From: Salisaeta longa DSM 21114
GTDB lineage: Bacteria; Bacteroidota; Rhodothermia; Rhodothermales; Salinibacteraceae
NCBI RefSeq assembly: GCF_000419585.1
Contig: NZ_ATTH01000001.1
Span: 3,077,001 to 3,141,000 of the forward strand
Reading direction: 5' to 3'
DNA: 64,000 nt
Shown here piece after piece: positions 1 through 64,000 of this stretch. Position 1 is the first letter of the stretch. The number at the start of each line of letters is the position of its first letter. The notes under the pieces are model-generated. The model saw only the letters and a list, made by a program, of their open reading frames with translations, did no database searches and was not told the DNA's origin. The position numbers were made by a program, and so were the translations under genes.

Positions 1-1
1 G

Positions 2-358
2 CGCGTGGTCTCAGATGTCGATCAGGCGGCGGCCGTGCGCGCGCTCCTGCAGCGGCGGCGCTTGCCCACCGACACCCTCGGACAGCGCATTGCCCCGGCC
101 CGCCTGGATCTGCAGCTTACGCTCACGCAGCGTCCCCTCATGGCCCTCGTGCCCGACTCGTCGGTTGCAATTACAACGCAGCCGCTGGTGCGCCCCCGGT
201 CGGTTATCGAGCAAGACCTGCTGCGGCCCATCAACCGCTACCCGCAGCGTTACCTCGAGGCCTGGAAGCAACAGCAAGCGTGGCGCCTGATGCCGCGGTA
301 CTGCAAACTGTATCCGCAAACGCTTAAAACCGATCCGCAAACGACCACCATCCGCTAG
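2..358 (+). CDS. Hypothetical protein, C-terminal part (cut by window edge)
   Basis: The reading frame is open from the first bases of the window to a TAG at 356-358, so the gene very probably begins upstream and only its last 118 or so residues are visible. A GTG at position 5 could be read as a start but has no support as one. The visible part has no signal peptide, no membrane segment and no motif I recognise; it is rich in Arg, Gln and Pro, with a basic, aromatic C-terminal section (YPQRYLEAWKQQQAWRLMPR). It lies 63 bases before the ABC-F gene on the same strand. No function is proposed. Confidence 0.5.
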   Translation, partial: RVVSDVDQAAAVRALLQRRRLPTDTLGQRIAPARLDLQLTLTQRPLMALVPDSSVAITTQPLVRPRSVIEQDLLRPINRYPQRYLEAWKQQQAWRLMPRYCKLYPQTLKTDPQTTTIR

Positions 359-421
359 CGTAGCAATGCCTCCACGCCCGTAACGGCGTGCGCTGTTCTT
401 CCGAGATACTGTGCTGCAGGT

Positions 422-2387
<1,966 letters not shown>

Positions 2388-2395
<8 letters not shown>

Positions 2396-3551
2396 CATTG
2401 TGCTGATGGTTGCTGGCGCCGGACCGGCCGCTGCGCAAATTACGAAGCTACCGCGGCCCGACACGGCCCGCACGAGCGGCTATGGATCCGACGTGGCCAT
2501 CAGCGGCGACCTTGCGGTGGTGGGGGCGAGCGCAGAAGACACCTGCGGCCCCAACGGCGGTGCCGCCTACGTGTACGTCCGCGCGTCCAACGGCGTCGAT
2601 TGGACGCAAGTGGCGCGTCTTACGCCCACGCCGTGCCGCCCCAACGCGTTCTTTGGCGCCTCGGTGGCCGCGAGCGACGCGCGCGTTCTGGTGGGCGCCA
2701 CAAGCGAATACTTTGCCGAAGAAAAAGAAAACGCCGCTTACGTATTCGCGCGACAGGCCGATGGCACGTGGCAACAAACCGCACGCCTCACCCCCGACGC
2801 CCGCCGCCCCGAGGGGCGCTTTGCGGTTGACGTGGCGCTCGATGGTGACCGTGCGGCCGTCTCCACCGCCGGCAGCTCCGATGCCGCCTATCATGGCGCC
2901 GTGTATGTGTTCGACTACACGCCCGCAACCGACGCGTGGCAACGAACGGCGCGCCTCACCGCCGCGCATCCGCCCGAAGACGGCGTGCTGGGCGGGGCCG
3001 TAGCGCTCGACGGCAACCGCATCGCCGTAGCCGCCTCCACCTACTTCCGCGACGACCCGGGCGGGGTGTACGTGTTCGACAAAACGCGGGCCGGCGCGTG
3101 GTCATCGGCCGCGTTTCTGCCGGGCATCGACGCGTTTACAATCTCCGTGGCCCTTGCGGGTCGCCGCCTCGTGGTGGGCGAGTCGCGCGCGGGCGACGAT
3201 GCCTCGGGGCGCGTGCAGGTGTACACCGAGCGGCGTCCCGGCGCGTGGCACCGCACCGCCACGTTGCATCCCATGCCGCCGTATGCCAACGGGCAGTTTG
3301 GCGCGCTCGTCGCCGCCGATGGGCCGTGGCTGCTGGCCACCGGCTACGACGAGCAGCTCGACAAGGAATTCAACATCGACCGCGTCGTGTACGTCTACAA
3401 GCGCACCGCCCGCGGCTGGTCGCAGCGCCTCATCCTCGACATCGGGCAGGTGGACTTTGGCGCGGCCCTCGCGGTGGATCGCGGCACGGCGATCGTGAGT
3501 CATGTGCCCGAGACCGGCGCGGGCGTCGTGTACGTTGCCCAACTCCCCTAG
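2388..3551 (+). CDS. Exported FG-GAP-like beta-propeller protein
   Basis: I place the start at the ATG at 2388, which overlaps the ABC-F stop by eight bases and begins a convincing signal peptide (MLSIVLMVAGAGPAAAQ); in-frame ATGs at 2346/2349 would put 13-14 uncharacteristic residues before it. The mature part of the 387-residue protein consists of about six to seven repeats of roughly 55 residues with the pattern FG-x-S-V-A...-D-x-x-x-V-G-A...-G-x-x-Y-V-Y, for example FGASVAASDARVLVGA. This is typical of FG-GAP/integrin-alpha-like propellers, which are secreted or surface exposed. No catalytic motif is seen. The overlap suggests translational coupling to the ABC-F gene, although no functional link is obvious. 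Confidence 0.8.
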
Positions 3552-3679
3552 GCGCGGCCCGCGCTGCACGGGGCGGCCCGACGTCCTTTGCCAATTTTTT
3601 GGGCAGATGGCTTGTGAAGCGGCGCCGTTCCGTCGTACGTTAAAGGCCCGTATCCCCTTGACCGCCCTGCACCCGCCCC

Positions 3680-4555
3680 GTGGCCCAACGACTCGACGGA
3701 AAAGCCCTCGCCCAAGCCGTACGTACCGATGTTCGTCAGGAGATTACCGCCTGGCGCGACGCCGGACACCGCCCGCCGATGCTCAAGGTCGTGCTCATCG
3801 GCGACCACCCGGCGTCCGCGGCCTACGTGCGGGGGAAGGAAAAGGACGCAGCCGAAGTGGGCATCGATACCGAGACGCTGCGCTACCCCGAAAGCATCGC
3901 CGAGGATGAGCTCCTGGACGTGGTGCAGGCGCTCAACGCCGATGCGGCGGTCGACGGCGTGCTTGTGCAGTTGCCGCTGCCCGACCACATCAACGAGCAG
4001 CGCGTCATTCACGCCATCGACCCGGCCAAAGACGTAGACGGCTTCCATCCCGAAAACATGGGCCGCCTCCTCATTGGCGATCCGGCGTTTATTCCGGCCA
4101 CGCCCTACGGCATCCTGGAGATGCTGAAGCGGTCGGATATTGCCACCGAAGGGCAGCGCGCCGTTATCGTGGGGCGCTCCAACATCGTCGGCAAGCCGAT
4201 GGCCGCGCTCCTCCTGCAGCGCACCGCCAACGCTACCGTCACGGTGTGCCACAGCCGCACGCGTAACCTCAGCGCCCACACGCAAGCCGCCGACATTCTG
4301 GTGGCAGCCGTAGGACGCGCCGGATTCATCACGGCCGACATGGTCAAGGAAGGCGCCGTCGTCATCGACGTGGGCATCAATCGCGTCGACGACCCCTCGC
4401 GCGAGCGCGGGTACCGCCTCGTGGGCGATGTAGACTTCGAGCCGGTGGCAGAGAAAGCCGGGTGGATTACGCCGGTGCCCGGCGGCGTGGGCCTCATGAC
4501 ACGCGCCATGCTGCTGGTAAACACGCTTCACGCTGCCAAACAACATGCCGGATAA
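3680..4555 (+). CDS. folD: Bifunctional methylenetetrahydrofolate dehydrogenase / cyclohydrolase
   Basis: This cytosolic enzyme interconverts 5,10-methylene-THF, 5,10-methenyl-THF and 10-formyl-THF, supplying one-carbon units for purines and formyl-Met. At 291 residues it has the usual FolD length. It shows the substrate motif SAAYVRGKEKDA (Tyr49 and catalytic Lys53), QLPLPDHI, DVDGFHP, the NADP-binding GRSNIVGKPMA stretch, CHSRT and the C-terminal PGGVGLMT signature. The start is a GTG at 3680. The last codons overlap the start of the MscS gene by 11 bases, so the two are probably cotranscribed. Confidence 0.97.
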   Translation: MAQRLDGKALAQAVRTDVRQEITAWRDAGHRPPMLKVVLIGDHPASAAYVRGKEKDAAEVGIDTETLRYPESIAEDELLDVVQALNADAAVDGVLVQLPLPDHINEQRVIHAIDPAKDVDGFHPENMGRLLIGDPAFIPATPYGILEMLKRSDIATEGQRAVIVGRSNIVGKPMAALLLQRTANATVTVCHSRTRNLSAHTQAADILVAAVGRAGFITADMVKEGAVVIDVGINRVDDPSRERGYRLVGDVDFEPVAEKAGWITPVPGGVGLMTRAMLLVNTLHAAKQHAG

Positions 4556-5576
4556 GCCCATGGTGCCCCCCCAAGCCGCCTTGCTTCAGGCGGCCCCCGA
4601 CACCAGCCGCGCGTCCGCACAGCCGTCTACCATGGCTGAAGGGCTGGGAACCATCAACAACACGTTCGGCCGCATCATCAACCTGCTGGCCGAGGGGCGG
4701 TGGAATGAGATGTACGATTTGCTGTATGAGGAAACCGTCAACCTCATCGGCTTATTTCTGCAGAACGGGCTCGAAGCGCTGCTTGCGTTTGTTGTCCTCT
4801 ACGCCATCTACTGGGGCATCGACTCGACCTTGCAGCGGGTCCTGGATCACTCCAAGGGATTGGATAAGGGGCTGGCCAGTTTGCTCCAGCGCAGCTACCG
4901 CGTGGTGGCCATGGTGTTTATTGGCGCAATGGTGCTGGGGCAGCTTGGCGTAAACGTGACGGCGCTCGTGGCCGGTCTTAGCATCGCCGGTATTGCCGTT
5001 GGTTTTGCTGCGCGCGACTCGCTGGAGAACTTTATCTCGGGCGTTACGATCCTTGTCGACGAGCCGTTTAAGGTGGGCGATTACATTCAGGTGGAAGGCG
5101 AGTACGGGCAGGTCAGCGAAATCACGCTGCGTTCGACGCGCATCCGCACGGTGCGCAACGAGATTATGGTGCTGCCCAACACGCAGATGATCACGCAGCC
5201 CGTGGTAAATCACACCAAGCAAAACACCCTGCGCGTTGATATTCCCTTTGGCATTGCGTACGAAGAATTTCCGGACGAGGCCCGCGCGGTGGTGCTGGCG
5301 CTTCCGGCCGACGATGACCGGATTTTGACGCGCCCCGAGCCCACAGTGGTGGTGACGGAGATGGCAGGCTCTAGTGTGAACATGGTCCTGCGCATGTACC
5401 TGCGCGACCCAAGCGAGGAGCTGCCCGTGCGGTGGGCGTACACCGAGAAGGTGCGCGAGGCGCTGCGTGCCGCCGACATCGAGATTCCCTTCCCGCACAT
5501 GCAGCTCTTTCTGGACGAGGCCAAGGGCTTGCACGGCTCTACCCTTTTCCCCGAATCGCCCGATGCGTCGTCTTAG
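4545..5576 (+). CDS. MscS-family small-conductance mechanosensitive channel
   Basis: A 343-residue inner-membrane channel that releases solutes on hypo-osmotic shock. After a polar N-terminal 65 residues, hydrophobic segments lie at about 65-90 and 120-165. The pore-lining TM3 is the Gly/Ala-rich stretch LSIAGIAVGFAARDSLENF, followed by the beta domain (VDEPFKVGDYIQVEGEYG, STRIRTVRNEIMVLPN) and the C-terminal alpha/beta domain. The ATG at 4545 overlaps folD. Its stop codon shares bases with the stop of the convergent enoyl-CoA hydratase gene (5573-5576). Such channels would matter in a halophilic or salt-variable habitat, which is inference. Confidence 0.93.
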   Translation: MPDKPMVPPQAALLQAAPDTSRASAQPSTMAEGLGTINNTFGRIINLLAEGRWNEMYDLLYEETVNLIGLFLQNGLEALLAFVVLYAIYWGIDSTLQRVLDHSKGLDKGLASLLQRSYRVVAMVFIGAMVLGQLGVNVTALVAGLSIAGIAVGFAARDSLENFISGVTILVDEPFKVGDYIQVEGEYGQVSEITLRSTRIRTVRNEIMVLPNTQMITQPVVNHTKQNTLRVDIPFGIAYEEFPDEARAVVLALPADDDRILTRPEPTVVVTEMAGSSVNMVLRMYLRDPSEELPVRWAYTEKVREALRAADIEIPFPHMQLFLDEAKGLHGSTLFPESPDASS

Positions 5577-6364
5577 CGTCCTTGGAAGTCGGGCGCGCGT
5601 TTCTCTAGAAAGGCCTGCACGCCTTCGCGATGATCGTGGGTCTGCACGGCCTCCATCTGCAGTTCGGCTTCCTTCCGGATGACGTCGGCAAGGCCATGAT
5701 CTTGCGCGTAGGCCAACACCTCCTTGGTTTGGGCCAGGGCCTGCGTGGGACGTTGGGCGAGTTCGTGGGCCCAGGCGTCGGCGGCGTCGTGCAGCTCGTC
5801 GGCAGGCACCACGCGGTTGGTAAGCCCGAGGGCCGCGCACCGGTCGGCCGGTAACGGATCGGCCGTGGCAGCAAGCTCGAACGCGCGGCTGTAGCCCACC
5901 TGGCGCACCAGCAGGTACGAGGCGCCGCTGTCGGGCACAAAGGCGATGTTGCTAAACGCCATCATCTGCACCGCGTCGTCGGCCATGAGGCGCAGGTCGC
6001 ACGCCAGCGCCAGCGCCATGCCCGCCCCGGCGGCCGCGCCATTGATCGCGCCGATGACAGGCTTGGGGGCGTGTTGTATGCGCTGGATGAGCGGCAGATA
6101 GCGCGTGGTGAGGTGCTCGTATAGCTGATCGGGCGAGAGGCCCTCCTTGAGCAGCGTCAGGTCGGCGCCCGCGCAAAAGCCCGGACCGTTGGCGCGCAGT
6201 ACAATGGCGCGCACCGCATCGTCGGCGCTCAGCGCCTCGAATACCGCGCGCAGGTCGGCATCGAGCGCTGGACTGAGGGCGTTGCGCCGCTTCGGCTGAT
6301 CCATCGTAACGGTGGCAACGGCGGCGTCGCGGTGCAGCTGAAGGGTATCGTACGTAGCGGCCAT
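5573..6364 (-). CDS. Enoyl-CoA hydratase/isomerase family protein
   Basis: A 263-residue crotonase-fold protein. I start it at the ATG at 6364-6362 (MAATYDTLQL); the frame stays open upstream, but that extension is Cys/Pro-rich and unlike the family. Visible motifs are the N-terminal strand VTMDQPKRRNALS, the oxyanion-hole stretch GPGFCAGADL, the INGAAAGAGMALALACDLR block and FVPDSGASYLL. The last resembles PaaG-like isomerases more than FadB-type hydratases, which usually carry a second catalytic Glu there. The likely substrate is a CoA thioester in fatty-acid or aromatic-acid breakdown; the exact reaction is unknown. Confidence 0.9.
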   Translation of the reverse strand: MAATYDTLQLHRDAAVATVTMDQPKRRNALSPALDADLRAVFEALSADDAVRAIVLRANGPGFCAGADLTLLKEGLSPDQLYEHLTTRYLPLIQRIQHAPKPVIGAINGAAAGAGMALALACDLRLMADDAVQMMAFSNIAFVPDSGASYLLVRQVGYSRAFELAATADPLPADRCAALGLTNRVVPADELHDAADAWAHELAQRPTQALAQTKEVLAYAQDHGLADVIRKEAELQMEAVQTHDHREGVQAFLEKRAPDFQGR

Positions 6365-6754
6365 GAGGAAAACACGTGATGGGCAGAACAGCAACGGACG
6401 CCCACAACATACCAGCGCGGGCTGCGAGGCGCAAGCGCTTCCACCTAAGCTGGAGATCATCTCGGAACAGAGGAGCAAAGGGCCACAGGTCGTCCCGGAA
6501 GGGCAATCCCCAGAGTTGGGCACTCTTTGCTACGAAGCACTTTTCTTGGCCCCTGGAGATCGCCACGTCACTCACGTGCGCTCATTCCTCGCGATGACAT
6601 GAAGGGAATTTCTTTTTTGCTGGGTTGGGTGTGCAGCTGCCAAGATGGTTCCGAACAATCGTTTGAACCATCAATGCTCCGCGCATCGACCGAGACGACG
6701 GATGCCACCGACGCGGCGCGCTCGTGAAACGAACCGTCGCTTGGCGGCTTTCCC
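6365..6754 (+). other. Intergenic stretch with eroded genomic repeat
   Basis: There is no believable gene in these 390 bases between the divergently oriented enoyl-CoA hydratase and sulfotransferase genes. The sequence around 6450-6600 resembles eroded copies of the dispersed repeats many bacteria carry (blocks such as GGAGATCGCCACGTCACTCA followed by CCTCGCGATGACA). The right part is copy A of a direct repeat listed separately. Confidence 0.45.
6588..6715 (+). repeat. Direct repeat copy A flanking the sulfotransferase gene
   Basis: This block is recognisably related to 7698-7805. Both begin CTCGCGATGACA, share GTGCAG near the middle, then TCCGAACA, TGAACCATC and GAGACG, and end in GATGCCAC or CATCCAC. 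Copy A is about 16 bases longer in its right half. It ends about 40 bases before the sulfotransferase start. Confidence 0.55.
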
Positions 6755-7714
6755 TTGGCCCACGGTTCTGCTCCTAACCCGCTCGTTGGTGTGCCGCTGC
6801 CTACGTTTTTGCTCATCGGAGCCATGAAGGCCGGAACGACGGCGCTGTACGACGCGCTGCGCCAGCATCCGGACGTGTTTATGGCGCCGGTGAAGGAGCC
6901 CAACTACTTCGCATTTGCCGATGCGCCGCCGGCGTTTACCGCGCCCATCGACGAGCGCCCCGAAGGCATCAACAACGCTTCAATCACCGCGGCCGACGCG
7001 TACCGCGCCCTGTTTGACGGAAGCGAAGATGCCGCCGCGCGAGGCGAGGCGTCGCACTGGTACCTGTACTGGCCTGCCGCGCCCGCCAACATTCAGGAGG
7101 CGGTGCCCACGGTGCGCCTGCTGGCCGTGCTCCGCAACCCGGTCGAGCGGGCGTACTCCGAGTTCATGCACTTTGTGCGTGATGGCGTTGAGCCCATCAC
7201 CGATTTCGGAAAGGCGCTGGACGCGGAGGGCGCGCGCGTGGAGGCCGGGTGGGCGCTGGGCCGCTACGTGGATCGCGGGCGCTACGCGGAGCAGTTGGAG
7301 CGCTACCTGGCGCGCTTCGACCGGTCGCAACTGCGCATTTACCTGCACGATGACCTCGTGGAGGACCCCCAAGAGGTGATCGAGGATGTGTACCGGTTCA
7401 TTGGCGTCGATCCCCATTTTTCGCCCGCCACCACCCGCCGCGTCAACAAGTCGGGCGTTCCCAAACGCCGCTGGATGCACCGGCTCCTTACAGCGGCGCA
7501 GCCCATGCGCGAGGCCCTTGCACCCGTAGTACCACAGGCGATGGTGCGCTGGGCTACGGCCCTCAAAAATCAGAACTTGGACAAGCCGCCCATGGACCCC
7601 GCGGTGCGCTCGCGTCTCATCGAAACGTTTCGCCCGGAGGTCCGCGCGCTGGAAACCCTCCTCGACCGCGACCTCAGCCACTGGCTCGCCCCCACCCCTC
7701 GCGATGACACGTAG
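6755..7714 (+). CDS. Sulfotransferase family protein
   Basis: Predicted to transfer sulfate from PAPS to an acceptor, probably a surface glycan given the neighbours. The 5'-phosphosulfate loop is IGAMKAGTTALYDAL near residues 21-35, and the 3'-phosphate site is LLAVLRNPVERAYSEF, both typical of heparan-sulfate NDST/HSST-like families. The length of 319 residues fits. The start is uncertain: a TTG at 6755 gives the listed protein, and the GTG at about 6788 lies just before the conserved domain. The last codons (PRDDT) lie inside direct repeat copy B, so the present C-terminus may have been formed by the repeat. Confidence 0.88.
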   Translation: MAHGSAPNPLVGVPLPTFLLIGAMKAGTTALYDALRQHPDVFMAPVKEPNYFAFADAPPAFTAPIDERPEGINNASITAADAYRALFDGSEDAAARGEASHWYLYWPAAPANIQEAVPTVRLLAVLRNPVERAYSEFMHFVRDGVEPITDFGKALDAEGARVEAGWALGRYVDRGRYAEQLERYLARFDRSQLRIYLHDDLVEDPQEVIEDVYRFIGVDPHFSPATTRRVNKSGVPKRRWMHRLLTAAQPMREALAPVVPQAMVRWATALKNQNLDKPPMDPAVRSRLIETFRPEVRALETLLDRDLSHWLAPTPRDDT

Positions 7715-7805
7715 GAAACTGCTTCTTCGGGCGACGAGCGTGCAGTTGGACACACCCCTCCGAACAGCCACCTGAACCATCGACATTCGAGACGGCATCC
7801 ACAGC
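7698..7805 (+). repeat. Direct repeat copy B overlapping the sulfotransferase 3' end
   Basis: Partner of the 6588-6715 block, in the same orientation. It supplies the last codons and stop of the sulfotransferase gene and then runs into non-coding DNA. The remaining sequence to 7955, before the next gene, shows nothing recognisable. Confidence 0.55.
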
Positions 7806-7955
7806 CTGGCAATCGCTGCAGTTCATCGGACGTCCCCGGCCATCAACGGAGGCGCGCCAACACGCGTTGAGCAGCGCCGTTGGCTGACCTTCCAGGGAGC
7901 CCTGCGTACCGGGGGGCGTTAGCGCTCTGGTGCCTTTCCAAACGATTCGACCGTC

Positions 7956-9026
7956 ATGTCTACGCCCCTCGCCGTGCTCGCGTGGCCCGCGTTTAACAAC
8001 CGCACGGGCAATCCCTACAACCGGCTGCTCTACGACGCGATGGACCCGACCGCGGCCGTCGTCGACGAGTTTACCCCGCAGCGTGCGCTCACCGGCACGT
8101 ACGACGTGGTGCACGTGCACTGGCCCGACGATTTTTTGAGCCAGCCGCACGTCTGGACGGCCGCTGCCTACGTGGGGGCTACGCTGGTGCTGCTTACCTG
8201 GATGCGCATGCGCGGCGCGGCGCTGGTGTGGACGGCCCACGATGCTGGGCCGCACCAATCCCACCACCCGCGGTTGGAGCGGCTGTTCTGGCGCGTCTTT
8301 ATTCCGCAAGTGGATGGCCTCATCAGCCTGAGCCGGGCCGGCCTGGAGGCCACCTGCGCGGCTCATCCGCGACTGCGCAACGTGCCGGGCCGCGTGATTC
8401 CGCACGGGCACTACCGCTCGGCGTACCCGGCGCCGCTGCCGGTGGACGAGGCGCGCGCCGCGCTGGACGTTCCTGCTGGCGCCACCGTCATTGGGCATGT
8501 GGGGCGCATCCGGCCGTACAAAAACGTCCCACACCTCATCACGTGCTTTCGCCGATTGGACGCACCGGACGCGCGGCTGTATGTTGCCGGAAACCCATCG
8601 AGCGATGCACTCGCGCGCCGGGTGGAGGCGGCCGCTGCCCCCGACGCCCGCGTGACAACCGACCTCCGCTTTGTGCCCGAGGCGGAGCTGGTGCAGGTGA
8701 TTAGCGCCAGCGACCTCATCGCCTTGCCCTACACGGATATTTTGCACTCGGGCACTGCCCTCCTGGCGCTCTCGCTCAACCGTCCGGTGCTCGTGCCGGC
8801 CCGCGGGGCCATGGCCGAACTCCAAGAGCAGGTGGGCGCTGCGTGGGTGCGCACCTACGACGACGGACTGACGCCCGCGGTGCTCCGTGATGCGCTCCAC
8901 TGGGCGCAAACCGCTGCACGTCCGCCGCGCGCGCCGCTGGAGGCGTTGGCGTGGCCGCGCCTGGCGGCTGCGCACGTCGCGCTGTACCGTACCGCGGCAG
9001 CGAACAACACATCCGGGCGGTCGTGA
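7956..9026 (+). CDS. GT-B fold glycosyltransferase (GT4-like)
   Basis: A 356-residue cytosolic or membrane-peripheral glycosyltransferase. Features are an early DVVHVHWPDDF stretch, as in GT4-like mannosyl- or glucosyltransferases, VIPHGHYRSAYP between the two Rossmann lobes, GHVGRIRPYKNVPHLI at the start of the donor-binding lobe, and the C-terminal SASDLIALPYTDILHSG segment. That segment has Asp where many family members have the first Glu of the EX7E motif. It starts with an ATG and is followed 39 bases later by the flippase gene. It probably adds a sugar to a lipid-linked repeat unit of the same polysaccharide; donor and acceptor are unknown. Confidence 0.85.
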   Translation: MSTPLAVLAWPAFNNRTGNPYNRLLYDAMDPTAAVVDEFTPQRALTGTYDVVHVHWPDDFLSQPHVWTAAAYVGATLVLLTWMRMRGAALVWTAHDAGPHQSHHPRLERLFWRVFIPQVDGLISLSRAGLEATCAAHPRLRNVPGRVIPHGHYRSAYPAPLPVDEARAALDVPAGATVIGHVGRIRPYKNVPHLITCFRRLDAPDARLYVAGNPSSDALARRVEAAAAPDARVTTDLRFVPEAELVQVISASDLIALPYTDILHSGTALLALSLNRPVLVPARGAMAELQEQVGAAWVRTYDDGLTPAVLRDALHWAQTAARPPRAPLEALAWPRLAAAHVALYRTAAANNTSGRS

Positions 9027-9065
9027 AACCTGCGCTGTAGCGACGTCCCCACGCCTCCTGCTTGC

Positions 9066-10544
9066 ATGGCTGCTTCCCTCCGCGAAAAAACGACCACCGG
9101 CATTGCCTGGACGACCGTCGAGGACTGGGGCGGGCGCATTGCCAACTTTATGGTGATGTTGGTGCTGGCGCGCTTGCTCTCGGAGGCTGCGTTTGGGCTG
9201 GTGGCCCTCGCAGGGGTGTTCGTGGCGCTGGCAAAGGTGCTCATCGATCAGGGCTTTTCCGATGCCATCGTGCAGCGTGAGACGCTCACCGACGGGCACT
9301 TGGATACGGCCCTGTGGATCAATGTGGGCACCGGAGTGGTGCTGGCGGGCCTTACGGCGGGGGCCGCGCCGTGGATCGCACAGGTCATGGGTGAAGCCGC
9401 CCTGACGCCGCTCTTGCGCGTGCTGGCGGTGGTGTTCGTGCTGCGAAGCCTCAGCGGCGTGCAGCAGGCGCTCTTTCAGCGCACAATGGACTTTCGCGTG
9501 CTGGCGTTGCGGTCGCTTGCGGCGGTCGCGCTGGGAGGCGCAGTGGGCATCGGGATGGCGGTGACCGGGTTTGGCGTGTGGAGCCTCATCGGTCAGCAGG
9601 TGACGTACAACGCGGTGGAGATGGTGGTGCTGTGGACGGCGAGCGACTGGCGGCCCGGCTTTACGTTTTCTGCAGAGCGGTTCCGGGAGCTCTTTGGCTT
9701 TAGCGCCTACATGACCGGTACGCGCCTGCTCAACTTTGCGGCCAACCGTAGCGACACGTTCCTCGTGGGGGCGTTTCTGGGGCCGGTGGCGCTGGGACTG
9801 TACGACCTTGCGTTTCGGCAGATGCACACGGCGTCGCAACTCCTTACGGGGGCGACGTCGCGCGTCACGTTTTCCACCTTTAGCCGCATGCAGGACGACC
9901 CGGCCCAGGTGCGGCGCTTTCACCGGTCGGCCACGCAGTTTGGCGCGGCGCTCGCGTTTCCACTGTTCGGCTTGCTGATGCTGTGGGCGCCCGAGGTGAT
10001 GGTAGTCCTCTTCGGGGATAAGTGGGCACCGAGCGGGCCGCTGCTGCGCGTGCTGGCAGCCATGGGGCTGCTGCAAGGCATCACGCTGTTCAATGGAGCG
10101 GTCATCAAAGGGATGGGCCGCTCGTCGTGGACGCTGGTGCAGGTGGCGCTGTACTGGGGCGTGCGCCTCGGCCTGATGGCGCTGGCGCTGGCTTTTTCGG
10201 CCGGGGCGATGGGCATTGCGGTGGCGTACGTGGCGGGCGGGTACCTGGTAGCGCCGCTGGGCTGGTGGATGGTGCATCGGCTCGTGGGCCTACCGGTGGG
10301 CGCGTATCTGCGCGCGCTGGCGCCTGTCGCGGCTGCGGCGCTGGTGGGCATTGGCCTTAGCGCGGTTGTGCGGTGGAGCCTCCCGACACTCAATCTGTAC
10401 GTGCACCTTGCCGCGGGCGTCGGGAGTGGACTCCTGGCCTACGCCGGCGCCCTCTACCTTTTGCAGCGCCCGCTGGTGTATCGCGCGCTTCGGCTGGCGC
10501 GCGCCCTCACCGCACCGTTTCGTCCGTCGCGTTCAACCTCCTAA
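9066..10544 (+). CDS. Wzx-like oligosaccharide flippase (MOP superfamily)
   Basis: A 492-residue, very hydrophobic protein with about 12-14 predicted membrane helices spread along its whole length. It opens with the typical GIAWTTVEDWGGRIANFMVM helix and includes ARLLSEAAFGLVALAGVFV, as in the Wzx/MviN polysaccharide exporters. Its role would be moving an undecaprenyl-linked repeat unit across the inner membrane. It sits between two glycosyltransferase genes and the sulfotransferases, which supports this assignment over a MATE drug-export role. The gap to the next gene is only six bases. Confidence 0.9.
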   Translation: MAASLREKTTTGIAWTTVEDWGGRIANFMVMLVLARLLSEAAFGLVALAGVFVALAKVLIDQGFSDAIVQRETLTDGHLDTALWINVGTGVVLAGLTAGAAPWIAQVMGEAALTPLLRVLAVVFVLRSLSGVQQALFQRTMDFRVLALRSLAAVALGGAVGIGMAVTGFGVWSLIGQQVTYNAVEMVVLWTASDWRPGFTFSAERFRELFGFSAYMTGTRLLNFAANRSDTFLVGAFLGPVALGLYDLAFRQMHTASQLLTGATSRVTFSTFSRMQDDPAQVRRFHRSATQFGAALAFPLFGLLMLWAPEVMVVLFGDKWAPSGPLLRVLAAMGLLQGITLFNGAVIKGMGRSSWTLVQVALYWGVRLGLMALALAFSAGAMGIAVAYVAGGYLVAPLGWWMVHRLVGLPVGAYLRALAPVAAAALVGIGLSAVVRWSLPTLNLYVHLAAGVGSGLLAYAGALYLLQRPLVYRALRLARALTAPFRPSRSTS

Positions 10545-10550
10545 GCATTC

Positions 10551-11360
10551 ATGGCTGTTCCACTCACCATTGGCATCATCACTGCCGGTCGCCCAGGCTG
10601 CTTGGAGCGTTGCATTGGCAGCGTGCGAACGCACGTGACGACGCCACACCACATGGTGGTGCTCGACAGCCTTGCCAATCCCGAGCTGGAGGCTACGTGG
10701 GCGGCGGCTGAGGACGTCACGTACCGCGCCGCGCCGCGTCCGGTGGGGCCGTCGGCGGCCCGGCGCCTCATCGCCGAGGCGCTTGAAACGCCGCGCCTCC
10801 TCTACCTCGACGACGACATCGAGGTGCGCCCCGGCACCGTCGAGGCGCTGATGACCTACCTGGACACCCACGACGGGGTGGATATTGCCACGGGCGTGTG
10901 GAACGAGTACGACCAGTACCGCATGATGGGGCAGTTTTTTGTGGAGGGCGAGCAGGGCGAAACGCCTATCGTCACCAAGAAATTCTTAACGGTGGAGGCT
11001 GCCGATGCCGTGGGGCTTTCGAGCGCGCGCGTCGACGGCGGACTTGCCACCATGCTGCTGCGCGCCGAGGTGCTGGAGGCGGTCCAGTTCGATCCGCGCT
11101 ACGACTTTTACTACGAGCTGTACGACTTCTTCATGCAGTGCAAGCGCGCGGGCATGAACGTGCAGGCTGTACGCAAGGCCGTGTTCGACCACAAGCCGGT
11201 GGCGTACCTGGACGAGACCGAGCGCCAGCGCAGCGACACCGAGGTGGATAAAGAGCGCTTTGCCGAGAAGTGGGGCCTGCAGCCCATTGGCAGTGTTGGC
11301 GGGGTACAACGCACGCTGTGGGAGCGCGTGCTTCACAAGGTGCGTCGCTTCTGGAGCTGA
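10551..11360 (+). CDS. Family 2 glycosyltransferase (GT-A fold)
   Basis: A 269-residue glycosyltransferase starting MAVPLTIGIITAGRPGCLER, the usual N-terminal strand of GT2 enzymes. The metal and nucleotide-sugar motif is the Asp triplet in LLYLDDDIEVRP at about residues 83-94. Later, RVDGGLATMLLR and the acidic YDFYYELYDFFMQC region stand where the acceptor-site residues lie in the family. No membrane anchor is visible. It lies six bases after the flippase and six before a sulfotransferase, so it is part of one transcription unit. The sugar transferred cannot be read from sequence. Confidence 0.88.
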   Translation: MAVPLTIGIITAGRPGCLERCIGSVRTHVTTPHHMVVLDSLANPELEATWAAAEDVTYRAAPRPVGPSAARRLIAEALETPRLLYLDDDIEVRPGTVEALMTYLDTHDGVDIATGVWNEYDQYRMMGQFFVEGEQGETPIVTKKFLTVEAADAVGLSSARVDGGLATMLLRAEVLEAVQFDPRYDFYYELYDFFMQCKRAGMNVQAVRKAVFDHKPVAYLDETERQRSDTEVDKERFAEKWGLQPIGSVGGVQRTLWERVLHKVRRFWS

Positions 11361-11366
11361 TACGCT

Positions 11367-12272
11367 ATGCCTGAATCGCTATCGTTCGTTGATCTATTGT
11401 ACCGCACGTGGCGGCGCGAGCGAAAGCACCGCTACGTGCGTCGCCCGCTTACACTGCAGCGGGTGGTCGCCTCGGTGCGTCCGCGGCTGCGCCAGCCGGT
11501 GTTCATTGTGGGCGCGCCGCGGTCTGGCACGTCGTTTTTGGGACGCTGCATTGCGCACCTGCCCGGCCTCTCGTATCACTTCGAGCCGCCCTTTACGAAA
11601 GCAGCAGCCCGCCACGTGTACCGGGGCAATTGGTCTACCCAGCGCGCCGCGCGCTACTATCGGCGGGTGTATCGCTGGTTGCTGCGGGCCTGGGCCGATG
11701 GCGATGAGCGCTTTGCGGAAAAGACGCCGCGCAACTGCTTCCTCATCCCCTTCCTCTACGATACGTTTCCCGATGCCCGTTTCGTGCATATTGTGCGCGA
11801 CGGGCGGGACGCAGCGCTCTCGCACAGCCAAAAGCCGTGGATGCAGCCGCAGGGCGCTGGGGCAGACGACGATGGGCAGTCCTTCGGGACAACGGCGCGG
11901 TTTTGGGTGGCACCGGAGCGGCGCGAAGCCTTTGCCGCCACCACCACCTTTCATCGGTGTATCTGGACGTGGCGGCGGCACGTGGCGGCTGCCCGGGCGG
12001 GGCTTGCACATGTGCCAACGCATCAGCAGCACACGCTGCGGTACGAGGCACTGGTACAGGAACCAGCGGCTACTGGGGCGGCGCTTGCCCGCTTCCTCGG
12101 ATACGAGGCGCCCGTCAGCGCTGGGTTTGCTGAGGCGCTCGCGGAAGCACGCGACGATTCGGTAGGAGCCTGGCAAACAGCTCTGACGGTTGCACAGCAG
12201 CAGGTGGCGGCGCAGGAAGCAGGCGCTTTGCTAAAGACCCTGGGATACGCCACTCCACCACATGTCCGCTAG
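11367..12272 (+). CDS. Sulfotransferase family protein
   Basis: The second of three sulfotransferases in this locus, 301 residues. The PAPS-binding loop is VFIVGAPRSGTSFLG near residues 46-60, and the 3'-phosphate motif is FVHIVRDGRDAALSH near 132-146. Both are characteristic of the Sulfotransfer_1/3 group. The enzyme is expected to act in the cytosol on glycan intermediates or a lipid-linked acceptor. Its end overlaps the next sulfotransferase by 11 bases, so translation is probably coupled. It is clearly different in sequence from the 6755 enzyme, which suggests a different acceptor position. Confidence 0.88.
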   Translation: MPESLSFVDLLYRTWRRERKHRYVRRPLTLQRVVASVRPRLRQPVFIVGAPRSGTSFLGRCIAHLPGLSYHFEPPFTKAAARHVYRGNWSTQRAARYYRRVYRWLLRAWADGDERFAEKTPRNCFLIPFLYDTFPDARFVHIVRDGRDAALSHSQKPWMQPQGAGADDDGQSFGTTARFWVAPERREAFAATTTFHRCIWTWRRHVAAARAGLAHVPTHQQHTLRYEALVQEPAATGAALARFLGYEAPVSAGFAEALAEARDDSVGAWQTALTVAQQQVAAQEAGALLKTLGYATPPHVR

Positions 12273-13158
12273 CGCATTCAAACCGTTGTTTGTGGTGGGC
12301 TGTCCGCGCTCGGGCACGACCCTGGTGCAGCGCCTGCTCAATGCGCACCCTGAAGTGGCCATCGCGCCGGAAACCTTCCTCGTGCAGAAGGCCCGGCGCC
12401 ACAGCCCGCCTGCCCTCATCGAGGCATTGGCGGCCGGCCCCCTCTTTCCGGCGATGGGCGCCCCCGATGCCTTCCACCGCGCGGCCCGCGCAGCGCACGA
12501 CCCGCAAGCCATCTTTGAAGCGCTGCTGCGCACGTTTGCGGCGCACACGGGCGCGTCCGTAGTCGGCGAAAAAACGCCCGACCATGTGCGCCACATACCT
12601 CAGTTGCTGGACTGGTTTCCCAGGGCGCGCGTCATTCACGTGGTGCGCGACGCCCGTGCGGTCGTCAACTCGTGGCGCACGGTGCCCTGGCGCTCGGGAT
12701 ACGTTGCCCGCGATGCGGAGCTCTGGGTTGAGCATGTAGCCGCCGGACGGGCCGCAGCCGCGACGCACCCAGCGGCGGTGCACACCGTCCGCTTTGAAGC
12801 GCTCGTGCGCAGTCCGGAAGCGACGCTTCGCACGCTATGCCGTGCCGTGGGGCTTGCGTTTGATCCGGCGATGGTGCATTTCCACCAAACGCCGCCCGAC
12901 ACGGTGGACGTCGAGCGCGAGCCGTGGAAGCAGCGCGTCACGCGTCCGATCGACCCATCGGTGGCCACACGGTGGCGTACGGAGCTGCCGTGGCGCGACG
13001 TATGCGTGGTTGAGGCGGTGGCGGGGACTGAAATGCGGCGTTGGCGGTATCCGCTGCTTTCGAATCAATCGATGCGGCGCCGCGCGCAATGGCGGGCCCG
13101 GTGGCAGCGGCTGCGATGGAAAATGGATGTCTTGCGAACGGAGAGCGGTTGGTTATGA
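12262..13158 (+). CDS. Sulfotransferase family protein
   Basis: The third sulfotransferase of the cluster, 298 residues. It has LFVVGCPRSGTTLVQRLL near residues 9-26 as the 5'-phosphosulfate loop and VIHVVRDARAVVNSW as the 3'-phosphate site. The stop codon overlaps the start of the following glycosyltransferase as ATGA (13155-13158). The adjacent sulfotransferase at 11367 shares only the general motifs, so the two are old paralogues or independent acquisitions rather than a recent duplication. Confidence 0.88.
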   Translation: MSASAFKPLFVVGCPRSGTTLVQRLLNAHPEVAIAPETFLVQKARRHSPPALIEALAAGPLFPAMGAPDAFHRAARAAHDPQAIFEALLRTFAAHTGASVVGEKTPDHVRHIPQLLDWFPRARVIHVVRDARAVVNSWRTVPWRSGYVARDAELWVEHVAAGRAAAATHPAAVHTVRFEALVRSPEATLRTLCRAVGLAFDPAMVHFHQTPPDTVDVEREPWKQRVTRPIDPSVATRWRTELPWRDVCVVEAVAGTEMRRWRYPLLSNQSMRRRAQWRARWQRLRWKMDVLRTESGWL

Positions 13159-14357
13159 CGGTTGGATACATCCACATGGGAGAAGCGTCGCACGGCGTGT
13201 GTCGGTACGGGCGCCTGCTGGCCGCAGCGGTGCGCGCGCATCAGCCGGGCCGCGTGGTTGAGGCGGCGTGCGTATTGCCCGAGGATGCAGGTCGTCACGC
13301 CGACGCGTTGGATGCAGCCCTTGCAGCGATGGCACCGGCCGATGTGGTGCATGTGCAGTACAACCCGCGGGTGTGGGGGGGGGCGCATGCCGCTCGGCGA
13401 AACGTACAGTACCTGGCAGCGCACCTACACGCGCCGTATGTGGTGACGCTGCACGACGTGCGCGATGGCTACGGCCCGTGGGGCATGCTTCGCCGGTTGT
13501 GGGCCCAGCGGGCTTCGGGGCGGCAGCGGCGGCAACGGGTCGCGGATGCGTCCGGAACGACGGCATCGGCACGTACCGTTGTGGACGCCTGGCGGGCCTC
13601 AGCCGGCAAGGCGCTCGACTTTCTCCATCGCGAATATGACAATGCGCGGGCGACGCGGGACATCGCGCGGTCGGCTGCGGAGGTGTTGGTGTGTACGGCA
13701 GAAGAGGCCCGGCGCGCGGAGGCGCTCATGCCACGGCCCACGGTCATTCCGCACTTTGTGGAGCGCATCGACGTGCCGGAAGCCAAGGCGGCCAAGGCAG
13801 CCTTAGGACTCGAAGACTATCGGGTGTGTACGGTGCTGGGGTACATTCATCGTCGCAAGGGCCACGACCGGCTCATTGCCGCGCTTCCTCATCTACCGGA
13901 GGATGTGATGGTGGTCTGTGCGGGAGCCCCCGGGAAGAACAGTCCGGCGTTCGCCAAGCACTTGCGCGCGCAGGCTGCAGCGTTGGGGTGCGCCGGTCGG
14001 CTCCGCATTACAGGATACGTTCCGGACGATGTGCTTCGGCAGTACTTGGCAGCCACCGACGTGGCGGCCTGTCCCTTTCGAGAGGCGTCGGCGTCGGGGT
14101 CGCTTGCCACGTGGATAGCAACCGGTCGGCCCATCGTAACGTCTCGTTTGCCGCTTTTTTTGGCATACAATGCGCACGTGGAAGGCGCTCTTCGCATTGC
14201 GGACGCGTCGCGCCCCCAAGCCCTTGCACAGGCGATTAGGCGCACCTTAGAAGCACCGGCGGCAGGCGCTGCCGCGCGGGCCCAGCTCCAGGACGAGCTA
14301 TCGCTAGCTGCTACTGCAGCGAAGCACCAGGCGTGCTACCGGCGCGTTACGGCATAA
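13155..14357 (+). CDS. GT-B fold glycosyltransferase (GT4-like)
   Basis: A 400-residue glycosyltransferase. I use the ATG at 13155, which overlaps the preceding stop as ATGA and opens with MTVGYIHMGEASHGVCRYGR, a typical first strand and glycine loop; the frame stays open to 13041, but that part lies inside the upstream gene. VIPHFVERIDVP joins the two lobes, CTVLGYIHRRKGHDRLI begins the donor lobe, and FREASASGSLATWIATG replaces the usual EX7E region, with the first Glu present. It is the last gene of the polysaccharide operon and is followed by a hairpin. Confidence 0.86.
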   Translation: MTVGYIHMGEASHGVCRYGRLLAAAVRAHQPGRVVEAACVLPEDAGRHADALDAALAAMAPADVVHVQYNPRVWGGAHAARRNVQYLAAHLHAPYVVTLHDVRDGYGPWGMLRRLWAQRASGRQRRQRVADASGTTASARTVVDAWRASAGKALDFLHREYDNARATRDIARSAAEVLVCTAEEARRAEALMPRPTVIPHFVERIDVPEAKAAKAALGLEDYRVCTVLGYIHRRKGHDRLIAALPHLPEDVMVVCAGAPGKNSPAFAKHLRAQAAALGCAGRLRITGYVPDDVLRQYLAATDVAACPFREASASGSLATWIATGRPIVTSRLPLFLAYNAHVEGALRIADASRPQALAQAIRRTLEAPAAGAAARAQLQDELSLAATAAKHQACYRRVTA

Positions 14358-14358
14358 G

Positions 14359-14392
14359 CAAGCGCCGCCAGGCAAAAGCTCGACGGCGCTTG
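14359..14392. terminator. Hairpin between convergent genes
   Basis: A perfect 9-base inverted repeat, CAAGCGCCG and CGGCGCTTG with a 16-base loop, begins just after the glycosyltransferase stop and before the end of the convergent pseudokinase gene. No run of T follows on either strand, so it is a plausible but not a textbook terminator. Confidence 0.45.
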
Positions 14393-14424
14393 TGGTGGGT
14401 GGTGGCAACGCACAAGTTGCACTG

Positions 14425-16869
14425 CTAATTGTCCAGGCTAAAGCGGACCCAGACGACCGTTTTGGCCGGTACGGGTTTGCCATCAACCTTGGCAGGGATA
14501 AACTCCGCTTCGCGCACGGCCTCAAGCGCTTCTTCGTCGGCGCCGCCGCCAATGCCGCGTACCACTTGTGCCGAGCGCACCGTGCCATCCGCGTTAACGA
14601 CAGCCTGCACGTACACCTTGCCCTCAATGCCCTGGCGAGCGGCCTGTTGCGGGTACTGAACGTCTTCGTGCAGGGCCGCCAGTCCGCCTTTTACCTTGGG
14701 GGCTTGGTCAACCACGTTGTAGATGCCCTGCTCGCCCTGCATGGCTTCCTTCTGCTGCTTGTTTTGTTGCTGCTTGGCCCGCGCCAACCGCAGCATCTCT
14801 AATTCGCTTCGGCTCTTCTCAAGCTGCTGCGCAGCATAGTCGTCGCCTGGGCGCACCTCCAGCGCGTTCTGGTACATTTCGACAGCCGTTTCAAAGTTGC
14901 CTTGCTGGAACGCGGCATCGGCTTGCGAAATGTACTGATTGTACTGCGCCTGGGCCGCTTGGGACGTTTGGCGGAGGCTGTCGGTGGTGGCTATAGCGGC
15001 TTCCACCTCGGTCGTTTGCTGCACTTCCGCGGCGTTGCGAAAGGCTTCTAGCGCAGCCGCGTAGTTGCCCTGGCGTTGCAGTTGTTGGCCGCGGCTGAAG
15101 TACTCCTGGTACTGGTCCTGCTGTTGGTTTTGCTCGATCTGCTGCTGCAGGTCATTAATGATGCGTTGCAGGTTGGGGTCGTTGGGTTTGTAATTGGCGG
15201 CCTGCTGGAACTTGCTCAGTGCTACGCGCAAGTTCCCCGCTTGCAGCTGCTGGTTGCCTTGCTGCTGAAAGAACGAGGCGATTTGGCCGACGCTTGCTTG
15301 TCCGCCGCCCATGCCGCCAATCTGCTGACGCGCAAGCTCAAGCTGGCGCTGGTCAATCTGCGCACGCATGTCGAGGGCCTGCTGGTTGCCCGGACGAATG
15401 TCGAGGGCGCGGAAGTACGCGGCCATCGCGCGGGAATACAGGCGGTTGGCTTCGCTGTACTGATCGAGCTGAGCGAGTGAGTCGGCCTTGTTCTTCAGGC
15501 GTAAGCCGCGATCCATCTGCTGCTGAAATTGCCGTGCGCTCGATTCTTGTTGCAGCTCGCTGATTTGGTTGAGCCGCTGGATGGTGTATTGGTCCTCGGG
15601 GCGCACATTCAGTGCGTTCTGGTAGTAGGTTTCGGCCTGGTTGTAGTTAGCCTCGGCAAAGAGCGAGTCAGCCGTTTGGCGATACTCCTGGTACGTTTTT
15701 GTGGCCACAGGATTAGAAGCGCCCGGCCCAAGCGTGAAGTACCATGCTCCTCCGCCAGCAGCCAACAGCACCAGGGGCAGAACAATGAACAAGGCGGTGC
15801 GGTTGCGGCGCAGCGTGCCGCGTTTGCCGGTACGCCGGGGCCGCGACGGGCGGTCGGAGTCGCCGGTGGACAGCACCTCAATCTCGCCGGTGGAAGCATC
15901 GTCATCGTCGTCGGCGGGCGCTGCAATGTCGGCTTCAACCGGTATAATCTCGAAGGCCTCCTCGCCTTCGCCGTCGCCCTCGTAGCGCACCGATTCGTCT
16001 TCAAGCGTGCTGCGCAGCTCCTCCACCTCTTGCATGCGCTTCGAGGGATCGACCACGAGCGCCTGGGTGAGGGCATCGCGAACGCCGGGCGAGGAGAACG
16101 ACGCCGCGTCCTCCAAGAGCTCAAGCAGCGGGTCCGCGTCGCCGAGACGGTCTGAAGCCTTCGGCATGTCCTGGCCGGTCACCATCGTGCAGATGGTTGC
16201 AGCGGCCGCGTACACGTCCGTCCACGGGCCCTGGTTGCCGCGCGGGGTGTACTGCTCGATCGCACTCGTACCCGGTTGCACCAAGCTGTTCAACTGACCG
16301 CTCTGGCGGGCAAGCTGAATGAACGAGCCGCGAAAGCCGGTAACCATCGGTTGCCCGCCCTCGCGCAGCCGAATCGTCAGGGGCGATACGCCGCCGTGGT
16401 ACAAGCCGGCTTCGTGCGCGGCCTCCAGCGCCTTTAGCACCGGCACCATGATGGTCAGCGCGGCCTTTTCCGACAGGGCGCCTTTGTCTTCCAGCCCACG
16501 GGCCAGCGACATGCTCGGCTCGTAGGGACGCACCCGGTAGATGGTGCCGTTCGCCTCAAACACGTCGTATGACGATGGCAAAGCTTCGTGCGAGAGCTCC
16601 CCAAGCACCTCCGATTCTTTCTGGAAGTACTCGATCCCCGACTGGTAGAGCGATCCCTCTTTCTCGCCACCGGTTACCTCAACCGACGTCTTTCCCGAGG
16701 CGCGCTCGATAAGGAACGTCGGAAAGTACTCCCGGATGATAACCTGCTCTTCCGTTTCAATGTGCTGTCCCAGGTATTTGATGTCAAACGGCCCAGGATC
16801 GCCCAGCGTACGTTTAATCGTATACTGGTTGTTCAATACCGTGAGCGGAGCCAACTCCATGATCGACAT
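14425..16869 (-). CDS. Membrane pseudokinase - TPR - TonB C-terminal domain fusion
   Basis: An 814-residue protein with an unusual domain order. Residues 1-290 form a bacterial Ser/Thr-kinase-like domain opening YTIKRTLGDPGPFDIKYLG. The usual catalytic residues are missing: the VAIK lysine is Arg46 (VIIREYFP), the HRDLKP loop reads HGGVSP (158-163) and DFG reads GFR (178-180). An acidic linker and an Arg/Lys-rich patch come before one membrane helix (about 358-378). Next are Gln-rich TPR-like repeats (400-690) and a TonB C-terminal-like domain (725-812: HEDVQYPQQAARQGIEGKVY). The orientation implied is a cytoplasmic pseudokinase and a periplasmic TPR/TonB part, joining intracellular sensing to the cell envelope. 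Function unknown. Confidence 0.8.
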   Translation of the reverse strand: MSIMELAPLTVLNNQYTIKRTLGDPGPFDIKYLGQHIETEEQVIIREYFPTFLIERASGKTSVEVTGGEKEGSLYQSGIEYFQKESEVLGELSHEALPSSYDVFEANGTIYRVRPYEPSMSLARGLEDKGALSEKAALTIMVPVLKALEAAHEAGLYHGGVSPLTIRLREGGQPMVTGFRGSFIQLARQSGQLNSLVQPGTSAIEQYTPRGNQGPWTDVYAAAATICTMVTGQDMPKASDRLGDADPLLELLEDAASFSSPGVRDALTQALVVDPSKRMQEVEELRSTLEDESVRYEGDGEGEEAFEIIPVEADIAAPADDDDDASTGEIEVLSTGDSDRPSRPRRTGKRGTLRRNRTALFIVLPLVLLAAGGGAWYFTLGPGASNPVATKTYQEYRQTADSLFAEANYNQAETYYQNALNVRPEDQYTIQRLNQISELQQESSARQFQQQMDRGLRLKNKADSLAQLDQYSEANRLYSRAMAAYFRALDIRPGNQQALDMRAQIDQRQLELARQQIGGMGGGQASVGQIASFFQQQGNQQLQAGNLRVALSKFQQAANYKPNDPNLQRIINDLQQQIEQNQQQDQYQEYFSRGQQLQRQGNYAAALEAFRNAAEVQQTTEVEAAIATTDSLRQTSQAAQAQYNQYISQADAAFQQGNFETAVEMYQNALEVRPGDDYAAQQLEKSRSELEMLRLARAKQQQNKQQKEAMQGEQGIYNVVDQAPKVKGGLAALHEDVQYPQQAARQGIEGKVYVQAVVNADGTVRSAQVVRGIGGGADEEALEAVREAEFIPAKVDGKPVPAKTVVWVRFSLDN

Positions 16870-17205
16870 GACCTTTGTTATAAACGAACGCTTGCCGACG
16901 CCCTGCGCCTAACCGTCGGTATACAACCGAGGGCCGCGTGCATTGCAGGGCGCTGCGGCGGATCTACTTGCCTGCTGCTGTACCGGGGCTCGGCACCAAA
17001 AACGGCGCTGTCGGAAGCCCTGCACACCACACGCTACGGGGACCAGATCGTAGGGCATTACAGTTGCTTTTCCAACATAGACTACAGCCAGACAGAAGTC
17101 AATACGTATCCCCCAACGGGCTGTTTCTTGTATGTTACATTGCGCAGGCGTGTGACGGATGCATCGCTTGGGGCGACTACACGTACAAACATCCCCGCAT
17201 AAATT
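16870..17205. other. Divergent intergenic region
   Basis: These 336 bases separate the pseudokinase gene (minus) from the 17206 gene (plus) and must hold both promoters. The part nearest 17206 is AT-rich (TTTCTTGTATGTTACATTG around 17124-17142), but I see no confident consensus and no small gene. Confidence 0.5.
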
Positions 17206-18504
17206 ATGCCGTTGGTTCCGCTTGTCATGATGCCTTGGAAAACCTCGCTGCGGCCCCTCGTAGGAGCCACCGTTTCGCTGTATGTACGTGGTATCTGTTG
17301 GGTTGTGGGGGGCATCCTTTGCCTGCATGCCCTTGGCCTGGCCAGCGGGGCGCAGGCGCAGCCCGCCCGCGAAGGCCGCGTGGTCCTGAACGATTGGCCG
17401 GCGCCCGCGGCGGTTCCGTCAGATCCAGCGGTGCAGCGCCTGCCGGAAGTGGCCGCGCTTGCGCTCGACTACCGCTACCGGGTGCAGCCGGAGGCTTCGG
17501 CGGCGCAGTGGACCTTCACGTGGTCGTGGCAGCCGGGCGACAGCCTGTGGGTGAACGGCCGGCCCGGCCCCGCCGCGCGCTCGGTGCTGCAGGGCTTCCG
17601 CATGACGCAGGTGGAGGTGAAGTACGATGTGCTGGTGGAGGGCCAGCAGGTGGCCGAAATGATTGTGGCGGTCGACAGTTTTCGGCTGGCTCCGCACCCG
17701 GCGCGCTACCGGTTTACGGTGGACGTGTCGGCGTCGCGCGTTTTTCTGGACACGGAGGGCGCAGCGGCCCTGTCGTATCTGAAGGCCGGCGTCACGCTGG
17801 CGCGGCCCACCGTGCTCCGCGTCGGGTTTGTGGAAGCCGGGCGGACGGCCGCTCGCCGCTCCGGGCGTTCCGATCGGGCGTCACGTCAGCAGCCGGTGCC
17901 CACCATCTTTACGCCGCGGATTGGCATTTTCATTGGGTGGCGCGTGGGCCCCGATCCGTACTACGTGGACCGCGACGACGCCGCGGGCCGCGCCGCTCCG
18001 CGCACCACCATGGGCCGAGGCGCCGCCGATGAGGAGCCGCGGGCGTCGGGCGATGATGATGCGGGCGACGACGAGGACGACGTTTCGTTGGGGCCCGCGG
18101 CCACCGTGGCGTTCGCCGCCGTGGGCCTTACCGCCCTGGTGGGCGGTACGGTGGGGTACTACGGCACCGGCGAGGCGCCGCTCGGACTTATGGCGGGCTA
18201 CGTGCAGCCGTCGGGCGGTTTTTTGCTGCAAACGTCAATCAACGCCCGCGTGCTCACGGGCGAGGATCGGCAGCACCTTACGGCACAGATGCTGGGCTTT
18301 GGCAACGTCTTTCGGTCGGTGGTGCAGCCGGCGGTGGGGCTTGGGGTGCACGTGGAAACGCAGGACGATACGTACAGCACGCGGGCTGCCGTGCCGGTGG
18401 GGCTGGTCGTTAACGCGTCGCGCGTCGTGGTTTTTGGCGGCGTTGACCTTGTCGGCGCGACGCCCATGGTGGGGCTCGCCGTCAACCTCCGCAGCGGCCG
18501 CTAA
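17206..18504 (+). CDS. Hypothetical exported protein
   Basis: A 432-residue protein whose N-terminus has a long lead followed by a hydrophobic segment and a likely signal-peptidase site (CLHALGLASGAQAQ), so it is probably secreted to the periplasm or outer membrane. In-frame ATGs at 17227 and 17230 are possible later starts. The middle holds beta-rich sequence (WTFTWSWQPGDSLWVNGRPG), then an acidic Asp/Glu stretch near 280-300, a hydrophobic Gly-rich segment (VAFAAVGLTALVGGTVGYYG) and a C-terminal part with alternating hydrophobic strands that might form membrane beta strands. I do not recognise the family. It faces the pseudokinase gene across a shared promoter region. Confidence 0.6.
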   Translation: MPLVPLVMMPWKTSLRPLVGATVSLYVRGICWVVGGILCLHALGLASGAQAQPAREGRVVLNDWPAPAAVPSDPAVQRLPEVAALALDYRYRVQPEASAAQWTFTWSWQPGDSLWVNGRPGPAARSVLQGFRMTQVEVKYDVLVEGQQVAEMIVAVDSFRLAPHPARYRFTVDVSASRVFLDTEGAAALSYLKAGVTLARPTVLRVGFVEAGRTAARRSGRSDRASRQQPVPTIFTPRIGIFIGWRVGPDPYYVDRDDAAGRAAPRTTMGRGAADEEPRASGDDDAGDDEDDVSLGPAATVAFAAVGLTALVGGTVGYYGTGEAPLGLMAGYVQPSGGFLLQTSINARVLTGEDRQHLTAQMLGFGNVFRSVVQPAVGLGVHVETQDDTYSTRAAVPVGLVVNASRVVVFGGVDLVGATPMVGLAVNLRSGR

Positions 18505-18590
18505 GCGTTGGGGGAGCCGTTAGGGGCCAAGCGTGCCCGCGGCAGCCCGCCGGGGCACAAGCCCCGAAAGATTTTCAGGCCATACCCCAA

Positions 18591-18626
18591 TAAAAAACCC
18601 ACCAAGCGGCAGGGCCGCCTGGTGGG
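18591..18626 (-). terminator. Rho-independent terminator for the 18676-18969 gene
   Basis: On the minus strand a GC-rich stem (CCCACCAGGCGGC pairing with GCCGCTTGGTGGG, one mismatch, 3-base loop) is followed by a run of T (TTTTTTA), the pattern of an intrinsic terminator. A second near-perfect palindrome, CCCCTGAATCAGGGG at about 18637-18651, lies between it and the gene end. Confidence 0.75.
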
Positions 18627-18675
18627 CTGATGAGGTCCCCTGAATCAGGGGGCGTTTCGAACGCGAAGCAGAACG

Positions 18676-18969
18676 CTACGGCTTTTCCGTTGCCACGAAG
18701 TCCGCACGCTCTCCGGTGGGCGTGCTAATCACTTTGGTGATGTTGATGGAGAAGCTCTTCTCGCGCTCTCGGCTCCGGTCGTACAGAATGCCGGTGAAGG
18801 TCGGCTCGTCTTCGCCCTCTTCTACCTCAGCAAGCTGTTCGATCGTATCGGCGTCTTCCCCGAAAAAGACGCCTTTGTACGCCTTTCCGTAAACCGTTTT
18901 CTGCGAGTAAGCGAAGCCCTGCCCTTCCATGTCGTTCAACTGGGCCTCGTGGAGATCGTACAGGCTCAT
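18676..18969 (-). CDS. Small hypothetical cytosolic protein
   Basis: A 97-residue acidic protein beginning MSLYDLHEAQLNDMEGQGF, with no signal peptide, membrane helix or motif I recognise. The middle is Glu/Asp-rich (EVEEGEDEPTFTG) and the C-terminal half reads like beta strands. It is a real gene by its own start, coding character and the matching terminator downstream. Upstream on its own strand, CAACTTTG is one mismatch from the Bacteroidota -7 motif. Function unknown. Confidence 0.6.
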   Translation of the reverse strand: MSLYDLHEAQLNDMEGQGFAYSQKTVYGKAYKGVFFGEDADTIEQLAEVEEGEDEPTFTGILYDRSREREKSFSINITKVISTPTGERADFVATEKP

Positions 18970-19176
18970 GATGTCTCAAAGTTGTTGATTGAAATCACGC
19001 GGTTGCGTACTACCCATTGCGCCAGAATGACGCCTGCGTTTGTGTCATCACCCCTTTCATACGGAACGAATACAAAACAGTTCGCTTCCACGTGATGACC
19101 TTCGTACTATTGACAGTCTGCGCCTATTTTTTCGTAGCCTGTCATCTTCTGTTCATCGAACCGTGTGCAAGGCCGT

Positions 19177-19737
19177 ATGGCTGACGCTGCTTCTCCGTTT
19201 GACCCCGATCGCGTGCGCCGCGCCCAGGATGGCGATGACCGGGCGCGCTCGGTGCTCCTCGATGCGCTGCAACCCATCTTGAAGGGCTACTTCATTAAGC
19301 GCATTGGGAAAACGCCCGACGTGGACGACCTGATCCAAAACACGCTGCTGCGGGTGCACAACGGCATCGAAGACATCAACAAGCCGGGCAGCTTTAAGGC
19401 GTTTGCGATGAAGGCGGCGCTTTTTGAGCTGCAAGATTACTACCGGGGCCGCTACGACATGAAAGAGCGGCTGTACGATCCGGAGTTGCCGCTCGACCGC
19501 ACCACGGCCCCCGATGATGGAAGCGCCCGCGTGGATGTGGAGCGCGCCATGGAGCTTCTCTCGCCGAAGGCCCAGCGCATTTTGGAGCTGCGTGAGTACG
19601 GGTACAAATACCGGGAGATTGCCCAGATGATTGACACCACCGAGGCGGCGATTAAGATGCAGGTGAAGCGGGCGTTCGACAAGCTCCGCGATGCCTTAGC
19701 GGGGCTGTTGCTCTTTGTATTGCTTGGGGGTGCATAG
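19177..19737 (+). CDS. ECF-type RNA polymerase sigma factor
   Basis: A 186-residue sigma-70 family factor with only regions 2 and 4. I use the ATG at 19177 (MADAASPFDPDR); a GTG twelve bases earlier is less likely. Region 2 contains TPDVDDLIQNTLLRVHNGIE, including the DDLIQ core contact. Region 4 contains LSPKAQRILELREYGYKYRE and the recognition helix IAQMIDTTEAAIKMQVKRA. It is followed 123 bases later by a FecR-like anti-sigma factor, the classic arrangement in which a surface signal frees the sigma factor to transcribe transport genes. The nearby TonB-dependent receptor genes are natural targets, though this is inferred from position only. Confidence 0.9.
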   Translation: MADAASPFDPDRVRRAQDGDDRARSVLLDALQPILKGYFIKRIGKTPDVDDLIQNTLLRVHNGIEDINKPGSFKAFAMKAALFELQDYYRGRYDMKERLYDPELPLDRTTAPDDGSARVDVERAMELLSPKAQRILELREYGYKYREIAQMIDTTEAAIKMQVKRAFDKLRDALAGLLLFVLLGGA

Positions 19738-19860
19738 CATAGGCGACAGGTGTGTTACTTATCCTGAACATCATGCGGCTTCCCTATGCAGACCTACAGA
19801 TGAACCCCCCGACCGTCGAGCGTATCGACGCGAACGGCCTTCTGATTGACCAATTGAGCA

Positions 19861-21039
19861 ATGGATCCTTTGTACGAAACGCTACTTTTTCACGACGCCC
19901 TCTCGCCGGAGGCCCAAGACGAGCTGCGCGAGCGCTTGGCTGCGGATGACGCCCTTGCGCAGGCATTCGTTGCGTGGCGCGCGGCCCGCGAGCGCATCGC
20001 GACGCAGTTTAATGACGACCTCCCCGACCGCTCGCTGCTGGTGCTGTATGCCCTCGACGCGGCCGGGCAGGGCGATCTGCTGAGCGAAGCAGAGCGCGGC
20101 GCGTTGGCCGACGCCCGCCCCACGATTGAAGCGGCCCTCGCGGCGCATCCCGCCCTGCATGACGTCGTGCGCGACATCCGCAGCGCGTGCGCCGACTTCG
20201 AAGAAATGTGGGCTACGCATGCCGCGAATGCTCCCGATCGGGCGAACGGCCAAGCGCCCGCTCGCGATGGTGTGCGCGCCGGGCGTGCGCCCATCGCCCG
20301 CAACGAAACGTCGGCCAACCGGCGCCTGCTTGTGCGCTGGGGCACCGGTGTGGCGATGCTGGTGGTGCTGTTCGCCGTGCTGTATGTGGCACCGTGGGAA
20401 CCCGATACCACCACCGTGCGCGTGGCCGAGGGCGCACAAGAAATGGTGACGCTTGCCGATGGATCGACGGTGCGCCTGCAAGGGGCTGCGATGCTGGAGT
20501 ATGTGCCGGGCGACGGCTTCGATCGGGCCGTTACCCTGTCGGCCGGACAAGCCTTCTTTGACGTGAAAGAGGGCCGCACCGCATTTACCGTTACCACCCC
20601 CACGGCGCAAACCACGGTGCTGGGCACCCAGTTTGCGGTGACGGCCGAAGAGCGCCGCACCGAGGTCATTCTGGCAACGGGCCGCGTGCGCCTGAAGGCA
20701 CGTACGGGAGGCCCCAACAGCGCCGTCACCTTACAGCCGGGGCAGCGCAGCGTGGTGGCACGCGGCAGCGAGCCGGTGCCCCCCGAGCGCGTCAACATTA
20801 ACGACGCATTGGCATGGACGGGGCTCTTCATCTTCCAGGATGCGCCGCTGGCTACCATCGCCCAGCAGCTGTCGCAGCACTACAAGATGCCAATTGCGGT
20901 GCACCCGAAGCTGCAGTCCGAAACGGTAACGGGCACCTTCAGCCGGTCGCAGCCCGCACAGGAGGTGCTGCAGGCGTTGGCACAGTCGTTGAGCGCGCAG
21001 CTTCTGCTCGAAAACAATCGCGCCACGATTCGGCCCTAA
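19861..21039 (+). CDS. FecR-like anti-sigma factor with C-terminal STN-like domain
   Basis: A 392-residue single-pass inner-membrane protein. The cytosolic N-terminal 155 residues would bind the sigma factor. A helix at about 161-177 (GTGVAMLVVLFAVLYVA) spans the membrane. The periplasmic FecR domain (about 184-285) has EMVTLADGSTVRLQGAAML and VTTPTAQTTVLGTQFAV. The last 65 residues (FQDAPLATIAQQLSQHYKMP) resemble the STN/DUF4974 domain found at the end of Bacteroidota FecR proteins, which contacts TonB-dependent transducers. The N-terminal part is longer than in most FecR proteins. It probably controls the preceding ECF sigma factor. Confidence 0.92.
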   Translation: MDPLYETLLFHDALSPEAQDELRERLAADDALAQAFVAWRAARERIATQFNDDLPDRSLLVLYALDAAGQGDLLSEAERGALADARPTIEAALAAHPALHDVVRDIRSACADFEEMWATHAANAPDRANGQAPARDGVRAGRAPIARNETSANRRLLVRWGTGVAMLVVLFAVLYVAPWEPDTTTVRVAEGAQEMVTLADGSTVRLQGAAMLEYVPGDGFDRAVTLSAGQAFFDVKEGRTAFTVTTPTAQTTVLGTQFAVTAEERRTEVILATGRVRLKARTGGPNSAVTLQPGQRSVVARGSEPVPPERVNINDALAWTGLFIFQDAPLATIAQQLSQHYKMPIAVHPKLQSETVTGTFSRSQPAQEVLQALAQSLSAQLLLENNRATIRP

Positions 21040-21217
21040 GCGCAGTTGCCCAACGCACTGTTCAGATGGCGCCTGCGTCTGCTCAAAGGCGCGGGCGCTG
21101 TTTGTTGCACTCGGTGTGTTGATTCCGTGGCAACAGCCCGCCCTGCTGGAACGAACAAGCGCCTCCGTTCTACAGGTCTATCTGCTTCGTCCCTTTTCCT
21201 GACGCCCTGTTGCCTCC

Positions 21218-22435
21218 GTGGGAACTCCTCGCGCACAGCAGACATCGCCGTACCTCATCTTGCTGGCTCTGTGGCTCATGATGTTTTCCACGAGCAGCCA
21301 GCTCATCATCATGGTTCCCATCTTGCCGGAGATTGGTGCAACGCTGGGCGTCAATCAGTTCTGGCGGGGCATGCTGCTGACGTCGTACGCCGTGGCGCTT
21401 GCCGGCTCGGCCTTGCTCGTGGGGCCCGCGTCCGATCGGATCGGGCGCCGCCGCGTGCTGCTTCTGGGCACCGGGCTCATGACGGTAACGCTCGCGCTGC
21501 ACACCGTGGCGGCCGACTACGAGCTGCTGCTCATCATGCGTATTCTGGCGGGCATCGGGGGCGGAATGCTCAGCGGGGGGTCGGTGGCGTACATCGGCGA
21601 CTATTTTCCCTACGAGCAGCGGGGGTGGGCCAACGGCTGGGTGATGAGCGGCACGGCCCTGGGCCAAGTGGCCGGCGTGCCGTTGGGGAAAGTACTTGCC
21701 ACGGCATTTGGCTACCGATGGCCGTTTTTAGGGTTTGCCCTTACCATGGCCGGGGCCACCGTGCTCATTTGGCGCTACGTGCCCTCGCCCGAGGCCGACC
21801 TCGATCCCGAGCGCGTCACCTTCCGGCGCGGCATCCGCAAGTACCGGCGCGTACTCAACGACGCCACAGCCCGCGCCGCTGTCGGCAGCTACGTGCTCAT
21901 GTTCTTTGGCTTTGGCTTGCTAACCACCTTCTTGCCCACCTGGCTCGAAACCTCGATCGGCCTGTCGAGCTACGAGGTGGCGCTGCTGTTTGCCATTGGC
22001 GGGCTGGGCAACATCCTGGCCGCGCCCTCGGCCGGGCGCCTGTCGGACACCATCGGACGCAAGCCCATCATCGTGTGGACGAGCGCCTTGCTTGGGGTGA
22101 TCATGCTCGTCACCCCGTACATGGTTAGCGGCTTTTATAGCGTGGCGGTGCTGTTCTTCGGCGCGATGGCGACGGTGGGCATGCGCATCGGCCCCTTGCA
22201 ATCGTTGCTCACGGCGCTCGTCCCCGACCGGCAGCGGGGGCTGCTGATGGGTCTCGCCGTGGGGGCCGGTCAGGGGGGCTTTGGGTTTGGAAGCTTTGTC
22301 GCAGGGCTTACCTTCGGCCCGCTGGGATACGTAAGCAACGCCATCGGGGCCGCCTGTTCAGCCTTCGCCATGGCCCTCCTGGTGCAACAGCGGCTGCCTG
22401 AGCCCGCCATGGATCAGGCCGCCTCGCGGGCGTAA
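21218..22435 (+). CDS. MFS family transporter
   Basis: A 405-residue major-facilitator protein with 12 predicted helices. After helix 2 comes the family motif A, GPASDRIGRRRVLLLG, and a partial repeat of it, GRLSDTIGRKPIIV, lies at the middle of the second half. The GTG at 21218 gives a short polar start before the first helix. It is probably a proton-coupled efflux pump or an uptake system for a small molecule. Its position after the ECF/FecR genes and before the receptor region is suggestive, but the substrate is not known. Confidence 0.9.
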   Translation: MGTPRAQQTSPYLILLALWLMMFSTSSQLIIMVPILPEIGATLGVNQFWRGMLLTSYAVALAGSALLVGPASDRIGRRRVLLLGTGLMTVTLALHTVAADYELLLIMRILAGIGGGMLSGGSVAYIGDYFPYEQRGWANGWVMSGTALGQVAGVPLGKVLATAFGYRWPFLGFALTMAGATVLIWRYVPSPEADLDPERVTFRRGIRKYRRVLNDATARAAVGSYVLMFFGFGLLTTFLPTWLETSIGLSSYEVALLFAIGGLGNILAAPSAGRLSDTIGRKPIIVWTSALLGVIMLVTPYMVSGFYSVAVLFFGAMATVGMRIGPLQSLLTALVPDRQRGLLMGLAVGAGQGGFGFGSFVAGLTFGPLGYVSNAIGAACSAFAMALLVQQRLPEPAMDQAASRA

Positions 22436-22455
22436 GCGCGCACTTCAGACACAGC

Positions 22456-23934
22456 CTATTCGAGAAGTTGGAGCCCAGGGTATGCCGTGCCGCCCGTTCC
22501 AATGAACGTCCACCCCGCCGCCCAATCCTTGGAGCCAAACGCGCCAACGTAGTTCACGTCGCGGAAAAAGCCGCTGGGCTCTTCAATGCCCGGAAGCGAC
22601 GTGGCCGGGCCGGTGGCTCGCAGGTTGAGGCTGGTAAGCTGCCCGTAGCTGTTGCGCGAGAGGTTTTGATACGGCGGCTGCGTTGCGACCGTGTTGTTGC
22701 GCTGCAAATAGGCCGCAAGCGAATCGCCCAGGGTGCCTTGGTTGCCCACCAGGCCACGCATTGCACTGCCGGTGCCCGCGGAAAACGCACCGCCCGCTTC
22801 ATGAAAGAGGTTGCCCGCAATCCGGATCGTCCCTTGCCTAAATCGCGCCCAGCTGTCGCCCGATCGCGTCGTGGGAACGTCCTCAATCCGCACCACGGTT
22901 TCCGGAAAGCTCGCCACAATCGAGTTGTACAGCGAGCCCGCAAAGTTATCCCGGAAGAACAGCGCGGTGCCGCCGGCCCCGTCAAGCCCCGAGCCAATCA
23001 GGGTTGCGTTGAAGATGATGGGGGTAGCATACGGCTTGCGATCCTCGCCGCCAAACGAGGCATCGCCGCCGTCCATTTCTGCGGCCCGATCGGCCGAGAC
23101 GCTGCCCTGCAGGACGAGCCAGAATTGCCCACGGCCGCGGTAGCCCTGGTCCATATCCAGTGCGTCGTCTTCAGCAAACGCCGATACGAGATAGCGCACA
23201 TCCACCGTGCCGCCAAACCACTCGACCCCGTCGTCGCGGCTTTTGTAGGTTTCAACGTACTCGATGGTCGTGCCCTGTCCCACGCCGGCAAGGGTAAGGC
23301 CGTTGTACTCCGGTGTGGTGCTCTCATTGGGGTTGCCAGACGACGTGCCGCCGTAGCGGATGGAGACGTACCGCAGGATGCCGGAGCTGTCGTCCGGGTT
23401 TTGGCCGCCGTAGACGCTGCGCGGCTCGCCCACGGATAGAAGCTCGACGTTCAGCACGTTCGGATAGGTGTTCAGCGGGGCGCGCCCAAGCAGCACCACC
23501 CCACCCCATCCGCCGCGGAAGGTGGACGGCAGGTCGTCGGTCGTGGTGAGGTCGTCTTTCGTCGTGGTAAAGATGATGGGCTGCTCGGCCGTTCCGCGCG
23601 CAAAAATCTGCCCACCCTGTGCGACGATGAGGGCACTCGGCGGCCGCGTATCGGTGGCGGGGCGTCCTTTAACAACGGTGCCGGGCTCAATCATCAAGAG
23701 CTGGCCCTCGTTGACGAACACATGCCCGTCAAGAATCCAGGTGTAATCGCTCGTCCACGTAACCGATGAGGCACTCGATCCCTTCGGCGAGATGCCTGCA
23801 CCCGCTGCCTCGGTTACGATGACGGCCGGGGTACCGTTTACGCGGGTGGTGTCGTAGACCGTTTGGGCGCGCACCGTTGCCGGGGCAACGCACAGTATCA
23901 ACAGGAGCAACGACCAGCAGTAGCGACGGGTCAT
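22456..23934 (-). CDS. Secreted protein, beta-helix-like family (paralogue 1)
   Basis: I choose the ATG at 23934 because it starts a clean signal peptide (MTRRYCWSLLLLILCVAPA), giving 492 residues; the open frame upstream is low-quality sequence. Recognisable family blocks are TWILDGHVFVNEGQLLMIEP, GTVVKGRP, PIIFTTTKDDL, FRGGWGGVVLLGRAPLNTYP, LRYVSIRYGGTS and DGVEWFGGTVDVRYLVSAF. The same blocks recur in the 24156 and 29160 genes. The short hydrophobic repeats with Gly turns suggest a right-handed beta-helix or solenoid, which is inference. It is probably at the outer membrane or secreted; no catalytic residues are known to me. Confidence 0.75.
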   Translation of the reverse strand: MTRRYCWSLLLLILCVAPATVRAQTVYDTTRVNGTPAVIVTEAAGAGISPKGSSASSVTWTSDYTWILDGHVFVNEGQLLMIEPGTVVKGRPATDTRPPSALIVAQGGQIFARGTAEQPIIFTTTKDDLTTTDDLPSTFRGGWGGVVLLGRAPLNTYPNVLNVELLSVGEPRSVYGGQNPDDSSGILRYVSIRYGGTSSGNPNESTTPEYNGLTLAGVGQGTTIEYVETYKSRDDGVEWFGGTVDVRYLVSAFAEDDALDMDQGYRGRGQFWLVLQGSVSADRAAEMDGGDASFGGEDRKPYATPIIFNATLIGSGLDGAGGTALFFRDNFAGSLYNSIVASFPETVVRIEDVPTTRSGDSWARFRQGTIRIAGNLFHEAGGAFSAGTGSAMRGLVGNQGTLGDSLAAYLQRNNTVATQPPYQNLSRNSYGQLTSLNLRATGPATSLPGIEEPSGFFRDVNYVGAFGSKDWAAGWTFIGTGGTAYPGLQLLE

Positions 23935-24155
23935 AAAACGAAGGGCTTGGTAGAACGGAAGCGGTTGCGGCATTTGCCAATTACATAACACTTCCGTAAT
24001 CAAAGAGTGCGCCAGGTGCGCCGGTGCCCGTGCTTTTGATACGATCTTGAGATGAGAGGTGTAAAAAAGAAAAGCCTGCGCCCCGCATTCGTGCCTCCTC
24101 AGAAGGCGTGCATCCAGAAGGCACAGGCATATGCCCAAACAGCGTGTATTGTCTC

Positions 24156-25670
24156 TCAGCGTGTGGTGCTGGTCGTGGTGCCGTCGTTTGAAGACTGAAG
24201 GAGCTCCAGCCCCGGATACTGCGCGCCGCCTTGTCCGATGTACGTCCAAGACAGGGCCCAATTCCGTTCGCCAAACGCGCCAATAAAATCTACATCCTTG
24301 AAGAAGGTAGCGGGCTCTTGCAGACCGGGAAATGTGCGCGCTGCGTTGGTCGCCGTTGGGTCGAGCGCGGTGAGGGTGCCGTACGTGTCGCGGCCGATGG
24401 TGCGGAGCGGCGCGGCTTCGGGGATACGGTTGTGGCGTGCCAGGTACTTCGTTAGCCGACGCCGGAGCGGCCCATCATTTTCAACAAGGCCTTCAACAGC
24501 GCTGCCCGATCCAGCCATCATGGTACCGCCAATGGCATAAAACAGATTTCCTTTCAGCTGCAGCGTGCCCTCAGCGAACCGCGTTTGGCTGTCGGCCGCG
24601 CCGGGTTTGTCTTCAATCCAGAGGGCCTCTTCGGGAAAGCTGGCGATGATCGAGTTGTAGAAAGCGCCCGCAAAGTTGTCGCGCATGTAGAGCGCCGTGC
24701 TGCCCTTTCCGGCAAGGCCCGAGCCGATGATGGTGGCGTTGTAGATGATGGGCGTCGCGTAGGGCCGGCGGTCTTCGCCCCCAAAATCGGCATCACCGCC
24801 GTCCAGCTCAAAGGCCCGATCCGCATAGATGCTGTTTTGCAGCGCCAGCCAGAACTGGCCGCGGCCGCGATAGCCCTGATCCATGTCGAACGAATCGTCG
24901 GTGGCGAACGCAGCCACGAGGTACTTGGCATTCACGGTGCCGCCAAACCACTCAAAGTTGTCGTCATTGTTGTTGTAGACCTCCACATATTCGATGGTTG
25001 TGCGGCGGCCCACCCCGGCAAGGGTGAGGCCATTGAACTCGGCCGTTTTGCTCTCGTCGGCGCTGCCGGCCGAGGTGCCGCCGTAGCGGATGGAGACGTA
25101 GCGCAGCACGCCGGAGTTGTCGTTGGGCCGTGATCCGCCGTAAATGCTGCGCCGGTCGTTGAGCGAAATGACCTCGGTATTCAGCACGGTGGGGTACGTG
25201 TTGAGCGGTGCCCGTCCCAAGATCACCAGGCCGCCCCACCCGCCGCGGAAGTTGGGCGGTAGGTCGTCGGTGCGCGAGAGGTCGTCCTTCAGGGCCGTGA
25301 AGATGATGGGGCGCTGGGCGGTGCCACGCGCAAACAATTGCCCGCCCTGGGCCACCACCAGCGCACTCGCGGGGCGCGCGCCCTTGCCGGGGCGGCCTTT
25401 AATCACCGTACCGGGGGCGATGGTGAGCTGCTGCCCGTCGTTGACGAAGACCAGGCCGTCGAGCACCCACAGGTAGTCGCTCGACCACGTGATGGCCTGC
25501 TGCCCCGGGCGGGCGGCAATGCCAGCCTGGTCCCGTTCCGTAACCACCACGGCCGGTTGCCCCTGCACGGTCGTCGTATCATAAACGGTTTGAGCGCGGG
25601 CGGGCTGCGCAAGCGTGCACAGCAGCAGGGCAACAAACAGCAAGCGCAGCACGGATACAGGAAAACACAT
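24156..25670 (-). CDS. Secreted protein, beta-helix-like family (paralogue 2)
   Basis: A 504-residue close paralogue of the 22456 protein. The ATG at 25670 opens a signal peptide (MCFPVSVLRLLFVALLLC, ending near PARAQ). The mature sequence begins TVYDTTTVQGQPAVVVTE, parallel to TVYDTTRVNGTPAVIVTE in its neighbour, and keeps WVLDGLVFVNDGQQLTIAP, RGGWGGLVILGRAPLNTYP and NFEWFGGTVNAKYLVAAF. The final residues are Ser/Thr-rich. The gap of 221 bases between the two genes and their high similarity suggest a tandem duplication. It is transcribed away from the TonB-dependent receptor gene, with which it shares a promoter region. Confidence 0.75.
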   Translation of the reverse strand: MCFPVSVLRLLFVALLLCTLAQPARAQTVYDTTTVQGQPAVVVTERDQAGIAARPGQQAITWSSDYLWVLDGLVFVNDGQQLTIAPGTVIKGRPGKGARPASALVVAQGGQLFARGTAQRPIIFTALKDDLSRTDDLPPNFRGGWGGLVILGRAPLNTYPTVLNTEVISLNDRRSIYGGSRPNDNSGVLRYVSIRYGGTSAGSADESKTAEFNGLTLAGVGRRTTIEYVEVYNNNDDNFEWFGGTVNAKYLVAAFATDDSFDMDQGYRGRGQFWLALQNSIYADRAFELDGGDADFGGEDRRPYATPIIYNATIIGSGLAGKGSTALYMRDNFAGAFYNSIIASFPEEALWIEDKPGAADSQTRFAEGTLQLKGNLFYAIGGTMMAGSGSAVEGLVENDGPLRRRLTKYLARHNRIPEAAPLRTIGRDTYGTLTALDPTATNAARTFPGLQEPATFFKDVDFIGAFGERNWALSWTYIGQGGAQYPGLELLQSSNDGTTTSTTR

Positions 25671-26088
25671 AGCAGAGCAGGTAGGAGAACAACAGACCGA
25701 CGCGTGGTGGGGCAACGCAACGTTGCAGCGCCGCACCTACCACAATATGCGCCTCGTCAACCGTCGCATCCAGCGCTGTGCGTGAGCACAGGATAAAGCT
25801 CCGGTTATCGTTCTGTAACCCAATCGCACCGCCCCACGCAATTCTGCACAGCCGCATGAGGACACAGCGTTTTAGCACGGTGAATCGGTAAACATAGCGT
25901 GACCACGATGTAAAGGAAACCAGAATATGGCGTGGCTAACACAAGCGTAATACCCCGATAATCTAGGGGTAACGGTGCAGCCCTACCTTTGTAACCGCAG
26001 AATAGTGCCGCCCTACGGTGTCGTGATAATCGCCGCCGAGGTCATGCAGGCACAAATCGGTTATGATTGTGGAATTGAAGGCCAGAGC
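25671..26088. other. Divergent promoter region
   Basis: This 418-base stretch between the divergent 24156 gene and the TonB-dependent receptor gene contains no believable gene. It holds the inverted repeat TACCCC...GGGGTA at 25951-25971 and a -7-like motif at 25984-25991, listed separately. The sequence is more AT-rich than the genes on each side. Confidence 0.5.
25984..25991 (+). promoter_or_regulatory. Possible Bacteroidota-type -7 element
   Basis: TACCTTTG fits the TAnnTTTG -7 consensus known for Bacteroidota housekeeping promoters and lies about 100 bases before the receptor start at 26089. No clear -33 TTTG is found at the usual distance, so the call rests on one half of the promoter. 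Confidence 0.35.
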
Positions 26089-28995
26089 ATGTTTACCTCC
26101 TTATCCCGTGCCTTCTGGTGCACGGTGTTTGCAGTTTTCTTCGTGGCCGTATCGGCCCCCGCGGCGCACGCGCAAGATACGGGCGCCATGGCCGGGGTAG
26201 TCGTCGATAGCGAGACCGGCGACCCGATGCCCGGCACCAACGTGGCGGTTGTGGGCACCTCTACCGGCACCTCTACCGACCTCAACGGCCGCTACAAGCT
26301 CACGGGGCTGGCGCCTGGACAATACGACCTCGTGTTTTCCTTCATCGGCTACCAGCAGAAAACGGTAACCGGCGTAGAGGTTAACGCCGGTGAGACGACA
26401 ACGCTCGATATTGCCCTCAGCTCAGAGACGAAGCAGCTGGAGCAGGTAACCGTGACGGCGGCCGTGGCCCAAAACACCGAGGCAGGGTTGCTCCGCGAGC
26501 GGCAAAAATCGGCGGCCATGAGCAACGCCATCAGCGCCGAGGCCATCGGTCAGACGGGCGCAGGAAGCGCCGCCGACGCCATGAAGAAGGTGACCGGCGC
26601 CTCCGTCGTTGGCGGAAAGTACGTGGTGGTGCGCGGACTGGGCGGGCGCTATTCCAATACGCAGCTCAACGGCGTCGATCTCCCCAGCTCGGATCCCGAG
26701 ACCAATTCGGTGCAGTTCGACCTCTTTCCAGCGGGCATGCTCAAAAATGTGACCACCATAAAAACGTTTACGCCCGATCGGCCCGGCAACTTCAGCGGTG
26801 GGCTCGTGAATATTGCCACGAAGGATTTTCCCACCGAGCTCAACGTCAAGTTCTCCACGTCGGTAAAGGTGAATCCGCAGGTGCACTTCACCGATGACTT
26901 TGTGAAGTACCCGGGGGGCTCGCTCGACTGGCTCGGGTACGGCAGCGGCGATCGCGCAATGCCCGGTGTGCTTGCGGGCTTGGCGCCCAACCAAATTCCG
27001 GACGGGCCGGCCTTTGTAAACGGCAGCGGCGAAGCTGCGCAGTACGATGCCATCTCGAAGGCCTTTAACAACACCATGGGCCCCAGCGCGGGCTACGCGC
27101 CGGTTGACATGGGCTACTCGTTTACGGCGGGCAACCAGCTCGGGCTGTTTGGCCGCGACCTCGGATACGTCTTCAGCCTCTCGTACGATCGTTCGTCGTC
27201 GTACTACGATGCCGGACGTACCGGGCGCTATACCATTGTGAGCCGATCGGGCGAGAAGGCGTTGGACGACATCATTGCTCTGGACGACGAACAGGGCACC
27301 AGCGAAGCCACGGTGGGTGCCCTGGCGAACGTATCCTACAAGGTGACCTCCAACCACGAGTTTGGGGTCAACCTGTTTTACACCAACACCGGAACCTCTA
27401 CCACGCGCTTTCAGCGGGGCACGTGGACGGAGATTGGCGCTCAAGACCAGCTCGTCAACCGCACGCTCTTGTACAACGAGCGGAGCGTCTTTTCCACGCA
27501 GGTGCGCGGCAAGAGCTACTTCCCATCGCTCAACGATGCGCTGATCGAGTGGCAGGCAGCGCGCGCGAAAACCACGCAGGAAGACCCCGATCGGCGCTTC
27601 TTCGCCTCGGTAGATCGCGCCGGTCCCGGCGGGCATGAAGCCTTCAACCAGGGGCTGCGTGAGCCGTCGCGTATTTTCCGCAACATGGACGAGACCAAGT
27701 ACTCGGCCCAGCTCGACGTTGCCGTGCCGTTTACGCTGCTTACGCGCAAGTCGGAGATCAAGGCCGGAGGCGCCTACAGCACCAGCGACCGATTCTTTGG
27801 CGAGCGCGGCTTTTCCTTCAACCGGCCCGACCCGCAGGCCAACCTCCAGTTTAACGGAGACGCTGCGTCCTACTTCTCCGACCCCAACCAGGGCCTTGTG
27901 GGCACCGATGCCAACGGCAATCCCATTTGGGGCCTGACGATCAACGACCAGACGTCGCCCTTCAGCGACTATACCGGCGACCGCACCATTCAGGCGGGCT
28001 ACGCAATGGTCGACCTGCAACTGACCGACGCGCTGCGCTTCATTGGCGGCGCGCGCCTGGAGACGACGGAGATCACCGTGCAAGCGACGCCCGACAGCAT
28101 CGGGCAGATTGACACCGAGGACATCCTGCCGTCCCTCAACCTTGTGTACGCGCTGCGCGAGGATATGAACTTGCGTGCAGCGGCTACGCGCACGCTGGCG
28201 CGTCCCACGTTTCGGGAAATTGCGCCGTATCCTAGCTTCAGCTTCATTCAGGGCGAAATTCGCATTGGCAACCCCAGCCTGCGACGCACCCTCATCACCA
28301 ACCTGGATCTGCGGTGGGAGTGGTTCCGGCGCCCTGGCGAGGTGCTGGCCTTCAGCGTCTACTATAAGGACATGGACCAGCCGATTGAGAAGGCATTTAT
28401 TGGGAGCTCGTCAAACACCGGCTCGCAGCTCACTTGGAAGAATGTGGAGCAGGCCGAGGTGTACGGAGCCGAGGTCGAGGCCCGCACGCGTCTCGATTAC
28501 ATCCACGCCGCGCTCGACCACTTCACGTTTGGCGCCAACGCGTCATTTACCGAATCACAGATTTCCGTACCCTGTCTCGAATTCGCTCCCAACGGCACAA
28601 CGTGCCTCCGTGGCGAGCTGGCATTCCGGCAGGCCAACAATCAGCCCGGCACGCGCGATTTGCAGGGCCAGTCGCCGTTCCTGGTGAATCTCGACCTGAG
28701 CTATGACAACCCGCAAACCGGGACGTCGGGCGGGCTGTTTTTCAACATCTTTGGCGAGCGCCTCGCGGTTGTTTCCGCCGGTACAACCCCCGACGTGTAC
28801 GAACAGCCGCGCCCGCAGCTCGACTTCACCTTCTCGCAGCGCTTGCTGGATAGCTGGTCGGTGAGCTTCGAAGCGTCGAACCTGCTGAATAGTGCCTACG
28901 AACAGACGTATTCCTTCAACAACCGGTCGGTGGTGTACCAGCGCTACCAGGCCGGGCGCAGCTTTTCGCTGGGCTTTACCTACGAACCGTACTAA
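26089..28995 (+). CDS. TonB-dependent receptor with carboxypeptidase-like N-terminal domain
   Basis: A 968-residue outer-membrane active transporter. The ATG at 26089 opens a signal peptide (MFTSLSRAFWCTVFAVFFVA) ending near AHAQ; the open frame before it lacks one. Next come a CarboxypepD_reg-like domain (about 32-112: AGVVVDSETGDPMPGTNV), the plug (KYVVVRGLGGRYSNTQLNGV) and a long beta-barrel ending in SFSLGFTYEPY, with the aromatic terminal residue needed for barrel assembly. A 12-base unit, GGCACCTCTACC, is repeated in tandem near 26254-26277. With the ECF/FecR pair and related secreted proteins nearby, it probably imports one specific nutrient; which one is unknown. Confidence 0.92.
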   Translation: MFTSLSRAFWCTVFAVFFVAVSAPAAHAQDTGAMAGVVVDSETGDPMPGTNVAVVGTSTGTSTDLNGRYKLTGLAPGQYDLVFSFIGYQQKTVTGVEVNAGETTTLDIALSSETKQLEQVTVTAAVAQNTEAGLLRERQKSAAMSNAISAEAIGQTGAGSAADAMKKVTGASVVGGKYVVVRGLGGRYSNTQLNGVDLPSSDPETNSVQFDLFPAGMLKNVTTIKTFTPDRPGNFSGGLVNIATKDFPTELNVKFSTSVKVNPQVHFTDDFVKYPGGSLDWLGYGSGDRAMPGVLAGLAPNQIPDGPAFVNGSGEAAQYDAISKAFNNTMGPSAGYAPVDMGYSFTAGNQLGLFGRDLGYVFSLSYDRSSSYYDAGRTGRYTIVSRSGEKALDDIIALDDEQGTSEATVGALANVSYKVTSNHEFGVNLFYTNTGTSTTRFQRGTWTEIGAQDQLVNRTLLYNERSVFSTQVRGKSYFPSLNDALIEWQAARAKTTQEDPDRRFFASVDRAGPGGHEAFNQGLREPSRIFRNMDETKYSAQLDVAVPFTLLTRKSEIKAGGAYSTSDRFFGERGFSFNRPDPQANLQFNGDAASYFSDPNQGLVGTDANGNPIWGLTINDQTSPFSDYTGDRTIQAGYAMVDLQLTDALRFIGGARLETTEITVQATPDSIGQIDTEDILPSLNLVYALREDMNLRAAATRTLARPTFREIAPYPSFSFIQGEIRIGNPSLRRTLITNLDLRWEWFRRPGEVLAFSVYYKDMDQPIEKAFIGSSSNTGSQLTWKNVEQAEVYGAEVEARTRLDYIHAALDHFTFGANASFTESQISVPCLEFAPNGTTCLRGELAFRQANNQPGTRDLQGQSPFLVNLDLSYDNPQTGTSGGLFFNIFGERLAVVSAGTTPDVYEQPRPQLDFTFSQRLLDSWSVSFEASNLLNSAYEQTYSFNNRSVVYQRYQAGRSFSLGFTYEPY

Positions 28996-29001
28996 CCAAC
29001 A

Positions 29002-29033
29002 AACGCCTCATGTGCGCAAACACATGAGGCGTT
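29002..29033 (+). terminator. Strong hairpin after the receptor gene
   Basis: A perfect 13-base-pair stem (AACGCCTCATGTG with CACATGAGGCGTT) and a 6-base loop begin seven bases after the receptor stop codon. No T-run follows, so it may be a rho-dependent end, an attenuator or an mRNA-stabilising structure between the receptor and the 29160 lipoprotein gene. Confidence 0.5.
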
Positions 29034-29159
29034 GTACCATCCCGCGGCCCGATCGCTTACCGGCAGACGGCCACGGGTGAAGCATCCGTGCAAAGGGCAG
29101 TGCGACCTGCACGCTGCACGGACTCTTGAGGCACCTTCTCACAATCAACAGCCTGAGTT

Positions 29160-30830
29160 ATGTTTCATTCCCTACGCACCCCGCCGTTTGGGCGGCTGCT
29201 TGCGCTGCTTCTCGTGCCCTTTCTCGTACTCACCGGCTGCGACAGCGGCGGTGAAAACGGAGGTGGTGGCGAAGAAGAGCAAGTGCCCACGGCTTCGTTC
29301 ACGTCTACCGTGAACGGTTTTGAGGTAACGTTCGACGCCAGCGGCAGCACCGACCCCGATGGCGGCACCATTCAATCCTACACCTGGGAGTTTGGTGACG
29401 GCACCTCCGGCACCGGAGCCACGGTTTCGCACACCTACCAGGCCATTGGCGACTACGACGTCACGCTGGAAGTGATTGATGATGAAGGCCAAACCGCTTC
29501 ATCGTCCAGCACCGTCACCGTCAATCCTGACCAGATCGTGGTCTCGGACGACATCACGGCAAACACCACCTGGACGGCCGATAAGACGTACATCCTTAAC
29601 GGACTCATTTTCGTGAACCCGGGTGTTACGCTCACGATTGAGCCGGGTACGGTCATTAAGGGCCGCAGCCAGAATCAGATCACCACGAATGACGGCGCCA
29701 GCGCGCTCATCATTCGCCGCGACGGCAACATTGAAGCCGCGGGAACGGCCGACAGCCCGATCATCTTCACGAGCACGGCCGACGACCTGGAGGATCCCGC
29801 AGATCTGGGCCCGTCCGATCGCGGGCTGTGGGGTGGCCTCATCGTACTGGGCAATGCGCCGATCAGCGAGCCCGGAAGCCCGACGGTTGAAGGTGTTCCG
29901 GACAGTGAGGGCGCGCGCTTCGGTGGCGACGACCCCGCCGACGACTCCGGTACGCTGCAGTACATCTCCATCCGCCACGGCGGCTTCTCGATCTCCGGTG
30001 TCTCGGGCGACGAGATCAACGGCCTGACGCTTGGTGCCGTTGGATCGGGCACGACCATCGACCACATCGAGGTCTTCGCCAACCTGGACGACGGCATTGA
30101 GTGGTTCGGCGGCACGGTGCACGCCACGCACCTTGCGGTGGCCTTCTGCGGTGACGATTCCTTTGACTGGGATACCGGCTTCCGGGGCACGGGCCAGTAC
30201 TGGTTCACCATCCAGGCCCCCGATGCTGGCGGCCGCGGCGCAGAGCTTGACGGCTTTGACACCGTAACCAACGACAACCAGGATCTATTCTCGGATCCGG
30301 TGGTGGTCAACGCCACGCTGCTGGGCTCGGGCACGACCTCCAGCCTGAGTGACAATGCCATGCGCTTCCGTAACGGCGGGGCCGGCGAGTGGTACAACTC
30401 GCTGATTGGGTCCTTCCCGGCCGGTGGCCTGCGCATCGACACCGACGATGCTGCGGCGGATAACTTTAACGATGGCTTCCTCGTGCTGCGCAACAACGTG
30501 TACTTCAGCTTTGGCGGCGGAAGCGACATTCCGTCCATTGTGGAAGGCACGCAGTTCGACAGCGCCATCGCGCAAGCGAATACGTTCCAGGACCCGGGCG
30601 TTAGCATCAGCCGCACGGCCGATGGTGGCCTTGATCCGCGTCCGACGGCCAGTGGCCTGCCGACGCCCGAGGCCAAAGCGAACTTCGATAACGCTGTGCC
30701 GCAAGGCACCTCGGCGCCCGACCTTACGCCGATCGAAGACGTGAATTACCTTGGCGCGTTTGCTCCGGGGCAGCCGCTGTGGACCGACGGCTGGACGGCC
30801 CTCTCGCAAACCGGCTTTACCGCCAACTAA
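29160..30830 (+). CDS. Surface lipoprotein with PKD domain and beta-helix-like domain (paralogue 3)
   Basis: A 556-residue lipoprotein. The signal peptide ends in the lipobox LTGC with Cys27, followed by [12 protein letters not shown], an acidic/Gly linker often seen on exported Bacteroidota lipoproteins. A PKD domain follows (about 42-125: [36 protein letters not shown]). The rest is the same domain as in the 22456 and 24156 proteins ([52 protein letters not shown]). It follows the TonB-dependent receptor on the same strand, so it could be its surface partner in the way SusD lipoproteins serve SusC, although it is not SusD-like in sequence. Confidence 0.8.
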
Positions 30831-30887
30831 GCGACGCCACCATGCGCCGTGCTGCGTTCGCGTAGCACCCGCGCATACACAAAGCCG

Positions 30888-30926
30888 CGCGCCGGGTCTT
30901 CTTCGGAAGGCTCGGCGCGTTTTTTT
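30888..30926 (+). terminator. Rho-independent terminator
   Basis: The stem CGCGCCG (30888-30894) pairs with CGGCGCG (30913-30919), extended imperfectly inward by GGTCTTC/GGAAGGCT, and is followed by seven T (30920-30926). It ends the lipoprotein transcript 60-100 bases after its stop. Confidence 0.85.
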
Positions 30927-31165
30927 GCACCTAACAGATCGGCGCGCATAGCAGCGCAATGCGCCGCGTGGGGAAAAGCCCCGCACGCAGAGGTGGCGAT
31001 TGCTGTGCGCAGGCCGCCGGGCTGGATCACTTCTTGCGGAGTGTCCCGGTGGGCGAGGATGCGGCGCCGTCGTTCACGTGTAATTCGAGCCGCGCGACGA
31101 ACCGCAGATCGTCCATTTTGTTACGTTTGAATGCAGCAATCCACTCCGCAGCCACTCCCCGCCGC
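30927..31165 (+). other. Leader region of the hem genes
   Basis: Together with the preceding terminator stretch, more than 300 bases lie between the lipoprotein stop and hemA without a gene. The open frame continuing upstream of hemA is not used because the family N-terminus fits the ATG at 31166. The region contains a candidate -7 element at 31122-31129; no riboswitch fold is recognisable by eye. Confidence 0.45.
31122..31129 (+). promoter_or_regulatory. Possible Bacteroidota-type -7 element upstream of hemA
   Basis: TACGTTTG matches TAnnTTTG exactly and lies 36 bases before the hemA ATG, a good distance for a short leader. The -33 partner is not clear. Confidence 0.4.
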
Positions 31166-32569
31166 ATGACGTTTTACGCGTTTGGGCTAAATCACGAACA
31201 CAGCACCGTAGCCTCTACGGAAGCATTTGCCTTGAGCAGCGACGAACAGGACGCCCTGTACCGCATGCTCGATCTCAGCGCGAACGCCGAGGTGGTGCTC
31301 TTGTCGACGTGCAACCGGACCGAGGTGTACCTGTACGGCACCGCCGATGATGTGTCGCGCGTGCAGCATGCGCTGAGCGCCCGCGCCATGATGCGCTGGC
31401 CCAACGATGCCTTTCTGCTGGAAGACGAAGCCGCTGTGCAACACATCTTGCACGTGGCCAGCGGCATCAAGTCGATGGTACTGGGCGACGGGCAGATTCT
31501 CGCACAGGTTAAAGATGCGTACCAGCGCGCGGTGGCCGCGGATGCCGTAGACACGTTGCTGCACCGCCTGATGCACACGGCGTTTCGGGCCGCGAAGCGC
31601 GTGGCCAACGAGACGGCGCTTTCGAGCGGGGCTGCGTCGGTGTCGACCGCGGCGGTGGCGATGGCGCTGGATCACTTCGACGAAACCGCTACGCACGATC
31701 TGCAGGGCCGCCACGTACTGCTTGTGGGCGCCGGGCAGATGGGGCGCTTGGCGCTGAGTGCTGTGCGGAAGCAGGCGCCGGCGTCCATCACCATCACCAA
31801 CCGTTCGCCCGAGCGGGCTGAAGCATTGGCGGCGGCGGTGGAGGCCGACACCTGTCCGTGGGCCGCGCGGCATGCGGCCGTAGAAGCCGCTGACATGGTG
31901 ATTGTAGCCACCGGCGCGCCGGAGCCCGTGCTGCATGCCCATCTGCTCCCGGAGCGCGCGGGCACCGATACGGCCACGTTGCTAGTGGACATTGCGATGC
32001 CGCGCAACATCGACCCGGCCATCGACGCGCGCGCCGGGTACCGCGTCCTCGACCTCGACGACCTGAATGCCTGGACGCAGCGCGTACGGGCCGAGCGCGC
32101 CACCGAACTTCCGAAAGCCCGCGCCCTATGCGACGAGCTGGTGGGCGATTACGTGACGTGGGTGTTCCATCAACAGGCGCTGCAGCCCGCGATTCAGTCG
32201 ATCCGCGACACCTTCGAGCACATCCGGCAGCAGGAGATGCAGCGCCATGCGCACGACAAGGGCATGAGCCGCGATGCGGTCGATCGCCTCACGCGGTCCA
32301 TTATGCAAAAGCTGCTGGCCGTACCGGTGGTGCACCTCAAAAACGTAGACCCCGACAGCATCGATTTTGTGCGGGGCATCAAGCTGCTGCATGCCCTGTT
32401 TGCGCGGCAAACCGGCGACGAGGCCCCACAGCTCGATCGCAAGCCGTCGGAGCATCAACCGCGCCTCGACGACGCGCCGGGCCCTTGTCCGTTTGGCGAG
32501 CAGTCCGCACAGCCGCCCCGTATCGAGCTGCTCAACGAAGCCCTGCAACCCTCCGTCTCCTCTTCGTAA
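31166..32569 (+). CDS. hemA: Glutamyl-tRNA reductase
   Basis: First committed enzyme of C5-pathway tetrapyrrole synthesis: it reduces glutamyl-tRNA(Glu) to glutamate-1-semialdehyde with NADPH. The ATG at 31166 gives MTFYAFGLNHEHSTV, the family N-terminus. The catalytic Cys49 sits in LLSTCNRTEVYLYG; GDGQILAQVKDAYQ follows, then the NADPH-binding Rossmann motif VLLVGAGQMGRLAL, DIAMPRNIDP and a C-terminal dimerisation helix region. At 467 residues it is somewhat longer than many homologues because of a polar tail of about 50 residues rich in Pro and Gln. It is 12 bases from hemC, in one operon with hemC and hemD. Confidence 0.96.
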   Translation: MTFYAFGLNHEHSTVASTEAFALSSDEQDALYRMLDLSANAEVVLLSTCNRTEVYLYGTADDVSRVQHALSARAMMRWPNDAFLLEDEAAVQHILHVASGIKSMVLGDGQILAQVKDAYQRAVAADAVDTLLHRLMHTAFRAAKRVANETALSSGAASVSTAAVAMALDHFDETATHDLQGRHVLLVGAGQMGRLALSAVRKQAPASITITNRSPERAEALAAAVEADTCPWAARHAAVEAADMVIVATGAPEPVLHAHLLPERAGTDTATLLVDIAMPRNIDPAIDARAGYRVLDLDDLNAWTQRVRAERATELPKARALCDELVGDYVTWVFHQQALQPAIQSIRDTFEHIRQQEMQRHAHDKGMSRDAVDRLTRSIMQKLLAVPVVHLKNVDPDSIDFVRGIKLLHALFARQTGDEAPQLDRKPSEHQPRLDDAPGPCPFGEQSAQPPRIELLNEALQPSVSSS

Positions 32570-32581
32570 GTCTCCGGCGGT

Positions 32582-33547
32582 ATGCTGCCCGATCCTCTCA
32601 TTCTCGGCACGCGCGGCAGCGAGCTGGCGCTTTGGCAGGCGAACTATGTCCGCCGCCGCTTGCAGGCCGCGGGCCACGCGGTGCGCATCGAAACCATCCG
32701 CACGAAGGGCGACCGCGTGCAGGACGTGCCCATCACGCAAATAGGCGACGAGGCGGTCTTTACGAAGGAACTGGATCGTGCGCTACTCGCCGGCCGCATC
32801 CACGTGGCGGTGCACTCGCTCAAAGATTTGCCCTCGCAGCTGCCGGACGGCCTCACGCTGGCAGCCATTGCCGAGCGCGCGGCGCCGTTTGACGCGTTTG
32901 TGGCCCACCCCTCGTTTGCAGGCGATCTGCGTGATTTGCCCAACGGCGCGACGGTAGCCACGGCATCGCTGCGACGCAAAGCGCAGCTGAAGGCCTGGCG
33001 CCCCGACCTGAACGTGGTGCCGGTGCGCGGCAACGTGGATAGCCGCCTGGAAAAGCTGGATGCGAGCGATTGGCACGGCATGATTCTAGCGCAGGCCGGC
33101 TTGGAGCGCATGGGGCTGGCCGATCGCATCCGCGAACCGGTACCTACGGCGATCATGGTGCCGGCGGTAGGGCAGGGCGCCCTGGGCATTGCATGCGCCG
33201 CAGATCAGTCTGCCTTGGCCACGCGCCTGCATGCGGTGCTCCACCACGAGGAGACGGGCCGCGCGGCGCGCGCCGAACGAACGTTTATGCAAGCCGTGGG
33301 CGGCGGCTGTCAGGTGCCTACCGGGGCCTGGGCGCGCGTTGCCCCCGACGGCGGCGTCGTCATCGACGGTTGTATTGCTGCATTGGAGGGCGCGCCGTGC
33401 TACCGCGAGCGCCGTACGGCCACGCCAGAGCAAGCCGCCCGCGTCGCCCGCGAGCTTGCCCACGCGTTGCTCGCGGCCGGCGGGCGCGCCGTGCTCGAAA
33501 CCATCGTCGGGGCGCACCCCGCGCCGGGCCCACACTCAGATCAATAA
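32582..33547 (+). CDS. hemC: Porphobilinogen deaminase (hydroxymethylbilane synthase)
   Basis: This enzyme polymerises four porphobilinogen units into hydroxymethylbilane. The 321-residue protein starts LILGTRGSELALWQA and carries VAVHSLKDLPSQLPDG, TASLRRKAQL, VRGNVDSRLEKLD and the C-terminal GGGCQVPTGAWA, whose Cys243 should hold the dipyrromethane cofactor. All key regions are present and the length is normal. It lies between hemA and hemD, 14 bases before the latter. Confidence 0.97.
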   Translation: MLPDPLILGTRGSELALWQANYVRRRLQAAGHAVRIETIRTKGDRVQDVPITQIGDEAVFTKELDRALLAGRIHVAVHSLKDLPSQLPDGLTLAAIAERAAPFDAFVAHPSFAGDLRDLPNGATVATASLRRKAQLKAWRPDLNVVPVRGNVDSRLEKLDASDWHGMILAQAGLERMGLADRIREPVPTAIMVPAVGQGALGIACAADQSALATRLHAVLHHEETGRAARAERTFMQAVGGGCQVPTGAWARVAPDGGVVIDGCIAALEGAPCYRERRTATPEQAARVARELAHALLAAGGRAVLETIVGAHPAPGPHSDQ

Positions 33548-33561
33548 GCCGACGAGACCGC

Positions 33562-34272
33562 ATGCCGCATGTTGCTCTGTTGCGCAGTGCGGCGTCGTCT
33601 ACCAGCGACCCGTACGTGCAGGCATTTGCCCAGGACGGGTGGACGGCCTCGTGCCATCCGGTCCTCCGGTTTACCTTTCCGCAGCAGGAAGCGTTGGAAG
33701 CGGAGCTCGCGCGTGCAGCCAGGTACGGCGCGCTCCTCGTCACCAGCCCGCGTGCGGTGCGCGCACTGGAGCAGGCCTGGGAGGGCCAGGCCCCATCGGC
33801 ATGGCGCGCGAAGCCGGCCTACGCCGTAGGCCCCAAGACGGCCCAGGCGCTGCGCGCCCTCGGCCTGCGGCCCGTGGGACATGACGCGGGGTCGGCCAGG
33901 CAGCTCGCCAGCCGCCTGAAGGCCACCGACGCGCCATTCTTGTTCTTGTGCGGAAACCGCCGACGGGATACGTTGCCCAACGCGTTGCGCGAGCAGGGCC
34001 TTTCGTACACCGAGCAGGTTGTGTACCACACGCACCTGCGCACCGATGTGACGCTGCCCGACACCGTGGATTGGATTGCGGTTTTTAGCCCCTCCGGACG
34101 CAAGGCGCTGGCCGCGAGCGGCATCGACCCCTCGGCCTATCAGATCGCCGCGATTGGACCCACCACGGCCGCGGCCCTGCGCGAAGCCTCGTGCACGGTG
34201 GCCGCCGTCGCCGCATCGCCATCTCCTGCCGCGCTTCAGCAAGCCGTTGGGGCTGCGGAAGCCAAACGATGA
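33562..34272 (+). CDS. hemD: Uroporphyrinogen-III synthase
   Basis: This enzyme cyclises hydroxymethylbilane to uroporphyrinogen III. The family is poorly conserved, so the call combines sequence and place. The 236-residue length is right, and the two-lobed pattern includes YGALLVTSPRAVRALEQAW, AYAVGPKTAQALRALGLRP, the central FLCGNRRRDTLPNALREQG and the C-terminal DWIAVFSPSGRKALAASG and IAAIGPTTAAALRE. The ATG at 33562 (MPHVALLRSA) is chosen; an open frame extends back into hemC but overlaps it. It completes a hemA-hemC-hemD operon. Confidence 0.9.
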   Translation: MPHVALLRSAASSTSDPYVQAFAQDGWTASCHPVLRFTFPQQEALEAELARAARYGALLVTSPRAVRALEQAWEGQAPSAWRAKPAYAVGPKTAQALRALGLRPVGHDAGSARQLASRLKATDAPFLFLCGNRRRDTLPNALREQGLSYTEQVVYHTHLRTDVTLPDTVDWIAVFSPSGRKALAASGIDPSAYQIAAIGPTTAAALREASCTVAAVAASPSPAALQQAVGAAEAKR

Positions 34273-34356
34273 TGCCCCACGCGATATTGGCGTAGGAGTG
34301 TCTCGTGCAATCGTGAATCGCGCGTGATATCGGGGTTATCAAACGGTAATGCACCG

Positions 34357-34364
34357 TATCTTTG
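34357..34364 (+). promoter_or_regulatory. Possible Bacteroidota-type -7 element
   Basis: TATCTTTG matches TAnnTTTG and lies about 130 bases before the Oar-like receptor gene. The sequence just upstream contains GATATCGGGGTTATC (34326-34340), a short inverted repeat that shares TATCGGGGT with the minus strand of the 25951-25971 repeat near the other receptor gene; both may be regulator sites, which is speculative. Confidence 0.4.
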
Positions 34365-34493
34365 TTGACGTGGGTGTGCGGGGCACGTAGTTTCGCAGTG
34401 GTTAATACCATAGGATGCCCAAGCGCATGCTTCGCAGCGGCCGTTTGTTGGGCGATCCGAACCATCTGATTTTGTAACTAACACCTGATCGAT

Positions 34494-37400
34494 ATGAGGC
34501 GGACAGCTACGCGATGGCTTTTCGTATTGGTGCTACTGGCCATGCCAGCGGGCACCGCGTGGGCCCAAGGAACCACCGCATCGATGACGGGGCGCGTTGT
34601 CACCGTCGGTGGCGAAATGCTTCCCGGCGTGAACGTGGTGGCCACCCACCAACCCACCGGCACCAAATACGGCTCGGCGACCAACGCCAACGGGCGTTTC
34701 ACCATCCTGAACATGCGAGTGGGCGGCCCCTACACCGTGCGCGCATCGTTCGTGGGTTATGAAACGGTCACACGCACCGGGATCACCCTTCAGCTCGGCG
34801 AAAAGCAAACAGTTAATTTCGAGCTGCAAGAAGCGACGGCCGAGTTGGAAGGCGTCACGGTGACGGCCGAGCAAGGGCAAGTCATCAACGAGAACCGGAT
34901 GGGGGCGGCGACCAACATCAGCGAAGCTCAAATTGACGAGCTGCCCACCATCGACCGGTCGCTGCAGGACTTTGCGCGCCTCACGCCGCAGTACGGCGGT
35001 GGCGGCAGCTTTGGCGGTGCCAACGACCGCTACAACAGCATCCAGATTGACGGCGCTACGCTTGATGACGTGTTTGGGCTGGGCGAAGCCGTACCGGGCA
35101 GTCAGGCCGGCACGCAGCCCATCAGCCTCGATGCGATCAAGGAGTTCAACATCGACCTGGCGCCGTTCGATGTGCGCAACAGCGGTTTTACGGGCGGCAT
35201 GATCAATGCCATCACCAAAAGCGGAACGAACGAATTTACCGGTTCGCTGCGCTATATGACGCGCAGCGAGCAGTTCACGGGCGACCTGAACGGCATTGGC
35301 ACCGGCACCTATAGCGAGCGCTACATCGTTGGAACGCTTGGAGGGCCCATCATTGAAGATGAGCTCTTTTTCTTTGTGTCGGGCGAAATTGTGCGCCAGG
35401 ACAACCCGCTCAACGCAACCGTTGGCGGCGGGGGCATCAACTCGTTCCAGCTGTCCGATAATCTCTTGAACCAATTCGGGTATCCCGATACACGCGCCGT
35501 ACTGTCGGACATTGCCGACATCACGCAGAACGTGTACAACTACAACCCGGGCGGCATTAGCCCGCTGACGCAAGAGCAAAACAGCAATAAGGTGCTGGCG
35601 AAGCTCGACTGGAACATAAATCCCAACCATCGCCTCACGCTGCGTCATAACTACGTGAAAGGAACGGACGATCAGGGCGTTGGCCGTGGGCAGACGAATT
35701 TCTCGTTTGGCAACGGCGGCTACACGTTCGAGAGCGTGCAGAACTCCACGGTGCTGCAACTTAACAGCAACTTCGGCACCCAGTGGTTCAACGAGTTCCG
35801 GGCCGTGTACACGCGCATCCGTGATGAACGTGCGCTGGACGGGGGCGGCTTTCCGGCCGCAGAGGTCGAATTTTCAGCCGACCGCGAAGTGAACGTGGGC
35901 GTGGGCCGCTTCAGCCAGGCCAATCGCCTCGATCAAGACCTTCTGGAAGTGACCAACAATCTTGGCTACACCATTGGGAACCACACCTTGACGTTCGGCA
36001 CGAGCAACAAGATGTGGCACTTCGAAAACCTGTTCATTCAGGACTATTTTGGGTCGTATGAATTCAACGCGCTTGAATTCCCGAACGGCGAGGTGGTGAG
36101 CCCGGTGACGGCGTACCGCAACGGTCAGCCGATTGAGTACTTCTACAGCTACGCCACGGAAGCAGCCGATTCGAACAAGCCCATCGCCAGCTTTACGGCC
36201 TTTCAGGCGGGGGCCTACGTGCAAGACGAGTGGCAGGCCCTTGAAAACCTGCAGGTGACGGCTGGATTGCGCGTGGACGTACCGATTATTCCGGACGACC
36301 CCACGTTTAACCCGACAGCGTTCGAGGCCTTTGGTCGCAGCACGGCCAACGTGGCCAGCGGCAACCCGCTGTTCTCGCCCCGTGTCGGGTTTAATTACAG
36401 CAACGAGTTCATTGGGGACCTCTCGACGCAGGTGCGCGGCGGGGCTGGGCTCTTTGCCGGCAACCCACCCTTTGTGTGGGTCTCGAACCAGTACAGCAAC
36501 ACCGGAGCTGACTTCAACCGCCTCGATGCAGACTTCTCGTTCATCAATTACACGATGGACCCGCAGGCGTGCGCTGATGCAGAAGAGCAGGAAACATCAC
36601 CCGCCTGCCGCTATAACCCGGATGCGCGCTTTGTGCCCACGACCAGCGGCACCGAACCTGCCAATCAACCAAAACCGGGCGGAAACAATCAGCTGTCGCC
36701 GATTGCGACGACCGAGATCAACCTGATGTCGGACGACTTCAAGTACCCGCAGGTGCTGCGCACAAACTTCGCGATTGACCAGGAGCTGCCGGGCGACTTT
36801 GTGCTGACGCTTGAGGGCCTGTACTCGAACACGATGAGTGACATTGTGGTGCGTAACCTCAATGCGCAGCAGGTGAACCCGAACGCCGCCGATGCGCCGT
36901 ACGGCTTGAGCGCCTCGAAGTACGGCCGTCCGATTTATGGCATCCCGACGACGTCTGTCGTGAACCGCCTCAGCCCACAGTTCACCAATGCGCTGTTGCT
37001 GGAGAACACCTCGAGGGGTTACTCCTACAGTGCGACGGTGCAGGTGCAACGCCGCGTGGCGCAGGGCCTCAATGGGTCGATCGCGTACACGTACACGGAC
37101 AACGAAAGCGTGAACAGCGGCAGCTCGAGCCGGGCGATCTCCAACTGGCAGTACAACGAGACCTTCGACGTAAACAACCCACAACTGGGCAACAGCGACT
37201 ACCTGGTGAAGCACCGCATCATTGGTGACCTCACCTACCGCTTTCAGTACGCCGATCGGTTTGCGACGTCGGTGGGCCTCGTGTACGAGGGCCGCATTGG
37301 ATACCCGTTCAGCTGGGTGTACAACGGCAACGCCAACGGCGACACGCGCGATGATAACGACCTCGTGTACGTGCCGGCAAACCAAAACGACATCGTGCTC

Positions 37401-37856
37401 ACCACCAACAACTGGGAGCAGATGAACGCATTCATCGAGAGCCAGTCCGGCCTCAACGAATACCGCGGCACGTTCGCCGAGCGTAACTCGGACTTTGCGC
37501 CGTGGACGCACAAAATCGACCTGCAGTTCTCGCAGACGGTGCGTACGTTTGCCGGGCAGAAGGTTGAAATTGAGGCGACCCTCGAAAACGCCCTGAACGC
37601 TCTCAACGACGACTGGGGCCGGGTGCAGACGGTGAGCTTCAACAACGAGTTTGCTTGGGGCTTCGAAGGCTATGTGACGCCCGACGACGTCGGCACGCGC
37701 ATGGGCGGCCGCATCCTGACGCAGGATGACGTGGGCAAGCCCGTTGTGGCCTTCCAGGAAGACGTGGTCTACGATAAGATCACGGGTGATCTGTTCAACC
37801 TGTTCGACATTGCTTCCCGCTGGCAGCTTCAGCTGGGCGTAAAGTACACGTTCTAA
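34494..37856 (+). CDS. Oar-like TonB-dependent receptor
   Basis: A 1120-residue outer-membrane receptor of the group with an N-terminal carboxypeptidase-regulatory (Ig-like) domain, often annotated Oar. The signal peptide is MRRTATRWLFVLVLLAMPAG up to AWAQ. Then come MTGRVVTVGGEMLPGVNVVA, a region in the position of the plug (DRYNSIQIDGATLDDVFGLG; FTGGMINAITKSGTNEFTG) and a large barrel ending in WQLQLGVKYTF. It starts with an ATG, has its own promoter region and heads a run of same-strand genes for surface lipoproteins and a secreted nuclease. The substrate is unknown; the neighbours hint at products of extracellular nucleic-acid breakdown. Confidence 0.92.
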   Translation: MRRTATRWLFVLVLLAMPAGTAWAQGTTASMTGRVVTVGGEMLPGVNVVATHQPTGTKYGSATNANGRFTILNMRVGGPYTVRASFVGYETVTRTGITLQLGEKQTVNFELQEATAELEGVTVTAEQGQVINENRMGAATNISEAQIDELPTIDRSLQDFARLTPQYGGGGSFGGANDRYNSIQIDGATLDDVFGLGEAVPGSQAGTQPISLDAIKEFNIDLAPFDVRNSGFTGGMINAITKSGTNEFTGSLRYMTRSEQFTGDLNGIGTGTYSERYIVGTLGGPIIEDELFFFVSGEIVRQDNPLNATVGGGGINSFQLSDNLLNQFGYPDTRAVLSDIADITQNVYNYNPGGISPLTQEQNSNKVLAKLDWNINPNHRLTLRHNYVKGTDDQGVGRGQTNFSFGNGGYTFESVQNSTVLQLNSNFGTQWFNEFRAVYTRIRDERALDGGGFPAAEVEFSADREVNVGVGRFSQANRLDQDLLEVTNNLGYTIGNHTLTFGTSNKMWHFENLFIQDYFGSYEFNALEFPNGEVVSPVTAYRNGQPIEYFYSYATEAADSNKPIASFTAFQAGAYVQDEWQALENLQVTAGLRVDVPIIPDDPTFNPTAFEAFGRSTANVASGNPLFSPRVGFNYSNEFIGDLSTQVRGGAGLFAGNPPFVWVSNQYSNTGADFNRLDADFSFINYTMDPQACADAEEQETSPACRYNPDARFVPTTSGTEPANQPKPGGNNQLSPIATTEINLMSDDFKYPQVLRTNFAIDQELPGDFVLTLEGLYSNTMSDIVVRNLNAQQVNPNAADAPYGLSASKYGRPIYGIPTTSVVNRLSPQFTNALLLENTSRGYSYSATVQVQRRVAQGLNGSIAYTYTDNESVNSGSSSRAISNWQYNETFDVNNPQLGNSDYLVKHRIIGDLTYRFQYADRFATSVGLVYEGRIGYPFSWVYNGNANGDTRDDNDLVYVPANQNDIVLTTNNWEQMNAFIESQSGLNEYRGTFAERNSDFAPWTHKIDLQFSQTVRTFAGQKVEIEATLENALNALNDDWGRVQTVSFNNEFAWGFEGYVTPDDVGTRMGGRILTQDDVGKPVVAFQEDVVYDKITGDLFNLFDIASRWQLQLGVKYTF

Positions 37857-37952
37857 TGAACCGACCCGACGAGGCGGTGGCGGGCATGCGCCGGCCATCG
37901 CCTCGCGGGGTGTTTGCATCTGCGCGGTCCACTGTTTAGACGACGACAACCC

Positions 37953-38981
37953 ATGATTTCCATGAAACGACTATTTGCAATTGCGGCGGTGTGTGTGCTG
38001 GCCGGCGGGCTCTTTACGGCCTGCGACAGCGGCGTCGCCCCCGGGGAAGCGGTAGACCCGGCCCCGCCCACCCTTTCCTTCCAGGAACCAGAAATTGCCA
38101 TCACGGAGGAGTCGGGCACCGTTGAGATTACAGCGGTACTGACCAATCCCCCGAGCAATGAGGTTACAGCAGAGATCCTGTACGCGAACGGGGATTCAGT
38201 GAGCTCTACTGAACCATCCGACTTTAACCTGCCGGCCGATGCGGCCGTCAATGACGATGGAACGGCCTACGTAGCCGGAACGGTCACCTTTCCAGTGGGC
38301 GCCGAAAGCGGCGCTACGCAAACGATCAGCCTCCCCATTCAGGATGCAGATTCAACAGAAGACCAGGAAGAAGGTATCTTTGTCTTCCAGAATGTAACCG
38401 GTGGAGCAACCGTATCGCCCGATGAACAGCTTGCTGTGAAACTTGGTGCGATTCAAATTTTCGCGGAGGACTTCGCGGACGATGCGCTCGACCCGATGAC
38501 GGCCATAAGCGTGGCTAGCAGCAACGACTGGGGGACGAGCACCGCCGGCGGTGCGGATAACGTTCCGTACGCGGTGGCCAATGGGTTTGGAGGAAGTGAG
38601 CCCGCCAACGACTGGCTGATCACCCCAGCCCTTAACTTCAACAACTTTGAGGGCGAGACATTGTCGTTCTTGAACGCCACGAATTTTGACGATGGCGGAC
38701 TTCCGGAGGGCGTGCAAGAGGCGCTTCTCGTGAAGGTATCCACCGATTACGACGGCAGTAGCGACCCCACCGCGAGCGAGTTCACGTGGATCGACATCTC
38801 CGATCAGGTAACGTACTCGGAGGGTGGTTTCAACTTTGTATCCTCTGGTGAGATCGACCTCAGGGGCGATCAATTTCAGGGCGAGGAAGTGTACATCGCC
38901 TTTCAGTACATCTCAAGCGGTACCGGTCCTGGGACGTCTGAGGCCTGGGAGGTCGACAACATCGTGGTCACCGGCAAGTAG
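37953..38981 (+). CDS. Surface lipoprotein with choice-of-anchor-like domain
   Basis: A 342-residue lipoprotein. ATGs at 37953 and 37962 are both possible; with the first, the lipobox is LFTAC with Cys24 followed by DSG. An N-terminal section (TLSFQEPEIAITEESGTVEI) resembles Calx-beta-like repeats. The C-terminal 190 residues (FAEDFADDALDPMTAISVAS, NDWLITPALNFNNFEGETLS, WEVDNIVVTG) match the cleaved-adhesin/choice-of-anchor J type jelly-roll domain. The same C-terminal layout recurs in the next gene, so the two are diverged paralogues. It is probably displayed at the cell surface near the Oar-like receptor. Confidence 0.75.
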   Translation: MISMKRLFAIAAVCVLAGGLFTACDSGVAPGEAVDPAPPTLSFQEPEIAITEESGTVEITAVLTNPPSNEVTAEILYANGDSVSSTEPSDFNLPADAAVNDDGTAYVAGTVTFPVGAESGATQTISLPIQDADSTEDQEEGIFVFQNVTGGATVSPDEQLAVKLGAIQIFAEDFADDALDPMTAISVASSNDWGTSTAGGADNVPYAVANGFGGSEPANDWLITPALNFNNFEGETLSFLNATNFDDGGLPEGVQEALLVKVSTDYDGSSDPTASEFTWIDISDQVTYSEGGFNFVSSGEIDLRGDQFQGEEVYIAFQYISSGTGPGTSEAWEVDNIVVTGK

Positions 38982-39072
38982 CGCCTGCATGATTTGAGGT
39001 TCGGCGACGTGCGCGAGGGCGCGTGCGTCGCACGGACTGCGCCCTATGTCTCATTGCGTCTTTCAACGACTT

Positions 39073-40650
39073 ATGCCTACCACTTACAAAATCCTTGCAT
39101 CCCTTGTCCTGTTCGCGGGGCTGGTGCTCACTGGCTGCGACAGCGGCACAGGCGTTCCAGACGAACTGGGGAGCAATACGACGATTTCCTTTGCACAGCC
39201 CCAGGCCACGGTCTCGGAAGGAGCCGGTGCGGTGACGATTGAGATTGGCACCAACGACCCCGGCTACAAGCCGCTGAGCGTGGAAGTGGCTGTATCCAAT
39301 CAGAGCACACTGAGCGCTTCGGAAGTGCAGCTGCCCGATTCGATGACGGTGCGCCTGCCCAAGAGTATCACCTCGAACGGGACAGTGCCGTTCACCTTCG
39401 AGCTGGTAGAAGACACCGAATATCTTGAGGGCGACGAAACGCTCGTGTTTGAGCTGCGCAATCCCAACGCGGGGGCCGCGCTTGGCGAGACGAGCACGTT
39501 CACGCTGACCGTCCAGGAGAACGACATCCCGGCGACCATGCAAGAAGCCCGCGCGCAAGCTGCGGGCGACGAGGTGGTGGTCGATGGCATCGTGACGCGT
39601 GAGGACAGCGACGGCTTCTTCCTGCAAGATGACACCGGCGCGCTCTACGTCTTCGACTCCGAGGCAAAGGCCGCCGTGGCACCCGGCGACCGCGTGCTCA
39701 TCACGGGCACCACAGGCTACTTCAGCGGACTCTTTCAGGTGAGCGATGTCGGCACGGCGGGTGTGCGCGTGCTCGAACAGGGCGTGCAGCTTCCCGCCAC
39801 GCAGTCTGTATCGCTGGGCGAAATCACCGCCAACGGCGAGCAGTACGAAAGCGAGCTGGTGCGCGTTGAGAACTTCGTGATCGACGACGGCGGCGATAAC
39901 ACCTTCCAGGGCGGAAGCAACTACACCGTGCAGGATCCTTCGGGCTCCTCCACCCTCCGCATTCCCGACGGCTCCGCGCTCATCGGGCAGTCTATTCCGG
40001 ACGGCGGTACGTTCACGGGCGTCCTGAGCCAGTTTAACTTTGGCTTTGGTGGCGCCGATGAGCCCGATGACGGCTATCAGTTGCTGGGGCTCCTTGCCAG
40101 CGACCTAGAGGGCAAGAGCATCTCGCAGGTGAATCTGGTGGATGTCGATTTTGCTGACGGTACCCTTGCGCCTATGACGGCGTACAGCGTAGCGAGCAAT
40201 GAGGACTGGTTCATCGACAGCTTTAGTGGAGAGCCGCTCTCGCCGTATGCCAAAGTCAGCGGTTTTGGCGCTGACGAAGCCTCCGAGGACTGGCTCATTA
40301 CGCCGGCGTTTGATCTGACGGGCGTGGAAGATGAAACGCTCACCTTCCAGAACGCGAAGAACTTCGGCGACAGCGGCACCGAACAGCCGCTGCGTGTGTG
40401 GGTGTCGACCAACTACAGCGGCTCGGGCGACCCGACGACCGCGGATTGGACCGATATCACGGATCGCGTGCAGAACTTCTCTACTGGGGGATACGAATTT
40501 GTGTCGTCGGGCGCAATTGATCTGACCGACGCGGAGTTTCAAGATGCGAGTGTTCACATCGCGTTCCAGTATCGCTCCAGCGCGCCAGATAGCGCGTCGT
40601 TGTGGCAAGTGGACGACATCCGGGTGAGCGGCCTTCAGTTTGGCAACTAA
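39073..40650 (+). CDS. Surface lipoprotein with Calx-beta-like, OB-fold and choice-of-anchor-like domains
   Basis: A 525-residue lipoprotein, start ATG at 39073, lipobox LTGC with Cys22. Domain order as I read it: a Calx-beta-like domain (ISFAQPQATVSEGAGAVTIE); an OB-fold domain of the DUF5689/YhcR-like kind (DEVVVDGIVTREDSDGFFLQ, GDRVLITGTTGYFSGLFQV); a second related beta domain; and a C-terminal choice-of-anchor J-like domain (DWLITPAFDLTGVEDETLTF, WQVDDIRVSG). The OB-fold type also occurs twice in the nuclease encoded next and in known extracellular nucleases, so this lipoprotein may hold nucleic acid or the nuclease at the surface. The gene ends at a terminator. Confidence 0.78.
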   Translation: MPTTYKILASLVLFAGLVLTGCDSGTGVPDELGSNTTISFAQPQATVSEGAGAVTIEIGTNDPGYKPLSVEVAVSNQSTLSASEVQLPDSMTVRLPKSITSNGTVPFTFELVEDTEYLEGDETLVFELRNPNAGAALGETSTFTLTVQENDIPATMQEARAQAAGDEVVVDGIVTREDSDGFFLQDDTGALYVFDSEAKAAVAPGDRVLITGTTGYFSGLFQVSDVGTAGVRVLEQGVQLPATQSVSLGEITANGEQYESELVRVENFVIDDGGDNTFQGGSNYTVQDPSGSSTLRIPDGSALIGQSIPDGGTFTGVLSQFNFGFGGADEPDDGYQLLGLLASDLEGKSISQVNLVDVDFADGTLAPMTAYSVASNEDWFIDSFSGEPLSPYAKVSGFGADEASEDWLITPAFDLTGVEDETLTFQNAKNFGDSGTEQPLRVWVSTNYSGSGDPTTADWTDITDRVQNFSTGGYEFVSSGAIDLTDAEFQDASVHIAFQYRSSAPDSASLWQVDDIRVSGLQFGN

Positions 40651-40677
40651 CCGGACGGTTGATGTGAGGAGATAATT

Positions 40678-40715
40678 AAGCAGGGATGATCTTTCGGGGT
40701 CATCCCTGCTTTTTT
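40678..40715 (+). terminator. Rho-independent terminator
   Basis: AAGCAGGGATGA pairs perfectly with TCATCCCTGCTT around a 10-base loop, followed by TTTT. It lies 28 bases after the lipoprotein stop and separates it from the nuclease gene. Confidence 0.9.
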
Positions 40716-40740
40716 GATGCAGCACTGGTACGTTAAATGG

Positions 40741-40765
40741 CCGCAGCACTTCGCGCGTGCTGCGG
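40741..40765 (+). promoter_or_regulatory. Inverted repeat upstream of the nuclease gene
   Basis: CCGCAGCAC and GTGCTGCGG form a perfect 9-base inverted repeat with a 7-base centre, 33 bases before the nuclease ATG. It could be an operator or a leader hairpin; it is not a second terminator, because the following run is C-rich before a few T. Confidence 0.4.
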
Positions 40766-40798
40766 AACGCCCCCCCTTTTGGTTTTTCTCTTGATGGT

Positions 40799-43700
40799 AT
40801 GCACTCTTTGATACGCCGCTGTACCCTTGGCTTTGTTGCCCTCTTGCTGGCTGTGGGCCTCACCCCCGACGCCCACGCACAGGTGCAGTCCATTGCCGAT
40901 GCCCGCGCGGCCGGCGTGGGCGCCTCGGTGACGGTTGAGGGCACCGTCACGCGGGCCTTTGGTGCCTACGTACGATTGCAAGATACGAGCGGGCCGACCG
41001 GTGCGAGCGCGTTGGTCATCCGCCAGACGAGCGGCACCTTCAACAGCGACATTCAAGACGGCACGATCCAGCGCGGTACGCAGCTTCGCGTGAGCGGCAC
41101 GCTCTCGGCCTTTAACGGCCTGCTGCAAATCAACGGCGGCGACCTGTCGAGTTACACCGTGCAAGGGGCGGGCACCGTGCCGGCGCCGCAAGATGTTACG
41201 CTCGGTACGTTGGCCAGCGACGGGGAAGACTACGAGAGCGAGCTGGTGCGCATCGACGGGCTGACGCTTACAAGCAGCGGCACGTTTGAGGCGGGCACCA
41301 CCTACCAGGCGTACAATGGCACGCGCTTCTTCGACTTCCGTGTGCAGGGCACCGACGAGTCGGCGCTCGACGGCACCCCCATCCCGCCCGGGGCGTTCAC
41401 GTACACCGGCGTGGTCGGGCAGTTTGCGCCCGATGGCGGGACGAGCAGCGGATACCAGCTCATCCCGGTGCGCCCGAGCGACCTGGCCGACGCGCCGTCT
41501 GTGGCGTTCAACCGGTTGTATGACGTGGCGCTGGAAGCCGATGGCGCCGTGTCGGTGACGGTCCGCGCGCAGTCGTTTGCTAGCGGGCAGAGCGCGTCCG
41601 TTACCGTGTCGGCCGGTGGGACGGCCACCGCGGGCACCGACGCTACGGGCCTGGCCGGCTCCGAGACGTTCACGCTCTCCGACACCAACCCGGCGCGCAC
41701 GCTCACCCTCGACCCACAAGCCGACGGGACCGACGAAGGCGTCGAGCGGCTGGAGCTTACGGTCTCCTCGCCCGACGTGGCCAGCGGCCTTCCGCAGCAG
41801 TTTACGCTGTGGATTTTGGATAGCGCGACGGCCACCACCACGTTGTATCCGGGCCTGGAAGGGGCAGAGCTCCTCACGCAGATCCGCCAAGACTTTGGAG
41901 ACCCGACGACGCTGGGATACGGTATTGCCCGCGATACGCTGTACGGGCGCATCTACAACGAGAACGGACAGGTGGAGGGCATCTATACCGGCCTTCAGGC
42001 CACGATTGACGGCACCGGCGACCCAAGCCAGGATGTGGGCGACGAGGGGATGAACACCGAGCATACCTGGCCGCAGAGCCTGGGCGCGGGCGAAGAGCCG
42101 GCGCGCAGCAACATTCACATCTTGCGGCCCTCGCGCGGGGCGGTCAATAGCGCCCGAAGCAACTATCCGTATGCCGACATTCCCGACAGCGCAACGGACA
42201 CGTGGTACATCCTGGAGCAGAGCCAGTCGACGATTCCAGCATCGAACATCGACGGATGGAGCGAAGCAAACACGTCGCCGTCTGATCGCGACGACCACCG
42301 CTTTGAACCGCGGGAAGTGGTAAAGGGCAACGTCGCGCGTGCGGCGCTCTACTTTCGGGCCATTTATCCGGACCGGGCCAATCTGGGCTTTTTCAACACG
42401 CAGCGCGCCACGCTCTTGCAGTGGAATGCCCAAGATGCGCCCGATGCCGAGGAGGTGCGGCGCAACGCCATCATTGCGAGCTATCAGGACAACAAGCTGA
42501 ATCCGTTTATTGTAGACCCGACGCTCGCCGAGCGGGCGTTTGGCATTGACGCGAGCGACGTCATATCGCTGGCCGAAGCCCGGAGTCAGCCGCTGGGGAC
42601 GGCCGTGACCACCAAGGGCCTGGTCACGCGCATCGACGGGAGCGACACCGTCTACTTGCAGGATGGCAACGCGGGCATCGCCGTCTTTTCGAGCGCCATG
42701 GCCGACGGGGTAGCCGTGGGCGACTCGGTACGCGTGACGGGCGTCGTGGATGTGTTTGCCGGGCTGCTGCAGCTTGCGCAAGTGGGCAGCGGCTACACCG
42801 TGCAGGCTTCCGGACAACCGCTGCCGGCACCCACGCCCATCACCCTGGCCGAGCTGGCCAACGGCGGCGGCGAGGCGTACGAAAGTGAGCTCGTAGAAGT
42901 CACGGGGCTCACGTTTGAAGCCACCGGAAGCTTTGCCGCATCCACAAACTACACCGTGACCGGATCGCAAGGCGCGACGGGGCAGCTGCGCGTGCCCGAG
43001 GGATCGCCGTATGCCGGCGCCTCCATCCCGTCCATTGCCTCGTTTACCGGTGTCCTGGGGCAGTACAACGACGCCCCCGATAGCGTGACACCGAACGAAG
43101 GCTATCAGCTCATGGCGCTGCGCGAGGGCGACCTCGAAGGCATCACCCGCCCCAGCGAGCTGTCGCCGTCCATCACGCGTGCATTCGACGGATTGGGCGA
43201 CGCGGCCAACTATCGCCTCATTGCATTGCCCGGTCAGGTGGAGGTGCCGTTGCAGGAGACGCTCTTCGGTGACGCCGGCGTCGACTGGCAAGCCGTGTGG
43301 GACAACGGCCAGGACAGCAACTACTTTGTCCGCTTCCAGGAGAACCCCGACCGTTTCCAGTTTGCGCCCGGGCGCGGGTTTTGGTTCATCAGCGCCGAGG
43401 ATTGGACCTTCAGCGGCACCATACCGACGGTCGCCTTGCAGGGCGGCACCGCCGAAATTCCGCTGCACGACGGGTGGAACATCATCGCCAATCCGTTGGG
43501 CGTACCGGTGCCCTGGAGCGCGGTGGAAACGGCCAACGGCGGCACGCTACAGCCGCTGTGGGCGTTCGACGGGACGTTCGCGCAGGCGCCGACCTTTGCA
43601 AGTGCCGTGACCGGTGAGGCCTTCTACTTCCTGAACGACGCGGGGCTGGAGGCGCTGCGCATTCCGTATCCTACGGGCGCGTCGGCCAACGCGCTGCGCG

Positions 43701-44419
43701 CGCAGAAGGAAGCGGCGTCGCCAGATGGCGTGATGCTTACGGCCCAGCACGGCGCCCACCAGAGCCGCGTGCGGCTGCGCTGGCGCCCGGAGGCCGCACC
43801 CGGCGCCGACCGCTACGACGTGTACGCGCCCGCCGCGCCCGGACGCGTGTTTGCGCTCCGCCTGCAAAGCAACACCCCACAGCCGCGGCGCGCCCACCGC
43901 GCTACCGACGTTCGCCCGCTGCCCTCGGAAGGCGCGACGTATCCGCTGAGTCTTCAGGGCTTGCCGGAAGGGGCCGCTGTGCGCCTGCAGCTATCCGGCA
44001 ACCTGCCGCAGGGCTACCGCGCCGCGGTGCTCGACACGCGCTCGGGACAGCTGCACAGGCTCCAGGCGCCCGTGACGCTCCGCCCCGCGGCCGGGCTAGC
44101 GCTGCTTGTGGGCACGCCCGCCTATCTCAACGCGCAGCAGCAAGCCGCGGCGCCGTCCACCTTTGGGCTCAAGCCCGCGTACCCGAATCCGGTGCGCCGG
44201 GCCACCACCTTCCGCTACAGCCTGCCCGAGGCCGCGCGCGTGCAGCTCACCATCTACGATGTGCTGGGGCGCGCGGTGCAGCGCGTCGTGCAGCGGCAGC
44301 AGGCGGCCGGCAATCACGAGGTGACGTGGCGGCCGAAGGGATTGGCCAGTGGCCTCTACCTCGTCCGGTTGCAGGCGGACGCCGACACCGCCACGCGCAA
44401 GATTATGGTGGTGCAGTAG
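40799..44419 (+). CDS. Secreted endonuclease I with OB-fold modules and T9SS sorting tail
   Basis: A 1206-residue exported nuclease. The ATG at 40799 opens a signal peptide (MHSLIRRCTLGFVALLLAVG up to AHAQ). An OB-fold domain follows (about 15-145), then a Calx-beta-like stretch, and then the endonuclease I domain (about 345-570) with the His-Me finger core NTEHTWPQSLGAG (His422), SNIHILRPSRGAVNSARSNY and the DRDDHRFEPREVVKGNVARA block. A second OB-fold domain spans about 590-690 (LGTAVTTKGLVTRIDGSDTV). The C-terminus is a typical type IX sorting domain (PAYPNPVRRATTFRYSLPEA, GLYLVRLQADA, ending IMVVQ). It would degrade extracellular DNA or RNA. Confidence 0.88.
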   Translation: MHSLIRRCTLGFVALLLAVGLTPDAHAQVQSIADARAAGVGASVTVEGTVTRAFGAYVRLQDTSGPTGASALVIRQTSGTFNSDIQDGTIQRGTQLRVSGTLSAFNGLLQINGGDLSSYTVQGAGTVPAPQDVTLGTLASDGEDYESELVRIDGLTLTSSGTFEAGTTYQAYNGTRFFDFRVQGTDESALDGTPIPPGAFTYTGVVGQFAPDGGTSSGYQLIPVRPSDLADAPSVAFNRLYDVALEADGAVSVTVRAQSFASGQSASVTVSAGGTATAGTDATGLAGSETFTLSDTNPARTLTLDPQADGTDEGVERLELTVSSPDVASGLPQQFTLWILDSATATTTLYPGLEGAELLTQIRQDFGDPTTLGYGIARDTLYGRIYNENGQVEGIYTGLQATIDGTGDPSQDVGDEGMNTEHTWPQSLGAGEEPARSNIHILRPSRGAVNSARSNYPYADIPDSATDTWYILEQSQSTIPASNIDGWSEANTSPSDRDDHRFEPREVVKGNVARAALYFRAIYPDRANLGFFNTQRATLLQWNAQDAPDAEEVRRNAIIASYQDNKLNPFIVDPTLAERAFGIDASDVISLAEARSQPLGTAVTTKGLVTRIDGSDTVYLQDGNAGIAVFSSAMADGVAVGDSVRVTGVVDVFAGLLQLAQVGSGYTVQASGQPLPAPTPITLAELANGGGEAYESELVEVTGLTFEATGSFAASTNYTVTGSQGATGQLRVPEGSPYAGASIPSIASFTGVLGQYNDAPDSVTPNEGYQLMALREGDLEGITRPSELSPSITRAFDGLGDAANYRLIALPGQVEVPLQETLFGDAGVDWQAVWDNGQDSNYFVRFQENPDRFQFAPGRGFWFISAEDWTFSGTIPTVALQGGTAEIPLHDGWNIIANPLGVPVPWSAVETANGGTLQPLWAFDGTFAQAPTFASAVTGEAFYFLNDAGLEALRIPYPTGASANALRAQKEAASPDGVMLTAQHGAHQSRVRLRWRPEAAPGADRYDVYAPAAPGRVFALRLQSNTPQPRRAHRATDVRPLPSEGATYPLSLQGLPEGAAVRLQLSGNLPQGYRAAVLDTRSGQLHRLQAPVTLRPAAGLALLVGTPAYLNAQQQAAAPSTFGLKPAYPNPVRRATTFRYSLPEAARVQLTIYDVLGRAVQRVVQRQQAAGNHEVTWRPKGLASGLYLVRLQADADTATRKIMVVQ

Positions 44420-44470
44420 CGTCACGCTGCGCCGCTTCGTTCCCCCCTTCGTGCTTACCAACAGCTTTTT

Positions 44471-44863
44471 ATGATGATGCGACGTGTGCTCCTCGGAAGT
44501 CTTTTGCTGGCGCTATGGCTGGCTGGCAGTGCGTGCGACGGCGGCGGTAGTGCCACGCCCCCGGCGGCGCCCACCAACGTGCAAGCGCTCTCGGGCGACG
44601 GGCAAGTGACGCTGCAGTGGCGCGTGCCCGCCGCGGTGGAGGGCGTAAACGTGTACCGCGCCACGTCGTCCTTTTCCTCGGTCGAGGGCCGCTCGCCCGT
44701 GAACAGTGCGGCGGTCACTCAGTCTTCCTACACCGATGCCAACGTAACCAACGGCACCACGTACTACTACGGCGTGGTGGCTGTGGGAAGCGGCGGCGCC
44801 ACCAGCGAGCTCTCAACCGTGGTGGCCGTCACGCCCATCCCCACGCCGCCGAGCCGTCCGTGA
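44471..44863 (+). CDS. Small lipoprotein with one fibronectin type III domain
   Basis: A 130-residue lipoprotein with lipobox LAGSAC (Cys22) and a short DGGGS linker. A single FN3-like domain follows (PAAPTNVQALSGDGQVTLQW, GVNVYRA, TTYYYGVVAVGSGG). It ends in a Pro-rich tail. It follows the nuclease gene by 51 bases on the same strand and may be cotranscribed. Its function is probably binding or structural at the cell surface. The region after it contains CGTAAAG-A-CTTTACG (44873-44887), a short palindrome that could be an operator for the next gene. Confidence 0.75.
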   Translation: MMMRRVLLGSLLLALWLAGSACDGGGSATPPAAPTNVQALSGDGQVTLQWRVPAAVEGVNVYRATSSFSSVEGRSPVNSAAVTQSSYTDANVTNGTTYYYGVVAVGSGGATSELSTVVAVTPIPTPPSRP

Positions 44864-44994
44864 GGTCCGGTTCGTAAAGACTTTACGGCACTTCGGTGGG
44901 GCGTGTAATGTTTTTGGCGCGTGTGGCACTTCCGTAGTAGCGGATGCTTTCACCAATGGCCTTCAATGTTATGCCCTGCGTACCCTACTGCACC

Positions 44995-45330
44995 ATGCAC
45001 GAACTGGATGACTGGACGCGTGCCCAAGCGCATGCGCAAGAGGAACCCGTCGTTATTTTCAAGCACAGCAACAGCTGTCCGGTAAGCGCCAAGGCGCATC
45101 GAGCGATGGATCAGCTGTCGAACGACGAGGATCCGCCCGTGTATCGGGTGACGGTGCAAACCGACCGCGCCATCTCCGATGCCATTGCCGACACGCTGGA
45201 CCTCCGGCACGAAACGCCGCAGGTTATCCTGCTGGATGGGGACGCGGTGGTGTACCATGCCTCGCACTTCGACGTGACCGCCGAGGCCGTCCGCAATGCT
45301 TTGGCTCAACACACCGGCTCCACCGCATGA
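44995..45330 (+). CDS. YtxJ-like (DUF2847) thioredoxin-fold protein
   Basis: An 111-residue cytosolic protein of the monothiol YtxJ family, linked to bacillithiol redox systems. The key motif is FKHSNSCPVSAKAHRAMDQL, in which the Cys of the NSCPVS turn is the active thiol, followed by thioredoxin-like strands (VYRVTVQTDRAISDAIADTL) and the cis-Pro loop HETPQVILLDG. The start is uncertain: ATGs at 44944, 44959 and 44995 are in frame, and 44995 gives the N-terminal length usual in the family. The stop overlaps the following TlpA-like gene as ATGA, pointing to a shared redox role. Confidence 0.85.
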   Translation: MHELDDWTRAQAHAQEEPVVIFKHSNSCPVSAKAHRAMDQLSNDEDPPVYRVTVQTDRAISDAIADTLDLRHETPQVILLDGDAVVYHASHFDVTAEAVRNALAQHTGSTA

Positions 45331-45893
45331 CCCGTCTATTGTCTGCTGCACTCATTGGCCTGTTTGTTACGCTTAGTGGGTGCGGAAAATCGTCGGACGC
45401 GCCCGACCCGTCCGAGGCGCCGCGCACCACCCAAGCCGTCACGCAAGACCTGGTGCGCGACGTGACGCCGCCGCAGCCCGTGCCCGATACCACCGTGGCG
45501 ACGTTGCGGGGCGATTCGCTGGCCCTGGCCAGTCATGACGGCGTGCTGCTCATCAACTTCTGGGCCACCTGGTGCCCGCCGTGCCGCGCCGAAATACCGG
45601 ACCTTGTGGAGCTGCAGCGGGCGATGGGCCCCGCGGGCCTCACCATCGTGGGCGTAGCGCTCGACCGCGAAGGGGCGTCGAAGGTCCGGCCGTTCGTGCG
45701 CGAATATGAGATCAACTACCCAATCGTCATCGACTCCACCGGCGCGCTCGACGACCCACTCGGCCCCATCATGGGACTGCCCACAACGCTGGTGGTCAAT
45801 CGTGAAGGAAAGATCGTGCAGCGCGTGCTTGGGGTGTTTCCGGTAGAGCGCATGCGCGACGACCTGCAGCGCCTGCTCAACAACGATCGCTGA
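45327..45893 (+). CDS. TlpA-like thioredoxin lipoprotein
   Basis: A 188-residue periplasmic lipoprotein (lipobox LSGC, Cys19). The thioredoxin-fold domain is of the TlpA/ResA type with redox motif WCPPC at 82-86 in LLINFWATWCPPCRAEIPDL. The family-typical insertion (VGVALDREGASKVRPFVREY) and cis-Pro loop IMGLPTTLVVNREGKIV follow. It probably keeps thiols of cytochrome c precursors or other exported proteins reduced. It overlaps the YtxJ gene by four bases, so the pair is translationally coupled. After it, 246 bases to 46139 show nothing I recognise. Confidence 0.92.
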   Translation: MTRLLSAALIGLFVTLSGCGKSSDAPDPSEAPRTTQAVTQDLVRDVTPPQPVPDTTVATLRGDSLALASHDGVLLINFWATWCPPCRAEIPDLVELQRAMGPAGLTIVGVALDREGASKVRPFVREYEINYPIVIDSTGALDDPLGPIMGLPTTLVVNREGKIVQRVLGVFPVERMRDDLQRLLNNDR

Positions 45894-46139
45894 GCAGCGG
45901 CCTGGGCCGAGCGTGTGACCTGGGGTGTAGCGGCGGCGTGTGATCAAAAAGTATCTTCAATCTGGACCGAAGGTCTAGGCTCCTTGCTACTGTTTTGCGT
46001 CGAGATAAGGCAGCGTCTCTTCTGCTTTAGTCGTACGTTGGGAGTCGTGGTATACCGTTGCATAGCCGGAGCGTCTTCTGAGGAAACCCGGTGGTCGCTC
46101 TGCGTTAAAATGACATCCACCAACTGCTGCTCTACGACA

Positions 46140-46349
46140 ATGAAGACGTTTACCATTAACCTTTGAGACGAGACGGCCGATCGCCTTGAGGCGCTCGCCC
46201 AGCGGCTTGATGTTACGGCTGAAGATCTCGTGCGACGCAGCGTCGAGGAGCAGTTCAAAAGCTTGGACGACGACTTCGAACAGGCAGCGCAACACGTCTT
46301 GGCGAAGAACGCCGAACGCTACCGTCGCTTGGCCGGATGCGGTATCTGA
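46140..46349 (+). pseudogene. Antitoxin pseudogene with in-frame TGA (partner of Doc-type toxins)
   Basis: Reading from the ATG at 46140 gives MKTFTINL, then a TGA (46164-46166), and then an uninterrupted continuation in the same frame: DETADRLEALAQRLDVTAED and DDDFEQAAQHVLAKNAERYR, ending at a TGA at 46347. The sequence looks like antitoxins paired with death-on-curing toxins. One base change has made codon 9 a stop, so no full product can be made unless TGA is read through. It overlaps the remnant at 46337. Confidence 0.65.
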
Positions 46350-46444
46350 CGCTCGACGGGCGGAGCCATATTCGCTTGTTGGAGCCGCTTAAGCTTGACG
46401 CCTCACCCGCCGCCCGTGGTTTCTACCTGTCGTCTCTGCTATGA
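46337..46444 (+). pseudogene. Chimeric toxin/antitoxin remnant
   Basis: This short frame begins MRYLTLD, the usual opening of Doc-family toxins and placed exactly where the toxin should follow the upstream antitoxin. It then continues GRSHIRLLEPLKLDAS, which resembles GHIRLLEPLELHAS in the antitoxin at 54534. It stops after 35 residues. The simplest reading is that a Doc gene was cut after seven codons and joined to a fragment of another antitoxin gene. Its stop overlaps the ATG of the DUF4260 gene. Confidence 0.45.
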
Positions 46445-46812
46445 CGCCCCGACTTCTCCTCCGCCTGGAAGGGCTTGCTGTCCTGATGGCCGCCCTCGCG
46501 CTCTACGCTCCCCTCGACGCGTCCTGGTGGATGTTTGCTGCCCTCCTGCTCGTTCCAGACCTGTCCATGGCCGGCTACCTGGCCGGGCCGCGTCTCGGCG
46601 CGCACCTCTACAACACCGGGCATACGTACATCGCGCCGCTGGGACTCGGCGCCGTTGGGTTTGCCGCGGACATCTCCCTTGCCCTCGCCGGGGCGCTCAT
46701 CTGGACCGCCCACATCGGCCTGGACCGTGCGCTGGGCTACGGCCTCAAGCGAACAAGGGGCTTCCATCACACGCACCTGAGCGCGCCGGACGATGCTGCT
46801 GCCGCGCCCTGA
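46441..46812 (+). CDS. DUF4260 membrane protein
   Basis: A 123-residue inner-membrane protein with about three to four helices. The sequence reads LLRLEGLAVLMAALALYAPL, SWWMFAALLLVPDLSMAGYL, GAHLYNTGHTYIAPL, IWTAHIGLDRALGYGLKRTR and a final GFHHTHLS, all hallmarks of the DUF4260 family. The conserved His and Asp residues (LVPDLS, NTGHTY, AHIGLDR) suggest a metal or enzymatic role, but none is established. It lies among cassette remnants and may itself be a former cassette gene. Confidence 0.88.
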   Translation: MTPRLLLRLEGLAVLMAALALYAPLDASWWMFAALLLVPDLSMAGYLAGPRLGAHLYNTGHTYIAPLGLGAVGFAADISLALAGALIWTAHIGLDRALGYGLKRTRGFHHTHLSAPDDAAAAP

Positions 46813-46944
46813 CCACCACGGATCTCCGTCGCTCGCGCGATGGCGTGGGCGGCCGCTGGTCTCCGGCCCGGCAGATCCTGCCGTTGCACCTTGTCGGAGC
46901 CGGGAATAGATTGCCCGGGCAGCAGCTACGTATGCAACCATAGA

Positions 46945-47042
46945 AACGAACCCCTCGTTCTGACAGCATGAGAGAGCGACGGAGGGCATCCGGAATTGCC
47001 CGATTGCATATGGCGGCATGTCATTGAAACCGCTTGTTAGCC
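46945..47042 (+). other. Possible degenerate attC site
   Basis: A sequence of about 95 bases runs from CGAACCC to GTTAGCC, close to the attC end boxes. The arms GTTCTGACAGCATG and the reverse complement of CATGTCATTGAAAC pair only in part. The evidence is weak; it is listed because it lies between two plus-strand genes in the suspected array. The rest of 46813-47098 shows nothing else. Confidence 0.22.
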
Positions 47043-47098
47043 GCTGCCCGGTGCCGGCCATACGCCGCTGCCGTCCATGGTAGGTGGGGGTATGGCTT

Positions 47099-47500
47099 AT
47101 GAAACGGACGATCAAACGAGCCTTGTTCTTCAAGAAGTTGCTGTGGGTGGACTGCATCGGTGCCGCCCTGGCCGGCGGCACGGTGCTCGCGCTCAGCGGG
47201 TGGCTCAGCCGCTTAGAGGGGCTGCCGCAGGAAGTGTTGCTCTTCACCGGCGCGGTCAACCTGCTGTACGCCTCCTTTTCCTTCTCGCTAGCCATCCGAT
47301 CAGAGCGACCGATGCGGCTGATCAGATTACTGGTGTGCGCCAACCTGGCGTGGGTCCCTGTGTGTTTGGGGTTGGTGGCGACGTTCTCCGCGACCGCAAC
47401 GCCGTTTGCGTTCATTCATCTCGTCGGCGAGGCGGTCTACGTTGGCGGGCTGGCCGTCTTGGAGTGGCACCACCGCGCGTTGCTTCTTACCTCTGTTTGA
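47099..47500 (+). CDS. Small four-helix membrane protein, unknown family
   Basis: A 133-residue protein starting MKRTIKRALFFKKLLWVDCI at the ATG at 47099 (an in-frame ATG 15 bases earlier is less likely). Four hydrophobic stretches (about 17-36, 45-65, 72-95 and 103-120) suggest an inner-membrane protein. The positively charged N-terminus is expected to stay in the cytosol. It is similar in style to SdpI/DUF-type small membrane proteins, but no family is recognised. A GTTAGCC box lies 57 bases upstream, so it may be a cassette gene. Confidence 0.6.
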   Translation: MKRTIKRALFFKKLLWVDCIGAALAGGTVLALSGWLSRLEGLPQEVLLFTGAVNLLYASFSFSLAIRSERPMRLIRLLVCANLAWVPVCLGLVATFSATATPFAFIHLVGEAVYVGGLAVLEWHHRALLLTSV

Positions 47501-47569
47501 CGTTTCTAAGCTCTGGGTACCGCCATCCTCAGCACAAAAAAGGCGTAGAACCTTTCAGCCGAAGATCGA

Positions 47570-48880
47570 ATGAATGTTTTTGTTGCTACCATTGGTACGC
47601 GAGGCGACGTGCAGCCATACATCGCCTTGGCTGAGGGCCTGCACCGGGCCGGTCACGCCGTTACCGTGTGCACGAGCACGCGCTACGCGTCCCTCGTCAC
47701 CGAGCGTGGACTGAGCTATGGGCGCCTTAGTGATGATCTCGTTGCGCTCGTGGAAACGCCTGAGGGGCGAACTGCCATTGCAGGAGCGGGCGGTGAGATC
47801 TACGGGATACGGGCGCTGATCGGTCTGATCCAGCGGTCGCTCAAGATCCAGCGCGATCTGCAGAGCGACGGGTGGGCAGCCGCTCAAGAAGCGAATCCCG
47901 ATGTCATCGTGTACCACCCGAAAATGGCTATCGCGCTTCACTACGCTGAGCGACTTGGGATCCCTGCCGTGCTGGCTCCCCTCTTTCCAATATTTCTCCC
48001 AACCGGCGCTTACCCCAATCCCGGTTTCCCAAGATTCCAGTTTGGCCGCCGGCTTACGGCCGCGTACAACCGCGCGACGCACCGCCTCGTCCTTGCCGTC
48101 GTAAGCGCCGCGAGCCGGTGGCTGTATGCGTCGTGGCGCAAGGCGCACGGGCTGCCCGCCCAACCGCGCAGCACAGACATTGCGCACAGGCGTAGCGGCG
48201 CACAGGTGCCCTTTCTGAACGCGTGGAGCAGGCATGTCGCCCCCGACCCGCCTGATTGGCCGAGCAGCGGCGTTGCGACGACCGGGTACTGGTTTCTTGA
48301 TCGCCCGAGAGACTGGACGCCACCAGCCGCGTTGAAAGCGTTTTTAGCCGCCGGACCGCTACCCGTCTACGTCGGGTTTGGGAGTATGGCAGGCCGGGAT
48401 CCCGAACGCACGACGAGCATCGTGCTCGACGCGCTGAGGCGGGCGGGACTCCGAGGCGTTCTCGCGAGCGGCTGGGGCGGGATCGCGGCGGGTGAACTGC
48501 CCGAATCGGTGTATCTTCTGGGCCAAGTGCCTCACGACTGGTTGTTTCCTCGCGTTGCCGCTGTGGTTCATCACGGTGGGGCCGGGACCACGGCAGCCGG
48601 ACTCCGCGCCGGGCGGACGACGGTCATCTGCCCGTTTTTCGGCGACCAGCCGTTCTGGGGCCGGCGCGTCCATGAAGCCGGGGCGGGACCAGCACCAATT
48701 CCACAGAAAAACCTGACGGCAGAGCGGCTGGCCGCTGCACTTCGTGAGGCAACGGGAAGCCTAGAGATCCGCCAAAGCGCGGCAGCACTTGGAGAGAAAA
48801 TCCAACGCGAGGACGGGGTTGCGAATGCAGTTGCATTCATAGAGCGAACGGCCGTACGACCCGCACCCCAAGCCACATAA
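47570..48880 (+). CDS. UGT-like glycosyltransferase (GT1, sterol/lipid glucosyltransferase type)
   Basis: A 436-residue GT-B enzyme. The N-terminus MNVFVATIGTRGDVQPYIAL is diagnostic of the sterol- and antibiotic-glucosyltransferase branch, and the donor site has VYVGFGSMAGRDP followed by VPHDWLFPRVAAVVHHGGAG and CPFFGDQPFWGRRVHEAG, matching the plant/fungal-type UDP-sugar signature. It probably glycosylates a lipid or small hydrophobic molecule in the cytosol. Its stop codon lies inside the first box of an attC site (48875-48881), so it behaves as a gene cassette located upstream of the integrase. It is large for a cassette. Confidence 0.88.
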   Translation: MNVFVATIGTRGDVQPYIALAEGLHRAGHAVTVCTSTRYASLVTERGLSYGRLSDDLVALVETPEGRTAIAGAGGEIYGIRALIGLIQRSLKIQRDLQSDGWAAAQEANPDVIVYHPKMAIALHYAERLGIPAVLAPLFPIFLPTGAYPNPGFPRFQFGRRLTAAYNRATHRLVLAVVSAASRWLYASWRKAHGLPAQPRSTDIAHRRSGAQVPFLNAWSRHVAPDPPDWPSSGVATTGYWFLDRPRDWTPPAALKAFLAAGPLPVYVGFGSMAGRDPERTTSIVLDALRRAGLRGVLASGWGGIAAGELPESVYLLGQVPHDWLFPRVAAVVHHGGAGTTAAGLRAGRTTVICPFFGDQPFWGRRVHEAGAGPAPIPQKNLTAERLAAALREATGSLEIRQSAAALGEKIQREDGVANAVAFIERTAVRPAPQAT

Positions 48881-48992
48881 CCCGAAGTTGCATCTGTCCC
48901 CTCGCGTACTCGCTGCCGTTTCGTCAGATGGTTTTCCGACTGAAAAGCGCCCAGACCGAAAGGACCGGGACAGGTGACTAAGCCCGTAATGT
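48875..48992 (+). other. attC site (left of integrase)
   Basis: The end boxes are ACATAAC (48875-48881) and a degenerate GTAATGT (48986-48992). The inner arms CATCTGTCCC and GGGACAGGTG pair with one G-U; the outer arms pair poorly. The stretch just after the second box, TGTGCAGCGAACCGAGT, is the same as after attC at 54463, which supports a cassette boundary here. Confidence 0.5.
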
Positions 48993-49099
48993 GCAGCGAA
49001 CCGAGTTGCTTATGAGAAAGTTAGCGCATTGCGTATTTGATCGAACAGCGTTCGAGGAAAGCAAGGCCGAAAACGGTTGCGGCCGTGGTCGATGAGCAG
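48993..49099 (+). pseudogene. Remnant of an antitoxin cassette (copy of the 54463-54574 cassette start)
   Basis: From the attC end onward this stretch aligns with the beginning of the cassette at 54463: both have TGCAGCGAACCGAGT, then GCGTATT-GAT-GAA-AGCG and finally GCCGAAAAC-GTTG-GGTGGTCGA. The start codon of the antitoxin is changed (AGG at 49064 instead of ATG) and the frame ends within a few codons at 49109, where integrase DNA in the opposite orientation begins. Confidence 0.65.
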
Positions 49100-49111
49100 A
49101 GACCTGGATGA

Positions 49112-49777
49112 TTCTGCATTCGGATACTTTCGGGCGAGGGCATGGGGCAGATGCACCGTTCCGTATCCCGCAGCCCAATTCTCATCGTGCAAGATCTTTC
49201 AGGCCTTGATCTGATGCGTGAGGCGCGGCTTGGCCCGATTCGGCAGCATCGTCACGCGGTCTTTGGCACCTTTCCCGTCGCGCACCGTGATTTCGCCGCG
49301 CTCCAGATCCACATCCTTGACACGAAGGCGCAGTGCCTCCGAAAGGCGTAGTCCCGCCCCATACAGCAGTAACGCCACAAGCTGATTCGTGCCCGTTATG
49401 CGCTGCAACACCGCCTGCACCTCCGCCCGCGTACAGACCACCGGAAGCCGCGTCGGGTGCTGCGGCGGCGTGATGTCACCAATCGCGCCCAGTTCGATCT
49501 CCAACACGCGATCATAGAGAAACACGAGCGCATTGAGCGCCTGGTTTTGCGTGGAGGCCGCCACCTGCTTATCAACCGCAAGATGGTTCAGGAACGCTCG
49601 AACGTGGCGTGCGGCGAGCGATTTCGGATGGCGCGTGTCGTGGAAGAGCACATACCGCGTCACCCAGCGCACGTACGCTTTTTCGGTATGGATGCTATAA
49701 TGCAGCCGTCGGCACGCATGGCGCACGCAGTCCAGCAGCTTCGGCGGACGAGGCGTTGGTGGGCGGTTGGGCATCAA
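49112..49777 (-). pseudogene. intI: Integron integrase (IntI-like), broken
   Basis: The N-terminal 192 residues match integron integrases throughout: [80 protein letters not shown] (first catalytic Arg at 144) and [22 protein letters not shown] (49201-49199) then interrupts the frame, but the same frame continues with the IntI-typical [20 protein letters not shown] and ARKYPNAE before homology stops near 49112. The HxxR, His/Trp and nucleophilic Tyr region is gone, replaced by inverted antitoxin-remnant DNA. The enzyme cannot be active, so the array is now immobile unless an integrase acts in trans. Confidence 0.88.
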
Positions 49778-49988
49778 CTTGCATGTAGGTTATGGAAAGC
49801 ATATCCTATACGTGCACAGACGTCACACGCTTCATTCGCATGACCCGTTCGCCCCGCATCGCATAACGTGCTATGCTCACTTTGTTGACATAGCACCGGG
49901 CCCGATACACCTATCGCATTGACGTTCAGGTGTTTGCGCGAAATGATGGATGCGTGCTATGTCAAGTGTGTTGACATAAGTATAGGTT
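49778..49988 (+). promoter_or_regulatory. Presumed attI and promoter region with paired operators
   Basis: This is the space between the integrase start and the first cassette gene. Simple core sites TAGGTTATGG (GTTATGG at 49789-49795) and TATAGGTTATGC (GTTATGC at 49986-49992) are the best candidates for attI and the first cassette junction. Two related sites of 27-29 bases lie between: 49868-49896, with GTGCTATG and CATAGCAC arms, and 49954-49980, with TATGTCAA and TTGACATA arms. Both include TTGACA, so they overlap possible -35 boxes and look like operators that control the recQ-like gene or the old integrase promoter. Confidence 0.55.
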
Positions 49989-52172
49989 ATGCCTCCAGGA
50001 GTCGCATGTCTCGCTATGGTGTCCAATCGAGTCTTTCCTTCAGACCAGCCACATCAGAATATGGATTTGAAGAACCAATGCCTGAAGTATCTCCGCCAAG
50101 CGCTCGACGATCCCTCCGCTACATTTCGAGACGGACAGTGGGAGGCTATCCGCGACATCGTTTCTAAACAGAAAACCCTTCTCTTGGTGCGCCGCACAGG
50201 GTGGGGGAAGAGCATGGTCTACTTTCTGGCGACTCGCCTACTCCGGGATCGAGGCGCAGGGCCAACGCTCCTCATCTCTCCGCTTCTTTCTCTTATGAGA
50301 AATCAGATCGAGGCCGCTGCCCGCATCGGGATCAACGCAGAGACGATTAACTCCTCGAACCAGGACGAGTGGGATCGAGTTGAGCGGGATACCCGCCACG
50401 GAGACGTTGACGTTCTCTTGATCTCTCCTGAACGCCTCGCCAATGATCAGTTTCGGGCACGCGTTCTCAACCGCGTTGCTGACCGGGTGGGATTGTTCGT
50501 CGTGGACGAAGCCCATTGCATCTCGGACTGGGGACACGATTTCCGGCCTGATTATCAGCGCATCACCCGAATTCTGCAGGCAATGCCGGGCAACGTTCCT
50601 GTACTCGGCACAACGGCCACCGCTAACGACCGCGTCGTTCAAGATGTCGTTGAGCAAATCGGACCAGGTGTTGAAGTGTCTCGTGGGCCATTGGCGCGTG
50701 CCAGCCTTCGCCTGCAGAATGTGAAAATGAGGAGCCCAACGGATCGAATGGCATGGCTAGCCAAGCACGTGCCAGACATTCCAGGAAGCGGAATTGTTTA
50801 TACGCTTACCGTACGGGATGCGCGCCGCGTCGCCGAGTGGCTTCAGTCGCAAGGCATTGAAGCGTATCCATACTCGGGGCGCCATGATAATCAAGAGCGA
50901 GCCAAGTTGGAGCAAGCACTTCTTGACAACGATGTCAAGGCTCTGGTCGCCACTGTTGCATTGGGGATGGGGTTCGACAAGCCCGATCTCGGTTTCGTCA
51001 TACACTACCAGCGTCCCGGCTCAGTTGTCCACTACTACCAGCAGGTAGGGCGAGCCGGTCGAGACGGCAATACGGCGTATGGAATTCTCCTCCACGGCTC
51101 GGAGGATGACGACATCATCGACTACTTCATTCGCAGTTCGTTTCCAGCAGAAGCGCACGTTGACGAAGTACTCACCGCCCTAGAGGAATCAGAAAACGGA
51201 CTGAAGGTCCGAGACATCGAAAAGCGAATCAACCTTCGCAAGGGAGACATCCGTCAGGTTCTCAAGCTCCTATCCGTTCAAGATCGCTCACCAGTTGTAA
51301 AGGAAGGATCGCGATGGGTCCGAACGCCCGTCCAATACGAGCCGAATCGGGAGAAAGTAGAAGCCATCAAGCAGATCCGCCGAGAAGAGCAGCGGGAAAT
51401 GCAGCGGTACATGCAACACGACGGCTGCCTGATGGCCTTTCTGCAAAACGCTCTTGACGATCCTCACGCCGGGCCGTGCGGCATCTGTGCATCTTGCACA
51501 GGAGGACCACTCCTCCTGGAGACCGTACCAGAGAGCGTTGCCATCGAGGCTGCACAGTTTCTCCGGCGTAGCGAGGTGTCCATCGAGCCACGGAAAAAGT
51601 GGCCTTACACTGATTCTCTGGATGCCTATGGTTGGGAAAACAGTGGGCCATATGGAACCATGGAGCACCATCTGCGGATGGAAGAAGGCCGTGCGCTATC
51701 AATATGGGGCGATGCCGGATGGGGACAACTCGTCAAACAGGGAAAGTACCGGGACGGGCACTTCGATGATCGCCTCGTTGAGGCAGCCCAAGACATGATC
51801 CAAGGTCGGTGGAAGCCGGATCCGGCTCCGCAGTGGGTGACCTGTGTACCCTCAAACGGTCGTCCCAAACTCGTTCCCGACTACGCCCGTCGACTCGCTA
51901 ACGCACTGAACCTGCCGTTCGTGCCGTGCGTTCAAAAGGTGAAAAACAACGAGTCTCAGAAGGACATGGAGAACACCGAGCAGCAAACGCAGAACCTCAA
52001 TGGTGTTTTCGATGTCACGCCCAGCCTGGTTCGGAACGCGCCGGTTCTCTTGGTTGACGACACTGTGGACTCGAAGTGGACGATGACCGTCGTGACAGCA
52101 CTGCTAAGGGAAGCTGGAGCCGGTCCGGTGTACCCCTTCGCCCTTGCCCAGACAACCCCAACTTCAACGTAA
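49989..52172 (+). CDS. RecQ-like helicase fused to a C-terminal phosphoribosyltransferase domain
   Basis: A 727-residue protein; ATGs at 49989, 50016 and 50061 are possible, and the first lies inside the cassette core site. Helicase motifs: Walker A TGWGKS (70-75), DEAHCISDWGHDFRPDY (173-189, the RecQ aromatic-loop form), TTATAN (208-213), ALVATVALGMGFDKPDL and QQVGRAGRDG (351-360). A RecQ-type zinc site follows (Cys480, 497, 500, 503). The last 110 residues form a ComF-like PRTase domain (VTCVPSNGRPKLVPDYARRL, LLVDDTVDSKWTMT). A DNA helicase linked to a PRTase and paired with a DprA-like protein points to phage defence or a toxic module rather than housekeeping repair; this is inference. Confidence 0.85.
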   Translation: MPPGVACLAMVSNRVFPSDQPHQNMDLKNQCLKYLRQALDDPSATFRDGQWEAIRDIVSKQKTLLLVRRTGWGKSMVYFLATRLLRDRGAGPTLLISPLLSLMRNQIEAAARIGINAETINSSNQDEWDRVERDTRHGDVDVLLISPERLANDQFRARVLNRVADRVGLFVVDEAHCISDWGHDFRPDYQRITRILQAMPGNVPVLGTTATANDRVVQDVVEQIGPGVEVSRGPLARASLRLQNVKMRSPTDRMAWLAKHVPDIPGSGIVYTLTVRDARRVAEWLQSQGIEAYPYSGRHDNQERAKLEQALLDNDVKALVATVALGMGFDKPDLGFVIHYQRPGSVVHYYQQVGRAGRDGNTAYGILLHGSEDDDIIDYFIRSSFPAEAHVDEVLTALEESENGLKVRDIEKRINLRKGDIRQVLKLLSVQDRSPVVKEGSRWVRTPVQYEPNREKVEAIKQIRREEQREMQRYMQHDGCLMAFLQNALDDPHAGPCGICASCTGGPLLLETVPESVAIEAAQFLRRSEVSIEPRKKWPYTDSLDAYGWENSGPYGTMEHHLRMEEGRALSIWGDAGWGQLVKQGKYRDGHFDDRLVEAAQDMIQGRWKPDPAPQWVTCVPSNGRPKLVPDYARRLANALNLPFVPCVQKVKNNESQKDMENTEQQTQNLNGVFDVTPSLVRNAPVLLVDDTVDSKWTMTVVTALLREAGAGPVYPFALAQTTPTST

Positions 52173-52176
52173 CTCG

Positions 52177-53619
52177 ATGTCTAATTCCCCCCACATTCTG
52201 GAGCCTGACGCACAAGCTATTTTTTTGCTTTGTGGTCGTCTTGGCTCGCATGACGACAGTGCTGCCAAGCCCCTTACACGTAACCAGTATAACGAGGTGG
52301 CAAACTGGCTTAACAACAACGGCATGCGGCCTGGAGATCTTCTCAATGAAGAAGGTCGAGAGCAGTTGTCAGTGTTCAGCAATGACGGTAAACTGACTGA
52401 AGACCGGCTTCGTGCACTTCTGCAACGTGGTACAGCGATGGCGATGGCTGTCGAGGAATGGACGAACAAGGGGGGCTGGATTCTCGCTCGATCTGACGAT
52501 AATTATCCGAAGCGATTTCGCAGGCGGCTCCGCCACTTGGCCCCTCCAATTCTGTACGGTGTAGGCGATCCGAAGCTGCTGGAGTATGGAGGTGTTAGTA
52601 TGGTCGGATCGCGCGATTCTGACGACGCTTCTCTCGCATTCGTACGCGATTTGGCCTGGCAATGTGCCGAGGAAGGCGTTTCCGTCGTGTCCGGCGGTGC
52701 CCGTGGTGTGGATCAGGCATCGATGGACGCTGCACTAGAGGCTGGAGGCATTGTCGTTGGAGCGTTGGCCAATGGCCTAGCAAAAACCTCGCGGAAGAAA
52801 AAGTATCGTGAGGCGATCACAGACAATCGGCTAACGCTGATCTCGGCGTACCATCCCAACTCCCGGTTCCAGGTTTGGAAGGCGATGGATCGAAATAAAC
52901 ATATCTATGCCCTCGGCGACGGAACAGTAGTCGCACACTCAGCAGTAGGGAGCGGTGGAACTTGGTCTGGTGCGACGGAGAATCTCGAACACGAATGGGT
53001 CCCACTGTTCGTGCGGGCCGAGCCGCCTATTCCCGACGGTAATCGAAAGCTCATTGAAATGGGCGGTCATCCCATTGATAGGAGAGTGTTCCGTGATGGC
53101 GTTCGCGTGGAGGATTGGTTGAAAGGATCTGTTTCGCTCGACGATATCGAGCCAGCTGTCGCGCAGTTTGGATTCCAATCCGCATCGTCCGAAGATGAGA
53201 TTTCGAACATTCAAGAAGAGAGTGCCGAAGATCAATCGGGGCAAGAGGCCATGACAGAGCTATTCCCACTGGTATGGCCAGCCATTAAGACGCTTTTGAA
53301 GGAGCCTCGTAGTGAACAGGATGTGCGTGAATACTTCGACGACCTGCATCTCGGACAGGCCCGCGACTGGCTAATGGAAGCTGTAGAGCGTGGCCTGGCA
53401 GTGCGTGAAGAACGACCAGTCCGATACGTTCTCCCAAAGAAAGAATCAGTCGAGAACAATTCCTCAAATCATACGAACAGTAGCCACGGAAAATCACTGA
53501 ATCAGGATCAAACAGTCGGTGCAATGGGTGCGGGAGATGGTAGCCTATCAAAAAAGCGAGACTTAAGTAGCGAAGTGAAGATCGGTGAAGGTTCCCGAAC
53601 TCTGTTCGATCAGGCATGA
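52177..53619 (+). CDS. DprA-like Rossmann-fold protein
   Basis: A 480-residue protein starting at the ATG at 52177, four bases after the helicase stop, so the two form one operon. The central domain matches DNA-processing protein A: the approach YPKRFRRRLRHLAPPILYGV, then SMVGSRDSDD and SGGARGVDQASMDAALEAGG, where DprA has SG-A-GID--AH, and a later WKAMDRNKHIYALGD. The usual His after the Asp is a Ser here. About 150 C-terminal residues (acidic, then a winged-helix-like stretch and a Ser/Asn-rich tail) differ from housekeeping DprA. With the PRTase partner it recalls the ShosTA pair, in which a DprA-like protein restrains a PRTase toxin. Confidence 0.85.
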   Translation: MSNSPHILEPDAQAIFLLCGRLGSHDDSAAKPLTRNQYNEVANWLNNNGMRPGDLLNEEGREQLSVFSNDGKLTEDRLRALLQRGTAMAMAVEEWTNKGGWILARSDDNYPKRFRRRLRHLAPPILYGVGDPKLLEYGGVSMVGSRDSDDASLAFVRDLAWQCAEEGVSVVSGGARGVDQASMDAALEAGGIVVGALANGLAKTSRKKKYREAITDNRLTLISAYHPNSRFQVWKAMDRNKHIYALGDGTVVAHSAVGSGGTWSGATENLEHEWVPLFVRAEPPIPDGNRKLIEMGGHPIDRRVFRDGVRVEDWLKGSVSLDDIEPAVAQFGFQSASSEDEISNIQEESAEDQSGQEAMTELFPLVWPAIKTLLKEPRSEQDVREYFDDLHLGQARDWLMEAVERGLAVREERPVRYVLPKKESVENNSSNHTNSSHGKSLNQDQTVGAMGAGDGSLSKKRDLSSEVKIGEGSRTLFDQA

Positions 53620-53653
53620 ACAGTGGCGGTAAATTTCAAACGTTTGGAGGGAG

Positions 53654-53768
53654 GCATAACACAACGCTGCGACTGACGATGGGCTGGTGCCAAATTCGAT
53701 GAGTGACACCTCCATTACCACTTTCTTATCTTGAGCGTGCCCATTGCAGTTGAGCTCAATCGTTATAC
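53654..53768 (+). other. attC site a (after the recQ-dprA cassette)
   Basis: The end boxes are GCATAAC (53654-53660) and GTTATAC (53762-53768). Inner arms CGACTGACGATGGGCT and AGCGTGCCCATTGCAGTTG fold with one extra base, the unpaired position typical of attC. The size is 115 bases. Its presence right after the dprA-like gene makes the two-gene module part of a cassette. Confidence 0.75.
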
Positions 53769-53790
53769 AGCCCACACGTCTACGCTCGCT

Positions 53791-54336
53791 ATGAAACGCA
53801 TGGTGATCGCAATTGCCTTTGGCTTACTCCTTACAGGTTGTACTCATACACGGACCTTCAACATCGCCTCGTCGAACGCACGAACTGAGCTCAACGCACG
53901 TGCAGAAGGGAGAACGACCACTCTCACGCTACAGACGGGCGAGAGCGTCTCCGCACGATCCGTCAGCGTCGCTCCCGATAGGACGACATGGATTGACCCA
54001 GCGACCGGCGCTGTCCGCTCTGTTCCTACACGCGAGGTTGCAACCGTTCGGTTCGATAACAGAGGACGTGGAGCCCTTGAAGGACTTGGCTGGGGGGCAG
54101 CTATCGGTGCCGGAGTCGGCGTGCTGGTTGGAGCTGTCTCGGGGGCAACCGATGACAACGAGGGCATTGAATTCTACTCGCCTCTTGAGGTTATGGTGAT
54201 ATCGGGCATCGTCCTTGGTGCAACTGGAGGCCTCGTAGGAGCAGCCGTCGGAACGATCCGGCAGAGACGCACGGTGTACGACTTTTCCCAATCGCCGCAG
54301 TCGTCCCCAGAGCCAACGGAGGACGACATGGAATAA
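53791..54336 (+). CDS. Cassette-encoded lipoprotein with glycine-rich hydrophobic segments
   Basis: A 181-residue lipoprotein (lipobox LTGC, Cys17). The middle (TTTLTLQTGESVSARSVSVA, VRSVPTREVATVRFDNRGRG) is beta-rich. Two Gly/Ala/Val-rich stretches (about 100-122 and 137-156) could be glycine-zipper helices like those of outer-membrane Gly-zipper lipoproteins. The ATG at 53791 follows attC a by 22 bases and the stop precedes attC b by 12 bases, so it is a textbook cassette gene. A second cassette, at 55595, encodes a similar type of lipoprotein, although I see no clear sequence identity. Function unknown. Confidence 0.75.
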   Translation: MKRMVIAIAFGLLLTGCTHTRTFNIASSNARTELNARAEGRTTTLTLQTGESVSARSVSVAPDRTTWIDPATGAVRSVPTREVATVRFDNRGRGALEGLGWGAAIGAGVGVLVGAVSGATDDNEGIEFYSPLEVMVISGIVLGATGGLVGAAVGTIRQRRTVYDFSQSPQSSPEPTEDDME

Positions 54337-54348
54337 AAAGCAAGAGCA

Positions 54349-54463
54349 GTATAACCCCACACTGCTGCCGACGAAGGGCTGTCGCCAGATTTCAGCGATA
54401 GTGCTTCGACTGCTTGATTCGAATGTTTTCGTAGCCCTTCGCGGCAGAGTTTCATCGTTATGT
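54349..54463 (+). other. attC site b
   Basis: The end boxes are GTATAAC (54349-54355) and GTTATGT (54457-54463). The arm CTGCCGACGAAGGGCT (54365-54380) pairs with AGCCCTTCGCGGCAG (54433-54447), leaving one unpaired A, as required for strand-selective recombination. The whole site is closely similar to sites c, d, h and j. Confidence 0.9.
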
Positions 54464-54533
54464 GCAGCGAACCGAGTCTCCTCTGAATGGGTTGGACTGT
54501 AGCGTATTCGATTGAAAAGCGCTTACCAAAGAG

Positions 54534-54764
54534 ATGCCGAAAACAGTTGAAGCGGTGGTCGACGAGCACGGCCACATCCGCCTTTTAGAACCGCTTGAGC
54601 TCCACGCTTCGCAGCGCGTGCTCGTCACCGTGTTGGAGGACGCGCCCGAAGCCGACGCGCGCGGCGTGGGCGAAACGGCTTTGCTTAGCAAGGCGGCACT
54701 CGCCGAGGACTGGAATCGAGACGAAGAGGACGAGGCATGGAAGCACCTCCAGCCGGAGCTGTAG
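54534..54764 (+). CDS. Antitoxin of a MazF-type module
   Basis: A 76-residue acidic protein (MPKTVEAVVDEHGHIRLLEP, then LELHASQRVLVTVLED) of the small family whose N-terminal strand pair binds DNA and whose C-terminal tail (NRDEEDEAWKHLQPEL) wraps the toxin. The stop overlaps the toxin start by 28 bases, which favours coupled translation. Remnants of relatives of this gene are visible at 48993-49099 and 46337-46444, so this antitoxin type has been copied several times in the array. Confidence 0.75.
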   Translation: MPKTVEAVVDEHGHIRLLEPLELHASQRVLVTVLEDAPEADARGVGETALLSKAALAEDWNRDEEDEAWKHLQPEL

Positions 54765-55093
54765 TGCTCATCTTGTTTCCGTTTTCGGACTTGTCTCGCT
54801 CGAAGCTCCGTCCGGCCGTCGTGCTGGCAAGCGTGAGTCGTGGTGATTACGTGCTTTGTCAGGTAACGAGCAATCCATATGCAGATCCTAATGCCGTCGA
54901 GTTGACCGAGGAGTATTTTCGAGAGGGAAGCCTGCAGCGGGTGAGCTACGCGCGGCCGGGGAAGCTCTTTACGACGAACACCGAGTTGTTTGAGGGGCAA
55001 GTCGGCCTGTTGCGCGAGGAGGTGCGTACCGAGATCGTATCGGAAGTCGTAAGGTTGTTGCGCGCAGGTAAGATGCCATCAGAAGGTGAATAA
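54737..55093 (+). CDS. MazF/PemK-family toxin
   Basis: A 118-residue predicted endoribonuclease. The family opening AGAVVLILFPFSDLSRSKLR (with PFSD and the RPAVVLA strand) is present, as are CQVTSNPY (the conserved T-S after strand 3) and YARPGKLFTTNTELF. Length and fold pattern fit MazF/PemK toxins that cut mRNA. The ATG at 54737 lies inside the antitoxin gene. In an integron such modules are thought to stabilise the cassette array. All expected regions are intact, so the toxin may be functional. Confidence 0.82.
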   Translation: MEAPPAGAVVLILFPFSDLSRSKLRPAVVLASVSRGDYVLCQVTSNPYADPNAVELTEEYFREGSLQRVSYARPGKLFTTNTELFEGQVGLLREEVRTEIVSEVVRLLRAGKMPSEGE

Positions 55094-55099
55094 ACCTGC

Positions 55100-55213
55100 A
55101 CATAACCCTCCACTGCTGCCGACGACGGGCCGGAGCCCGATTCAGGCGGTAGCGCCTCGGCTGCTGATTCCGTAACTTTTCTTGCCCGTCGCGGCAGAGC
55201 TATTCCGTTACAG
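55100..55213 (+). other. attC site c
   Basis: The end boxes are ACATAAC (55100-55106) and GTTACAG (55207-55213). The arm CTGCCGACGACGGGC (55116-55130) pairs with GCCCGTCGCGGCAG (55184-55197) with one unpaired A. The second end box differs slightly from the others. Confidence 0.88.
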
Positions 55214-55289
55214 CGCTTTCGGAGCAAGTCTGCGTTCACCGCGTTTTGCTCGTCAACCATGGTTGCTACAATAGACAGCGTGCGCTGCT

Positions 55290-55520
55290 ATGCCACAGGT
55301 TGACATCGGCCAAGCCCGTCGTCGGTTCGACGAACTTCTCGAACGCGCCTTTCACGGAGAGGACGTTCTGATTACGAAAGACGACCGCCCGTTTGTGCGG
55401 CTCACTGCTCCGCCCTCGCTGGAGAAGAAACGCAAGCGCCAGTTCGGAAGCGTCGAAGGTGAGATCTGGATGAGCGAGGACTTCGATGAGCCGCTTGACG
55501 AGTTTCGGGAGTACAGGTAA
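55290..55520 (+). CDS. Phd/YefM-family antitoxin
   Basis: A 76-residue antitoxin with the typical N-terminus VDIGQARRRFDELLERAFHG and EDVLITKDDRPFVRLTAP of the Phd fold, which binds its own promoter, and an acidic C-terminal tail (EDFDEPLDEFREY) to hold the toxin. Its stop TAA shares one base with the ATG of a VapC-like toxin gene that is cut after 18 codons (55520-55581), so this antitoxin is now an orphan and may have spread to control other partners. Confidence 0.8.
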   Translation: MPQVDIGQARRRFDELLERAFHGEDVLITKDDRPFVRLTAPPSLEKKRKRQFGSVEGEIWMSEDFDEPLDEFREYR

Positions 55521-55581
55521 TGCAATTACTCCTCGATACACACAGTTTTCTCTGGTTCGCAGGTGAGCGTTCTCGTTATGT
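55520..55581 (+). pseudogene. VapC-like PIN toxin cut at a core site
   Basis: The frame begins MQLLLDTHSFLWFAGERS, the standard start of the PIN toxins paired with Phd-type antitoxins (LLLDTHxFLW with the first catalytic Asp). At 55575-55581 it runs into GTTATGT, the same core box that ends the attC sites, and then into a different cassette whose gene starts at 55595. No attC stem lies between. The toxin is therefore truncated exactly at a recombination core sequence. Confidence 0.75.
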
Positions 55582-55594
55582 AGCCCCACATCCT

Positions 55595-56146
55595 ATGCTC
55601 CGAGCATCCGCCATTGTCATCTGCCTGTTGGCGCTCGCTTTAGTGAGTGGCTGCGCCTCAAGCCGGCTGCCATCCACTGAGCCTCAATCGCTGAAACAGG
55701 TGAACCAACAGCTCGAAAATCGATGGGCCCGGATTCAAATGACAGATGATACGTTCATTGAACACCTCGAAGAGGTACGAATCGGTGTGGACAGCACGAG
55801 ATTTTACCACCGGCTCAAACAGAGAGAGGGATCCATTCCAACAGACTCCCTTAACCAGATTGCAATTCGAGGCGATACCGGAAGCGGTTGGGGCTTTCTC
55901 ATTGGAGCAGCTCCGGGACTCACGGGGATAACCATCGGTGGAATCACCCTTGGAACGAGCAGTAACACGGGATCCATTGGGGCTGGCCTCGCGGCTGCAT
56001 TGTATCTGGGAGGCGGGGCCATTTTGACTGTCATGGGCGGTCTCAGCGGGGCGCTGATTGGTGATGCCATTACAACCGACGAATGGAAAGTGATCTACGA
56101 CGGTCCACTTGAGAAGTATCAAAATGGAAGGGGACGCGGGCGCTAA
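55595..56146 (+). CDS. Cassette-encoded lipoprotein
   Basis: A 183-residue lipoprotein starting at the ATG at 55595 (lipobox VSGC, Cys20; an open frame upstream belongs to the truncated toxin). A helical polar section (SLKQVNQQLENRWARIQMTD) is followed by beta-rich sequence and then a Gly-rich hydrophobic part (GWGFLIGAAPGLTGITIGGI, IGAGLAAALYLGGGAILTVM), and a basic tail ends it (QNGRGRGR). The layout resembles the 53791 lipoprotein. It ends 22 bases before attC d. No function is known. Confidence 0.75.
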   Translation: MLRASAIVICLLALALVSGCASSRLPSTEPQSLKQVNQQLENRWARIQMTDDTFIEHLEEVRIGVDSTRFYHRLKQREGSIPTDSLNQIAIRGDTGSGWGFLIGAAPGLTGITIGGITLGTSSNTGSIGAGLAAALYLGGGAILTVMGGLSGALIGDAITTDEWKVIYDGPLEKYQNGRGRGR

Positions 56147-56168
56147 GACGCGAAGGTGGTTACAGGCT

Positions 56169-56282
56169 ACATAACCCACCACTGCTGCCGACGACGGGCT
56201 GGAGCCAGATTCCAGCGGTAGCGCCTCGGCTGCTATTTGCGCACCTTTTCGTGCCCGTCGCGGCAGAGTTTCACCGTTATGG
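56169..56282 (+). other. attC site d
   Basis: The end boxes are ACATAAC (56169-56175) and GTTATGG (56276-56282). The arm CTGCCGACGACGGGC pairs with GCCCGTCGCGGCAG (56253-56266) with one unpaired A. It is nearly the same as site c. Confidence 0.9.
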
Positions 56283-56353
56283 CGCTTTAGAAACAGCACT
56301 CACGTCGCTAGGGTAGCACAATGTGCCCTCCTCCAAGAGAAGAGGATTCAGCC

Positions 56354-56590
56354 ATGGAATCGAAAACAATCAATCTTCGCGTCAGCCCCGATGTCGCAGA
56401 AGCGTACGAGTCTGCTTCGGACGAGGAGAAACGGAAACTTGAAGCGCTTCTCAGTAGCCGGTTGCGGGAAGCCGTCCGGCATCGAGGTCGAGGTCGATCC
56501 CTCGAAGAGATTATGGACGAAATGAGCCGACGGGCTCAAGAGCGTGGACTTACTCAAGAGAAGCTCGACGAGATTCTGAATGAGGAGTGA
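56354..56590 (+). CDS. Antitoxin of a PIN-toxin module
   Basis: A 78-residue protein, start ATG at 56354 (MESKTINLRVSPDVAEAYES), resembling small antitoxins with an N-terminal DNA-binding part and a charged helical C-terminal part (GRSLEEIMDEMSRRAQERGL). Its last 11 bases overlap the start of the PIN toxin gene. The overlap and the type of partner make the antitoxin role very likely, although I do not place it in a named family. Confidence 0.7.
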   Translation: MESKTINLRVSPDVAEAYESASDEEKRKLEALLSSRLREAVRHRGRGRSLEEIMDEMSRRAQERGLTQEKLDEILNEE

Positions 56591-57005
56591 CCGGCGCTAT
56601 GTCTTCGACACGAATACGCTCGTCAGCGCTGCCCTATTCCGAGGGGGAACGCCAGGGGAGGCGTTCCGCTATGCGTTGAACACGGGCGTCGTGTTGCTTT
56701 CAGAGGCGACGTTTGAGGAAATCGACGAGGTGATCGCCCGGGAGAAATTTGACGACTACCTCACACCTGAAGAACGCGGTGCCTTTATCGAAGCTTTGGT
56801 TGATCGAAGTCAATTCGTCAACCCAACGGAGGATGTACGAGCCTGTCGCGATCCAGATGACAACAAATTTCTGGAACTTGCTGTAAGCGAAAATGCAACC
56901 TGTATCGTCAGCGGGGACGCCGACCTGTTGGAGCTCAATCCGTTTCGGGGAATTCTAATCATGAGACCAGCAGACTTCCTTGAAGAGAGCAAGCAAGATG
57001 AGTAG
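56580..57005 (+). CDS. PIN-domain toxin
   Basis: A 141-residue PIN-domain protein of the putative toxin-component group. Acidic active-site residues: Asp10 in YVFDTNTLVSA, a Glu at 47-48 in SEATFEEIDEV, Asp94 in DPDDNKFLELAV and Asp113 in IVSGDADLLELN. The spacing follows metal-dependent RNases of this family. It starts at the ATG at 56580 inside the antitoxin gene and ends three bases before attC e. All catalytic positions are present, so it is probably active. Confidence 0.82.
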   Translation: MRSDRRYVFDTNTLVSAALFRGGTPGEAFRYALNTGVVLLSEATFEEIDEVIAREKFDDYLTPEERGAFIEALVDRSQFVNPTEDVRACRDPDDNKFLELAVSENATCIVSGDADLLELNPFRGILIMRPADFLEESKQDE

Positions 57006-57007
57006 CA

Positions 57008-57198
57008 CCATAACCCACCCGCTACAGCTGAAAATGGGCGCGGGCCATTTGCAATCGAGAGCAGCCGAGCGATTCCGACGTTGCGGATCGAGAGTGGCGA
57101 CACTAGCGAATGAGAGCTCCGGAGACCGAGGCTGATTGATCGTATTAAACTCTGTCGAGTCTTTTCGCGCCCATTTCAGCTGAGCTTTTTCGTTATAC
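57008..57198 (+). other. attC site e (long form)
   Basis: The end boxes are CCATAAC (57008-57014) and GTTATAC (57192-57198). The arms GCTACAGCTGAAAATGGGCG and CGCGCCCATTTCAGCTGAGC pair with two unpaired bases. At 191 bases it has a much longer loop than sites b, c, d and h. Confidence 0.75.
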
Positions 57199-57221
57199 TT
57201 GGCTACCAGTCATACACAGTC

Positions 57222-57362
57222 ATGACTGCCCCCTCCTTAAACGACTATTTTCAAGCTTGGTGGAGCATTGGAGTGCCCTCAGCTGCGATCACAGTAGTGC
57301 TATTGCAATACGTGTTTCCCCTCATTGAAACTTCGCCGCCGAGGTTCGAGACTCTCTCCTAG
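57222..57362 (+). CDS. Possible 46-residue membrane peptide in a cassette
   Basis: An ATG at 57222, 24 bases after attC e, starts a 46-codon frame ending TAG at 57360: MTAPSLNDYFQAWWSIGVP, then a hydrophobic stretch (SAAITVVLLQYVFPLI) able to span the membrane once, then a short polar end. Nothing else in this cassette (57199-57461) has coding potential on the plus strand, so this is the best candidate for its gene. It could be a small hydrophobic toxin or a chance frame. Confidence 0.4.
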   Translation: MTAPSLNDYFQAWWSIGVPSAAITVVLLQYVFPLIETSPPRFETLS

Positions 57363-57461
57363 GCAGTGGTGCACGGATCGACAAATAGCGTGGTAATTGC
57401 AATTGTGTGGCCATGGATGATGAGGCTTTTGAGGCTTTCAAGCGACCCTGCAGAGAGCGAG

Positions 57462-57593
57462 GTATAACAACACGGTGTAGCAGATGCAGAGCTTTGGCGT
57501 TTCACCTTGCTTGGCGTGCTGCGGCGAAACGTGTCGCTGTAGTTCACCAGTAGCGACAGCTCCTCCTGCGCTGCCAAGCTCTCACCGATATGC
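57462..57593 (+). other. attC site f
   Basis: It starts GTATAAC (57462-57468) and ends at GATATGC (57587-57593), a degenerate form of GTTATGC. It shares GTGTAGCAGA-GCAG and CTGCGCTGCCAAGCT with site g, so f and g form a second attC family in the array. Because the second box is mutated it may no longer recombine. Confidence 0.6.
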
Positions 57594-57619
57594 CGCCCCT
57601 CCAACCACTGCTCAAATGA

Positions 57620-57949
57620 ATGCGGCTCCCCAACCGGTACAAAGCCTACGTGCCGCGGGAAAAGCTGAGCGGCGATCTCCTGTCGCGCTCGCATGCCGTT
57701 GGCAAGTCAAAGGCGCGGTTCTTCCGTGCACATGGCTACGATGAGGAGACAGCCGATCATCTTGCGCGCGACCGGCTGAATGTAGCCCATCAGAACGAGG
57801 TCGTGGAAGTAGCGGAGTCACCGCATGACGCAACGTACGTCGTTGAAGGTACCTTGAGGACACCGCGCGGAACTACCGTCAGTGTCCGAACGGTGTGGAT
57901 CGTAGCGTCCGAAGACGCTCCCCGTTTTGTCACTGCCTACCCGAGGTGA
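57620..57949 (+). CDS. DUF6883 protein
   Basis: A 109-residue cytosolic protein, start ATG at 57620, 26 bases after attC f. It matches the DUF6883 pattern along its length: MRLPNRYKAYVPREKLSGDL, HAVGKSKARFFRAHGYDEET, NEVVEVAESPHDATYVVEG and TVWIVASEDAPRFVTAYP. The family often lies next to DUF4926 proteins, as here (five bases downstream). The conserved HAVGKSKARFFR basic block suggests nucleic-acid contact. It may be one half of a small toxin-antitoxin-like or immunity module, but no role is established. Confidence 0.78.
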   Translation: MRLPNRYKAYVPREKLSGDLLSRSHAVGKSKARFFRAHGYDEETADHLARDRLNVAHQNEVVEVAESPHDATYVVEGTLRTPRGTTVSVRTVWIVASEDAPRFVTAYPR

Positions 57950-57953
57950 AAAC

Positions 57954-58181
57954 ATGATTCAAGAACTGGATACCGTCGTGTTGGCAGATGACCTCCCGGA
58001 GCACGGTCTGACGCCAGGTGATGTAGGAGTCGTAGTCCATGTCTATGCTGACGGCGCTGCCTACGAAGTGGAATTCCTGACCGGAGAAGGTGCTACCATA
58101 GCTGTGGTCACGCTGGGAAAGGACGCTGTGCGTCCAATGAAGCAGCGGAAAATCCTGCGCGTGCGCAGTATGGCGGCCTAA
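57954..58181 (+). CDS. DUF4926 protein
   Basis: A 75-residue protein, start ATG at 57954, with the DUF4926 pattern: MIQELDTVVLADDLPEHGLT, PGDVGVVVHVYADGAAYEVE and FLTGEGATIAVVTLGKDAVR. It is a small SH3-like beta barrel by its pattern of short strands. Its stop lies inside the first box of attC g (58176-58182), so it is the last gene of the cassette. In other genomes the family is common beside toxin-like partners; I infer that it may neutralise the DUF6883 protein. Confidence 0.78.
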   Translation: MIQELDTVVLADDLPEHGLTPGDVGVVVHVYADGAAYEVEFLTGEGATIAVVTLGKDAVRPMKQRKILRVRSMAA

Positions 58182-58309
58182 CAATACGCTGTAGCAGACG
58201 CAGGGCTCTGGCGTCTTCGTGAGCGGCGAGTGGCGTGTCAAGCCGTTTTGCTGCATCTTAGCAGTAGCGCCATCCTCCTTTCTGCGCTGCCAAGCTACAG
58301 TCGTTATAC
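58176..58309 (+). other. attC site g
   Basis: The end boxes are GCCTAAC (58176-58182, a perfect RYYYAAC) and GTTATAC (58303-58309). Arms CTGTAGC with GCTACAG and AGACGCAG with CTGCGCT pair around a bulge. It belongs to the same family as site f. Confidence 0.75.
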
Positions 58310-58390
58310 GGCACGGAAACCGTTTGCGAACCCGTGCCTTGCCCGGATCATACGACTTGTGACGCCCTTCCAACTTGAGTGAAGCCATCC

Positions 58391-58582
58391 ATGTCGCAAG
58401 GAACCATGAAGGCAAAGATTGTCCGTGCTGTTGAAGAACTGCCGGAGGACGCTACCATCGAGCGTCTCGTTTTCTTGCACAAGATCGAAGTTGGCCTAAA
58501 GCGAGTCGAGGAATGAAAGACGGTACCGCTCGCCGAGGTGGAAGCGCGGCTGAAGCGTCGTCGCTCTAAGGAGAAGCAGTAG
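58391..58582 (+). pseudogene. Antitoxin pseudogene with in-frame TGA (ParE/RelE-type partner)
   Basis: The ATG at 58391 gives MSQGTMKAKIVRAVEELPED, ATIERLVFLHKIEVGLKRVEE, then TGA (58514-58516), and the same frame goes on KTVPLAEVEARLKRRRSKEK to a TAG at 58580. Antitoxins of this type usually read ...EEGK... at the joint, so GGA to TGA is the likely change. The toxin that should follow is cut at 58641. Confidence 0.65.
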
Positions 58583-58594
58583 CCACCAATCCGC

Positions 58595-58647
58595 ATGGTC
58601 CGTGTCCGTCTCACTGAGCAGGCCCAAAATGAACTTGACCGTTATAC
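58595..58647 (+). pseudogene. ParE/RelE-like toxin cut at a core site
   Basis: Twelve bases after the antitoxin end, MVRVRLTEQAQNELDRY opens a RelE/ParE-type toxin. At codon 16-17 (Arg-Tyr, CGTTAT) it reaches GTTATAC (58641-58647), the core box of sites a, e and g, and the following bases TACAGCCCA are the same as those after attC a. The frame ends 30 codons from the start. This is the second toxin in the array cut at such a box. Confidence 0.6.
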
Positions 58648-58718
58648 AGCCCAAACTTTTCGCTGGGATGACGAGTCAAAAGGATGAGATCCAATCATCA
58701 CCCAGCGATCCAATCGCT

Positions 58719-58976
58719 ATGCTTCGAACGTACGAAGGCATCCTCGAAGGCGATCGCATCCGGTGGGCGGGAGACGACGTGCCTGCTACCGATCGGCCGC
58801 TTCGCGTGCACGTGACCGTGATTGAAGACAACGCCGAAAAGGAGAAGCGGGGCCAGCAGATGGCCGATGCACTCTCCAAAGTGGCGGAGTCCGGCGCGTT
58901 CAGCGGGATTCAGGACCCTAGCGCGTGGCAGCGTGACATCCGCCGTGATCGTCCGCTTCCCGGTCGCGACAACTGA
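58719..58976 (+). CDS. Antitoxin of the VapC module
   Basis: An 85-residue protein, start ATG at 58719 (MLRTYEGILEGDRIRWAGDD), whose N-terminal beta part resembles AbrB/DUF104-like antitoxins and whose C-terminal part is charged (EDNAEKEKRGQQMADALSKV, SAWQRDIRRDRPLPGRDN). An upstream in-frame extension is possible but crosses the cassette boundary. It is five bases before the VapC gene, in one cassette ending at attC h. The family is inferred from context and pattern. Confidence 0.72.
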   Translation: MLRTYEGILEGDRIRWAGDDVPATDRPLRVHVTVIEDNAEKEKRGQQMADALSKVAESGAFSGIQDPSAWQRDIRRDRPLPGRDN

Positions 58977-58981
58977 GGCAT

Positions 58982-59353
58982 ATGCTTCTCGACAGCAATC
59001 TTATTATCTATGCCAGTCAGCCCCAGCACGGAGCCCTTCGAAGATTCATCGCCCGTGAGGCACCCTACGTTTCAGTGATCAGCAAGGTCGAGACGCTGGG
59101 CTACCATGAGCTTGGTGAGAACGAGCAGCGGGTTCTGGAAGCGTTCTTCGACGCGGCCGAAGTGCTCCCGGTGTCAGGGTCGGCTATTACCGCAGCGATT
59201 CGACTACGCCAAAAGCGCCGCATGTCACTCGGCGATGCGCTTATCGCGGGAACGGCGCTCAGCTACGGCCTGCTGCTGGCAACGCACAACACGGAGGACT
59301 TTGCATGGATCGAGGAGTTGGACGTTATCGATCCGCTTGCCAACACGTCGTAA
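58982..59353 (+). CDS. vapC: VapC-family PIN toxin
   Basis: A 123-residue PIN-domain ribonuclease. The acidic residues are Asp4 in MLLDSNLIIY, Glu37 in VISKVETLGYHE, Asp85 in MSLGDALIAGTA and Asp106 in THNTEDFAWI, with the Thr-His-Asn of the C-terminal site also present. The length is typical. It is downstream of its antitoxin and seven bases before attC h. The module looks intact, unlike the truncated copies elsewhere in the array. Confidence 0.88.
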   Translation: MLLDSNLIIYASQPQHGALRRFIAREAPYVSVISKVETLGYHELGENEQRVLEAFFDAAEVLPVSGSAITAAIRLRQKRRMSLGDALIAGTALSYGLLLATHNTEDFAWIEELDVIDPLANTS

Positions 59354-59359
59354 AGGGTC

Positions 59360-59474
59360 GCAGAACCCCACACTGCTGCCGACGAAGGGCTGAAGCCAGA
59401 TTGTGGCGGTAGCGCATCCGCTGCTGAATCCGTATCTTTTCATTGTCCTTCGCGGCATAGTTCATCCGCTATGT
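59360..59474 (+). other. attC site h
   Basis: The arms CTGCCGACGAAGGG and GTCCTTCGCGGCA pair as in sites b-d, but both end boxes are altered: GCAGAAC (59360-59366) and GCTATGT (59468-59474). A better GTTATGA box (59497-59503) lies 23 bases on, at the start of the next gene. Confidence 0.75.
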
Positions 59475-59499
59475 CTTTTGCAGACGATGATACATCGTT

Positions 59500-60207
59500 A
59501 TGAGGATTATGCAGCGTGAGGTTAACCAAATCCGTGACACAGCTAAGCAATTGCCCGAGAAACGTACTCGTTTCAAGGATTTGCTATCCCGCCTCTCGAA
59601 AAACAAGCAGCGTGAACTACTGGCCATCGTTTACCTTGGACGGGGCGACTACTCGGATTGGGACGAAGCACTTTCCAATGTGACTCTACCGTCTGGGATG
59701 GCTGTATATCTTGCTGAAAAGCAGTATCTCTCCCAGTACATCAGTCAGGGCTGGGACATGGTGCCGCACCGCGTCAAGGAGAATGTGGTTAACGACGCTG
59801 CGGATAAACTCGACGCCACAATCCAGGCAGTTGAGGAAATCCTCAATGGCTTGGATGGATACCTGGTTGAATTCCGTGAAAGACCAGAATCGGTGTCTAC
59901 CAATCTGCTTCGTCTCCGGGCTTTTTCAGACGAGATAGCTCAAGCTGTTGGCAACAACCCGCGAGTATCGGATGGATGGTACCATGAGAAATCGAGTCAG
60001 CTGAAGAATAGTGCGAAAGGGGCGGTGGACATGTGGATTCGTGACCATGACGAAGTCGAAGTGGTCCCCAGTGCTCCAATGTCGGCCCACGAATGGATCA
60101 AGGAAATGATGACTGGATATCTGAGGGACGGTCTTAAGATGGCCAGAGTTCTCCGGAAGGCAGTTGAAGAGGATGAGATCGATCTTCTAGATTATCAAGA
60201 GCAGTAA
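59500..60207 (+). CDS. DUF3775 protein
   Basis: A 235-residue protein whose first 85 residues match DUF3775 (RELLAIVYLGRGDYSDWDEA, VYLAEKQYLSQYISQGWDMV). The rest is mainly helical and charged (NVVNDAADKLDATIQAVEEI, DGLKMARVLRKAVEEDEIDL). ATGs at 59500 and 59509 are both possible; the first lies inside a GTTATGA core box, so the cassette junction itself would supply the start codon. No enzymatic motif is visible. It fills one cassette, between sites h and i. Confidence 0.72.
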   Translation: MRIMQREVNQIRDTAKQLPEKRTRFKDLLSRLSKNKQRELLAIVYLGRGDYSDWDEALSNVTLPSGMAVYLAEKQYLSQYISQGWDMVPHRVKENVVNDAADKLDATIQAVEEILNGLDGYLVEFRERPESVSTNLLRLRAFSDEIAQAVGNNPRVSDGWYHEKSSQLKNSAKGAVDMWIRDHDEVEVVPSAPMSAHEWIKEMMTGYLRDGLKMARVLRKAVEEDEIDLLDYQEQ

Positions 60208-60214
60208 GAAAAAC

Positions 60215-60403
60215 GCATAACCGTCGCTAGAGGCGACGGAGGGCTTTTGCCGTCATCAATCGAGGTCTTGCAGACGGTCTCGCCTTCGCTCGCCGGGAGT
60301 GACGAAGTTGGCGGATGGAAACTGCGGTTGGCCTTGATATTTTCGCCGAGTCAAGTTCTTCTGGCGTTTTCCTGCCCTCCGCACTTCAGCTTCCACGTTA
60401 TAT
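60215..60403 (+). other. attC site i (long form)
   Basis: The end boxes are GCATAAC (60215-60221) and GTTATAT (60397-60403); the arms GACGGAGGGC and GCCCTCCGC pair. At 189 bases it is longer than the b-d type; the loop contains GGTCTCGCCTTCGCTCGCCG and GAGTGACGAAG, which resemble dispersed genomic repeats, so the loop may have been invaded by one. Confidence 0.7.
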
Positions 60404-60498
60404 GCCGCACTGCCTGTCTCTAAAGGCTGGTCTGAACCCAATCGCCTGGCGCGGCATTCAAAAGATGCATTTTTGCTCATCATCCTTTACCGCAGACC

Positions 60499-60723
60499 AT
60501 GAAGGTGAAAGTCACCAAACGAGGCGTCACCGTGCCCAAGCGGATGCTCCATGGAGCGGAGGAGGTTACCATCCGAGAAGAAAAGGGCCGCATCATTGTT
60601 GAACCTGTTGGCGAGACGGAGCCCGAAGAAACTGATCCGATTCAGGGACTCGGCCGTGAGCCTGTGCAGTGCAATGCTCCCGATGCGGCTGAACATCACG
60701 ACCGCTACCTCTACGGCAAATGA
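60499..60723 (+). CDS. AbrB-type (SpoVT-like) antitoxin
   Basis: A 74-residue protein with the swapped-hairpin AbrB pattern at the N-terminus (MKVKVTKRGVTVPKRMLHGA, EEVTIREEKGRIIVEPVGE) and a Glu/Asp-rich tail that would cover the toxin. Its stop overlaps the start of the PIN toxin gene as ATGA. The first 95 bases of the cassette (60404-60498) hold no gene but could hold a promoter. Confidence 0.8.
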   Translation: MKVKVTKRGVTVPKRMLHGAEEVTIREEKGRIIVEPVGETEPEETDPIQGLGREPVQCNAPDAAEHHDRYLYGK

Positions 60724-61130
60724 CCTCCTGTTTTCTCGATACGGGCTATCTCATTGCTCTTGAGGCCTCCGACGATCAGCACCACGACGCGGCCGTTCGG
60801 CATTGGCGAGATGAAGTCCTGGCCTCCCCACCCCTGATTGTCACCACATCGTATGTCTTCGATGAAGTGGTCACCTTCTTCAACGGTCGCGACCGTCACG
60901 AAAAAGCCGTCGAGGTCGGGCAGCGCCTGCAAGCGAGCGATGCGGTAGAGATCGTACATGTGACGCGGAAGCTTTTCAATGCAGGATGGCTTCTGCTGCA
61001 GGAACGACCAGACAAGCGATATTCGCTGACCGACTGCATTTCCTTTGTCGTCATGGAACGACGCCAGATCGAGCGCGCATTGGCATTTGATCACCACTTC
61101 CAGCAGGCAGGATTTCAGCTTCTTCCGTGA
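60720..61130 (+). CDS. vapC: VapC-family PIN toxin
   Basis: A 136-residue PIN-domain ribonuclease, start ATG at 60720 overlapping the antitoxin stop by four bases. Active-site acids: Asp7 in CFLDTGYLIALE, Glu49 in SYVFDEVVTFF, Asp105 in YSLTDCISFVVM and Asp124 in ALAFDHHFQQ. The sequence is unlike the 58982 toxin, so the two came from separate captures. It is the last cassette gene before the array ends at a truncated attC. Confidence 0.87.
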   Translation: MTSCFLDTGYLIALEASDDQHHDAAVRHWRDEVLASPPLIVTTSYVFDEVVTFFNGRDRHEKAVEVGQRLQASDAVEIVHVTRKLFNAGWLLLQERPDKRYSLTDCISFVVMERRQIERALAFDHHFQQAGFQLLP

Positions 61131-61135
61131 GCGGC

Positions 61136-61231
61136 ACATAATCCTGCGCTGCTGCCGACGAAGGGCTGAAGCCAGATGGTGGCGGTAGCGCATCCGCTGC
61201 TGAATCCGTATCCTTTCAGTGCCCGCCGCGG
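61136..61231 (+). other. attC site j, truncated (right end of the array)
   Basis: It begins ACATAAT (a changed first box) and follows sites b-d and h closely through GCTGCCGACGAAGGGCTGA and the loop, but its right arm becomes CCGCCGCGGGCACG and no second end box follows. The array therefore ends here. Confidence 0.7.
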
Positions 61232-61583
61232 GCACGCCAAGCCATGAGCTTTGTCGGACGGCGCTTGGGCATCGCGTAAATCTTACACCGGCGGGGAGCT
61301 TTCGCCCGTGGCTCTGCGTCTCATCTTCATGTGCGATGTAGGCACGGCGCCCGCGCATGACGGAAAGGCCCTGCTGCAGCCCGGGCGTCTCCTGACGAAT
61401 GGGCAGCCAACTTTCTTCTTTGCACGCGCGGCATTACTTTTGAAGTTACGTGTACACGAAATCTGCACTGTGCATTTGCAGCGTGTGTGCCCCACCGGCG
61501 TCATGATGCGATGTGCGGGCGCAGCGCCCCGATGGTTGATCCATCCGTCGCTTCTCATTCTTTTTTGCTGGTACCTGATCTCC
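61232..61583 (+). other. Intergenic region before the transglycosylase gene
   Basis: These 352 bases hold no convincing gene; the frame open upstream of 61584 lacks the character of coding sequence. A TACTTTTG motif at 61435-61442 fits the Bacteroidota -7 consensus and may begin the transcript. Confidence 0.45.
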
Positions 61584-63389
61584 ATGAAACGCATTGGCCC
61601 CTTTCATTCGTCGGATCAGCCGCTCGCGTCCCCCCGCGGGCCGCGCACGTACCAAATGGCGCTGCTGGGCCTCGCGGTGCTTCTCGCCGTCAGCCTGCTG
61701 CGGTGGCCGCTGTGGGGGCAGGCGCTGGTTACGCGCTTCGCGCCCGTAACGGCGCCCGCCGTGCCCGAGACGACGAGCGCGGTTGGGGACGAGGCGTTTA
61801 CCATGCGCCAATCGCCGCAGCATCCGGATGCGCGGTACGCCGCGTACTTTGGGCGCGCCGCGGCGGCTCCGGAGGCACCCGACTCGCTCCAGACGAGCGC
61901 CGAGGCGTTTCAGGAGCTGCTGGAAATCTACCGCTACCGCATGGTGGTCGATGACAACTTTACCGTGCGCGTTACCGATCGCCGCACGAACAAGACGCTG
62001 GAGGTGTATGTGCTTGAGGAGCAGCGCGCCGCGTACCGCCGCGGGGCCGATGTCGACTGGGGCCGGATCGATGCCTACCGCCGCGATGCTACGCGGCGCC
62101 TCGTGGACAAGTGGGCCGCGCGGGGCATTCCGCGTGACGCCATTACGGTCAAATGGGGCCGTCGCAATCAGGTGGAGCTGGCACACCAGCGCGACCTTCC
62201 GTACGTGGCCTACGAAATTCGCCTGGCGCAGGCGCTTGGGCTGAGCCTCCTGCCAACGGAGATTGGAACGGTCGAAACGTTCAACCAAGATCACTTGGTG
62301 TCCTCGGTGGGCGCGCGCAGTCGGTACCAGATGATGCCCTACATCCTCCGGCGTCGCGGCCTCAATCAGTATCGCCTGGAAACCATCGATGGGGCAGCCG
62401 TGCAGGTGCACGAGGAGCGCCATCCGCTGTTGGCGATGGAGCCGGCCTTCCTGCTGCTAAAGGGGTACGCCAACGCCGTGGGCCACGAGGTGCCGGGCAT
62501 GTCGGCATATCACTCCGGGCCGGGCAACATCTTCAACATCTACCGGCTGTTTTACATGCAGGGCGATCGCTTCACGACAGAAACGAACGTCCTGGATGCG
62601 TACATCTGGGGGCTCACAAAGGGCTTTGAAGCCGTCAACGAAGTCTCCACGTTTGGTTACTACTCCCGGGGCTACATCCCCACGGCCTACAGCACGCTGC
62701 AAGTAGCAGAGCAAGCCCCGATCCCGCTCGACCAAACCATGCGCGCCGTACGGGTGCAGCTGGAGCGCGGGCGCACGGTGCGGCTGGATTCCTTGCTGCA
62801 GGCCCTGCACCGCGCGGGCATGCCTACGACGTACGAGCAATTTCGCACCCTGAACAAGCACTTCGACCTGCCGCCTGCCACAGTTGACGGCGGCATTCCG
62901 GAAGGCGGCAACGTACAGCTCGTGGCGTTTCTGGATGGCGCGCCGGTGCGTTTCTTTCTGCCGCTTGGTGCGCCGAAGCGGTTGACGGAGGCGGGCCTCG
63001 ACGTGCTCGCAGCCCGCGCGTCGTTCCGGTTCGATGAAACCACCTACGGTCCGCCGGCGCCGTCGCAGGTTACCGTGTGGGACGAGCAGTACGCGGCGCT
63101 TGTGGACGACATCAAGCAGTTTGGCTTCACGCAGGCCAACCGTGAGCGGCTCCTGGTGCTCTACGAGAAGTTTGCGCAGCTGGCCGAGGCGAACCCCTCG
63201 CCGTACCGGCGCCGGCAGCTCGACATCATCACCACGCATCGCCGCTTGTGGCTGTCGAGCCCGTTTGAGCGCCTGGCCGATGCTACCATGATGGCCCTGG
63301 GCCGGCTTCAGATGCCGGTGCAGCCGCCGGTTACGCTCGCCCCGGGCAGTTCCTCCTCCCTTACGGTGCCTGCACCGACGATGCCGTAG
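61584..63389 (+). CDS. Lytic-transglycosylase-like protein
   Basis: A 601-residue protein, start ATG at 61584 (MKRIGPFHSSDQP) followed by one hydrophobic anchor (MALLGLAVLLAVSLLRWPLW, about 29-48), so it is probably a periplasmic enzyme held in the inner membrane. The part PTEIGTVETFNQDHLVSSVG, ARSRYQMMPYILRRRGL fits the catalytic-Glu region of SLT transglycosylases (E...SxxGARGLxQxMP), and GMSAYHSGPGNIFNIYRLFY fits the later AYNxGPG segment. It would cut peptidoglycan strands. The C-terminal 250 residues are not recognised. Its 3' end overlaps the convergent polyphosphate kinase gene by 29 bases. Confidence 0.72.
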   Translation: MKRIGPFHSSDQPLASPRGPRTYQMALLGLAVLLAVSLLRWPLWGQALVTRFAPVTAPAVPETTSAVGDEAFTMRQSPQHPDARYAAYFGRAAAAPEAPDSLQTSAEAFQELLEIYRYRMVVDDNFTVRVTDRRTNKTLEVYVLEEQRAAYRRGADVDWGRIDAYRRDATRRLVDKWAARGIPRDAITVKWGRRNQVELAHQRDLPYVAYEIRLAQALGLSLLPTEIGTVETFNQDHLVSSVGARSRYQMMPYILRRRGLNQYRLETIDGAAVQVHEERHPLLAMEPAFLLLKGYANAVGHEVPGMSAYHSGPGNIFNIYRLFYMQGDRFTTETNVLDAYIWGLTKGFEAVNEVSTFGYYSRGYIPTAYSTLQVAEQAPIPLDQTMRAVRVQLERGRTVRLDSLLQALHRAGMPTTYEQFRTLNKHFDLPPATVDGGIPEGGNVQLVAFLDGAPVRFFLPLGAPKRLTEAGLDVLAARASFRFDETTYGPPAPSQVTVWDEQYAALVDDIKQFGFTQANRERLLVLYEKFAQLAEANPSPYRRRQLDIITTHRRLWLSSPFERLADATMMALGRLQMPVQPPVTLAPGSSSSLTVPAPTMP

Positions 63390-63999
63390 GCCGGGGCGTG
63401 GCTTTTTCGTGCTGGCGCATCAGGTGCTCCTGCACGCCCTCGGTGGCGGGCGCGGCCGACGCGCGGAGGTAGCGGCCATCGGACTGCAAGCGCCAGCCGG
63501 TGGGGCTGTCGAGCGCCGTGCGTAGCAGCGTAACCAGGCGTTCTTTGTGATCGGCGTCAAGGATGGGGGCGGCAATCTCGACGCGGTCGTCGAGGCGGCT
63601 CCGTTGCCAATCGGCGCTGCTGATGTACACGTCGGGCGCGCCGTCGTTGTGGAAGTAGAAGATGCGGTCGTGCTCCAAAAACCGCCCCACGATACTCACC
63701 ACGCGTACCGTTTCGCTGTAGCCGTCAAGGCCCGGACGCAAGCGGCAGTGCCCGCGTACCACCAGCTCAACCGTAACCCCAGCCTGCGCGGCGCGGTACA
63801 GCGCCGCAATGATTTGTCGGTCGCCCAGCTCATTCATCTTGGCCATGATGTGGCCGTTACCTTGCAGGCGCTGGTGGTCGATCTCGCGCTCGATCTTGTC
63901 CAGGAAGGCCCCGCGCATATCCTGCGGCGCCACCAGGAGGTGGTTGTACTGCTGCTCCGGCGCGTAGCCCGTCAGGTAGTGAAACAGGTTGGTAAGATC
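63361..63999 (-). CDS. ppk1: Polyphosphate kinase 1, C-terminal part (cut by window edge)
   Basis: The visible 212 residues are the end of PPK1, which makes polyphosphate from ATP. Present are LLVAPQDMRGAFLDKIEREI, the GHIMAKMNELGDRQIIAALY helix region, VRGHCRLRPGLDGYSETVRV (a catalytic HKD-type domain loop), VSIVGRFLEHDRIFYFHNDG and ISSADWQRSRLDDRVEI. The N-terminal domains, including the autophosphorylated His, lie beyond position 64000. The Pro/Ala/Thr-rich tail after the family end is short and variable. Confidence 0.95.
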   Translation of the reverse strand, partial: DLTNLFHYLTGYAPEQQYNHLLVAPQDMRGAFLDKIEREIDHQRLQGNGHIMAKMNELGDRQIIAALYRAAQAGVTVELVVRGHCRLRPGLDGYSETVRVVSIVGRFLEHDRIFYFHNDGAPDVYISSADWQRSRLDDRVEIAAPILDADHKERLVTLLRTALDSPTGWRLQSDGRYLRASAAPATEGVQEHLMRQHEKATPRPTASSVQAP

Positions 64000-64000
64000 G

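Follow-up and report, generated by a model that had tools for sequence, protein, structure and literature searches.

The described systems that come closest to the gene in this report share different parts of it. EssB/YukC, from the type VII secretion systems of Firmicutes, has a cytosolic pseudokinase that lacks all three catalytic motifs, with Arg in place of Lys; behind it come a single membrane helix and an extracytoplasmic part. Its role is scaffolding (PMC12599244). The MviN/ActPs3 pseudokinases are also bacterial membrane proteins, whose dead Hanks domain works non-catalytically, but they are actinobacterial, have an activation-loop deletion, and carry other motifs and domains (PMC12599244). 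The type VI secretion kinase PpkA (PDB ID 5hnv) has the nearest solved kinase fold. The C-terminal end resembles that of the TonB energy transducers (PF03544, TIGR01352), in which the TonB_C domain is only the binding end and energy enters through an N-terminal helix that touches ExbB/ExbD by way of an SHLS motif (PMC12204202).

The gene discussed here lies in the window, i.e., the whole stretch of 64,000 nucleotides of Salisaeta longa DNA that was analyzed. It encodes a pseudokinase, one membrane helix, TPR repeats, and a TonB_C domain in a single chain. All of these parts are known, but their combination and its conserved gene place appear to be undescribed. The literature searched holds no report of a pseudokinase-TPR-TonB_C architecture, as had been supposed at the outset, and a review from 2025 on the pseudokinase families of bacteria (ActPs1-3, GLW, CP1, DYD, and DLHK, compared by description only) mentions neither TonB nor TPR. 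The features, all on the (-) strand, are as follows.

14425..16869 (-), whole gene, 814 amino acids plus stop, from the ORF call; orthologues are 47-53% identical over the full length
15976..16869 (-), predicted cytosolic pseudokinase domain, residues 1-298, from Pfam Pkinase, the PpkA match, and the model
16732..16734 (-), Arg46, replacing the ATP-binding Lys; Arg in 22 of 26 family members
16390..16398 (-), HGG (158-160), replacing HRD; Asp lost in 26 of 26
16330..16338 (-), GFR (178-180), replacing DFG; Gly lost in 26 of 26, Phe kept in 25 of 26
15793..15975 (-), linker, residues 299-359, acidic and then Arg-rich; modeled with low confidence (pLDDT about 32-70)
15730..15792 (-), single transmembrane helix, residues 360-380, LFIVLPLVLLAAGGGAWYFTL; mean hydropathy 1.99, without any charged residue or His
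14740..15693 (-), predicted periplasmic TPR rod, residues 393-710, from Pfam TPR families, models, and TPR structure matches
14428..14727 (-), TonB C-terminal domain, residues 715-814, from Pfam, TIGR01352, and TonB structures

The true start of the 814-residue ORF is likely Met4, three codons inside the end listed above, as orthologues start MELAPLTVLN. The kinase part is recognized by Pfam Pkinase at residues 80-280 (1.1e-8; 35.3 bits against a cut-off of 31.7), and its closest match among solved structures is PpkA (E 1.3e-29, residues 13-291). The AlphaFold model of the full chain has a mean pLDDT of 88, rising to about 95 in the kinase part; confidence is low from about 300 to 390, a region containing the membrane helix. 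The modeled kinase part fits PpkA with Z 31.2 and rmsd 2.9 over 282 residues. Several TPR families in Pfam match the protein above their cut-offs, and a second model, of residues 385-814 (pLDDT 91.8), fits TPR proteins. The C-terminal domain is over both curated cut-offs for TonB, with Pfam TonB_C at residues 737-812 (1.3e-18) and TIGR01352 at 56.1 bits against 27.1, and its model fits the Neisseria TonB C-terminus with Z 10.4 and rmsd 2.4 over 82 residues. Nine of the 25 residues preceding the membrane helix are Arg or Lys, and this Arg-rich side would place the kinase part inside the cell. The original prediction of one chain that crosses the membrane from a kinase-like domain into TPR repeats and a TonB_C domain is borne out by the Pfam matches and by the models of all three parts, with a single membrane crossing and a genuine TonB_C domain. 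Matches to the defence-system models PD-T4-6 and MADS6 were rejected as generic kinase matches (MADS6 scored 63.9 bits against a cut-off of 460).

That prediction had also read the Lys, HRD, and DFG positions as all replaced within a retained fold, and a fourth replacement can be added, that of the catalytic-loop Asn by Thr165. We compared 26 related domains having the same loss with 162 domains having an HRD-like motif. The catalytic-loop Asn and the DFG Gly are each present in 162/162 of the HRD-like domains and in 0/26 of the pseudokinase domains, and the Lys is present in 160/162 and 2/26, respectively. The HRD Asp occurs in 0/26 pseudokinase homologues, although it is no independent evidence, since the two sets were split by it; the DFG Asp is kept in 3/26. 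PpkA, in contrast, keeps its Lys and HRD/DFG-type residues in the alignment (HRD aligned as HLD/HRDIS). The pseudokinase domains do retain residues that maintain the kinase fold, namely Glu85, His158, Glu205, Asp218, and Arg278 (26/26) and Phe179 (25/26). The domain has the two-lobed fold of a Hanks-type Ser/Thr kinase of the PpkA kind without its Lys, HRD Asp, Asn, or DFG Asp. With the fold kept, the catalytic motifs lost, and selection acting on it, the N-terminal domain is, judged by its motifs, a genuine and catalytically dead pseudokinase.

A tree of 56 kinase domains places all 26 pseudokinase domains in one group (support 100/100), which reaches across three families of the order. Pairwise dN/dS was calculated for three close pairs, wider pairs being left out because their synonymous distances are near saturation, and gave omega values of 0.029-0.031 for the pseudokinase domain, 0.038-0.075 for the TPR part, and 0.015-0.069 for TonB_C. 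These values point to purifying selection acting strongly on the pseudokinase domain. The loss of every catalytic motif is what one would expect of a former kinase decaying without present function, but an omega of about 0.03, invariant structural residues, and a single clade over three families make this reading so improbable that we give it almost no weight; on the same sequence evidence, the motif loss is neither chance nor decay.

Selection of this strength might also be expected if the domain had altered its chemistry, such as to AMP transfer or glutamylation, reusing Arg46 together with Glu47 and Glu85, both of which are invariant across the 26 pseudokinase domains. SelO and SidJ are kinase folds with degraded motifs that do so, but both retain the Lys (PMC12599244). 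In the present family none of the 26 domains has the metal-binding Asn, and 23 of them lack the DFG Asp, with varied replacements, so that altered catalysis seems to us quite unlikely.

A pseudokinase, one membrane helix, and TonB_C are found in one frame in 22 ORFs from 18 genomes (families f1, f7, and f9), so the layout sought in other genomes is conserved. Of the remaining four pseudokinases, three stop at a contig end and one, L047, has a DUF5689-like periplasmic domain instead. In the same collection, TonB_C occurs in just one of 30 intact kinases. This distant relative, L097 (3629-5305), has a short, Pro-rich spacer of 54 residues before TonB_C and is apparently a separate origin of the kinase-TonB_C fusion; since it lies outside the pseudokinase clade and its spacer is short, its intact kinase does not overturn the finding. 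A query of the whole genome collection with the single protein gave no match. An alignment query, taken as the best 80 loci ranked by kinase likeness, gave five Rhodothermia-type fusions, all of them also found in the genome searches; TonB_C was present in 0/131 intact kinase ORFs at these loci, and no TonB_C fusion from other phyla was among them, although such a cut and ranking could miss rarer fusions elsewhere. Among 394 genomes sampled from the phylum, nothing outside the order matched at E 1e-60. In genus g8, of the same family, 9 of the 13 species sampled lack the gene, which is therefore dispensable there. We note that another relative, L057 (6112-8877), has an intact PpkA-like kinase, a membrane helix, and a long repetitive part outside that resembles a parallel beta-helix.

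Many of the 22 ORFs share one ancestral location, next to an Lnb-type gene. The common order in relatives is RelA, HU, RuvX, DUF72, HIT, PHP, RibH, the pseudokinase-TonB_C gene, Lnb (convergent), Nth, and iPGM. These neighbors are housekeeping genes, with Lnb tail-to-tail and no obvious operon with the pseudokinase gene. In the window genome, Lnb and Nth lie elsewhere with no copy of the pseudokinase gene at their place, and the window copy therefore sits at a different one. At the ancestral place, family f2 has a gene for a protein with a disordered-looking N-terminus, a membrane helix, PEGA repeats, TPR, and TonB_C, and no kinase. The TM-PEGA-TPR-TonB_C proteins (L087, L088, and L090) share the place beside Lnb, Nth, and iPGM and have a related TPR-TonB_C end, but they lack the kinase domain and PEGA repeats replace most of their TPRs. 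A tree of the C-terminal part puts the PEGA form inside the kinase-bearing forms if L097 is the outgroup, which suggests that it arose by loss of the kinase, although the root is unsure. Between the membrane and TonB_C, most members have a spacer of 316-359 residues; two have 283-284, three paralogues have 221-254, and the PEGA form at the same place has 361-381. The kept length would fit a part that has to reach a set distance.

The presence of a genuine TonB_C domain raises the question of motor coupling, and it had been proposed that the protein connects a cytosolic sensor directly with outer-membrane energy transfer. We find no support for this part of the prediction. The membrane helix lies some 360 residues into the chain rather than at the N-terminus. 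It contains neither charged residues nor His, lacks a polar motif common to the members, and is poorly conserved across the family; unlike a TonB energy transducer, the protein has a large cytosolic domain and neither an N-terminal motor helix nor a Pro-rich spacer. An SHLS-type motif is absent from the helix in all 22 members, but it is also absent from the Pro-rich TonB-type proteins of the same genome, so the missing motif alone is a weak argument. Nor is the Pro-rich spacer, here replaced by the TPR rod, a strict mark of TonB, since TolA has a helical spacer. The genome also has TonB_C on lipoprotein-like ORFs without a motor helix (G000:C1:2958701-2959534 and 2733503-2733739), which points to use of the domain with no motor. 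A force transducer, in which the helix couples to the ExbB/ExbD motor, TonB_C pulls a receptor plug, and the pseudokinase is a cytosolic brake or selector, would have its TonB_C domain and three ExbD genes in the genome to draw on. With a helix so different from the N-terminal SHLS helix of TonB (PMC12204202), and with TonB_C lipoproteins and Pro-rich TonB-type proteins in the same genome, we consider it very unlikely.

We favor instead a non-catalytic bridge, because the helix has no recognized motor motif and TonB_C occurs on lipoproteins of the same genome. The protein would be a conserved, catalytically dead, single-pass inner-membrane protein that joins cytosol and outer membrane with no ExbB/ExbD proton-motive-force drive of its own, a reading to which we give about an even chance. 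The pseudokinase would dock a cytosolic partner or act on it as a conformational switch, by analogy with EssB/YukC, the nearest working precedent for such a bridge (PMC12599244). The TPR rod is long enough that it could span the periplasm, and it may bind another protein; TonB_C would bind a partner in the outer membrane, for which a TonB-dependent receptor or a comparable beta-strand donor is the most plausible candidate. The bridge might then relay a binding state or hold an envelope complex together. The analogy to EssB has its limits, as EssB lacks TonB_C, the Salisaeta protein has a diderm host and a TPR rod, and the neighbors in relatives are RelA, HU, RuvX, RibH, Lnb, Nth, and iPGM rather than type VII secretion genes. 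If the bridge is real, TonB_C can serve a cytosolic regulator simply as its contact with the outer membrane, which would bring one more family to the few transmembrane pseudokinases known from bacteria and give a direct handle on how diderms of the Bacteroidota group could link the state of the outer membrane to the cytosol.

What the cytosolic end might act on is a further question. Pseudokinases often act on active relatives, and five strongly scoring protein kinases are encoded elsewhere in the genome, so the domain might pair with an intact Hanks kinase and report the envelope state to it; yet a close, PpkA-like intact relative was not found in the Salisaeta genome and no kinase gene was seen adjoining the pseudokinase gene, which leaves this pairing unlikely. 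A somewhat less doubtful, still tentative possibility is that TonB_C reads the occupancy of an outer-membrane receptor and that the TPR rod and helix pass this on to the dead kinase, which would switch a cytosolic partner independently of sigma/FecR relays and of ExbB/ExbD.

The window gene neighbors gave no functional link, and the conserved context of the relatives is absent within the window. At 17206-18504 and divergent from the pseudokinase gene is a gene for a 432-residue protein without a Pfam match. A group of genes at 19165-28995, which are 2-9 kb from the pseudokinase gene and whose adjacency is not conserved in relatives, includes an ECF sigma factor (19165), a FecR-type anti-sigma factor (19861), an MFS transporter (21218), and a TonB-dependent receptor with a carboxypeptidase-like domain (25975). 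Two relatives have a second pseudokinase copy (L047, 8533-10314, and L046, 6865-7929), and the folD and MscS-type genes near these copies match window positions 3680-5573.
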